DNA of 36,169 nucleotides, from positions 1-36,169 of IMG/VR virus record IMGVR_UViG_3300035698_012437; one strand, written 5' to 3'. Source of the stretch: a virus. The translations under genes and the position numbers were made by a program. The stretch's first letter is position 1; the number at the start of each line of letters is the position of its first letter. Below the pieces are notes generated by a model. That model worked only from the letters and a program-made list of their open reading frames with translations, had not been told where the DNA came from and searched no databases. Positions 1 through 36,169 of this stretch are shown here, piece after piece.

Positions 1-188
1 TCATCCTTCAAAGCTTCTTGGTTAAATCCTAAAAATCTATAGGCCTCTTTTCTTATATCCTCATCATCATCCTCTAAAGCTTCTTGGTTAAATCCTAAAA
101 ATCTGTAAGCTTCTAGTCTTATTGCCCAATGCTTATCATTAAAAGCTTCTTTGGTAAACCCTAAAAATCTATAAGCTTCTAGTCTTAT
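1..188 (-). repeat. 66-nt in-frame coding tandem repeats (left end)
   Basis: About three copies of a 66-nt unit, each coding 22 residues, lie inside the repeat gene. The copies at about 8-70 and 74-136 are nearly identical at the DNA level; the copy nearest the start codon is more diverged. Confidence 0.85.
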
Positions 189-236
189 GAACCAAGGCTT
201 CTCATCATTTTTTTTTAATTCACTATATTTTTTCAT
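1..236 (-). CDS. HEAT-like tandem repeat protein, N-terminal part (runs off window)
   Basis: The ATG at 236 follows an AGGTG ribosome site and opens 78 codons that run off base 1. After about 16 residues come 22-residue repeats of the form I-R-L/K-E-A-Y-R-F-L-G-F-x-x-E-A. The first copies carry W before the IRLEAY core (KPWFIRLEAY, KHWAIRLEAY), and later ones carry acidic DDDED. The pattern predicts paired short helices, as in HEAT-like solenoids that bind protein partners. The C-terminal part of the same gene enters at 36169, with the same repeats and strand, so this is one gene cut by the contig ends. It sits in the early/replication transcription unit, but its function is unknown. The true repeat number cannot be read here because near-identical copies may have collapsed in assembly. 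Confidence 0.75.
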   Translation of the reverse strand, partial: MKKYSELKKNDEKPWFIRLEAYRFLGFTKEAFNDKHWAIRLEAYRFLGFNQEALEDDDEDIRKEAYRFLGFNQEALKD

Positions 237-275
237 ATTACACCTATTTTCTTTAGTTTATCAGTTGGTACTTTT

Positions 276-449
276 TTAATTAACATTTATTATTTCATCT
301 TTTTTAATTATTTCGCACAGCGTATTGATAACCTTATTCATCGTATCAATATGACTAGTGCCATTTAATTTATACCTCAAATAATTAAAATTAACCAAAT
401 TGTCATCTGATAACCTTAATTGTATAAAATCTGTTTTTTTTATTTTCAT
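276..449 (-). CDS. Small ribbon-helix-helix-like protein (57 aa)
   Basis: A short ORF from ATG at 449 to TAA at 276-278, directly after the Sak4-like gene. It has a possible beta strand (FIQLRLSD), a helix (about residues 15-28) and a second helix (about 33-50). This matches the strand-helix-helix layout of Arc/CopG-type DNA-binding proteins, although the family assignment is inferred from pattern alone. The upstream GGA that could serve as ribosome site overlaps the stop of the preceding gene, suggesting translational coupling. It may be a phage transcription regulator. Confidence 0.6.
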   Translation of the reverse strand: MKIKKTDFIQLRLSDDNLVNFNYLRYKLNGTSHIDTMNKVINTLCEIIKKDEIINVN

Positions 450-458
450 TTTCTATTT

Positions 459-1205
459 TTATCCTTGTGTTATTTTGTAAATATTTCTATTTTTATTGTC
501 TACAACTGTAGACCCTGTTAATCCAATTCTGTTTTTAGCAATTGAATGGGTTGAACATTGCCAAAGTATATATTTTTTTTCATCTGAAAAAACTTTTTTG
601 CCATCATCCATAATCTTAATATCATCATACAGCCTAAGAACAAAGTCAGCTTTAACTTTATAAGCTAAAAATGACCTATCGTTTAAATTGATTTGGTAAC
701 TATCAAAAGGCTCCTTATTTGGCATAGAAATAGGTTTTATTTTTTCATGTGCTAAAAATATAATATCAATCTCATGTTTTTCTTTAATTGCAACACACGC
801 GTTGACTATTTTTAAAGTATTTTGAGTTAAAAGCTCGTATCCTTTTCCCCATCCTAAATCCGTCAATGATGTTATATTATTGGTGGTAAAAATATCTTTT
901 ATTATTAATTCCTCAAGAACTGTAATTGAATCAATAACAATAGTGCCAATTTCAAGGCTGTCAGCTTTGTATAATTCTGTTAGCCATGTCACAACATCAT
1001 TATAATATTTTATAACTGTTGGCGTTGATTGTGCATCAGGGTATAATTTGTTTAAAGATTTTAAACCATCATCCAAATTGATAAAAAAAGGATTTTTAAA
1101 AGTTGCTGCTAATGTTGTTTTACCAACTCCAGCATCACCATAGATGACAATGAAATTACCTTTTTTATCGTCATCAACTTTTTTCATTGTATTTAACAAA
1201 CTCAT
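459..1205 (-). CDS. Sak4-like RecA-fold ATPase (AAA_24), ssDNA recombination
   Basis: A 248-residue P-loop ATPase. Walker A is GDAGVGKT at residues 23-30. A Walker B-like hydrophobic strand ending in D (TIVIDS) lies near residue 90, and a FLAHEK segment near 150 fits the sensor region of RecA-like cores. Length and motif order match phage Sak4/AAA_24 proteins, which work with a phage ssDNA-binding protein in recombination and replication. A DUF669-like SSB and a Cas4-like nuclease lie further along the same unit, which fits a phage recombination module. The ATG start at 1205 has an AAGGAG-type site upstream. Confidence 0.85.
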   Translation of the reverse strand: MSLLNTMKKVDDDKKGNFIVIYGDAGVGKTTLAATFKNPFFINLDDGLKSLNKLYPDAQSTPTVIKYYNDVVTWLTELYKADSLEIGTIVIDSITVLEELIIKDIFTTNNITSLTDLGWGKGYELLTQNTLKIVNACVAIKEKHEIDIIFLAHEKIKPISMPNKEPFDSYQINLNDRSFLAYKVKADFVLRLYDDIKIMDDGKKVFSDEKKYILWQCSTHSIAKNRIGLTGSTVVDNKNRNIYKITQG

Positions 1206-1230
1206 TTTTATTAGCTCCTTTTTATTTTAT

Positions 1231-2055
1231 TTAAATTATATTTTTAATTGAATGAAATGCACTAGTTGCGTTTCCTGTTAATTGTCTTTGCCATGCTCCG
1301 ATTGATGGCGACCATTTAAAAGCTTTAGATTTTAATTTTTTTATTACTTCACTACCTGGTTTTTCATTAAATAATATTTGCAAACGCATTGCATCAGTAT
1401 TTTGAACAACTGTATAATGACCAAAATCAATCGGTGTATTATCAAAAGTTTTAATTTTTTCAATTGATGAAATTCTATCAATGCAATTTTTAATTTTTGC
1501 ATTATTGTTTGTTAAGCTAAAAGATTTAAATCCTTCAGGTTCAGACTCTAAAATATTTTTAGCAATTTCTGAGCTTATTCCAGCATCTAAAAGATTTTGT
1601 AATTTGTCACCTTTCTTTTTTAAAGTTTTATTTACAATTTTCATTGTGTTTTGATTTTCTTGCAATGTCTTCAGTTTTTCTTGTAACTTTTCTAAAACAT
1701 CATCATCATTAGATTTTATTATATTACTTTCTATTTTTTCTTCTGTTACTTTGTCGTAATAATCGCGTAATTTAGACATTGCTTTTATTTCACTTTCAAA
1801 AGCCTTATTATTTCTAGATATTGGAAAATTAGCACCTCCTGTTATCATTGGAGACATACACCTAGAACGCCTTATAAGCCAATCTACAAACATATTATCA
1901 TATTTTGTAGTATCTATACCTTTTTCAATTAAAACAGCTACAGATTGCTCATAATCAGCTAAATAAGTTTCAGCTCTTCGCTCTGGTGAGAATGAAGTAC
2001 CGCCAAAAGCTCTAAGTGCCATTTTGTAATGCTTATGATTTTTATAATCTATCAT
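1231..2055 (-). CDS. Uncharacterised early protein with C-terminal KWSPxxGAWQRQLT motif
   Basis: A 274-residue protein without a clear enzyme signature. The N-terminal third contains W-L-I-R-R-S-R and a SPMITGGANFP segment. The middle (about residues 110-170) is Lys/Glu/Gln-rich and probably coiled coil. The C-terminus has the KAFKWSPSIGAWQRQLT motif, seen at the ends of several uncharacterised proteins of phages and mobile elements. The ATG at 2055 overlaps the stop of the preceding 34-codon gene (ATGA), so the two are coupled. Function unknown; an early DNA-metabolism or host-takeover role is a guess from position. Confidence 0.65.
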   Translation of the reverse strand: MIDYKNHKHYKMALRAFGGTSFSPERRAETYLADYEQSVAVLIEKGIDTTKYDNMFVDWLIRRSRCMSPMITGGANFPISRNNKAFESEIKAMSKLRDYYDKVTEEKIESNIIKSNDDDVLEKLQEKLKTLQENQNTMKIVNKTLKKKGDKLQNLLDAGISSEIAKNILESEPEGFKSFSLTNNNAKIKNCIDRISSIEKIKTFDNTPIDFGHYTVVQNTDAMRLQILFNEKPGSEVIKKLKSKAFKWSPSIGAWQRQLTGNATSAFHSIKNII

Positions 2056-2156
2056 TTTCTAAATGCCTTTAGTTGGTAATTGAAAGCCCTTTTCGTGGCT
2101 TCGTTTAATATTCTTGTTTGTTTTGATACAAACATTAGCGTTATTTTTTTAAGCAT
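2052..2156 (-). CDS. Small basic early protein (34 aa)
   Basis: The ORF opens at ATG 2156 after a strong AAGGAG site with 6-nt spacing and ends at TGA 2052-2054, overlapping the ATG of the next gene. The product is basic (many Lys/Arg) with no recognisable domain. The good ribosome site and the stop/start overlap are the evidence that it is translated. Confidence 0.6.
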   Translation of the reverse strand: MLKKITLMFVSKQTRILNEATKRAFNYQLKAFRK

Positions 2157-2170
2157 ATTTAGCTCCTTTT

Positions 2171-2198
2171 TTATTTTATTTTATTTTATTTTATTTTA
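2171..2198. repeat. TTATT/TTTTA pentanucleotide tract
   Basis: About five uninterrupted TTTTA-type units lie on the plus strand. On the minus strand the tract covers the end of the 121-aa gene and its stop codon, just ahead of the ribosome site of the 34-aa gene. Confidence 0.8.
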
Positions 2199-2551
2199 AT
2201 TGCTATAGGGCTTAACTCAATGCTTATTTTATCAGTAATAAAAGAAGGTAGCGTGTGTAATAACTCCTTGTATGCTTTAGCATTCAAAGATATTGTTTTC
2301 TTTGTCGTGGTGATTTCTGGGCAGTTAAAAGCGGTATGCTCTGGGTCTTGTAAGATATACTTATTAGTACGCGTCAAAGTTATCTTTTTCTCAAAATCAG
2401 GAACTGCAAAGGTTTTAGTGTTTTTGTCCTCAAGATTATCTTGAAAATGATTTATTAAAAATACCTCACAATCTTTTTTAATTGATTGCAGTTCTTTGAT
2501 TTGATTTTCTATTTCTGATAATTTAGTGATTGTTTGTTGTATTGTTTTCAT
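2186..2551 (-). CDS. Uncharacterised early phage protein (121 aa)
   Basis: Start ATG at 2551 with an AAGGAACC-type site. Residues 1-35 form a probable coiled coil (KLSEIENQIKELQSIKKDCE). The middle has the charged strand KKITLTRTNKYILQDPE and a Cys-Pro, and the C-terminus ends in SIELSPIAIKIK. Similar small proteins with a helical start and a beta-rich TRxNKY segment occur in early operons of other phages, but I cannot assign a function. Confidence 0.6.
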   Translation of the reverse strand: MKTIQQTITKLSEIENQIKELQSIKKDCEVFLINHFQDNLEDKNTKTFAVPDFEKKITLTRTNKYILQDPEHTAFNCPEITTTKKTISLNAKAYKELLHTLPSFITDKISIELSPIAIKIK

Positions 2552-2572
2552 TTTTTTTGGTTCCTTTTTATT

Positions 2573-2788
2573 TTACTTGTAAAGTTTGTTAGATATTGCG
2601 TTTCTTTTTTCTGATAACTCAGCAGTTAAGTAAGTCATTTTAACATGCTCAGACTCAATTGTTGAAAGGCTTGCAAGTGATTGCATATCACCTTGCATAA
2701 TTGCCTCTATCATTAGAGCGTATGTAAGCATATTATCATCTTGATATAATTGCATAGCGACATCAAGTAAGTTATTAACCTTATCCAT
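2573..2788 (-). CDS. First gene of the leftward early unit, unknown (71 aa)
   Basis: A 71-residue, probably all-helical, Met-rich acidic protein. The ATG at 2788 is preceded by AAGGAAG at good spacing. It is the first substantial gene after the TTGACA/CATAAT promoter, with a leader of about 200 nt. There is no domain I recognise. Confidence 0.6.
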   Translation of the reverse strand: MDKVNNLLDVAMQLYQDDNMLTYALMIEAIMQGDMQSLASLSTIESEHVKMTYLTAELSEKRNAISNKLYK

Positions 2789-2807
2789 ATTATTTCTTCC
2801 TTTGGTT

Positions 2808-2821
2808 TTTTTGGTTGGTTT
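2808..2821 (-). repeat. Shared leader motif AAACCAACCAAAAA, copy 1
   Basis: Read on the minus strand, this 14-mer lies about 20 nt before the first early gene. An identical 14-mer lies at 4204-4217 in the opposite, rightward leader. Confidence 0.7.
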
Positions 2822-2875
2822 AAAAAAGTATTATGTAATAACTTGTTATATAAAATTATTATATAAAACTATTTT

Positions 2876-2914
2876 TTAAAATTTAGATTTTATATTGTAA
2901 CTTACTCGCTTCAT
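2876..2914 (-). CDS. Possible 12-residue leader peptide
   Basis: In the early leader an ATG at 2914, with AAGG about 10 nt upstream, opens 12 basic codons ending at TAA 2876-2878. It may be an upstream leader peptide, or chance in AT-rich sequence. The wide spacing makes translation uncertain. Confidence 0.2.
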   Translation of the reverse strand: MKRVSYNIKSKF

Positions 2915-3000
2915 TGAGTGTAAGCCTTATATAAATTATTGAATTTTTAAATATCTGGTATTTTGTTTGCTTTAGAATCATTCTCTTAAGCGATGGGAGT

Positions 3001-3029
3001 ATTATGACATTGATATATTTGCTTGTCAA
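3001..3029 (-). promoter_or_regulatory. Sigma70-like promoter of the early unit
   Basis: On the minus strand TTGACA (3029-3024) is followed after exactly 17 nt by CATAAT (3006-3001). Transcription would start near 2994 and run left into the 71-aa gene and then the whole replication unit. This is the best match to a full -35/-10 promoter in the window; the rightward promoters have only a -10 element. Confidence 0.75.
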
Positions 3030-3146
3030 TACTTTTTATTAAATAAATAAAAATAATTATTTGTAATATTATTGTTTGAACTAATAAACTTGTTATTTTT
3101 GAGTGTAGCTGCGTGATTTTTCTTTTTTGTTTGTTTTTAAAACTAT

Positions 3147-3299
3147 TTATATACTCAATGAAACAAACTTAGATATACCTAAGTCTATACCTATATCTTT
3201 AGGCTCTCTATACTTGTCTACAGTTATTTCTTTTTCTATTAGTCGGCATACGCGTCTAAATATTTCAATTTTTGTTGTATCATATGTGCATTTAAATAC
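3147..3299 (-). pseudogene. Possible fragment of a TnpB-like (IS200/IS605) protein
   Basis: A minus-strand frame of 50 sense codons has no ATG and no ribosome site. It is protein-like near its end: EKEITVDKYREPKDIGIDLG continuing ISKFVSLS before the stop. GIDLGI followed by a K-F-x-x-L-S pattern recalls the first RuvC strand of TnpB, whose catalytic Asp lies in GIDLG. The upstream part does not look like TnpB. It may be a short decayed insertion remnant or chance. Confidence 0.25.
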
Positions 3300-3491
3300 T
3301 TATATATATTAATTGTTGCGATTATATATTATTTTTTATTATTTTATAAAAAGGTGTATATTCTTTACTAAAAAAATGTTACACTTTCCATTCTACCAAG
3401 GGGAGAGTGTATTTATAAAAGGTATATATATATATATATAGAAGTAATTACAAATACTTTACAAATAATAATTTCTTATGTTTAGAGATTA

Positions 3492-3617
3492 ACCTTTGTT
3501 TATAAGGGTTACAGGGGTCAAGTTCTCTAATACTACAAATACTATAGAAATCAATTACCCTTTTTCTCTTACGAAGTACTAGAGAGCTTGACCTTTAAAA
3601 GCTTTATAAACAAAGGC
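3492..3617. repeat. Long imperfect inverted repeat (43-nt arms, 40-nt loop)
   Basis: Arm 3492-3534 and the reverse complement of arm 3575-3617 match at 34 of 43 positions without gaps. The outer CCTTTGTTTATAA (13 nt) is perfect, and the inner GGTCAAG and CTCTA blocks are also kept. It could fold as a large cruciform or RNA hairpin, or bind a dimeric initiator or regulator. No T-run follows either arm, so a simple terminator is unlikely. Confidence 0.85.
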
Positions 3618-3893
3618 TTAGATGCAAATACTAAAACGATATTATTTGCAAGTATTTGATGCACTTGTACCGATAAAAAAGCATAAAAAAGCATAAAAAA
3701 AGTATACAATTTATTTTTTTTAGTATACAATATATTTATTATATATTGCCCCAGATTGACAAATTCTAACAAATTCTTACATTTACAAAATGTTGTAAAA
3801 TCAAAAAAATAATCAATAAAATAGATATAAAATCAAAATATTTGCATAAAGTTTTTATTAAATAAATAATTTAAGAATATAACTTTGATAAAA

Positions 3894-3917
3894 ATGATGA
3901 TGATGATGATGATGATG
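3894..3917. repeat. (ATG)8 microsatellite
   Basis: Eight uninterrupted ATG units lie in non-coding AT-rich sequence. No ORF uses them. Confidence 0.95.
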
Positions 3918-4170
3918 ACTATAAAAAGATTATTTAATCTTTAATCATAAGAGTATATAGAGTAACAACAATATTATTAGTTTCTGCAGTGTTTTAAAGC
4001 CTGCCACTTAATAAAAACAAAAAAGATATACACTTACATACATTTGATATTATTTATCAATGACAAGCCTTATACGCCTGATAGTTTTATAGTATTATAA
4101 GTTTTTAGATATCAGTAAAATATTTCTTATTATTTTAATATTATATGTTTACTTATGAATATATGTGTTG

Positions 4171-4176
4171 TATAAT
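4171..4176 (+). promoter_or_regulatory. Possible -10 box TATAAT, rightward leader
   Basis: A perfect TATAAT with only a weak -35-like GTTTAC about 18 nt upstream. It precedes the broken mini-gene at 4309 and the RHH gene at 4436. In sequence this AT-rich the motif alone is weak evidence. Confidence 0.35.
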
Positions 4177-4203
4177 GTATACATAGAATAAAGAAACAAT
4201 AAC

Positions 4204-4217
4204 AAACCAACCAAAAA
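4204..4217 (+). repeat. Shared leader motif AAACCAACCAAAAA, copy 2
   Basis: Identical to the 14-mer at 2808-2821 on the other strand. Each copy lies in the 5' leader of one of the two divergent units, suggesting a common regulatory or RNA-binding role. Confidence 0.7.
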
Positions 4218-4308
4218 GATTTATTAAACACACGCTTCTTGCGTCAAAGTTTGAAGGTAATATAATAATTTAACCATGTTAATGACAACAACAAAAAGGA
4301 ATAATATA

Positions 4309-4417
4309 ATGAAAACTTAGCCTTAATAACTCTTCTTTTTGCGAGCTTGAGCTTGATATTGAGAATGAAATTGAAATTCTAACCGAAGACAATCAAGTTA
4401 AGATTAATTTGATTTAA
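4309..4417 (+). pseudogene. Small ORF broken by a one-base shift
   Basis: ATG at 4309 has a good AAAAGGA site but hits TAG after three codons (ATGAAAACTTAG). If one A of the four-A run is dropped, the frame reads 35 residues starting M-K-L-S-L-N-N and rich in acidic residues, ending at TAA 4415-4417. The fit of ribosome site, start and shifted frame suggests a real small gene with an indel, or a homopolymer base-call error. Confidence 0.45.
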
Positions 4418-4435
4418 AAAAAAGAGGGCTAAAAT

Positions 4436-4594
4436 ATGCAAGATTATTTAATTAAAGATAAAGAAAAAGAAATAGTAACTATAAGGGTTACTAAAAAAGT
4501 AAGATATCAAATAAAAGTTATCGCAACAATACAAAATATCTCAATGAATGATGCAATTCAAAATATCATAAATTCATATAATCTCAATAAATAA
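4436..4594 (+). CDS. Ribbon-helix-helix (CopG/Arc-like) regulator, 52 aa
   Basis: ATG at 4436 after a GAGG site; stop TAA at 4592-4594. The strand EIVTIRVTKK is followed by the helix VRYQIKVIATIQN, a turn ISMNDA and the helix IQNIINSYN, the classic ribbon-helix-helix layout with alternating residues in the DNA-contacting strand. It is the first intact gene right of the control region, so it probably regulates the divergent promoters. A second, weaker RHH-like gene lies at 276-449. Confidence 0.75.
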   Translation: MQDYLIKDKEKEIVTIRVTKKVRYQIKVIATIQNISMNDAIQNIINSYNLNK

Positions 4595-4626
4595 TAATAT
4601 AAATTTTTAATTGATTAATTATAATG

Positions 4627-4635
4627 TGATATAAT
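4627..4635 (+). promoter_or_regulatory. Extended -10 promoter TGATATAAT before the tail fiber gene
   Basis: TG-A-TATAAT (an extended -10) lies about 30 nt upstream of the ATG at 4666. The ten bases TGATATAATT recur upstream of the sheath gene (23393-23402) and the head genes (26341-26350), pointing to a common late promoter type. Confidence 0.6.
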
Positions 4636-4665
4636 TTAAGTATTAATATTTTAATATCTTTTATT

Positions 4666-5532
4666 ATGGCTTTTACTCCTATAACAAAACCTTTTGCTGT
4701 TGCTGGCGATACATTAGCTCCACCAGCAAATGCAAGCGACATTGTTGCTAACCAAGAAACAGGCTTCCCAGTTTCTCAATCTACACCTGTAAACAAAGGC
4801 GGTCAGTATGTCAAGCGTGCCGAGATGAATGGCGTTCTAAATTATTATACTGCTGTGCTTGAGCAATTAAGCAAAGGACTTGCGATAACAAATACATATC
4901 TTGAAAATATAACTTATTTAAAATACTCTATTGTGGCAAATGTTGATGGAGTTCAATACATATCTTTGATTGATGATAATTTAGGTAATCCTTTGGATGA
5001 TATTAATAGCTGGGATTTGTATTCTGATTTTATTGGTAGTGGTGGTGATGGTAATCCAATTGGCACTATTATTATGAACAATAGTTTTAAATATGAGACA
5101 CCTCCTAAAGATTATATACCCTTTCATGATTATGAAGTCTTAATAACTGACTATCAAGAATTGTATGATAGTTATATTGAATCAGGTGTAGATTATGGAA
5201 CTCCAACAGACCCTTTGAAATTTCTTGTAGGAATGCCTGCGGGCGATTTTATTAGGTCACAAAATGGCTCTGTATTAGCAGGCACACATCAAGGTGATGC
5301 TATTAGGAATATTGTTGGCGTTCGTGGTCAAGTAATTTTAGCAATTAATGGACTTCGTTCTAATACAGGAGCTTTTGCAAACGCTACAACAGATAATCCA
5401 GGAGGGCATATGAGAGGAGATAACAGCAGTCCTATTTCAAACATGTCATTTGACGCATCTTTAGTAGTACCAACATCAGTAGAAAACAGACCAAAAAATA
5501 CCTCTTTCAATATGTTTATAAAATACAAATAA
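4666..5532 (+). CDS. Tail fiber protein with collar-type C-terminus
   Basis: 288 residues. The N-terminal third (F-T-P-I-T-K-P-F-A, then a region with YYTAVLEQLSKGL) resembles virion-attachment ends of phage fibers. A GSGGDGN linker near residue 128 is followed by a beta-rich tip. The C-terminus GTHQGDAIRNIVG and VPTSVENRPKNTSFNMFIK carries the T-G-D-A-I-R-N and E-N-R-P-x-N motifs typical of tail-collar/fiber tips, which bind the host surface. No clear Shine-Dalgarno is seen before this ATG, which may be read from a short leader. The adjacent gene looks like a fiber assembly protein. Confidence 0.8.
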   Translation: MAFTPITKPFAVAGDTLAPPANASDIVANQETGFPVSQSTPVNKGGQYVKRAEMNGVLNYYTAVLEQLSKGLAITNTYLENITYLKYSIVANVDGVQYISLIDDNLGNPLDDINSWDLYSDFIGSGGDGNPIGTIIMNNSFKYETPPKDYIPFHDYEVLITDYQELYDSYIESGVDYGTPTDPLKFLVGMPAGDFIRSQNGSVLAGTHQGDAIRNIVGVRGQVILAINGLRSNTGAFANATTDNPGGHMRGDNSSPISNMSFDASLVVPTSVENRPKNTSFNMFIKYK

Positions 5533-5545
5533 GGAATAATAAAAA

Positions 5546-6199
5546 ATGATAGTTTACATGTATGATGAACATTTTAAATTTAACGGTACTTTTGACGCTC
5601 CAGCATTACCAAAAGGTGGCTTTGCTACACCTATAAACTCTACTACAATAGAAGTTCCTACTGATGATTTACCAATAGGCAAACAGTATTTTTTTAATCA
5701 GAATAATCAGGAATGGGAGCAATTAGATTATTTTGTAGATATACCTGTTTACTTAAATGATACCGACGCACAAATACTTAACGAATACCAATGGTATAAT
5801 TTACCTAGCGATATAGATGCTAGTTTAATTATACCAGTTAATATTGCTATAGAAAATAAAATGAATATAGTTAAGCGATGGGTTGAGGATAATGAGATAA
5901 ATACTTTTGAAGTAACTTCTAATGGAGTAACTTTTATACCCAATGAATATAAAGATGATTTAGATACATATGAAAGAATAGCATTTTTAAGTGGTGTAAC
6001 TGAAATCGTAGTACCTGCAATATCCTCTACAGCTATACTCATCTTCCAAGTCCAGTTGGCAGTATTAGAAGATGATATGAAATGGGATAATTATGAAAAT
6101 GAATTTAGAGATAGCGGAGTATTTACACAAAAAACCTCTACCGAAATTAATGATATGGATATAATAGCATTGTTTAATGATTTTGTTGGTGGTATGTGA
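5546..6199 (+). CDS. Tail fiber assembly-like protein
   Basis: 217 residues directly after the fiber gene, with AAGGA upstream of the ATG. The N-terminus (Y-M-Y-D-E-H-F-K-F, then P-A-L-P-K-G-G and F-F-N-Q-N-N-Q-E-W-E-Q) resembles the start of phage fiber assembly and DUF4376-like proteins, in which a beta domain ends in an N-x-W patch. The rest is acidic, with a DUF4376-like region near residues 100-190. Such proteins chaperone or cap the adjacent fiber. Its stop overlaps the start of the portal gene. Confidence 0.6.
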   Translation: MIVYMYDEHFKFNGTFDAPALPKGGFATPINSTTIEVPTDDLPIGKQYFFNQNNQEWEQLDYFVDIPVYLNDTDAQILNEYQWYNLPSDIDASLIIPVNIAIENKMNIVKRWVEDNEINTFEVTSNGVTFIPNEYKDDLDTYERIAFLSGVTEIVVPAISSTAILIFQVQLAVLEDDMKWDNYENEFRDSGVFTQKTSTEINDMDIIALFNDFVGGM

Positions 6200-7725
6200 T
6201 GTTTTTTAATAAAATCAAACCTAAAGAAGTAATAATAAATAAAACAAAGTATATTCCTTTTTACCCTGAAAAACAAATAAAGCATAAATGTAAAGATTTT
6301 AGTTTTGATATGCAAAGTGTAATGACTATTGATAGTAATAACTGTCAAAAAATGGTAAAAGTTTCGGAGTTACTTCCTCAAACAAAAGCCATGGAACAGC
6401 CTATAAACCAGATGCTTAAAGATAGTAACCCTATTATAAGTGCTAATGCACTAGGTTTTAGTGGTGCTTCTGGTGGTGCTGTTATTAATGAGATTAATAG
6501 TATAGCTATTGATAATGTTTTTTTAGGCTGGTCAGAGCTTTCAATACTCCAGCAAAACACCTTAATAAATATTATATGCTCAATATATTCTAATGGTATG
6601 ACAAGAAACTGGATAAGTTTTAAACATAACAATAATAATATAGAAGTTGTAGATTGTATGGAAAAAGCTTTAGAAAAATATAACTTAAAAAACTTAACAC
6701 AAAAACTTATTTACAATGGTGCCTTATTTGGTACTAGTTATCTTGTCCCTAAAATTAAAAATGACGATAACGATCTTGAAAGTGAGTTATATTTAGATAG
6801 ATATAAAATACCTAAAGATAGTTTAGAAAATTTTTCAGTTGTAGAGCCAATGTGGTGCTATCCTACAAACTTTAATGTAACGGGCCCTAGAGCTACAGAT
6901 TTTTATAGACCTACCAAATATGGGATTATGGGTAAAACATTAGATAAATCTAGAGTTTTTCAATTTAGATTAATTGATGCTGTAAATATAACATCATCAA
7001 TGTATTTATTTGGTGGTCTTCCTATAGCTCAAATGGTACTACCTTATATATTAGATTACTTAGCTATTAAGCGTGAAGTAGTGCGGCTTGTAGCTAAGAT
7101 GAAAACATCTATTATAGCTACAGATATGCAAAATTTAGCAGGTAACGATGTTGATAGTGAAAATGTAGATTTTCAAACTGGTATGGATATATCAGCTAAT
7201 GCAGCAAATAGAACGGCGATGTTTAATGCAGGTTCAAATAATGGTAGTTTATCTTATATTGATAGTGAAGATAAATTTCAACAATTTGTAGTTGATTTGA
7301 ATCATTTAAAAGATTTATTAGACCAGCAATTATCTCATATAGCAGTTGCTGCAAATATACCTTGCCCTAAAATAACACAACAATCTCCAGCTGGATTAAA
7401 TTCTACTGGTGAATTTGATGAAAGAAGCTTTCATGAAAATATAAAAGACAAACAAATGTCGCAATTATACCCTATACTCAAAAAAGCCATAAACATTATA
7501 CAAATGAGCGAGCTTGGTTATATTGATGAAGATTTAACTTTTTACTTTAATCCATTAGATAACATAACAAATGAATTAAAAGATAAATTAGAGAATGGTA
7601 TAGTTGATAGATTAGTTAAATTAACAGAAAAAGGTATTACTAGTATAGAAGAAGCTAGAGAGTTTATACGAGAGTGTGATAATATTGAAATACAATTAAA
7701 TGAAGAGGTAGATATAGATGTCTAG
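6199..7725 (+). CDS. Portal protein (DUF1073-like)
   Basis: The portal forms the dodecameric DNA channel at the capsid vertex. The start chosen is ATG 6199, which overlaps the upstream TGA (TGATG); the GTG at 6196 is in frame but less likely, so the product is 508 residues. Diagnostic parts are LFGGLPIAQMVLPYILDYL, then a long helix and KMKTSIIATDM (about residues 270-315), and a C-terminal helical part with QQSPAGLNSTGEFDER. These follow the DUF1073 portal pattern. It is unusual that it is separated from the capsid genes by about 19 kb and from the terminase by about 11 kb. Confidence 0.85.
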   Translation: MFFNKIKPKEVIINKTKYIPFYPEKQIKHKCKDFSFDMQSVMTIDSNNCQKMVKVSELLPQTKAMEQPINQMLKDSNPIISANALGFSGASGGAVINEINSIAIDNVFLGWSELSILQQNTLINIICSIYSNGMTRNWISFKHNNNNIEVVDCMEKALEKYNLKNLTQKLIYNGALFGTSYLVPKIKNDDNDLESELYLDRYKIPKDSLENFSVVEPMWCYPTNFNVTGPRATDFYRPTKYGIMGKTLDKSRVFQFRLIDAVNITSSMYLFGGLPIAQMVLPYILDYLAIKREVVRLVAKMKTSIIATDMQNLAGNDVDSENVDFQTGMDISANAANRTAMFNAGSNNGSLSYIDSEDKFQQFVVDLNHLKDLLDQQLSHIAVAANIPCPKITQQSPAGLNSTGEFDERSFHENIKDKQMSQLYPILKKAINIIQMSELGYIDEDLTFYFNPLDNITNELKDKLENGIVDRLVKLTEKGITSIEEAREFIRECDNIEIQLNEEVDIDV

Positions 7726-8152
7726 TACAACCAATTTAGTAGGATTTAATATTATTGAATATAGAGAGCAATACCCTGAATTTGATAATATATCTAATGA
7801 TAGAGTAGAGTTTGTATTTAATGCTTTTGCTTTAAAAGTTGGTAAGCCTGTAATAGGATTGTTTACTGGTACAAATATTAGAAGGTATTGGGCTTATTTA
7901 GTGTTATCTCATATTTTAGAATTACAAACTAAAGGTCAAAGTGGTTTAATTGATAAAGCTACGCAAGGAAGTGAAGATGTTAGTTTTGTTAATAATAAAA
8001 ATAATAATTACTTTTTTTGGAGTACTACTAGTTATGGAATTATTATAGCTCAAGAGTTAAACTCTAGAATTAGAGGTATTAGGACTATATACAATGGTCG
8101 TGGTGGCTATATGGGTAATGTTATGGGTAATGTGTGGGGTAGAATGTTTTAA
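7718..8152 (+). CDS. Head-tail connector (DUF4054-like)
   Basis: 144 residues, overlapping the portal gene by 8 nt. The EYREQYPEFDNISNDRVEFV start and a central W-A-Y-L-V-L-S-H-I-L helix fit DUF4054 adaptor proteins that sit under the portal. The C-terminus is Gly-rich (YNGRGGYMGNVMGNVWGRMF), and such tails often insert into the portal ring. The next gene begins at TAATG overlap. Confidence 0.75.
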   Translation: MSSTTNLVGFNIIEYREQYPEFDNISNDRVEFVFNAFALKVGKPVIGLFTGTNIRRYWAYLVLSHILELQTKGQSGLIDKATQGSEDVSFVNNKNNNYFFWSTTSYGIIIAQELNSRIRGIRTIYNGRGGYMGNVMGNVWGRMF

Positions 8153-8571
8153 TGTCACATTCAGTAAATTTATCTAATTTAAAAGTAAAAGTAAATAAGT
8201 TAAAAGACACTAAAATTAGTGTTGGATGGTTTAATGAAAAAGAAGCTATGATATACGGTTTTCTTGAGAGTGGTGGTTTTAATGAAACTGGTAGTTATGT
8301 ACCTGCTAGACCTCATAGAGCAAATACTGTTGAACAAAACAAAGATAGCTGGTTGAGTTATATATCCAATAATTTAATGAGTGATGATTTATGTACCAAT
8401 TTAGGTAAATTAATTAAAAACGATTATGAGGAAGTTTTATGGAGTGGTGATTTTGTTAAAAACGCAATATTTACACTTAAAGAAAAGTCTAGAAAAGGTT
8501 ATATGTTAGAGCCTTTACAGGCTACTGGTCATATGCAAACATCATTAGATATTAAGGTTAGCAATAAATGA
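8152..8571 (+). CDS. Neck/tail-completion protein (HK97 gp10-like)
   Basis: 139 residues, starting in a TAATG overlap. It has KISVGWFNEKEAMIYGFLES followed by YVPARPHRANTV. The order V-G-W/F-F, a central G, then P-A-R-P-x-R is the pattern of HK97 gp10-like and virion morphogenesis proteins. Its place between connector and terminator candidates supports a role in neck assembly. Confidence 0.65.
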   Translation: MSHSVNLSNLKVKVNKLKDTKISVGWFNEKEAMIYGFLESGGFNETGSYVPARPHRANTVEQNKDSWLSYISNNLMSDDLCTNLGKLIKNDYEEVLWSGDFVKNAIFTLKEKSRKGYMLEPLQATGHMQTSLDIKVSNK

Positions 8572-8978
8572 ATATAGGTTCAATAGTTATGGGTTCTATA
8601 ACATCTCTTAGACCATTAGAAGATGTTATTTTTTATATAAATAATAGTAATACAACAACCCCTAGCGGTATAAATAGCTTATCTTATATATCTTTAGTTG
8701 GTAAATGCAGATCGCAACCAATTAATGCTGAAATAAATAAGAGTATGTATTCTAAGGAGCGTGAAGATTTAAGGGTTAGCATAGAAAAAGATAAAATATT
8801 TAGGTATTTCTATGTAAATAATTTAGATTTACAAACCTTAAACAGAAATTTGGGAACAAGTGGTGATTATATCAAGACTCAAGATGGTTTTTATTGGAGA
8901 ATTGTTAAGATATTAGACAGGTTTAATTCTAATTGGTTAAAAGTAAAGGCTGTACAAACAAATAAATTAGGTGAGTAA
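8568..8978 (+). CDS. Neck protein, uncharacterised
   Basis: 136 residues, with ATGA overlap with the preceding gene. A beta-rich C-terminus includes DGFYWRIVKILDRFNSNWLK, a pattern found in small collar/neck proteins of phages with DUF4054 and DUF1073 neighbours. The assignment rests mainly on position between connector and terminator. Confidence 0.5.
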   Translation: MNIGSIVMGSITSLRPLEDVIFYINNSNTTTPSGINSLSYISLVGKCRSQPINAEINKSMYSKEREDLRVSIEKDKIFRYFYVNNLDLQTLNRNLGTSGDYIKTQDGFYWRIVKILDRFNSNWLKVKAVQTNKLGE

Positions 8979-8980
8979 TT

Positions 8981-9532
8981 ATGGTTAATGAAATATTTAT
9001 ACTAAAAGCTTTAAAAGCTATGATTATTAATGCCCAAGTTGGTTATAATGATGATAGTGTTTTTACTGGTAAAGTATCTAACAACCTTTTAACACAGGAT
9101 AATAATTTTTGTTATGTGTATGAAGTTAGTAGAGAGCCATTAGGTTTAAAGCCTCAAAAAACTTCTATAGATGGTGTTGAGTGTATAGAAAGATTAGACA
9201 AGGTAAATTTTAAGATTGTTTTTAATGGTTCTTTATCAAGAAGTGTTATAATAGATGGTCAGACTGTTGAAACATACAACCCTTTAAGTCCTATAGATGC
9301 GGGTGTAAAGTTATACAGCTATATATATGAGTATGCTAATGATTTTCTTATTGAAAATTACGAAAATATAAATATAGGAGTACCTAACAATATAAATAAT
9401 GTTACGCGTGATTTTGATAGGGGTGAATTTATGCAAACATATAGCTTTGATTTTCCTTTATATATAAATCAATCTATTGACTATGACAAAGTCAAAATAA
9501 GAGATATAACACAAATAATAGAAAGGATATAA
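8981..9532 (+). CDS. Probable tail terminator protein
   Basis: 183 residues, two bases after the previous stop. An alpha/beta protein with a final FDRGEFMQTYSFDFPLYINQ strand pair; the pattern helix, strand, then R-G-E-F-x-Q-x-Y-S-F is common in phage tail/neck terminator proteins that stop tube growth and join tail to head. Gene order (portal, connector, neck, neck, terminator) supports this. No catalytic motif. Confidence 0.55.
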   Translation: MVNEIFILKALKAMIINAQVGYNDDSVFTGKVSNNLLTQDNNFCYVYEVSREPLGLKPQKTSIDGVECIERLDKVNFKIVFNGSLSRSVIIDGQTVETYNPLSPIDAGVKLYSYIYEYANDFLIENYENINIGVPNNINNVTRDFDRGEFMQTYSFDFPLYINQSIDYDKVKIRDITQIIERI

Positions 9533-9536
9533 TAAA

Positions 9537-10802
9537 ATGGGATTAGATTTAAATAGATTTATAAATGAGAGTATAACGACAAACAATACAAATAATATTG
9601 ATATATTAAACGGACCAGATAATTTAGATGGTGCTTTTTTACTTGAAGTATTTTTTATTGATGATTTGCCGCAATTAATGCAATTAATTACTGATAGTAA
9701 TAGTTCTACATATACTAGACTATATGACACTAAATTAAAGACATTTAGTAATTGGGTTGAAAGTTCTGGTGGTGGTGGTGGTGGTATTACATCTATTAAT
9801 TCTGATACTTTAGTTGTTACAGGTTCATCAACATCTAAAAATATAGAAGTTAAAAAAGCTAGTGACAGTATTTTGGGTTCTGTAATTGTTGATGGTATTA
9901 CTATTGTCGCAGATGAAGATGGTGTTATATCTTCTGTAGGTGGTGGTGGTGAACCTACAGACTTAAATACTGTAGTAGATGCTGATAGTATAGAGATTAC
10001 TAACTCTAACGGTACTGGATTTATCATAGATGCTGTATCTGATACTCAAGCAGGTATTACAACTGTTAGTCAATTTGTAGAAATACAAGACGCTATAGCA
10101 TTATCTACACCTGTGGTATCTGAAGAAGACCCTACTCAAGATGATGATTCCTACCTTATTGGTAAAAAATGGATAAACACAACTAGTGGAGATATCTTTA
10201 TCTGTACGGATAATACAACTGGTGAAGCTGTTTGGAGTGATGTTAATAATATTAATCCTGACGACTTAGGCTCTATGGCTTTCCAAGAAAACTCTTCTGT
10301 TGATATTACGGGTGGTACTATTGTAATAGGTGGCAAATCTCTATCTAAAGAAGACTTTACAACGCCTTTAAAAACTAAGCTTACAGACCTGCCTACTAAT
10401 TCATCATTGGATAACTCTTTAGCTACTAAGTTAGTTGTAGATAACTTTATAGCTGGAGATAACATATCTTTAGAAGTTGATGGTAACGATATTACTGTAA
10501 GTGCTACGGATAATGCTTACCCTAGATATGTATTTAATGATATTGATGATGTACCTACGGTATCTCCTTTAAACTTTCATTATTATTCTATAGTATCTGC
10601 TGGTGTAGGTTTAGAGTTAGAAATATTGACTGACAATATGACTATAGGTGATACTTTTTTAATTGAAAATTTAAGTAATGAAGATATATCTATTAGTTTA
10701 GATGGTGGTACTTTGAGTGGTGATGATACAGTAATATTGCAATCAAAGGGTTTATTTAAATTCTTTGTCAAAACATTGACAAATGTTAGGGTTTCACAGT
10801 AA
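9537..10802 (+). CDS. Tail fiber/structural protein with glycine linkers
   Basis: 421 residues. N-terminal helical domain (about 1-78), a GGGGGG hinge near residue 79, beta-repeat segments, a second GGGG hinge near 138, then a shaft-like region and a beta-rich tip. The segment FIAGDNISLEVDGNDITVSA near residue 315 matches in pattern the start of the 12552 gene product (NIVAGSNVSLDVTGKDVTIN), as in modular trimeric fibers. It begins a run of four fiber-type genes. Confidence 0.6.
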   Translation: MGLDLNRFINESITTNNTNNIDILNGPDNLDGAFLLEVFFIDDLPQLMQLITDSNSSTYTRLYDTKLKTFSNWVESSGGGGGGITSINSDTLVVTGSSTSKNIEVKKASDSILGSVIVDGITIVADEDGVISSVGGGGEPTDLNTVVDADSIEITNSNGTGFIIDAVSDTQAGITTVSQFVEIQDAIALSTPVVSEEDPTQDDDSYLIGKKWINTTSGDIFICTDNTTGEAVWSDVNNINPDDLGSMAFQENSSVDITGGTIVIGGKSLSKEDFTTPLKTKLTDLPTNSSLDNSLATKLVVDNFIAGDNISLEVDGNDITVSATDNAYPRYVFNDIDDVPTVSPLNFHYYSIVSAGVGLELEILTDNMTIGDTFLIENLSNEDISISLDGGTLSGDDTVILQSKGLFKFFVKTLTNVRVSQ

Positions 10803-10806
10803 ACAC

Positions 10807-11262
10807 ATGATAAAGCAAAGTACAAGATATATAAATACTACGGATAATAATCCTTTAGAAGATTCATTAGATAATATGAATCTTATTATTGAAAGATTAG
10901 TACCTATAGAATTATATAATCCTAGCACTTTGACCGACCCTATACCTAATGTAAGTTCTAGTGATTTGCAAACTATTGCGATAGAAAGTTTGGAATCATA
11001 TAACAGTTTAAACCTTTATTTAAGATACGGTGATTACAGTTATAGTTTAAAGGCTATAGTTTCGGTGCCAACTTCTGTAACTGCTACTAATAATGCATAT
11101 TACAGTACGGGTATAGTAGATACTTTGGGTATGGTAATGTTAAGAATATCGTGCAATGGGAATAATGTGGTATTATCAAAAGCTGGTATCGGCACAACAA
11201 AAGCCGATGCGGTGGATACGGATATATTAAGATTGGTAAGAATAACAGGAGTATACATATGA
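10807..11262 (+). CDS. Short fiber module protein sharing N-terminus with the tailspike
   Basis: An upstream in-frame ATG at about 10783 would lie inside the previous gene. I prefer ATG 10807 (151 aa) because its product starts MIKQSTRYINT, exactly as the next gene does at 11259. The shared 5' DNA is about 32 nt identical, so both probably use the same virion-docking peptide. The rest is a small beta-rich domain without a named family. The gene may be a remnant or an alternative short fiber. Confidence 0.55.
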   Translation: MIKQSTRYINTTDNNPLEDSLDNMNLIIERLVPIELYNPSTLTDPIPNVSSSDLQTIAIESLESYNSLNLYLRYGDYSYSLKAIVSVPTSVTATNNAYYSTGIVDTLGMVMLRISCNGNNVVLSKAGIGTTKADAVDTDILRLVRITGVYI

Positions 11263-12542
11263 TAAAGCAAAGTACAAGATATATAAATACAGAAGATGGT
11301 AATCCTTTACAGGAAGTATTAGATGGTATAAGTACTATTTCACCACTTACAGGTACTTTTTTTGTAGCTAAGAATGGTAATAACCTTACAGGAGATGGCT
11401 CAATAGCTAAACCTTACAAAACAATACAAAAAGGTATTGACGAGTGTATTTCTAATGGTGTGGTAGTAGTTTCAAATGGTAACTACTCTAGTGAAAACCT
11501 TACTATAGACAAATCTATCGATGTGGTTTGCCTAGGAGAGTTAGGGGTACAAATAGGGGATTTAGATTTTGATGGTGAAGTGAGTACTAGACTAACAAAC
11601 ATTGAAATAACGGGCAATATAACCAACCCTAACAACAGTGGTGGTTGGAGATTATATGATTGTAAGTACAATGGTAATGTCACTATAGTAGGTGCTTTAA
11701 CAAACAATATTGTATTTGATAATTGCTTTGGTTCAGACGCTACTAAAACATTTGATATAACTGTAGATAATCTTCAAGCTGTCCAAATTACTGGTGGTAA
11801 CCATGCTCATAGATTTGTTATGAATGGTGGATTTAGTAATTTACTGGTAACTGCTACACAATCGATAGGTGGTATAGAGCATGGTGGTGGGGTAGTTGCT
11901 CTTATAGATGCAGGTTTTGTATTAGAAGACTTAAATAGTACTGCTGATGATGCACCATATAACAGACTAGTTCTAAGTAACATTAGTTTTGGTAGACTTG
12001 ATGGCACTTGGTCTAAATTGAACAAAACAGGTGACTGTAGAGTAGATATTTCATCTACTGTAACATCTGAAGTTTCAACCGATGTGTTAAATGGCGAAAT
12101 TTTCTATGTAAATACTAGTGCTTATTTGTATGCGGGTTTTAGTCCATCTAATTTTAGTAGAGACAAGCCAACTGTAGAAGATTCTTTAGTAGGTATAGAT
12201 AACAAGCTTGGTACAGTAGCAGATATTGATTTAGTAAATATTGCTAACGAGGATTTCAAAGAAAAATCTTCACTGTCTGGAGCTACATCTTTCAAGTTTA
12301 ATGTTTATGAGCAGGAATGGAATGGCACTGGAGTACCTAGAGTTATAATTGATGCAAGTAATATTGCTATTGGAGAGAGTTTTAGGATATATAATACAGA
12401 GAATAATACTCCTTTTATCGCTGAAATTGATGGTGCTACTGCCTTACTGCCGTTAACCGTAGGAGAAGTAGAAGTAGCTATCTTTCAAACTGCTATATTT
12501 ACTAGAATAAATTCTACTGAATTCATGTATACACAAGCATAA
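11259..12542 (+). CDS. Tailspike with right-handed beta-helix domain
   Basis: 427 residues. The docking peptide MIKQSTRYINT is followed near residues 33-60 by FFVAKNGNNLTGDGS and KPYKTIQKGID, the classic entry of pectate-lyase-like parallel beta-helix tailspikes. Many short strands with N/G turns follow to about residue 260. The C-terminal part (about 340-427) is a compact beta domain, probably trimer-forming. Such proteins bind or cleave surface polysaccharide; catalytic residues cannot be assigned by eye. An AGGAG site precedes the ATG, which overlaps the previous stop. Confidence 0.75.
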   Translation: MIKQSTRYINTEDGNPLQEVLDGISTISPLTGTFFVAKNGNNLTGDGSIAKPYKTIQKGIDECISNGVVVVSNGNYSSENLTIDKSIDVVCLGELGVQIGDLDFDGEVSTRLTNIEITGNITNPNNSGGWRLYDCKYNGNVTIVGALTNNIVFDNCFGSDATKTFDITVDNLQAVQITGGNHAHRFVMNGGFSNLLVTATQSIGGIEHGGGVVALIDAGFVLEDLNSTADDAPYNRLVLSNISFGRLDGTWSKLNKTGDCRVDISSTVTSEVSTDVLNGEIFYVNTSAYLYAGFSPSNFSRDKPTVEDSLVGIDNKLGTVADIDLVNIANEDFKEKSSLSGATSFKFNVYEQEWNGTGVPRVIIDASNIAIGESFRIYNTENNTPFIAEIDGATALLPLTVGEVEVAIFQTAIFTRINSTEFMYTQA

Positions 12543-12551
12543 GGTGATAAA

Positions 12552-13103
12552 ATGATAAATTCTAATGCTATACTAAACGATGGGATTATTCTTAAAGACA
12601 CTATTGAAACTATCAATACAGATAAGTTAGGTGTTAGTAATATTGTAGCTGGTAGTAATGTTTCTTTAGATGTTACAGGTAAAGATGTAACTATCAATGC
12701 TACTAGTGGTAGTTCCGACAATAGGTTTTATTTTAAAGGCAAATCCTCTGCAACAGACCCTTCGGCAGATACTACTATCACTGTAACTAAACCTAGAACA
12801 TGTCTCATGGTGGATAATTTCGTAAGTAACTCATTTGGATATTTGATAATAGCTATAGCTCCCGAAGTGGATATGTCGCAATTAGATTTAAGAATAATTT
12901 TTCCTTCTAATATGCCACAACAATATTTAAGAGTTGAGGGATATAATATGCAAGCTATGACTTATATAGAAAATAAATTCAAAAATGCTAATGGTTTTAT
13001 TTCAAAAGATACAGGATTTGCTTGTGTGGGTACAAATCAGATGGTAAATATATTAAAAGCTGATTATGCAAATGATGAAGTAATAATTTTAGGAGGGTTG
13101 TAA
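12552..13103 (+). CDS. Fiber-type structural protein
   Basis: 183 residues with AAGGTG before the ATG. An N-terminal shaft segment (residues about 30-55, AGSNVSLDVTGKDVTINAT) is shared in pattern with the 9537 product, followed by a distinct beta-rich C-terminal domain. It is probably a fiber tip or spike component of the same cluster; receptor specificity is unknown. Confidence 0.5.
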   Translation: MINSNAILNDGIILKDTIETINTDKLGVSNIVAGSNVSLDVTGKDVTINATSGSSDNRFYFKGKSSATDPSADTTITVTKPRTCLMVDNFVSNSFGYLIIAIAPEVDMSQLDLRIIFPSNMPQQYLRVEGYNMQAMTYIENKFKNANGFISKDTGFACVGTNQMVNILKADYANDEVIILGGL

Positions 13104-13104
13104 A

Positions 13105-13158
13105 ATGGTAGTTGAATCTAATGATTGGATTTCTGTAGTTTTCGTAGATGTTGTTTAA
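13105..13158 (+). CDS. 17-residue ORF duplicating the start of the endolysin gene
   Basis: ATG at 13105 follows an AGGAGG site and opens 17 codons to TAA at 13156-13158. Its ESNDWISVVF closely resembles ISNDWIMAVF at the start of the next gene (13180), so it looks like a partial duplication of that gene's 5' end. It may be an inert remnant or a translated leader. Confidence 0.35.
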   Translation: MVVESNDWISVVFVDVV

Positions 13159-13179
13159 TAATACAAAGGATAATATAAG

Positions 13180-14067
13180 ATGGTAGAAGTTATAAGTAAT
13201 GATTGGATTATGGCTGTATTTAATTCAGTTCCTACTGATGATTTACCTTTAACAGAAAGTGAATTTACAGGTATGTTTCCAAATGCTAATGCTACTTTTA
13301 CTTATCAAGGTTTAGTAGACGCATCTAATAAATTTGATGGATTGTTTTTAACAGGTGAAACTAGAGAAGATAAATTAAAAGAGTTACTTGTTTTTCTATC
13401 TCAAGCATCGCATGAGACCACTGGAGATGGTTACGCTAGTGGTACTTACATTAATGGATTGTATTTCGTAGCTGAAAATAACGACAACACGGCTATACTA
13501 TCTCAATACGGTACTAATGCCGATGGTACTGCTAGTTATCAAGGTAGAGGAGCTTTACAGTTAAGTTATGAAGTAAACTATCAAGGAGCTATGGATGGGA
13601 TACCTAATAATAATTATGATATAGTTACTGACCCTACATTAGTTGGTTCTGTACCAGAATTAGCTTTTGAATCTGCTCTTTGGTTTTGGGTTACTCCCCA
13701 AGGTAATAAGCCTAGTTGCTCAGCTGTTATAAATGGCACTTGGATACCTAGTAATAACGATATAGAGAAAAACCGTACTGGTGATACTTTCTTTAATAGC
13801 TTTGGTGTTGTAACTAATATCATTAATGGAGGTATTGAAGCAGGCTCATGGGACAATGGTACTAGTGAGATTATACCTTTAGGTAATGGTTTAGCTACAG
13901 GAAATACAGACCCTGTAGATGATGGTAAAAATGCTCAATCAATTAATAGACAACAATACTATAATTATTTTGTTAACAATTTTTTTGATGATTTAAATTT
14001 ACCTATTTTTGATGCTACTGGTATAGAAACTAACGCAGCTTACAACCAAGCAAATTTCTTGTTTTAA
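13180..14067 (+). CDS. GH19 chitinase-type endolysin/muralytic enzyme
   Basis: 295 residues with AAGGATAATATAAG before the ATG. The GH19 core is clear. SQASHETTG carries the catalytic acid Glu79. A second Glu (Glu99 in FVAENN) lies where the base is expected. QGRGALQLSYEVNY spans 121-134, ALWFWVTPQGNKPSC spans 166-180, and FGVVTNIINGG spans 208-218. GH19 enzymes in phages usually cleave the beta-1,4 glycan backbone of peptidoglycan for lysis; tail-associated use is also possible because the gene follows fibers. There is no signal peptide or transmembrane helix, and no holin was recognised nearby. The frame continues after the TAA as an S74-like fragment. Confidence 0.85.
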   Translation: MVEVISNDWIMAVFNSVPTDDLPLTESEFTGMFPNANATFTYQGLVDASNKFDGLFLTGETREDKLKELLVFLSQASHETTGDGYASGTYINGLYFVAENNDNTAILSQYGTNADGTASYQGRGALQLSYEVNYQGAMDGIPNNNYDIVTDPTLVGSVPELAFESALWFWVTPQGNKPSCSAVINGTWIPSNNDIEKNRTGDTFFNSFGVVTNIINGGIEAGSWDNGTSEIIPLGNGLATGNTDPVDDGKNAQSINRQQYYNYFVNNFFDDLNLPIFDATGIETNAAYNQANFLF

Positions 14068-14268
14068 GGCGATAATAAAATACATTTAGGTTTAATTAAT
14101 CAGGATGTTATAAAAACTTTTGAAGAATGTAAATTGGATTACACTCAATACAATATTATAGATAAAGATGCTAACGGTATATTAGGGGTATCTTATGCAG
14201 AAGCTCAAACTATAGAAAATGCTTATCAAAGAATGCCTATTGATAATTTAGAAAAAATAATGGAGTAA
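14068..14268 (+). pseudogene. Orphan S74-type fiber chaperone fragment, no start codon
   Basis: 66 sense codons in the same frame as the endolysin follow directly after its TAA and end at TAA 14266-14268. The text IHLGLINQDVIKTFEECKLD, followed by GILGVSYAEAQTIENAYQRM, matches the C-terminal half of the intramolecular chaperone (peptidase S74) domain of phage fibers (R-x-H-L-G-x-I-A-Q-D-V then G-V-x-Y-x-E). AAGG at 14066-14069 is followed 10 nt later by ATA at 14080 where an ATG would be expected, so a start may have been lost. Alternatives are stop readthrough from the endolysin or a decayed fiber end. Confidence 0.6.
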
Positions 14269-14277
14269 CTTAATTAA

Positions 14278-14712
14278 ATGAAAAAAATAAAATATATTGC
14301 ATTAATCTGTATAATTATGTTTATAGCAGGGTGTGAGTCTTTATGGGGTAAAAAAGAAAACATGGACAGCCAATCTAACCTTACTCAAGAGTCTTCAGAT
14401 AAAAGTATCTCCCAATTACAAGCTATGGCTGGAGTAAATATTGGTAAAGAGAATAACAGTCAAATGAACCGAAACTCTAATTTAAATACTACTAATGCTT
14501 CTGCTTCTAAAACTGATGATTTAAAATATGATAGAGGCTCTGAAGTTAATTTTGGTTCAGATATTTACAAACACACTACTAACAATATTAAAACAGATAG
14601 TAATAATGCTAGACATTCAGACAATAGAACTGATGCTTTTACTATGAGTAACCAAAAGGTGTATATTTACTTTATAGGTAATGAATATAATCCCCTTAAG
14701 TTAATGGAATAA
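14278..14712 (+). CDS. Phage lipoprotein (possible spanin or exclusion protein)
   Basis: 144 residues. The signal peptide KKIKYIALICIIMFIAGC ends in a lipobox F-I-A-G with Cys19, so it should be lipidated and anchored in a membrane. The mature part is Asn/Ser-rich, low-complexity and predicted disordered. Its place right after the endolysin would suit an outer-membrane spanin subunit, but no inner-membrane partner was recognised. A superinfection-exclusion lipoprotein is the other option. Confidence 0.6.
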   Translation: MKKIKYIALICIIMFIAGCESLWGKKENMDSQSNLTQESSDKSISQLQAMAGVNIGKENNSQMNRNSNLNTTNASASKTDDLKYDRGSEVNFGSDIYKHTTNNIKTDSNNARHSDNRTDAFTMSNQKVYIYFIGNEYNPLKLME

Positions 14713-14910
14713 GGTTTAAAAACATGGTACCTGGCAAGAACCATATAACTGTACTCAATGTTTGCCAGTAGAAAACCTTGATATCGTTGCACTACTTCTA
14801 AAAATAAGTACTGATTGGAAGAAATCTTGCTACCCTTTGTGATTGTATATTAAATATAGTTAGATATAATATATACATAAATTTTAATATTTTATATTAA
14901 TTTTTTAAAA
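14713..14910. other. Intergenic region upstream of tRNA-Asn
   Basis: There is no gene with a start. One plus frame (14720-14842, 40 sense codons, no ATG) looks protein-like and Cys-containing (EPYNCTQC, KKSCYPL) and may be a gene remnant. A 7-bp inverted repeat, CTGGCAA with TTGCCAG, lies near 14731-14767. A TATAAT at 14865-14870 could serve the tRNA. Confidence 0.4.
14865..14870 (+). promoter_or_regulatory. Possible -10 box before tRNA-Asn
   Basis: TATAAT lies 41 nt before the tRNA 5' end, without a recognisable -35 box. Confidence 0.35.
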
Positions 14911-14985
14911 TCCCCGATAGCTCAGCGGTAGAGCAGTTGACTGTTAATCAATTGGTCGGTGGTTCAAATCCGTCTCGGGGAGCCA
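14911..14985 (+). tRNA. tRNA-Asn (anticodon GTT), CCA encoded
   Basis: 75 nt fold as a full cloverleaf. The acceptor stem TCCCCGA pairs with TCGGGGA, followed by G and an encoded CCA. The D arm is AGCTCAGCGGTAGAGC, the anticodon loop is CTGTTAA with GTT, and the T arm contains GGTTCAAATCC. Asn codons AAT and AAC are very common in these genes, so the phage may use it to supplement the host pool. An attachment site is the other common reason for a tRNA in a phage, but no integrase is seen. Confidence 0.95.
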
Positions 14986-15078
14986 TTATATAAAGTCCAT
15001 GACGATGGAATCGTAAGTAGAGATAGTTAGTAGATACCTAGTTGAAATTTACACTTATTAAATTTTAAGGTTCAAAAA

Positions 15079-15297
15079 ATGAATATATATGATAAAATAA
15101 GAGTATCAAAAATTAGCAGATTAAATAGAAATTGGCTATACAGGATAACAAAGAAAATTAGATATGATATGGCTTTAGAGCTTATAGGTAATTATTTGAT
15201 ATTAGCAGATGGTAGTAGCTTACAAAAACAAATAAAAGCTAACATAATACTTAGAGAAAGATTAGAAGATATAGGGATTGATACTTCAAAAATATGA
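15079..15297 (+). CDS. Uncharacterised small basic protein (72 aa)
   Basis: 72 residues, basic and helical, with AAGG about 10 nt upstream. The stop overlaps the ATG of the next gene (ATGA), so the two are coupled. The Arg/Lys-rich N-terminal half could bind nucleic acid. Its place just before a possible small terminase may point to DNA packaging, but no family is recognised. Confidence 0.55.
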   Translation: MNIYDKIRVSKISRLNRNWLYRITKKIRYDMALELIGNYLILADGSSLQKQIKANIILRERLEDIGIDTSKI

Positions 15298-15623
15298 TAG
15301 ATTTAGATATAGACAATATTAAAGACCATGAAACCATTGCTACCGTATCTTCGAAGATAGATGATGGAATTTTGGCTGATATATTGTGCATAAGTCTTGA
15401 AGATTTAAAAATTAAATTAAAAGAATACCCTAAATTAGATAAACAAATAAATAGCTCTAGGGCTTTTGCAAAGTATCAAGTAGCAGATAAATGCTATGAT
15501 AAAGCTATAAATAGGGGTTGTAGTAGAAGCATACAACTTATATTAAACACTCAAGCTAAATGGAATAATGATAATTCATTTAATTTTGATGAAAATGCTA
15601 AATTAAAAATTGAGTTTATTTAA
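15294..15623 (+). CDS. Possible terminase small subunit
   Basis: 109 residues. The central GILADILCISLEDLKIKLKE reads as a helix-turn-helix with the I-A-x-x-L-x-I-S-x-x-x-L pattern. It is followed by AKYQVADKCYDKAINRGCSR and SIQLILNTQAKWNN, which mirrors the V-A-x-x-L-Y-x-x-A-x-x-G then A-I-x-x-L-x-T-x-A-x-W pattern of many small-terminase-like phage proteins. These bind packaging-site DNA and feed the large terminase. The large subunit lies 3.6 kb downstream on the same strand. Confidence 0.55.
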   Translation: MIDLDIDNIKDHETIATVSSKIDDGILADILCISLEDLKIKLKEYPKLDKQINSSRAFAKYQVADKCYDKAINRGCSRSIQLILNTQAKWNNDNSFNFDENAKLKIEFI

Positions 15624-15636
15624 AATTTATATATAC

Positions 15637-15642
15637 TATAAT
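15637..15642 (+). promoter_or_regulatory. -10 box TATAAT adjoining a dyad
   Basis: A perfect TATAAT lies one base before an 11-bp near-perfect inverted repeat, so the start of transcription would fall inside its left arm. This would drive the baseplate, tape measure and terminase genes. Confidence 0.45.
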
Positions 15643-15643
15643 A

Positions 15644-15681
15644 GTTACGTATGGTTTTTTTTGGCTCTTTCCATTCGTAAC
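15644..15681 (+). repeat. Inverted repeat, 11-bp arms (operator or RNA hairpin)
   Basis: GTTACGTATGG (15644-15654) and CCATTCGTAAC (15671-15681) pair at 10 of 11 positions across a T-rich 16-nt loop. It lies between the small-terminase-like gene and the DUF2612-like gene, next to TATAAT. It could be an operator or a 5' hairpin that protects the late mRNA; no T-run follows the right arm, so it is not a typical terminator. Confidence 0.7.
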
Positions 15682-15699
15682 ACCAGAAAGGTATAAATA

Positions 15700-16299
15700 A
15701 TGTTTGAATGCAAAAAATCAGAATTATATTCTCAATACTCAAATGCTACAAACCTACAAAAATTATGTCAAAGTTTTTTTACTAATAATTCTTTATGTAA
15801 AGCTTCAAATGAATACTATACAAATGTATTTAATCTTTTAACAGCAGATAGTGATGGTTTAAATTTTTGGGGTATAATATTAAATATTCCTAGAACTCAA
15901 AGATTTATAGATTTAAAAGGTGTATTTGGATTTGAAACAGATAATGATATAAACAATGAAAGATTTGTCTTTAACTTTGATAATGGTGTTTTTTTTAGTG
16001 AAGAAGATAGATATTTTAATGCTTTATTGAGTGACGATGCTTATAGAATATTATTATTTTTTACTTGGCAAAAATACACCATAAACAATAGTTATGGCTC
16101 TATTCATAATGCAATTAATCAATACACGCAATCTATAAGCGATAATAATTATTTTGAAATAAGATATTTAATTGATAAAACAATATACAATTATCATTTT
16201 AATTATAGTTTAAGTGATGAAGAAATTTCGTTATTTAAATATAATAAAATTCTACCAGTACCAGCTGGATTTGATTATACGGTAAGTTGGGAAGAGTAA
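15700..16299 (+). CDS. Baseplate protein (DUF2612-like)
   Basis: 199 residues with AGAAAGG upstream. It shows the DUF2612 sequence order: a start with two helices, then LTADSDGLNFWGIILNIPRT, a GVFGFE segment, a LLSDDAYRILLFF helix, a N-x-S-x-x-x-I-x-x-A-I segment and the ending ILPVPAGFDYTVSW. DUF2612 proteins are baseplate parts of contractile tails, usually near the spike and baseplate J genes. Its stop overlaps the spike gene start (TAATG). Confidence 0.75.
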   Translation: MFECKKSELYSQYSNATNLQKLCQSFFTNNSLCKASNEYYTNVFNLLTADSDGLNFWGIILNIPRTQRFIDLKGVFGFETDNDINNERFVFNFDNGVFFSEEDRYFNALLSDDAYRILLFFTWQKYTINNSYGSIHNAINQYTQSISDNNYFEIRYLIDKTIYNYHFNYSLSDEEISLFKYNKILPVPAGFDYTVSWEE

Positions 16300-16955
16300 T
16301 GAGAAATAAAACTAGTTTTAATTTTTTAGATTTTCAAGACCAGAATTACATAAACTTTTCAATTAATCAAAAGATGTTGAATATAAATACTATGTTTATT
16401 GGCTCAATAGTTGCTATAGATGATGAAAAAGATAATAGTTATAGCATACAGCCATTAAACAATATTGTATCCAATAATAACGATAGTCAAGAACAACCTA
16501 CAATAAATAAAGTACCTAGCTTGTCATTAATGGGTGGTAGTGCTGGTGTAATAATACAATACAGTATTGGTGATGTGGTATTGGTTGGTAGTTGTCAAAG
16601 AGATATACAACCTAAAGAAATAGATGAGTTTAATAGCGACACATACGACCCTAGCAACAAAAGAATGTTTAGCTTAGCTGATAGTATAATTATTAACAAA
16701 ATAAGTTATAGCAACCCTAAAACATTCATTAAAATAACTGATAACAATATATCTATAGATAGTAATGATGGTGATATAGATATAAAGGCAAAAAATATAA
16801 ATATAAATGTTGATGGTAATATGAATTTTGGCGAGGGTAGCTTAGGGGTTGTATTATCAAACGCAACAATAGAAGTTACAGGTGTAACACCTGGTACAGG
16901 TACGGCAATTGGTACTATTAAAACTGGTATAGCATCAAAGTTAAATAGTGTATAA
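16299..16955 (+). CDS. Baseplate spike (Gp138-like membrane-puncturing protein)
   Basis: The start chosen is ATG 16299, overlapping the previous TAA; the in-frame TTG at 16287 is less likely. 218 residues. An N-terminal OB-like domain has FIGSIVAIDDEKDNSYSIQP, then VPSLSLMGGSAGVIIQYSIG and DVVLVGSCQRDI, the Gp138_N pattern. The C-terminus (residues about 150-218) is a beta-helical needle-like repeat (NISIDSNDGDIDIKAKNINI) with Gly-rich turns, as in puncturing spikes. No metal-binding HxH tip is visible. Confidence 0.8.
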   Translation: MRNKTSFNFLDFQDQNYINFSINQKMLNINTMFIGSIVAIDDEKDNSYSIQPLNNIVSNNNDSQEQPTINKVPSLSLMGGSAGVIIQYSIGDVVLVGSCQRDIQPKEIDEFNSDTYDPSNKRMFSLADSIIINKISYSNPKTFIKITDNNISIDSNDGDIDIKAKNININVDGNMNFGEGSLGVVLSNATIEVTGVTPGTGTAIGTIKTGIASKLNSV

Positions 16956-16988
16956 TAACATTTAATTACAATTATATTTAGATAATAT

Positions 16989-18248
16989 ATGTCAGAAAAA
17001 AATAGCGGCTTTTCTATAGATGTTGAGTTAAATTTTAAATCTTTAAAATCTCAATTAGTAACATTACAACAAATGCTAAAAGATTTTAAAGCTCCTAAAA
17101 TAAAATTAGATATTGATGATAGTAAAATAAAAAAAAGTATTACAAGTTTAAATAATCAATTATCTGTAATGAAATCTAAGACTAGTACTGCATCATCAAA
17201 TTTAGGTAATAATGAACTTTTAACAGAATTAAAAAAAATATCAAAGAATACTCATAAATCTATACCTCCTAAAAAAGATGTTGATAATGCTGGTGATGAT
17301 AAAAGCAAAAAAAAATCTAATCTTTTAAATATTACTCCTAAAAAGATTATGGGAGGTTTAGGTATAGCAGGTTTAGCATTTGCTATTAAATATGCAATTA
17401 AGCAAGCAAATGATACTGTTAAAGCGGGATATGTTGCCAGTACAAATGCTAGTGAATTAAAAGATGTTGGTGGTTTAAGGTCTTTATTTACACAAGCGGG
17501 TTTAAGTAAAGATAAAGCTGATAAATCATTATCTTCTTTGTTTGATACATTATTGCAAGGTCAATTCATGAAACCTGAAAAAGCTAATGCTTTAGCTGCT
17601 ATTAGTGGAAAGTCTGCTAGCTTTATAACTTCAGATGCTAAACCTATAGATGTTATTAGAGGGATTGGTGAAAACAAAAGAAACCTGCCTGAAAGAGAAA
17701 GGTATATGTTTGCTCAAAGTGTAGGTGTTGATAGAGAAAGCTTGCAGGTTATAGATAGTTTATCTAAAGCTGGTAAATTATCTGAAGAAAGTTTGGATAT
17801 GGAAGCTAAGAAATTAGGTTTAACAAAAGATAATTTAGAAGAGCAAACTAAATTAGTTAAATCTACAGCTGAATTATCAAATAGTTTTAGTGGTTTAGGT
17901 AAAAATTTAACTAGTACATTTTCACCAATTATTTCTGGACTTGCTGATATTGGGTCTAAAGGTGCACAATTTATTGGAAGCGAAGTATCATCTTTTAATA
18001 ATGGATTAAAAGTTATGAATAGGGCAATAAACAATACTTTAGATTATGTTATGCACCCTATCCAATCATACCAATTAAATAAAGAGTATGGAGTTGGTAA
18101 TAGTACACCTTTACCAAGTAAAAAAGAAGAATATCACTACCATGTTGGTAATATTAATTTAAGTGATGTTAAGACATATATGGGATTAACAAAAGAATTG
18201 CAAAACATGAGTACTAAATCATCATATTTAGGAGGCAGAAGTGTCTAA
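16989..18248 (+). CDS. Short tape measure protein
   Basis: 419 residues. The N-terminal helix-rich region (1-115) is followed by a hydrophobic, glycine-rich stretch MGGLGIAGLAFAIKYAI (121-137), typical of tape measures that cross the membrane. Long amphipathic helices follow to about residue 360, then a short His/Tyr-containing end. Its place between the spike and the hub protein, and the absence of a larger candidate, support the call. It is short for a myovirus tape measure and implies a short tail. There is no lytic domain. Confidence 0.65.
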   Translation: MSEKNSGFSIDVELNFKSLKSQLVTLQQMLKDFKAPKIKLDIDDSKIKKSITSLNNQLSVMKSKTSTASSNLGNNELLTELKKISKNTHKSIPPKKDVDNAGDDKSKKKSNLLNITPKKIMGGLGIAGLAFAIKYAIKQANDTVKAGYVASTNASELKDVGGLRSLFTQAGLSKDKADKSLSSLFDTLLQGQFMKPEKANALAAISGKSASFITSDAKPIDVIRGIGENKRNLPERERYMFAQSVGVDRESLQVIDSLSKAGKLSEESLDMEAKKLGLTKDNLEEQTKLVKSTAELSNSFSGLGKNLTSTFSPIISGLADIGSKGAQFIGSEVSSFNNGLKVMNRAINNTLDYVMHPIQSYQLNKEYGVGNSTPLPSKKEEYHYHVGNINLSDVKTYMGLTKELQNMSTKSSYLGGRSV

Positions 18249-19251
18249 ACAAAAAATAAGATGTATTAGATTATTGTTAGAAATGGATAGAGAAAGTTTT
18301 GATGATGATGGTAATAATGTTAAAGAAATAATTAGCTGGACTAATCCAAGTAAATTAAACATTGAAGTTACACTTGATGAAAGTTTAGTTATATTTGGCA
18401 ATAGTGCTACTGTAAAAATATTTGGTATGGATATTGATAGTTGTTTTGCATTTACTAAATTTAATTCCATATTTGTTGAATATTATAATCATGTGAGTAT
18501 TTTTGCTGGTATTTTAGATAGTAATAATTTAGATATAGATAATTCAAGTGATAGCGAGATAGAGGAATATATAAGGGGTAATATACCGTTAGCTTATAAT
18601 GGTGTAATATCTGTTGCTGGAGCTGATTTTAACGACCCTAACAGACCTTTTTATATATCATCTAGCATGAGCTATGGTAATTCTGTAGCTATATTAGATA
18701 ACACTTCTATAAATGAAACTACCACTACTGAAAATGTATTAAAAGATATTATTGATGCTAATAATATTACTGATAGTACAAAGTTTGAAATAGTTTTTGA
18801 TGGTAGTAGCAAAGATATAAATAAAGCTTATTATACAGGTGATTTTGTTACTCAATTAACTATGTTTTGCAACGATTATGGTTATAGATTTTCTATTAGT
18901 GGTAACAAAGTATACATTACAGATGTAGGTACTGCTTTTTCATTTGGTAAAATAAAGTTATTACAACAAGCTTTTGATGGTGAGATTGGTGTTATAGGAT
19001 ACCCTACAATAAAACCTATGTTATTTTCTGTAAAATCAATTTATGATAATTCTTTAGGTGTATTAAATAAAGTTTATTTAGATACAGATTATAGACCGTT
19101 TAATAATTACCCTGATGCTGGAAGTCGCAGAGGTAACAATAGAAATACATTTTATGAGATACAACAAAAAAAAAGCCAATTATCTACTAACAATAGCCAA
19201 TGGGAAAGTGAATTAACAATAGTGGAGATGTTAAAAGATAATGGAAATTAA
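18241..19251 (+). CDS. Baseplate hub protein (gp44/gpD-like)
   Basis: 336 residues. The start is GTG 18241, after a GGAGG site, overlapping the tape measure stop. The text VIFGNSATVKIFGMD followed by FNSIFVEY is the usual first beta domain of hub proteins, and YTGDFVTQLTMFCNDYGYRF with a following ISGNKVYITD strand fits the second. Such hubs form the trimeric ring that holds the spike. It ends overlapping the terminase start by 11 nt. Confidence 0.7.
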   Translation: MSKQKIRCIRLLLEMDRESFDDDGNNVKEIISWTNPSKLNIEVTLDESLVIFGNSATVKIFGMDIDSCFAFTKFNSIFVEYYNHVSIFAGILDSNNLDIDNSSDSEIEEYIRGNIPLAYNGVISVAGADFNDPNRPFYISSSMSYGNSVAILDNTSINETTTTENVLKDIIDANNITDSTKFEIVFDGSSKDINKAYYTGDFVTQLTMFCNDYGYRFSISGNKVYITDVGTAFSFGKIKLLQQAFDGEIGVIGYPTIKPMLFSVKSIYDNSLGVLNKVYLDTDYRPFNNYPDAGSRRGNNRNTFYEIQQKKSQLSTNNSQWESELTIVEMLKDNGN

Positions 19252-21022
19252 ACTTACAAAAGATTGGAAGAATTTTATAGAGTCAGATAAGAAATTAAAA
19301 ATATCATTTGGAGGTCGCAGTGGAGGTAAAACTTTTGCTATAGCTATTATATTATTATGTTTAGCATCTCAAAAAAAGATTAAAATATTATGTTGTCGTG
19401 AATTTCAAGCATCTTTAGAAGATAGTGTATATTCAACATTTAAAGAAATATGCGAAAATATACCCTTATTTAATGATTTTTTTAAATTCCTTAGAAATAA
19501 AATAGTTGGTGCTAATGGCTCTGAATTATTATTTAAAGGTTTGCAAAATCCTGATAGTTTAAAATCAATTCCTAAAATAGATTATGCTTGGTTAGAAGAA
19601 GCTCAATCTGTTAGTTTTGATAGTTATAAAAAATTAGAAGCAACTGTAAGACCAAGTGCTTTTAGTATTGACGATAATTGTCAAATATGGGTATCTATGA
19701 ACCCTGATAGTTTAGATGATGTGCTTTATAAAGAAATCATAAAAGAACATAAAAACACTCATATACTTAAAGTTAATTATAATGATAATCCTTTTTGCCC
19801 ACAATCCATGATTGATTTGGCAGAAAAAGAAAAAGAAGAAGATTATGAAAGTTATAGGCATATATGGTTAGGTGAACCTATAAGTATAAATGAAGTGCTT
19901 ATATATGCTAACAAATGGACTGTAAAAGAATTTAATCCAAACATAGATTTGTATAATGGTACTTTAGAATTTGAAGGTAGCCATAAAAAAGTTAGGTATG
20001 GTATTGATATTGGAGGTAGTAGTCCTACTGCTGTTTGTGAGTGCTTTATACATGATAATTGTCTTTATATACATAATGAGATATACAAAAGAAATATGTC
20101 AGCAGAAGAGCTTACACAAGCTATTACAGATACAATGCCATTAGCATATAGTCATAGTGCCAGTATAACAGGAGATAACAATAATGTATCTTTCTTAAAT
20201 GGTATAATGAAAGATAGGGTTGTAGATAATGTATTTTATAAAGGACTAAAGGTTAAAACTGCTATGAAAGGTCCAGGTAGCGTTTTAACTGGTATTAAGT
20301 ACATAAGGTCATTTAAAAGAATATATATCCACCCTAGGTGTAAAAATGCTATTAAAGAGATGGGTTTGTATTCTTATAAGGTTAATCTTAAAACGGGTGA
20401 AGTTATTCATGACATGGTTGTTAAGAAATACGATCATTTTTGTTTTAGTGGAGATACTAAAGTTATTGTAAATAATCAAGAAATGATGTTTAAAAATATT
20501 CCTGAGAGTGGAGTAGTTAAAGGTTTTGATGGTAAAAATATTAAATATAAAAATGGTGGTTATATTAAGTGCGATAAGTTATTGAGTATAATTCTAGAAG
20601 ATGGTGAAATAATAAAATCAACAAAAGAGCATAAGTTTTTAACTACAGATGGTTGGTTAGAAGCTAAACATTTAAAAGGAAGATTATTATGCAACAAATA
20701 TTTAATCGAAAAAAATACAGCTCAAACAAATGCAATTCAGAATCGCGAAGAGATAGCGGAATTGATAATATCAAAGGTTAATGTGAATGCTGCAAAAATG
20801 TATTATCAAAAACTTGTAGTAGAAGTTTCTCGAACAGGATTAGAGCAAGAAAAAACATATTGCCTAACAACTGAACAAGGGGCGTTTAGTTTAGCAAATG
20901 GTATTATAGTAAGTAATTGCGATGCTTTGCGTTATGGTTGTGAAGATGGATACTATAGAAAAAAGAATGTTACATATGATGCTGGTAAATATGAAAGAGC
21001 TTTAAAACAAGCTTCTAAATAA
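19241..21022 (+). CDS. terL: Terminase large subunit with an intein in the nuclease domain
   Basis: 593 residues as encoded, 434 after removal of a 159-residue intein. The N-terminal packaging ATPase has Walker A GGRSGGKT (24-31), Walker B IDYAWLEEA (113-121) and the coupling motif VSMNPDS near 150. The C-terminal RNase H-like nuclease starts with YGIDIGG (about residue 250). Its last motif is D-H-F then C-D-A-L-R-Y-G, and the intein lies between F400 and C560, just before the conserved Asp. The domain order and motifs fit the Terminase_3 group. The nuclease motif is complete only after splicing, so packaging may depend on it. The stop overlaps tail-to-tail with a baseplate-cluster gene by 21 nt. 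Confidence 0.9.
   Translation: MEIKLTKDWKNFIESDKKLKISFGGRSGGKTFAIAIILLCLASQKKIKILCCREFQASLEDSVYSTFKEICENIPLFNDFFKFLRNKIVGANGSELLFKGLQNPDSLKSIPKIDYAWLEEAQSVSFDSYKKLEATVRPSAFSIDDNCQIWVSMNPDSLDDVLYKEIIKEHKNTHILKVNYNDNPFCPQSMIDLAEKEKEEDYESYRHIWLGEPISINEVLIYANKWTVKEFNPNIDLYNGTLEFEGSHKKVRYGIDIGGSSPTAVCECFIHDNCLYIHNEIYKRNMSAEELTQAITDTMPLAYSHSASITGDNNNVSFLNGIMKDRVVDNVFYKGLKVKTAMKGPGSVLTGIKYIRSFKRIYIHPRCKNAIKEMGLYSYKVNLKTGEVIHDMVVKKYDHFCFSGDTKVIVNNQEMMFKNIPESGVVKGFDGKNIKYKNGGYIKCDKLLSIILEDGEIIKSTKEHKFLTTDGWLEAKHLKGRLLCNKYLIEKNTAQTNAIQNREEIAELIISKVNVNAAKMYYQKLVVEVSRTGLEQEKTYCLTTEQGAFSLANGIIVSNCDALRYGCEDGYYRKKNVTYDAGKYERALKQASK
20441..20917 (+). other. Mini-intein (159 aa) within the terminase
   Basis: Residues 401-559 of the precursor. 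Block A is CFSGDTKVIV with nucleophile Cys1. Block B is IIKSTKEHKFLTTDGW, with the T-x-x-H pattern in S-T-K-E-H. The C-terminal block is TYCLTTEQGAFSLANGIIVS and then Asn, with +1 Cys in the C-extein. There is no DOD or HNH homing endonuclease, only a short linker of about 40 residues. The penultimate residue is Ser instead of the usual His, and the block F His is also missing, so splicing chemistry must differ from the standard route or be slow. Confidence 0.9.
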
Positions 21023-21496
21023 CCCTAAAATACCACCTACAGATACTTCTAAAGGTGGGCTACTAATAAAATTAACAATAACATCTCCTAACTCTCTGTC
21101 ATTATCTGGAGGGTTTATTATAGAAGTAAATACGCAATTATTCAAACTATACCCTATTAAAGCATTAGGATACAAAACATATAAAGAGCCTTTTGAAGTA
21201 ATTTTATTCTTTATTTGTTCCTGAGATATACTTCTAATTGGTGATAATGCTATTGATTGAGGATGGTAGTTTAAAGTACCATTAATAATAGCATTATTAA
21301 CACTATCAACAATCTTACCGTTCATAGTTGGCTTTCTATTTATATTTTCAGTTACATTAGGGTAGTTAATAAATTTATCTTTACCTGTACCTGTTGATAA
21401 TAATATAGGTAAATTATCAAAAGAAACACTTGTAGGTATAAAAAAAGCTATAACATCTTTAGAAGTTCTTACATAATTAATTGGCTGACCTATCAT
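21002..21496 (-). CDS. Baseplate-cluster protein of unknown function
   Basis: 164 residues, last gene of the minus-strand baseplate block; the start overlaps the stop of the baseplate J gene by 4 nt. Features: an N-terminal YVRTSKDVIAFFIPTSV strand pair, a middle helix region (IVDSVNNAIINGTLNYHPQS) and a C-terminal GGILGLF hydrophobic end. Without a recognised family, the location suggests a minor tail or baseplate component. It overlaps the terminase gene tail-to-tail. Confidence 0.55.
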   Translation of the reverse strand: MIGQPINYVRTSKDVIAFFIPTSVSFDNLPILLSTGTGKDKFINYPNVTENINRKPTMNGKIVDSVNNAIINGTLNYHPQSIALSPIRSISQEQIKNKITSKGSLYVLYPNALIGYSLNNCVFTSIINPPDNDRELGDVIVNFISSPPLEVSVGGILGLFRSLF

Positions 21497-22689
21497 TCTA
21501 TAATCACCTCTATGTTTTCTTTTTCTAATGTAAGTATCTTATCTACAGATTCTTGTATTTGAACTTTATTTACAGCATCACTATCTATACTAATAAATAT
21601 TGATTGTGTTTCAAATACTCCTATAAGTAATAAGCTAGGTATAAATCTTGAAGTATTTACAAGTGAACCTATACCTACTTTTAACATTCCATTTATACCA
21701 CTATCACCATTCCAATTATCTAATATAGATTCTTTTACATCATTTAATATTGTGTCAGCAAAACTATCTTGATTTTTAATTGTTAGTTTTATATATGCAG
21801 GCACGGGGACTGGTATTTGATAAACAAAATCATACACCCAGTCCTTATTAAATTCTTTATATGTATAACTAGCGTTTGTATTACCAACTTGGTTACATAA
21901 ACTACCTCTATTTTTTAATACTTCGCCTATGGTGTTATTTGTACCACCTAGTACTATAGCCATGATACTGCTAGGTGGTAATGTTACACCTTTTACTACC
22001 TTGTCATATAATGTTTTATTTTCAATAACATCGGCATCCAATACACTTTCAATTTGAATTAAGTTACCGTATATTGAAGATATACTAGCACTACCTTGTA
22101 TACCTAAAACTTTAGTTCTTCTATTTCTTAAACTACTGTCATCTTCAACTATAGTTCCAAGTACTCCAGTAGTTATATTGTTTACAGTTTCCCAACCAGT
22201 AACAGGTGTTACTATAATATTTATAGTATTTCTGTTTACAGGAATTTCACCATTTTCTACAGATAAAAAAGTACCACTACCTTTACCTTCATTATCTAAA
22301 GTTATATCATCTGCACTATAGAATTTAATACCTTGATTATTTTGAACTACACTATCTTTAGGTATTAATGTTGTTTCTAAACCCTCGCATTCACATATTA
22401 CGACTGATGGAGTAGCACCCTTTCTCTCAACACCGTTTAATGCACATATTGCATCTAAGAATATCCCAATAGCATAATTAGGGTTATATATATCTCCGTA
22501 GAGTAAAGTTTTAAATCCCTCGTTATCTATAGTAACTTCAGCCAACTGCTCTATTAGCTGTCCGTTTAAACCTGCTTCTGTACCTACTTGTATATCTACA
22601 TTATCTCCAAATATAGTTACAAATACATTTTGCCATAAAATTATAGCTTCATCTGATGTTATAGGGTTGTACCCTTTGTTACTTAGCAT
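21493..22689 (-). CDS. Baseplate J-like wedge protein
   Basis: 398 residues. The N-terminus (ITSDEAIILWQNVFVTIFG, then V-G-T-E-A-G-L-N-G-Q-L-I-E-Q-L) and the middle (GVERKGATPSVVICECEG, GTFLSVENGEIPV, VTPVTGWETVNN) follow the baseplate J family of P2 gpJ, Mu gp47 and similar proteins. The C-terminal third has the usual alpha/beta repeats (IPVPVPAYIKLTI). Baseplate J forms the wedge ring around the hub. It lies in order with the wedge/gp25-like and plug-like genes upstream. Confidence 0.85.
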   Translation of the reverse strand: MLSNKGYNPITSDEAIILWQNVFVTIFGDNVDIQVGTEAGLNGQLIEQLAEVTIDNEGFKTLLYGDIYNPNYAIGIFLDAICALNGVERKGATPSVVICECEGLETTLIPKDSVVQNNQGIKFYSADDITLDNEGKGSGTFLSVENGEIPVNRNTINIIVTPVTGWETVNNITTGVLGTIVEDDSSLRNRRTKVLGIQGSASISSIYGNLIQIESVLDADVIENKTLYDKVVKGVTLPPSSIMAIVLGGTNNTIGEVLKNRGSLCNQVGNTNASYTYKEFNKDWVYDFVYQIPVPVPAYIKLTIKNQDSFADTILNDVKESILDNWNGDSGINGMLKVGIGSLVNTSRFIPSLLLIGVFETQSIFISIDSDAVNKVQIQESVDKILTLEKENIEVIIE

Positions 22690-23073
22690 TTAAAATGTCC
22701 TTATACTTTCTATAGTTAAATCTACATTGTTTATGCTTGTAAATATAACTCTGATTAATAAATCTCGTGTTGATGGGTTTAAAAGAAAGTTTATTTCAAG
22801 TATTTTTTTTACTCCGTAAACATTTTTAATGTTTTGGTACAAGCTAGTTTTAAGCTGATTGTAATTATTTGTAGCTAAAAAGTTAGCATAATTTATGCCT
22901 AAAGTATTGTTAAACCTATACTCTGTTTGTATAAAAATAATAGTATGAGATACATTTTCTAATATTAAATCATCGTCGTATACAATGGCTATGTTGCCAG
23001 TATTATCTAAAAAAATATCATTATAATCTACATTTAAAATATCTTCTTGATAATTGCTTGTTATACCTTTCAT
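22690..23073 (-). CDS. Baseplate wedge protein (gpW/gp25-like)
   Basis: 127 residues, abutting the baseplate J gene. DIFLDNTGNIAIVYDDD at residues about 19-35 is the pattern at the start of W/gp25-like wedges, followed by helices with IIFIQTEYRFNNTLGIN and the strand IRVIF near residues 107-111. The compact fold and gene neighbour match. A typical EPR motif is not visible, so the identification rests on pattern and position. Confidence 0.7.
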   Translation of the reverse strand: MKGITSNYQEDILNVDYNDIFLDNTGNIAIVYDDDLILENVSHTIIFIQTEYRFNNTLGINYANFLATNNYNQLKTSLYQNIKNVYGVKKILEINFLLNPSTRDLLIRVIFTSINNVDLTIESIRTF

Positions 23074-23387
23074 ATAAAATCCTTTAATTCTTCTATATCA
23101 TTAAAATAATATAAGTTAGTTGTTTTACCTATATTATCAATATTGATATTTTCATTGTTAGTATTTATAAAATAAACCTTGCCTATAAATCCACTATTGT
23201 CATTGTATGGATTAATGGGTTTACCAATAATAATAGGTATACCTCTAATAACATCTATTTTATTATATTTTAAATTAGCAAAATAAACATTATTTTTTAT
23301 ATACATTTCAACAGTTATAGTCTGATTATTAGCTACAAAATTTAAAGACTGGTTTGGGTAGTTATATTGTAAATTTATTTTTTGCAT
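23070..23387 (-). CDS. Baseplate plug-like protein
   Basis: 105 residues, overlapping the next gene by 4 nt. The beta-rich pattern NQTITVEMYIKNNVYFANLK, then IRGIPIIIGKPINPYN, a GKVYF strand and a NLYYFN end, resembles the small plug domain found beside gpW-like and baseplate J genes in short-baseplate myoviruses. It is the first gene of the minus-strand block; no Shine-Dalgarno is seen before its ATG, consistent with a very short or leaderless message from the promoter at 23419. Confidence 0.6.
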   Translation of the reverse strand: MQKINLQYNYPNQSLNFVANNQTITVEMYIKNNVYFANLKYNKIDVIRGIPIIIGKPINPYNDNSGFIGKVYFINTNNENINIDNIGKTTNLYYFNDIEELKDFI

Positions 23388-23402
23388 TTATATGATATAA
23401 TT
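23387..23402 (+). promoter_or_regulatory. Extended -10 promoter of the sheath gene
   Basis: The 16-mer TTTATATGATATAATT contains TG-A-TATAAT (TATAAT at 23396-23401). It is identical to the 16-mer at 26335-26350 before the head genes. The ATG of the sheath gene follows about 50 nt later with AAAAAGGA. Confidence 0.65.
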
Positions 23403-23418
23403 AAGTTAATATAATCAT

Positions 23419-23427
23419 ATTATAACA
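23419..23427 (-). promoter_or_regulatory. Extended -10 promoter of the baseplate block
   Basis: Read on the minus strand, TGTTATAAT (TG-N-TATAAT) lies 32 nt upstream of the first minus-strand gene. It overlaps the region of the rightward promoter, so the two start sites face each other over only a few bases. Confidence 0.55.
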
Positions 23428-23449
23428 CAACAAGTAAAAAGGAAAAAAA

Positions 23450-24664
23450 ATGAATGGTGTAAGTTTTAAATATGTAGTAAATGTAGGTTCAGGTGTTATA
23501 TCACCATCTTCAACTTCTTTTTCAACAATATTGAATGCAATAACAGAAAATGAATTAATGGAAGCTAACGAAATAAAAGAGTTTTCATCTTTGGATTTAG
23601 TAGGTGATTTTTTCGGTTTTATTTCTGATGAGTATTTTTTTGCAGAAAGGTATTTTACTCCTTTTACAGGTTCGCTAACAAAACCATCAAAGATATTATT
23701 TAGTAATTGGGTTGAAGAAGATAATACACCTGCTGAATTTGTAAATGCTGTATTAGCACAAACACAATCGTTTGGAGCTTTTTGCCCAGTAATAGAGCTA
23801 TCAAAAACTAATACTATTCATTTTATAAAAGCTATCAATGTACTTGAAAATCCTTATCTTTTTTATGCTTGGACAAGTCACAAAGATATATTGGATTTAG
23901 AATCTATTACTAGTTTAAGAAGTGCATTAGTGCTAGCAGGTCTTGGAACTACGGCAAATGGTGTTACTACTTATACAGGTAATTTCGCTGTTACTTATGA
24001 AAAGCAAGTAAATGAAAATACAGAAAATGTTTTTGGTGCAATAAGTGCTAGTTTTGGTTGTGTAGGGGCAAGTTTAAGCTTTACTACTAATAATGGAGCT
24101 AGTATAAACTTTGCAAATAGAAACTTTCCAGGATTAGAAACATTTGTAGATAGTAATGCGGATTATGAAAATTTAGTAGCTCAAAAAGTAAATAGTTATG
24201 TAAGTTTTATTCAAAGAATAAAAGGATACAAGTATACTAGAAATGGATATATGGGAGAAGAATTCCAATGGATTGATAATATATATAAACAATCTTGGTT
24301 AGGTTCTACCATTCAAGCTGTTTTAGGTGATGCTATTGGCACCAAATCTGGATTTAATTACACAAATACAGGTAGAGCAAATATACAATCTACTATAATT
24401 GGTGTAATGAATACGGCTGTTTTTAATGGAACTGTTCAAGCTGTAGATAATTTTGATGAGCAACAATTACAACAAATAGAAGAGCTTGTAGAAGTATCTA
24501 GTGGGGTTGTAGCACAACAATTATCTAGTGTTGGATACTATGTATATGTATATCCATTTACGGCAAGCCAACGAGCTGATAGACAACCAGCAGAATTTAT
24601 AGTCTTGTATACTAATGGTGGTCAAGTTAATAGCCTAACAGGTAATGCAATACTAGTTAAATAA
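23450..24664 (+). CDS. Tail sheath protein (DUF3383-like)
   Basis: 404 residues, strong AAAAAGG site. It matches the DUF3383 sheath pattern: an N-terminal VGSGVISPSS and ILNAITENE region, FVNAVLAQTQSFGAFCPVIE in the middle, and a beta/alpha C-terminal domain ending in YYVYVYPFTASQRADR. The sheath forms the contractile outer tube, so the tail is myovirus-type. It lies directly before the tube gene, as expected. Confidence 0.75.
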   Translation: MNGVSFKYVVNVGSGVISPSSTSFSTILNAITENELMEANEIKEFSSLDLVGDFFGFISDEYFFAERYFTPFTGSLTKPSKILFSNWVEEDNTPAEFVNAVLAQTQSFGAFCPVIELSKTNTIHFIKAINVLENPYLFYAWTSHKDILDLESITSLRSALVLAGLGTTANGVTTYTGNFAVTYEKQVNENTENVFGAISASFGCVGASLSFTTNNGASINFANRNFPGLETFVDSNADYENLVAQKVNSYVSFIQRIKGYKYTRNGYMGEEFQWIDNIYKQSWLGSTIQAVLGDAIGTKSGFNYTNTGRANIQSTIIGVMNTAVFNGTVQAVDNFDEQQLQQIEELVEVSSGVVAQQLSSVGYYVYVYPFTASQRADRQPAEFIVLYTNGGQVNSLTGNAILVK

Positions 24665-24688
24665 ACAATATTACAAAAGGAATAAAAA

Positions 24689-25207
24689 ATGTCTTTTAAT
24701 TTATCTAATCCACAAAATCTAGTTAGAACATCTCTAACTATAACTATAAGCTATGTAAATTCACTACTGGACACCCCTATTGTTTTAAACAATGGTAGTG
24801 GTGCTGATAGTGTACTAAAATTTGATATGCCTAGTGAAGACCTTATAGAGCATAAAACAACCGCTACAGGCGACAATGATTTTAGTGTAACACCTAATAA
24901 TGTTTTAGAAGGTGAGATGAGTTTTCAACCTAACTCTGTTACTATTGCACAAATAAACCAAATTATAGAATATACTAGAAAAACTGCAAATGTAATTGGT
25001 GGTTTAGGTTCTATAACAATGAGTGATAGTCTTAACAGGTTTGAACCTATCACACTAAACAATGTGGCTTTTAAAAAGTTTATTATGCCGTTTAGTCTAG
25101 GAAGAGAAATAGACGATTACTCAATACCTATTACTTGTAACCCTCCTACTACTGTTAGTATGTCCAAGTTGTTTGAGCTTGGTGGTTCTTTGATAGACAT
25201 AGTATAG
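24689..25207 (+). CDS. Tail tube protein
   Basis: 172 residues directly after the sheath gene, with AAAAGGAA before the ATG. It is beta-rich with the pattern NNVLEGEMSFQPNSVTIAQI, a central FEPITLNNVAFKKF strand and a final SIPITCNPP segment. This is the usual length and place for a tube that stacks as hexamers inside the sheath, similar to DUF3277-type proteins next to DUF3383 sheaths. Confidence 0.7.
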   Translation: MSFNLSNPQNLVRTSLTITISYVNSLLDTPIVLNNGSGADSVLKFDMPSEDLIEHKTTATGDNDFSVTPNNVLEGEMSFQPNSVTIAQINQIIEYTRKTANVIGGLGSITMSDSLNRFEPITLNNVAFKKFIMPFSLGREIDDYSIPITCNPPTTVSMSKLFELGGSLIDIV

Positions 25208-25216
25208 GTATATAAA

Positions 25217-25735
25217 ATGGCTATAATTAGTGATGTAAAGAGTTTTATAGATATTGGTAGTAAAGATATTGATTTCTTTATTTATAGTAGTAGTGGCGAT
25301 AATGATATAGCTTTAAATGTGGAAGGTGTTTTTAGTGTATCTGATAATCAAACTAATGATGTACCAACCTACTCTTTAGAAAACGGAGCTGTAACATCTT
25401 ATAGTAAAAAAATAAAACCATTGGAATTAACTATAGTAGGTACTGTATACGATAGTTTTAATAATGAAAATACACCGTCTTTTATTACTGATTTAAGAAA
25501 TATGTTGAATAGTTTTGATAATTTTCAAATAGCAGAAAATCCAAATCAAGGTATTTTTGAATCTTATGAAAATATGAGCTTAATTAGCGTAAATAAAACA
25601 TCCAGTTATACTGACATGAATCCACAAGTTACAATGAAATTTAAGAAAGTATGGACAAGTACAGTTGGAAGTTTTTATAAATCTAAAACTTTTAACTCTA
25701 ATGTACCTGAAGATAAACCAATAAAGGAGAGCTAA
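25217..25735 (+). CDS. Dit-like baseplate/tail protein
   Basis: 172 residues. The segment VPTYSLENGAVTSYSKKIKP followed by LELTIVGTVYD matches the Dit-like pattern (P-x-x-x-L-E-x-G-A, then strand pairs) found in baseplate hub-proximal proteins. A helical SFITDLRNMLNSFDNF region and a beta C-terminus follow. Position between tube and chaperone supports a tail role. Confidence 0.6.
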   Translation: MAIISDVKSFIDIGSKDIDFFIYSSSGDNDIALNVEGVFSVSDNQTNDVPTYSLENGAVTSYSKKIKPLELTIVGTVYDSFNNENTPSFITDLRNMLNSFDNFQIAENPNQGIFESYENMSLISVNKTSSYTDMNPQVTMKFKKVWTSTVGSFYKSKTFNSNVPEDKPIKES

Positions 25736-25736
25736 A

Positions 25737-26168
25737 ATGTATAATGAAACAAAAACAGTTTTATTAAAAGATGGTGGAGTAGAGCATAATTTAACAATTA
25801 CTAAATTTAGTGCTATTGATACCCTTAAAAATATAAGAAAATTTGCTAATCTTTTTTATGGTCATAGTAGTGTTATAGAAGATTTGTTACTAGGTTTTAT
25901 TGGTGCTGATAATTCTGATTATTTATCTGATATAGATATAAATAAATTAATAACCGATGGTATTAAAACATTTATTACTAATGGTGATGATAAAAAGATT
26001 GATGATTTTTTCGTATCACTATTTTCTAATACAACAGTTAATACTCATAGTGGTATAATTAATGTTGATTATACAAGTGTAAATGAAATAAATAACTTAT
26101 TTAAAATATCAAAAGAAATTATAATGTTTAATATAGGATATTTTTTTAGTGAAGAAAAAAAGAATTAA
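25737..26168 (+). CDS. Tail assembly chaperone (short form)
   Basis: 143 residues, mostly helical and acidic (LTITKFSAIDTLKNIRKF, then LLLGFIGADNSDYL). This length and place after tube genes fit tail assembly chaperones that hold the tape measure during tail assembly. The frame ends in A-AAA-AAG at 26156-26162, then AAT and TAA. This heptamer allows a -1 shift that would extend the protein, as in lambda G/GT. AAGGAG precedes the ATG. Confidence 0.65.
   Translation: MYNETKTVLLKDGGVEHNLTITKFSAIDTLKNIRKFANLFYGHSSVIEDLLLGFIGADNSDYLSDIDINKLITDGIKTFITNGDDKKIDDFFVSLFSNTTVNTHSGIINVDYTSVNEINNLFKISKEIIMFNIGYFFSEEKKN
26156..26162 (+). promoter_or_regulatory. Slippery heptamer A AAA AAG for -1 frameshift
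   Basis: AAAAAAG is aligned in the zero frame as A AAA AAG, the same heptamer as in E. coli dnaX. The zero-frame stop TAA lies two codons downstream, and the -1 frame is open for 74 codons past it. Confidence 0.75.
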
Positions 26169-26386
26169 GTAGCAGGTTTAAAAGAATTAGCCAGTCTAAA
26201 ACAGGTAAATATAAACCTCATAAAAATACTATAAGCAAAGGAATATATCCTGATATAGTAAATGTGGTGCTAAGAGAAAGGCTTGCTACTTTGAGCGAAC
26301 TTAAACATAATTTAAGTTATTTTGAGTTATATTGTTTATATGATATAATTCTAGTAGAAAATTACAATACGGTTGTTAATAGATGA
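26162..26386 (+). CDS. Frameshift extension of the tail chaperone (74 aa)
   Basis: After a -1 shift, reading goes on from GAA 26162-26164 to TGA 26384-26386, giving a 216-residue fusion. The -1 frame has a stop at 26150, just upstream of the slip site, and no ATG in the extension, so it is reachable only by frameshift. The text is protein-like, basic near its start (RFKRISQSKTGKYKPHK) and helical later (VLRERLATLSELKHN). Its TGA overlaps the ATG of the next gene (ATGA), as for coupled genes. Confidence 0.7.
   Translation, partial: ELSSRFKRISQSKTGKYKPHKNTISKGIYPDIVNVVLRERLATLSELKHNLSYFELYCLYDIILVENYNTVVNR
26335..26350 (+). promoter_or_regulatory. Extended -10 promoter of the head genes
   Basis: TTTATATGATATAATT is identical to 23387-23402. 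It lies inside the chaperone extension about 35 nt before the head protease/scaffold start. Confidence 0.6.
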
Positions 26387-27537
26387 ATTTAATATATGAT
26401 AAAAAAAGTTATTCTATATCTAAAAGAAGTAAAGATGAATTTGGTAATCTAATTATTAAAGACAATATATTAACTTCTGAAAGTGTAGATAGCTACCTTG
26501 GTTCTGACATTAAAATGGCTATGGATGCAAAAGGATTGACAGTAGAAGAAGATAAAATATACAAAATATATAGACCTAAATCTGAACTACAAAAATCTTT
26601 AAATTCATATAATGATGTAGCATTTACTAATGAACACCATATCATAGGCAATGGATTTAATAACAATGATAAAGTTATAGGAACTGTTAGCAATAGTGCT
26701 AAAATGTTAAGTGATGGTTCTATACAAAATAATATAAAAGTATGGGATGAAGAGAGTATATATCGTATAGATAACAATCAAATAAAAGACTTGTCTTGCG
26801 GATATCTTTTTGATGTAGATGTTAAAAGTGGTGTCTTTAATGGTCAAGGTTACGATATGATTATGAAAGATTTGGTTTGCAACCATGTTGCATTAGTTAA
26901 AAACGGTAGAAATGAAAAATCAATGCTAGCAGATAGCAATAACATAGGAGATAAAAATATGCCTAAATATGATGATAATCAAAAAGAAGATTATGAAGCT
27001 AATAAACTTTCTAATGAAAAAGAAAAAGTGGAAGAGTCTGATACTGAAAATAAAGGTGAAAAAATAAACCTTATTGATGAGATTAGAAGTAGAGTAGAAA
27101 AGCTTAGAGAAGACCCTGAAGCTAGTGCTAAAGAAATAGCTGAACTTCATGAGGGTATCGGAGAATTAAAAAAAGAACTTGATAGTCTTATGAATGATGA
27201 TGAAAGTGATTCTATGGAAAGTGATTCTATGGAAACTAATGATAATAAAATTAAAAGATTAGCTCAAGATAGCATTAGTCAATACATTGAAACTAAAGAA
27301 TTATGTGAAAGTGTATTTGGTAAAATGGCTATGGATAGTAAAACTACTCCAGAACAAATGCTTAATAAAGTTTTAGATGTTAAAAAAGTAGCATATAAAA
27401 GTATGTCTTTTGATACTAAAAAAGAACTAGTATCATATATGTCTAAAAATAAAGTAGCAGAAATAAAGCCTAGCATTGTAATGGATAGCAATACAAAAGG
27501 TAAAACAGTTGACTTATCTAATTTTAAATTTAAATAA
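26383..27537 (+). CDS. Head maturation protease and scaffold (DUF2213-like)
   Basis: 384 residues. N-terminal domain (1-185): TSESVDSYLG, then VAFTNEHHIIGN, DLSCGYLFDVDV and NHVALVKNGRN follow the DUF2213 protease pattern, with His in TNEHH and in NHVALV as candidates for the active site. The second half (193-384) is highly charged, coiled and Glu/Asp/Lys-rich, typical of a scaffold that fills the procapsid and is removed on maturation. A second ribosome site inside the gene can make the scaffold alone. Confidence 0.75.
   Translation: MNLIYDKKSYSISKRSKDEFGNLIIKDNILTSESVDSYLGSDIKMAMDAKGLTVEEDKIYKIYRPKSELQKSLNSYNDVAFTNEHHIIGNGFNNNDKVIGTVSNSAKMLSDGSIQNNIKVWDEESIYRIDNNQIKDLSCGYLFDVDVKSGVFNGQGYDMIMKDLVCNHVALVKNGRNEKSMLADSNNIGDKNMPKYDDNQKEDYEANKLSNEKEKVEESDTENKGEKINLIDEIRSRVEKLREDPEASAKEIAELHEGIGELKKELDSLMNDDESDSMESDSMETNDNKIKRLAQDSISQYIETKELCESVFGKMAMDSKTTPEQMLNKVLDVKKVAYKSMSFDTKKELVSYMSKNKVAEIKPSIVMDSNTKGKTVDLSNFKFK
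26959..27537 (+). CDS. Nested scaffold protein, internal in-frame start
   Basis: ATG 26959 is in frame with the protease gene (codon 193) and is preceded by AGGAG at good spacing inside the coding sequence. The product would be 192 residues of charged, helical scaffold without the protease, the same arrangement as lambda C/Nu3. The change from globular to coiled sequence falls at this point. Confidence 0.6.
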   Translation: MPKYDDNQKEDYEANKLSNEKEKVEESDTENKGEKINLIDEIRSRVEKLREDPEASAKEIAELHEGIGELKKELDSLMNDDESDSMESDSMETNDNKIKRLAQDSISQYIETKELCESVFGKMAMDSKTTPEQMLNKVLDVKKVAYKSMSFDTKKELVSYMSKNKVAEIKPSIVMDSNTKGKTVDLSNFKFK

Positions 27538-27552
27538 AACAGGAGAATAAAA

Positions 27553-28113
27553 ATGGCTGTATATGCAGGTTTTCAAAAACAAGTAAACCCTACTGTAAAC
27601 GAAGCGGTAGTAGGTCAAATACTAAGTGGTAGGACTTTTGCTACTCAAGGTGCTAATGGAGCTATTGCTGCAGAAAATCTAGTAGTAGGTAAAGGTTGCT
27701 TTACTGAAGATGGTTTAGCTTATGCAAATAGTGCTAATGTGCCAAGTGGTAATGTACTTTTTGCAGGTATCATAGCACATAACTTTGGATTTACTTCTTG
27801 GTCATGGGCTGATACCGAGTTAGGTCATTCATTGGCTGTACCTGAAGGCAAAGAACCTTTGATAGTTTTTCAAGGTGAAATGGCTGTTAATTTAATTGGT
27901 TTATCTCTTGATGATGATGATGATATAGTTGAACAAAACCCTGCCGTTGGTGAAAGTGTTTTTGTAAAACTAAATGGCGGTTCGTTAGCTTCATCTAGTG
28001 AAGATGTTTTAGTAGGTTACCTTAAAACACAGTTTAAGGTAAATGCTACTGGTTTAATAAATTTTGATAATGAATTACCTGCAAACACTCTTTTGTGTTC
28101 AGTATTTGCTTAA
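27553..28113 (+). CDS. Capsid cement/decoration protein
   Basis: 186 residues between scaffold and major capsid genes, with AGGAG before the ATG. The beta-rich sequence has a VGQILSGRTFATQG region, AGIIAHNFGFTSW and the acidic LSLDDDDDIVEQNPAVGESV. It fits structural cement proteins that stabilise capsids next to DUF2213 and DUF2184 genes. Confidence 0.65.
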   Translation: MAVYAGFQKQVNPTVNEAVVGQILSGRTFATQGANGAIAAENLVVGKGCFTEDGLAYANSANVPSGNVLFAGIIAHNFGFTSWSWADTELGHSLAVPEGKEPLIVFQGEMAVNLIGLSLDDDDDIVEQNPAVGESVFVKLNGGSLASSSEDVLVGYLKTQFKVNATGLINFDNELPANTLLCSVFA

Positions 28114-28137
28114 TATAAAAAACGGAGAAATAAAAAA

Positions 28138-29367
28138 ATGAAATTTAACAACCAATTTATTCAAGATAGTTCTGATTATAAATCAAAACTAAAATATGAT
28201 AACTACGAAGAAATGGCTAAACTTTCTAAATGGGTAGGTGTAAACGATCATGATATTACTTCTAAAAAAAGTAATGGTACTGGACTTGGTTTTAAACAAG
28301 GTGTAGCTGGTCAATTTGGTACTACTTATAATGATATTATTGTAGTTGATAGTATGCAAGATAAGTACGAACTAGTACAAAAAATGGTACAAGATGCTGA
28401 TAGCTCTGGATTCAATATTGCTTCTAGTGGTATTCCTGCAGCAATGGCTACCATCTATACTAAAGAAGTATTTGAACAGTATCAAAAACTATTAACTATT
28501 GATGATATTGCTGATAATTATCAGCAAGGTTCTATGGGAGTGCAAGCAATTGCAATTCCTACTTCATCTCCAAGTGGTAAGATGGCTCAATATAGTGATG
28601 GTTCAAACAAAAACATTGTTGATTTTAATGCTAACTGGGTGTATAGAGATGTTGCAAGACTTGAGATTGGTATGCAAGTAGGAGACCTTCAAGAGGCTGT
28701 TTTTTCATTAGCTAAAATGAATGTAGCTGATGAAAATAGAAAATCTTTAATGACTATAATGGCTCAAAACCAAAATGATATATTCTTTAGAGGATACAAA
28801 AGTGAGTCTACTAGAATATTTGGAGTAATAAACGATCCTGATTTAAACCCTTTTAAAGCTTTGCCTGCTACAGGTAGAGACCTTGATGGTAATCCAAGTT
28901 CCAGCTGGTTATATAAGACTCCTGAAGAGCAATTAAATGATTTCCTGGAACTTATGCTTGCTCCTATATCTCAACGCACTGGTGGTAGAGTTAGACCTGA
29001 ATCTAAAGGTAAATTGATACTAGACCCAGTAACTTTTATTGCTATTACCAAATCTACAGTAAACTCTGTAAATATTGCTGATAACACTTTTGCTACTTGG
29101 TTGTCTAAAAACTTCCCTAACATTAAAGTTATTTCATCTGAAAACATGAGTGCTGATTTAAATGGCTACGAAGATGACACAAATATTGCTATACTATCTA
29201 TTGATGATGATAGCGGTGCTAACCCTTACAAAAAACTATTTACTGACTTGGTAACAGGTCATGGTGCTGTAAGAGAAGTATCTTCTATACAAGAAAAATT
29301 TTCTTGTGGTTTAGGTGGTACAATTTGTACTAGACCGTCAAACGTTCAAGGTGTATTTGGTATTTAA
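28138..29367 (+). CDS. Major capsid protein (DUF2184-like)
   Basis: 409 residues. SSGIPAAMATIYTKEVFEQY, GSMGVQAIAIPTSSPSGKM, YSDGSNKNIVDFNANWVYRD and FRGYKSESTRIFGVINDP match the DUF2184 capsid family order (an HK97-like fold). It is the longest product of the head cluster and has a strong GGAG site. Neighbours are cement and a small head protein. Confidence 0.85.
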   Translation: MKFNNQFIQDSSDYKSKLKYDNYEEMAKLSKWVGVNDHDITSKKSNGTGLGFKQGVAGQFGTTYNDIIVVDSMQDKYELVQKMVQDADSSGFNIASSGIPAAMATIYTKEVFEQYQKLLTIDDIADNYQQGSMGVQAIAIPTSSPSGKMAQYSDGSNKNIVDFNANWVYRDVARLEIGMQVGDLQEAVFSLAKMNVADENRKSLMTIMAQNQNDIFFRGYKSESTRIFGVINDPDLNPFKALPATGRDLDGNPSSSWLYKTPEEQLNDFLELMLAPISQRTGGRVRPESKGKLILDPVTFIAITKSTVNSVNIADNTFATWLSKNFPNIKVISSENMSADLNGYEDDTNIAILSIDDDSGANPYKKLFTDLVTGHGAVREVSSIQEKFSCGLGGTICTRPSNVQGVFGI

Positions 29368-29402
29368 TATCAAAGTATAATAAAATAAAAAAAGGATACA
29401 AA

Positions 29403-29810
29403 ATGTCAAAAATTACAATTCTATCTTATTTACCACAAGCTATAGCTTTTCCAGTGACTCAAAATGAATCTATGGATACTTCTAAATTAACAAGCTCTGA
29501 AAAAGAAGCATATCTGGCTACAAAAGTTAGGTCTGTTAATTCAATTAAAAGAAAAGAATTTGTTATCAATGGTACAAATTCTATTGTTAAATTGTACGGT
29601 GTTAGCCATGTAAGTAATTTGCCTGCTGAAACTGAAATAGATGATAGCCTTTGGCATAAAATAGTTAAAAATTACGGTAATCTAAGCGTATTTAAAAACA
29701 ATAAAATTATGATTAAAGATAAAAGTAGTGAGTCAAAGTCTAAAGATATTCAAATATCTAAACTTGATTTTGTGAGTGATGATGAAACATCATTTAAACT
29801 AGGCAAATAA
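29403..29810 (+). CDS. Small head-cluster protein, unknown
   Basis: 135 residues with AAAGGA before the ATG. It is polar with a Ser/Lys/Asp-rich end; no family is recognised. As the last gene of the rightward unit after the capsid gene it may be a minor head or accessory protein. Confidence 0.55.
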   Translation: MSKITILSYLPQAIAFPVTQNESMDTSKLTSSEKEAYLATKVRSVNSIKRKEFVINGTNSIVKLYGVSHVSNLPAETEIDDSLWHKIVKNYGNLSVFKNNKIMIKDKSSESKSKDIQISKLDFVSDDETSFKLGK

Positions 29811-29921
29811 TTATTTATTTTCATTTTCTAATTCTTTATCTAATATTTCTATTATATTTTTTAATATAGCATTTACCATTTCTAATTTTTCAATTTTAAT
29901 TTTTAACTTTTTCTTTTTCAT
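29811..29921 (-). CDS. Tiny helical protein (36 aa)
   Basis: ATG 29921 follows a GGATAA site and runs to TAA 29811-29813, abutting the stop of the opposite gene. It has a Lys-rich N-terminal stretch (MKKKKLKIKI) followed by one amphipathic helix. Translation is plausible but function is unknown. Confidence 0.4.
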   Translation of the reverse strand: MKKKKLKIKIEKLEMVNAILKNIIEILDKELENENK

Positions 29922-30032
29922 TTTATTTATCCTATTTTTTTTTAAATTATAACCAACATAAAGTAAGGTGATTAATAATTATACTATAGCAATATTGTCT
30001 CAATATTTATTGCCGATTAATGAGTAAACACT

Positions 30033-30057
30033 AGCCCTTAATTGGGCTTTTTTTTTA
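30033..30057 (+). terminator. Rho-independent terminator of the late unit
   Basis: AGCCC (30033-30037), a six-base loop, then GGGCT (30044-30048) and a run of T to about 30056. It ends rightward transcription after the head genes. On the other strand the stem is not followed by a T-run, though it overlaps the end of the leftward unit. Confidence 0.85.
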
Positions 30058-30327
30058 TTCTAAAACAACAGCGTGAATAGTTTTAACACCTTGTAAAAAT
30101 CTTAATGCGAGTAGATCATGATTATCAACACAAATATACTCATACATCTCAAAACCATATTCGGAATATGTTTCTTTTCTAAGCACAACGGTTAGCAAAT
30201 TTAGCTCATTAACCCGTGCTGTAAGCTCCTCTAAACTATTTTTAATACTTGGGTATATGATATTATACATTTGCACAACTTTTATCTGGTCGTGCTTGTA
30301 ACCGTTTTCTTTTAAGTAATTTGGCAT
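30055..30327 (-). CDS. Uncharacterised protein (90 aa), end of the early unit
   Basis: 90 residues, GGAGG before ATG 30327. N-terminal helix, a possible leucine-rich helix (SLEELTARVNELNLLTVV) and a strand pair ending in VKTIHAVVLE. No known family; the last gene of the leftward unit. Confidence 0.6.
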   Translation of the reverse strand: MPNYLKENGYKHDQIKVVQMYNIIYPSIKNSLEELTARVNELNLLTVVLRKETYSEYGFEMYEYICVDNHDLLALRFLQGVKTIHAVVLE

Positions 30328-30381
30328 TAGTCCTCCATGTTTTCTAATTTTTTTTAATAACTTATTATTTTTTATTTCCTA

Positions 30382-30516
30382 TTATAAAATTATTAAACTT
30401 TTACTACCCCTATCATTTATTTCAATAAAAGAAACATCTTTTGTAATTGTATGAGACACACTACTAATTTCATGCCATTTTTTATTTTTAATAAATTTAA
30501 GTATTTTTTTAATCAT
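30382..30516 (-). CDS. Small basic protein (44 aa)
   Basis: ATG 30516 with an AAAGGA site, stop TAA at 30382-30384. It has a Lys-rich N-terminus (MIKKILKFIKNKKW) and two possible strands. It lies between the primase and the last gene of the unit. Unknown function. Confidence 0.5.
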   Translation of the reverse strand: MIKKILKFIKNKKWHEISSVSHTITKDVSFIEINDRGSKSLIIL

Positions 30517-30538
30517 ATCAATATCCTTTTTTATTTAT

Positions 30539-32617
30539 TTATACAACTGAAAAGTAATTTATATACTTTCTGTTATTTTTTGCTGTTAATTCCTTGCCTA
30601 TTATACTATTAGAAGTTAATAACTGATCAAGTATTGTTTCTCTAGTGTTAGGGTCAACATCTTGAAAATTTCTAGCTAGCATTGTTTTAGTTGTAGCTTT
30701 TTTATTTTTAGTATTAGATTTAATAAAATCTTTAAATTTAATAAGATTTTCACCATATGAAGTTGTAACAACATCATTAGATTGAACATGGAAGTATTGA
30801 GCTGTAAACATTGCTATTTCCTTACCCCATTCCCATGCTTTTATATCTATAACAGGATTTAAATAATCTATAGATATAGCATATATAAGAGATAGTTTGA
30901 TAGCATTTTCTACTACTCTACCATAAAGAGAAGCTATATTTTCATTATCCATATTAGTGTATCTTTTAAGAGATTTTCTAAGGTTGATAATTTCTTGTCT
31001 CACTTCATTAGTATCTTTAACTCTTAAACCTTTTTCATAATCATCAAAGTTTTTAGATAATGAAAAATTCATTTTACTTTTTTCTGCATCTTTTTTAATA
31101 TGATTAACAAAGCCAGTCACTTTTGATAAATTACCAGCAACGCTTAAATCATCAAATTCATAAGTTTCTGTATTTTTTATATAATAATCATTATCAAATA
31201 CAAGTAACCTACCTAACAGTCCCGAAGTACTATCTCCACCTGTTATAGCATCTTTAAAGGTCGATGGTGTGGTAGAGCCGTGTACACATACAATAGGGTT
31301 CTCAATCTTTAATGTATCATCCTGTGATGCGTACTCAGTACCCATAAAAACAGATGACGAACTTGTATATAATGTTAATAATAATGTGATGATAGAGCTT
31401 TTATGCTCATTCTTTGATTTTGATATAGTACTAAGTTGCTTGCCCAACTCATCCATTAAATATATTTTAGAGCTGTTGCGTTCTAAAGATTTAATAATAC
31501 CACTATCAGATGCCCATTTCTCACCACCGAAATAATCTTCAATATCTAATATGTTAGCTAGCATTTTTAAAGTCTTTCTTGGGCTATCTTTACCACTACT
31601 AGACTTGCCTACTGACATACTCATTAGATTGGTTCTAAGAGATGATGGTGATATATAAGATTTACCAGACAAAACTGCTATAAAAGATATCGCACCGGCT
31701 AAAGCAAACAAAGGATTAACATCCACATATTCCTCATTTTTCTTTTGCTGTTTTATCATAATGTCAAAAACTTCCTTCATAATACCACCAATTTCAAAAA
31801 CTTTTGATGATAACATAGGGTTTACTGGTGTGCCATCTTCTAAAACAAGGTGTTCATTTGATATAGATTTTTTAAATAAATCAGCTATTTCAAACTCTTT
31901 AATTATATTATCATCTGCTTGGTACTTGCTAACACTGTTAACAGTGTTGGCTAATTCTGCATTACTTAAAGGATTTGTAAACCTACTTTGATTGATAGTT
32001 TCTGCAAAAGATAACATCTCTGATTGACTAAAACCACCTCTATTAAGATAACCCATTACAGATGTTAAAAAGTTATTTCTTTCACCTTGTCCTATCTGAA
32101 AGTCGTTATTAGTTTCTTTCATTGGCTTTTTAACAACTTCTGTTGTTATTTTTTGTAAAATTAATTCAGGTAAATCAGCAATAGAAGCTATATCAAATTT
32201 ATTTGGGAATTCATCTTCGATATCATACCAACTATAATTTGGGGTTGGTGCTGTAACGACACAACCATTAAAAGACCTAACATCTAAACCTTTAATAATG
32301 TTTGTTGAAGATTTTATGTTGGAATTATCTTTAACTCTAAAAAAGTAATGATATCCTTTGCTCTTTGTTTCTTGTGTTAATGTACTTCCTAAAGATATAC
32401 CAAAAATATTTTCAACAGCTTCAACTATATTTTTATTATTTTTATAATCTAAATCCAATACAACTATATTTTTATTTGGCTGTATTGCAAAATGTTCATG
32501 CCTAGCCAACATTTCATCGCTAAATGTCTCTGTAGTCCATGATTTGGTGTATGGTTTATATTCCCTACAAGGTACTACTTTACCCAATTCACCGTATATT
32601 TCATTTAAATAAAACAT
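30539..32617 (-). CDS. Primase-helicase (prim-pol plus DUF3987 domain)
   Basis: 692 residues. N-terminal bifunctional primase-polymerase domain: IVVLDLD (51-57) holds the metal-binding Asp pair, TKSKGYHYFFRV (84-95) and GLDVRSFNGCVVTAP (110-124) complete the core. A PriCT-like helical link (about 175-232) follows, then the DUF3987 ATPase with Walker A GKSSSGKD (337-344) and a KIYLMDELGK Walker B region (about 389-398). It probably primes and unwinds the phage DNA at the fork. No DNA polymerase gene was seen, so the host enzyme is presumably used. Confidence 0.85.
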   Translation of the reverse strand: MFYLNEIYGELGKVVPCREYKPYTKSWTTETFSDEMLARHEHFAIQPNKNIVVLDLDYKNNKNIVEAVENIFGISLGSTLTQETKSKGYHYFFRVKDNSNIKSSTNIIKGLDVRSFNGCVVTAPTPNYSWYDIEDEFPNKFDIASIADLPELILQKITTEVVKKPMKETNNDFQIGQGERNNFLTSVMGYLNRGGFSQSEMLSFAETINQSRFTNPLSNAELANTVNSVSKYQADDNIIKEFEIADLFKKSISNEHLVLEDGTPVNPMLSSKVFEIGGIMKEVFDIMIKQQKKNEEYVDVNPLFALAGAISFIAVLSGKSYISPSSLRTNLMSMSVGKSSSGKDSPRKTLKMLANILDIEDYFGGEKWASDSGIIKSLERNSSKIYLMDELGKQLSTISKSKNEHKSSIITLLLTLYTSSSSVFMGTEYASQDDTLKIENPIVCVHGSTTPSTFKDAITGGDSTSGLLGRLLVFDNDYYIKNTETYEFDDLSVAGNLSKVTGFVNHIKKDAEKSKMNFSLSKNFDDYEKGLRVKDTNEVRQEIINLRKSLKRYTNMDNENIASLYGRVVENAIKLSLIYAISIDYLNPVIDIKAWEWGKEIAMFTAQYFHVQSNDVVTTSYGENLIKFKDFIKSNTKNKKATTKTMLARNFQDVDPNTRETILDQLLTSNSIIGKELTAKNNRKYINYFSVV

Positions 32618-32641
32618 TTATTATCCTCATTAATTAAAAAA

Positions 32642-34270
32642 TCACCATTGTATATCTTTTATTTTGTTTATTTTATTATTTTTATAATCAACTAACAATG
32701 CTTTTGGTGGTATATAATACCTACTTTCTATCAAAACTTCCTCTATTGTTTCGCCACTACCACCCAAACTATATATAATATTTTTAGCTTGCTTAACTGC
32801 TAATGGGCTTCTAGGCTTAAAATCATCTTTATGCGGTAATTGTAGATATAAATCAAAAAAATTAAAATTAACGCACTCAAATACAATCCTAATACACATC
32901 TGCTTAGTATCTAGTTTAGGTTTGTGTGCCATCAATGTTACACCTACACATTCAAATTCTTTTAAGTTTTCAACTGTGGACATTAAAGACCCATCGTAAG
33001 CACTAAAATCATGAACAAATTTTCTTATAGGAAACTGATAACCACAATCTAAACATTCTTTTGATTGAATTGGTACTAAAGATTTGCAATCTAAACATTC
33101 TTTTGCTTTATTTTCTTTAACCAATTCTTCTTTTTCTTTTTTACTCATACCTTTTAAAACTGGTTTTAAATCATCTAAAAAACCATGTCTTTCAATATTA
33201 TTGCCATAATCTAATAACAAGGCATTTTCTTTGTTAGGTGCAAGTCTTAAAGCTCGACCAACTGCTTGAGCGAATATCCTGGTTGATAATGTAGCTCTTA
33301 GCATGACAATCATATCAATATCAGGCACATTAAAGCCTACTGTGAGAGCCACTACGCTGATTAAACATTTAATCTTATTATCTTTATATTCTTTTATTAT
33401 TCTAGCTCTATCTTTCTTAGAAGTAGAACTGACAATTAACTCTGATGTAATGCCATATAATGATAATTCTTCTTTTACCATCATTGAATGGTCTATAGTG
33501 CACGCAAATATTATCCATTTTTTTCTATGTAATCCGTATTCTACAATTTCTTTTATTGAACTTTCAACTAAATATTTTTGTGCGAATATTTTACCCATAT
33601 CTTTCGATGAATAATCACCCATGCTTTTTTTGACTTTTGTCAAATCTGCTTTAGCTGCTCCACCCTTAGAAATAACTGGTACTAAATAACCTAGCTCTAA
33701 AAGCTTTTTGTAATCAATTTTATAAGATAGACCATCAAAAAGATTGTTAGGGTTTGTTTGTCCATAAATATAACCGTTGTCAAGCCTGTACGGAGTAGCA
33801 GTCAATCCTATTAATATCAATTTAGGGTTAGCTATTTTTAATGTATTTAAAAACTTTCTATAAGTGGAATTATCATCATTATTTATTAAATCGCACTCAT
33901 CAATTAAAACTAATGCTATTGAATCTAAAAGGTGTGCTTTATTATGTATAGATTGTATACCGCAAAATATTATTCTACCATATAATTCTTTCCTATTAAG
34001 ACCAGCACTATAAACACTTGTTATATTTTTAGCACTAGGGCAGAATTCTAAAAACTCTTTACAATTCTGCTCTATTAGCTCTTGAACATGCGTAACAACT
34101 AAAACATTACCACCTTTACTCAAACAATCTTGTGCTATTTGAGATAGTATAAGACTTTTTCCTGCTCCAGTGCTTGCCTCTATAACTGGGGAAGTACCTT
34201 TACCATTCTTAATATATTCATAAGTGTGCTTAATCGCTTCTTTTTGATAACATCTTAGATTTTTCTTCAT
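32642..34270 (-). CDS. SF2 helicase, RadD-like
   Basis: 542 residues. Motif I ASTGAGKS (32-39), motif II DECD (124-127), motif III TATPYR (about 157-162) and motif VI QAVGRALR (about 335-342) define a DEAD-type SF2 helicase. A zinc ribbon CLDC...CLDCGYQF lies near residue 390-410, as in RadD, and a C-terminal beta domain follows. RadD-like enzymes help recombination and repair. The gene overlaps the VRR-NUC gene by 41 nt. Confidence 0.85.
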   Translation of the reverse strand: MKKNLRCYQKEAIKHTYEYIKNGKGTSPVIEASTGAGKSLILSQIAQDCLSKGGNVLVVTHVQELIEQNCKEFLEFCPSAKNITSVYSAGLNRKELYGRIIFCGIQSIHNKAHLLDSIALVLIDECDLINNDDNSTYRKFLNTLKIANPKLILIGLTATPYRLDNGYIYGQTNPNNLFDGLSYKIDYKKLLELGYLVPVISKGGAAKADLTKVKKSMGDYSSKDMGKIFAQKYLVESSIKEIVEYGLHRKKWIIFACTIDHSMMVKEELSLYGITSELIVSSTSKKDRARIIKEYKDNKIKCLISVVALTVGFNVPDIDMIVMLRATLSTRIFAQAVGRALRLAPNKENALLLDYGNNIERHGFLDDLKPVLKGMSKKEKEELVKENKAKECLDCKSLVPIQSKECLDCGYQFPIRKFVHDFSAYDGSLMSTVENLKEFECVGVTLMAHKPKLDTKQMCIRIVFECVNFNFFDLYLQLPHKDDFKPRSPLAVKQAKNIIYSLGGSGETIEEVLIESRYYIPPKALLVDYKNNKINKIKDIQW

Positions 34271-34616
34271 TTAATATTCCCTCTATTTTTTCAATAGCAT
34301 CATCAATACCAAAAAAAACAAAATATTCATGACCAAGTTTTGTAATGTTATTTTCAAATTGAATTTGGTGCTTAGACATATTTTTATTTTTTTTATTTTT
34401 ATGAGCGGGGTCTTTAAATTCTATAAATATAGTTTTATTTTGCATAACTAAAATCAAATCAGATACACCAGCAAGCACCCCCTCTTGTTTAAGTGAGACT
34501 GCTTCGCTTATATTTCTTTTTGAACCGTTAGGCACCGCAAATAATAATAGGCAAGGGTATTTTTGTCTAAAATAAGATACAAATAACTTTTGATGATAAC
34601 TTTCTATTTTTTTCAA
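34230..34616 (-). CDS. VRR-NUC domain nuclease
   Basis: 128 residues. FAVPNGSKRNISEAVSLKQE, then GVLAGVSDLILV, TIFIEFKD and HQIQFE match the VRR-NUC pattern with Asp, Glu and Lys of the active site (D in GVSDL, E-x-K in FIEFKD). These act as small Holliday-junction or flap nucleases in phages. The start is a TTG at 34616 overlapping the upstream TGA; no ATG lies close downstream. It overlaps the helicase gene. Confidence 0.85.
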   Translation of the reverse strand: MKKIESYHQKLFVSYFRQKYPCLLLFAVPNGSKRNISEAVSLKQEGVLAGVSDLILVMQNKTIFIEFKDPAHKNKKNKNMSKHQIQFENNITKLGHEYFVFFGIDDAIEKIEGILNEEKSKMLSKRSD

Positions 34617-34915
34617 TATAATTGCCTAATGATATCTTTAAGTAATAGCGTATCAGGTTGTCTTTTATATATTGAAAACCTTGTTGATGTAAAAATATCA
34701 ATTTCTTTATTTTTATTAATTTTAATTATTTTTTCTGGCAATATATTGTTTATTAAATCATCATAAGAAAATAATCGACTTATTACAGTAACCACATTAA
34801 CAACATGTTTTATTTTTTTTATTTCTTTAATTTCTCTTGATGCAATTCTTTTTTGTAATTTTACTTTAGAAATACCATATTTTTCACTAATTTCTGATAT
34901 TGTAAAATATTCCAT
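34613..34915 (-). CDS. Small HTH-like DNA-binding protein
   Basis: ATG 34915 (TAATG overlap, AAGGAG 8 nt upstream) is preferred over an in-frame GTG at 34924, giving 100 residues. FTISEISEKYGISKVKLQKR is a helix-turn-helix pattern near the N-terminus, as in excisionase/MerR-like small proteins. It may control or load the replication module; no partner is known. Confidence 0.6.
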   Translation of the reverse strand: MEYFTISEISEKYGISKVKLQKRIASREIKEIKKIKHVVNVVTVISRLFSYDDLINNILPEKIIKINKNKEIDIFTSTRFSIYKRQPDTLLLKDIIRQLY

Positions 34916-35526
34916 TATAAACACTCCTTACTAAATAAACAAAATCTACATTTAAAAGATTTTCTTCTTTGGTTATCATTATGTAATGTAACTTTATCAA
35001 TTTTATCAAATGTATTAATAATAGCCATTTCATTATAATTAATAACCTCCTCATAATATTCCTCATTATCTTTACATAGTGCAAAAAATAAACCTTTATC
35101 AAGTTTTAAAGAGTGCATATATAATTGCATTTGAATATAATATTGATAATTAACCTCTGACAATCCTTTAGATACAACTTGATTAAATGAAGCTTTATTC
35201 ATTGTTTTTATTTCAAGCAAATATTCATTATCTAAAATACCATCAATGTGACCTTTAAGAAATGAAGATATTTCAATCTCTTTTTGTTGATCGGTTATTG
35301 TATGACCTGCATTAATTATATTTCTTATAATTATATCTTCTTGGATGTTACCAGTTTCAAATATCTTAAATATTCTTTTATTATCTATAGCTGGTAATGT
35401 TTCAGCATGATAATAAGTATGCAAAAAATACTCGCATTGGTTGCCAGCTATAGAAGCTCTAAGAGTGTTTTTTTTCTTAGTGCTTGTATTGCTATAATAA
35501 TCATAAAAACCCTTGATAATACCCAT
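34915..35526 (-). CDS. Cas4-like PD-(D/E)XK exonuclease
   Basis: 203 residues. The core is GHIDGILDNEYLLEIKTMNK with Asp and E-x-K as in the PD-(D/E)XK fold, then YYIQMQLYMH. One Cys lies in NQCEYF near the start, and three in CRFCLFSKEC at the end, positioned as an iron-sulfur cluster as in Cas4/AddB nucleases. In phages such genes act in recombination or end processing with an SSB and ATPase, both present here. ATG overlaps the upstream stop (TAATG). Confidence 0.8.
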   Translation of the reverse strand: MGIIKGFYDYYSNTSTKKKNTLRASIAGNQCEYFLHTYYHAETLPAIDNKRIFKIFETGNIQEDIIIRNIINAGHTITDQQKEIEISSFLKGHIDGILDNEYLLEIKTMNKASFNQVVSKGLSEVNYQYYIQMQLYMHSLKLDKGLFFALCKDNEEYYEEVINYNEMAIINTFDKIDKVTLHNDNQRRKSFKCRFCLFSKECL

Positions 35527-35987
35527 TAAAATGGAAAGTCAGTATCTTCTACTAAAGGTACTGTAGTATTAATTTCAACATTATCAGATATAGCTTTGTA
35601 AAAACTTACATTATTTTTACTTGTATCTTTTTTTTGTAATACAACTTTTGCGATAATTTGCTTTTCAACTAACTGATGCAAGCTATCCATTGTAATGTTT
35701 TCAATGCCTAAAATTTGCATAATTGATTTTATTTTTTTTCTGCCAATATCTTGAGCAATGCTAGATGATGGGAAGTTAACAAATAAGTTATCAAATACTT
35801 TTGCACCAAAATGCTCACCTTCGATAACTTCCATTTTCAAAGATATTCCTTGATATTTTTCTGTTACCTTTGTTGACGCATCCATAATCATTAATTTATA
35901 CTCACCTACTGGCAGTGGCTTGTATTCGGTATCCATTGTTAATTCATTAAAATTATCACTTTTTACAAAATCGTTTAAAAAATCCAT
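35526..35987 (-). CDS. DUF669-like ssDNA-binding protein
   Basis: 153 residues. PLPVGEYKLMIMDASTKVTE, ISLKMEVIEGEHFGAKVFDN and LGIENITMDSLHQLVEKQI follow the DUF669 pattern, and the acidic end VEDTDFPF is the typical SSB-style tail that recruits partners. It probably coats ssDNA for the Sak4-like and nuclease proteins. ATG 35987 has AAGGA upstream, overlapping the end of the repeat gene. Confidence 0.8.
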   Translation of the reverse strand: MDFLNDFVKSDNFNELTMDTEYKPLPVGEYKLMIMDASTKVTEKYQGISLKMEVIEGEHFGAKVFDNLFVNFPSSSIAQDIGRKKIKSIMQILGIENITMDSLHQLVEKQIIAKVVLQKKDTSKNNVSFYKAISDNVEINTTVPLVEDTDFPF

Positions 35988-35991
35988 TATA

Positions 35992-36169
35992 TTATTCCTT
36001 TAGTTTATTAATTTGCTCAATTGTTACTTTCTTATTAATACTTTCTAAATGTGATAGGTATATTTTAGCTTCTTTTCTTATATTACTATCAGAATCCTCT
36101 AAAGCTTCTTGGTTAAATCCTAAAAATCTATAGGCCTCTTTTCTTATATCCTCATCAGAATCCTCTAAA
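35992..36169 (-). CDS. HEAT-like tandem repeat protein, C-terminal part (enters from window end)
   Basis: 58 residues to TAA 35992-35994, preceded by one base that completes a codon. It has two of the 22-residue repeats (LEDSDEDIRKEAYRFLGFN and the following copy) and a basic C-terminal tail (about 35 residues). The same repeats continue from base 1. It is one gene with the 1-236 part. Joining base 36169 to base 1 keeps the frame open, but the missing length is unknown. Confidence 0.75.
   Translation of the reverse strand, partial: LEDSDEDIRKEAYRFLGFNQEALEDSDSNIRKEAKIYLSHLESINKKVTIEQINKLKE
36049..36169 (-). repeat. 66-nt in-frame coding tandem repeats (right end)
   Basis: About one and a half units, including the stretch AAAGCTTCTTGGTTAAATCC near 36105, which is also found near 10 and 80. 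Confidence 0.85.

What the first reader, a model, noticed from the sequence alone, without database searches (positions are those of the whole stretch)
20441..20917. Mini-intein inside the terminase nuclease motif with altered splice residues
The intein interrupts the final nuclease motif between D-H-F and C-D-A-L-R-Y-G, so unspliced protein lacks an intact active site. It has no homing endonuclease, and the penultimate His and block F His are replaced (VSN then +1 Cys). Splicing may be slow or conditional and could time DNA packaging.
Basis: partly seen in the sequence, partly recalled or inferred. Interest (0 to 1): 0.75.

Follow-up and report, generated by a model that had tools for sequence, protein, structure and literature searches.

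The report
Phage terminase mini-intein with endonuclease relic
A phage DNA-packaging enzyme carries a self-splicing insert (an intein) placed right next to its third cutting-site residue, and the insert still holds, in a shifted reading frame, the broken tail of the homing endonuclease that spreads its relatives; its altered splice residues run in its family, so they are no evidence for a packaging timer.

Summary
Window 20441-20917 encodes a 159-residue intein (C1...S158-N159, then +1 Cys) inside a PBSX/SPP1-type large terminase. It sits one residue before the third nuclease Asp (DHF|C-D-ALRY), a site empty in 109 of 160 terminase relatives sampled without regard to inteins. All class 1 splicing residues are present and the model has the HINT fold. 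Penultimate Ser, missing block-F His and Cys at F:4 are real but run in the family: of 24 distinct F:4-Cys inteins among 194 environmental terminase C-termini, all lack that His and 20 lack the penultimate His. So they do not point to slow or conditional splicing; the packaging-timer idea has no support. 'No endonuclease' needs correction: in frame -1, bases 20704-20853 hold a decayed tail of an HNH homing endonuclease (E=1e-7). In the wider family, 146 of 193 distinct inteins carry a near-complete HNH gene in that frame; in 125 the intein frame reads straight through it (about 13 of 146 expected open by chance). The window is an endonuclease-deleted derivative of an overprinted intein/HNH family, apparently unreported for inteins (closest precedent: the ShiLan hidden HNH, not an intein). 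Splicing itself is inferred.

The parts
19241..20440 (+). TerL N-extein (residues 1-400): ATPase and most of the RNase H-like nuclease, D256 (20006-20008) and D312 (20174-20176)
   Evidence: Terminase_3 4e-42, Terminase_3C 5e-10, TIGR01547 2e-45; motif alignment
20441..20917 (+). Class 1 mini-intein, 159 aa, C1 to N159
20441..20479 (+). Block A, CFSGDTKVIVNNQ, nucleophile Cys1
   Evidence: Cys1 invariant in 17 mini-inteins
20603..20644 (+). Block B with TKEH: Thr61 (B:7) and His64 (B:10); Phe66 at B:12
   Evidence: Thr and His invariant; alignment to Npu DnaE
20704..20853 (+). Decayed C-terminal zinc-ribbon tail of an HNH homing endonuclease in frame -1 to the intein: NRKKYSSNKCNSESRRDSGIDNIKG*CECCKNVLSKTCSRSFSNRIRARK; HNH core deleted, one stop, two Cys lost
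   Evidence: HMM of 151 nested HEGs, positions 168-224 of 232, E 1.3e-7 in the terL gene, only hit in the six-frame window, E 4e-6; 0 of 3000 codon-shuffled frames reach it
20852..20899 (+). Block F, Cys141 at F:4 (20861-20863), block-F His replaced by Gly
20894..20917 (+). Block G, ANGIIVSN: penultimate Ser158, Asn159
20918..21019 (+). C-extein, +1 Cys560 then third catalytic Asp561 (20921-20923), DALRYG...
   Evidence: alignment to intein-free TerL and to SPP1 G2P 2WBN

Best explanation
This is a splicing-competent class 1 mini-intein that descends from a widespread family of phage terminase inteins. In that family an HNH homing endonuclease gene is nested in frame -1 inside the intein, so that the linker of the splicing domain is the shifted reading of the endonuclease gene. 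In the window's lineage the HNH core was lost (about 167 of 232 model positions) while the intein frame stayed open; the last 50 or so codons remain as a decayed relic forming the disordered linker. Shown: site, splicing residues, fold prediction, relic, family architecture. Inferred: the intein splices autonomously by Cys1 thioester, transfer to Cys+1 and Asn159 cyclization (with Cys at F:4 and Ser at the penultimate position in place of the usual Asp and His), and this restores DHFCDALRY and with it the third metal-binding Asp of the nuclease. It persists because only exact deletion would preserve terminase; no regulatory role is needed.
For: Splicing residues invariant across 17 mini-inteins. 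HINT fold, Z 18.0-18.3 to Ssp DnaB and Npu DnaE inteins. Spliced sequence aligns without a gap to intein-free TerL; 109 of 160 relatives found by the N-extein show the empty motif, one (L257) reading NHYCDALRY. F:4 Cys with missing His residues is shared: 24/24 and 20/24, clustered on the tree around the window. Relic. Family: 193 distinct loci, 168 with an HEG match, 163 of these in frame -1; 125 continuous inteins with an HEG of 150 or more stop-free codons; substitutions at HEG codon positions 1, 2, 3 are 1870, 1567, 3163 over 36 separate pairs, HEG identity 0.64 against 0.43 in the intein frame. GC of intein and N-extein equal, 28.3%.
Against: Splicing is not tested. The window intein is divergent (highest identity 36%, end branch 2.32) and lacks Asp F:4 and both C-terminal His residues; a dead or cleavage-only intein cannot be excluded by sequence. 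The relic is short; synonymous shuffles that keep the intein protein reach its score in 6 of 2000 cases (expected, since frame -1 is largely fixed by the first two bases of intein codons). No close relative with an intact endonuclease was found.
Confidence: 0.85

Rival explanations
1. Conditional intein: replaced residues make splicing slow or dependent on redox, zinc or temperature, so that splicing times DNA cutting and packaging.
For: The site blocks the nuclease motif; in the precursor model residues 397-399 and 560-563 have pLDDT under 50. Cys1, Cys141 and Cys+1 could in principle be redox-sensitive. TerL inteins with temperature optima are known (AceL-TerL, PMC11766414).
Against: The residues are a lineage trait in many phages and environments, not special to this one. 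Mycobacteriophage TerL inteins tested spliced readily (PMC5050341). No regulatory element or condition is seen.
Confidence: 0.06
2. Decayed intein that no longer splices; the phage is a dead lineage or the precursor works unspliced.
For: Endonuclease lost, long branch, F:4 Asp and both C-terminal His absent.
Against: The frame is intact over 159 aa with every nucleophile and TxxH kept; the exteins are intact; TerL is essential; the family with the same residues is widespread.
Confidence: 0.06
3. Variant mechanism: Cys F:4 takes part as an extra nucleophile (a class 1/class 3 hybrid).
For: Cys at F:4 is the branch point in class 3 inteins (PMC4031507), and here it goes with loss of the block-F His.
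Against: Cys1 is kept; the Trp B:12 and Thr G:5 of class 3 are absent (Phe66, Val157). The association is mostly one lineage, and L003 is an exception (Cys F:4 with both His).
Confidence: 0.12
4. The frame -1 similarity is a chance by-product of the linker, not a relic.
For: Short stretch, low-complexity basic residues.
Against: Right family, right frame (as in 163 of 168), right place before block F, right part of the HEG; 0 of 3000 codon-shuffled frames reach it (top 7.8 against 22.1 bits); other mini-inteins L125 and L184 hold the same relic in the same frame, L065 weakly.
Confidence: 0.04

Closest known systems
Phage TerL inteins of mycobacteriophages (TerL1-a to e, TerL6-f, Pham3880-g)
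   Same: Inteins in the large terminase; two sites one residue apart; tested ones splice
   Different: All lie in the ATPase domain (PMC5050341); this one lies in the nuclease domain next to the third Asp
Npu/Ssp DnaE class 1 inteins
   Same: HINT fold, Cys1, TxxH, penultimate Ser in NGFIASN
   Different: Naturally split, with Asp F:4 and a block-F His; here contiguous, Cys F:4, Gly
Class 3 inteins
   Same: Cys at F:4; phage association
   Different: Cys1 present here; Trp B:12 and Thr G:5 absent
ShiLan domain with hidden out-of-frame HNH in phage methylases (PMC11855218)
   Same: HNH endonuclease with zinc fingers in a shifted frame while the host-gene frame stays open
   Different: ShiLan has no intein splicing domain; here the element is an intein, and the window keeps only the tail
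Split-intein 'fractured genes' with a homing endonuclease between the halves (recalled, not read here)
   Same: Several relatives (L017, L020, L115, L121) are split with the HEG between the halves
   Different: In 125 relatives the intein is continuous and the HEG overlaps it
Brochothrix phage BL3 and Bacteriophage sp. MT838676 TerL inteins
   Same: Same nuclease motif; HEG tail (BL3) or nearly whole HEG (MT838676) in frame -1
   Different: Inserted one codon earlier (NH|C-x-DA); BL3 has two in-frame stops

Membership tests
Class 1 intein | Cys/Ser at position 1 | tested here: met
   Cys401, invariant in 17 mini-inteins
Class 1 intein | Block B TxxH | tested here: met
   T461, H464
Class 1 intein | C-terminal Asn and Cys/Ser/Thr +1 | tested here: met
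   N559, C560
Class 1 intein | HINT fold | tested here: met
   Model with pLDDT about 85-93 in most of the splicing domain; Z 18 to solved inteins
Class 1 intein | Penultimate His and block-F His (common, not obligatory, so not decisive for membership) | tested here: not met
   Ser158 and Gly
Class 1 intein | Ligated exteins produced | not testable with these tools
   needs expression
Class 3 intein | No nucleophile at position 1; Trp B:12, Cys F:4, Thr G:5 | tested here: not met
   Cys1, Phe, Cys, Val; only Cys F:4 fits
Class 2 intein (KlbA type) | Ala1 | tested here: not met
   Cys1
PBSX/SPP1-type TerL | ATPase plus RNase H-like nuclease with three Asp | tested here: met
   TIGR01547 156 bits against cut-off 105; D256, D312, D561
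HNH_3 homing endonuclease (functional) | Intact HNH core and open frame | tested here: not met
   Only model positions 168-224 of 232 remain, with a stop; relatives match PF13392
F:4-Cys TerL-nuclease intein subfamily | Cys F:4, no block-F His, TerL third-Asp site | tested here: met

The most novel reading that the evidence does not exclude
Phage terminase-nuclease inteins form a family in which two proteins are overprinted: the self-splicing domain in frame 0 and an HNH homing endonuclease in frame -1. Selection acts on the endonuclease sequence while the intein frame is only kept free of stops. The window is a loss stage in which the endonuclease core is gone and its out-of-frame tail survives as the intein linker.
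Probability: 0.85. Interest if true: 0.7.

Novelty: new variant of a known kind. Interest (0 to 1): 0.6.

Why it matters
Textbook inteins carry the homing endonuclease in frame as a domain. Here over a hundred distinct inteins in one essential phage gene appear to encode it in a shifted frame, which explains long disordered 'linkers' that annotation misses, suggests a route to split inteins and to mini-inteins, and supplies relics that record endonuclease loss. The F:4-Cys group lacking both C-terminal His residues is also a natural test set for how inteins compensate, and a source of new splicing tools.

Tried and rejected
Close relatives by protein search in IMG/VR and species genomes: none. 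Near-identical DNA in phage records: only the tRNA-Asn. Relatives cannot be drawn for a virus record. Covariation of F:4 Cys with His loss: strong by counts (Fisher 5e-15 and 2e-6) but the tree gives only one well-supported independent pair, so it may be one lineage; not claimed as coevolution. L003 breaks the rule. Class 3 and class 2 rejected on sequence. Fold models gave no coordinates to measure active-site distances. Free-standing HEG in the window: none found, though not every small ORF was run against Pfam. Several key papers (Tori 2010 and 2011) were not held, and the fractured-genes paper was not read, so novelty of inteins with out-of-frame HEGs is judged from the open library only.

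Full report
WHAT IS THERE. The window is an IMG/VR virus record of 36169 bases, a small contractile-tailed phage with portal, protease, capsid, sheath and baseplate genes and 28.7% GC. The ORF 19241-21022 encodes a 593-aa large terminase of the PBSX type (TIGR01547 2e-45; Terminase_3 and Terminase_3C). Residues 401-559 (20441-20917) are an intein: Pfam Intein_splicing 2e-8 on the excised intein (34.5 bits, just under the curated 35.8), intein_Nterm and intein_Cterm above their cut-offs.

THE SITE. The spliced protein, joined in a script, aligns without a gap to intein-free phage terminases, which read NHCWDAVRY, NHCIDAIRY, NHYIDALRY at this place; the window reads DHF|CDALRY. In nine intein-free homologues N, H, the third Asp, R and Y are invariant. 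A profile of them aligns to the solved SPP1 G2P nuclease (2WBN, Mn-bound 2WC9) with NHTIDATRY over this motif; in the related G20c enzyme the three metal-binding Asp are indispensable (PMC5389553). So the intein lies one residue before the third catalytic Asp (D561 of the precursor). In a sample of terminases chosen by N-extein similarity alone, 109 of 160 show the empty motif and few hold an intein (L273 for one); many of the rest are gut alphaproteobacterial proteins with another C-terminus. The related L257 reads NHYCDALRY, with a Cys already at the +1 place.

TWO INSERTION REGISTERS. Both registers, one codon apart, are used by inteins: H-x|C-DA (as here) and H|C-x-DA (as in BL3, MT838676 and the Manatee Spring phage). 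By contrast mycobacteriophage TerL inteins lie in the ATPase domain (PMC5050341).

SPLICING RESIDUES. Cys1, Thr and His of block B, Gly, Asn and Cys+1 are invariant in 17 aligned mini-inteins. AlphaFold2 gives the HINT fold (about 85-93 pLDDT in most of the splicing domain, disordered linker 103-134 of the model), Z 18.3 to the Ssp DnaB intein and 18.0 to Npu DnaE. In addition position F:4 is Cys. Among 194 distinct C-termini, 24 have Cys F:4 (the window included); all 24 lack the block-F His and 20 lack the penultimate His, against 30 and 48 of 153 with Asp or Asn. One GenBank member added later, L003, has Cys F:4 with both His. The F:4-Cys inteins cluster on the tree and the window falls among them on a long branch, so this is best read as an inherited trait. 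F:4 Cys is the second commonest residue there in inteins (PMC4031507), and inteins lacking the penultimate His can splice (PMC7664689; Npu DnaE ends ASN). Class 3 is excluded by Cys1 and by Phe and Val at the Trp and Thr places.

THE ENDONUCLEASE. Relatives hold an HNH_3 homing endonuclease (PF13392, 2e-17) with two zinc ribbons, nested between the N and C halves of the intein. A profile of 151 of these was searched back. 168 of 193 distinct loci match, 163 in frame -1 relative to the C-terminal half of the intein and 5 in frame +1; 146 are near full length in frame -1, and in 125 the intein frame is continuous through the endonuclease gene. If the endonuclease codons are shuffled synonymously, about 13 of the 146 would have an open intein frame; 128 do. 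All 125 endonuclease frames are open over at least 150 codons (median ORF 209); start codons with a Shine-Dalgarno-like motif are found in 35 of 125 against 13 of 250 control frames; and in 36 separate pairs the substitutions fall on HEG codon positions 1, 2, 3 as 1870, 1567, 3163, with identity 0.64 in the HEG frame and 0.43 in the intein frame. So the endonuclease is the constrained reading and the intein linker the tolerated one. In others the intein is split into two ORFs with the HEG between (L017, L020, L115, L121).

THE RELIC. The window's intein carries, in the same frame -1 and just before block F, NRKKYSSNKCNSESRRDSGIDNIKG*CECCKNVLSKTCSRSFSNRIRARK at 20704-20853. It matches profile positions 168-224 of 232 with E 1.3e-7 in the terL gene, is the only hit in the six frames of the window (E 4e-6), and no codon-shuffled intein of 1000 (3000 frames) reaches its score (top 7.8 against 22.1 bits). 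Synonymous shuffles reach it in 6 of 2000, as expected when frame -1 is mostly set by the intein residues. Mini-inteins L125 (1e-9), L184 (6e-6) and weakly L065 (0.009) hold the same kind of relic in the same frame, and so does BL3 (1e-23, tail only). The HNH core is gone, one stop and two lost Cys mark decay. The mini-intein is therefore best read as an endonuclease-deleted derivative, and its disordered linker as the shifted reading of the old endonuclease tail.

MECHANISM. Best supported: autonomous class 1 splicing restores the third metal-binding Asp; the element's ancestors were mobile through the overprinted endonuclease and it now persists by descent (inference). Equal GC of intein and N-extein (28.3%) fits long residence. 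A timer role is not excluded but nothing supports it: the residues are family-wide and tested mycobacteriophage TerL inteins splice readily. The precursor model leaves the junction residues unresolved (pLDDT under 50 at 397-399 and 560-563), which fits but does not prove an inactive nuclease before splicing.

NOVELTY. Hidden out-of-frame HNH genes were described in 2025 in a phage methylase insertion that is not an intein (PMC11855218). No paper found in the held library describes inteins with an overprinted HNH; literature outside that library could not be checked. The window itself is a new variant of a known kind; the family is the more interesting find.

Noticed in passing
L137, L131, L245, L048, L176 and 120 others: Continuous TerL inteins whose linker is the frame-shifted reading of a near-complete HNH_3 homing endonuclease gene in frame -1.
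   Followed up: yes
L017, L020, L115, L121, L158, L182, L209: TerL split inteins with the HNH gene between the two halves, its tail next to or overlapping the C-intein ORF.
   Followed up: partly
L002 (Brochothrix phage BL3, NC_015254, gp2/gp3): TerL intein with two in-frame stops and an HNH tail in frame -1; gp3 is annotated as a separate gene but holds the C-intein and the last nuclease motif, so BL3 terminase may need trans-splicing.
   Followed up: partly
L077 and L027: Short split F:4-Cys inteins (N and C halves in different frames within 500 bases); L077 shows a piece of the HNH zinc-ribbon tail, so it looks like a split intein after endonuclease loss.
   Followed up: partly
L022, L062, L010, L058, L123: Group with Ala at F:4, no block-F His and penultimate Ser (for example VFATTTTSGFFVAGGVVVSNC), about 248 aa.
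   Followed up: no
window 14911-14985: tRNA-Asn (GTT), with about 93% identity to T4-like phage tRNA-Asn over 55 bases.
   Followed up: no
window 13180-14067: GH19 chitinase-like endolysin (1e-42).
   Followed up: no
L290-L336 (mostly gut alphaproteobacterial genomes): Match the window TerL best over the ATPase part (up to 42%) but many have a different C-terminus without the DHxxDALRY motif.
   Followed up: no
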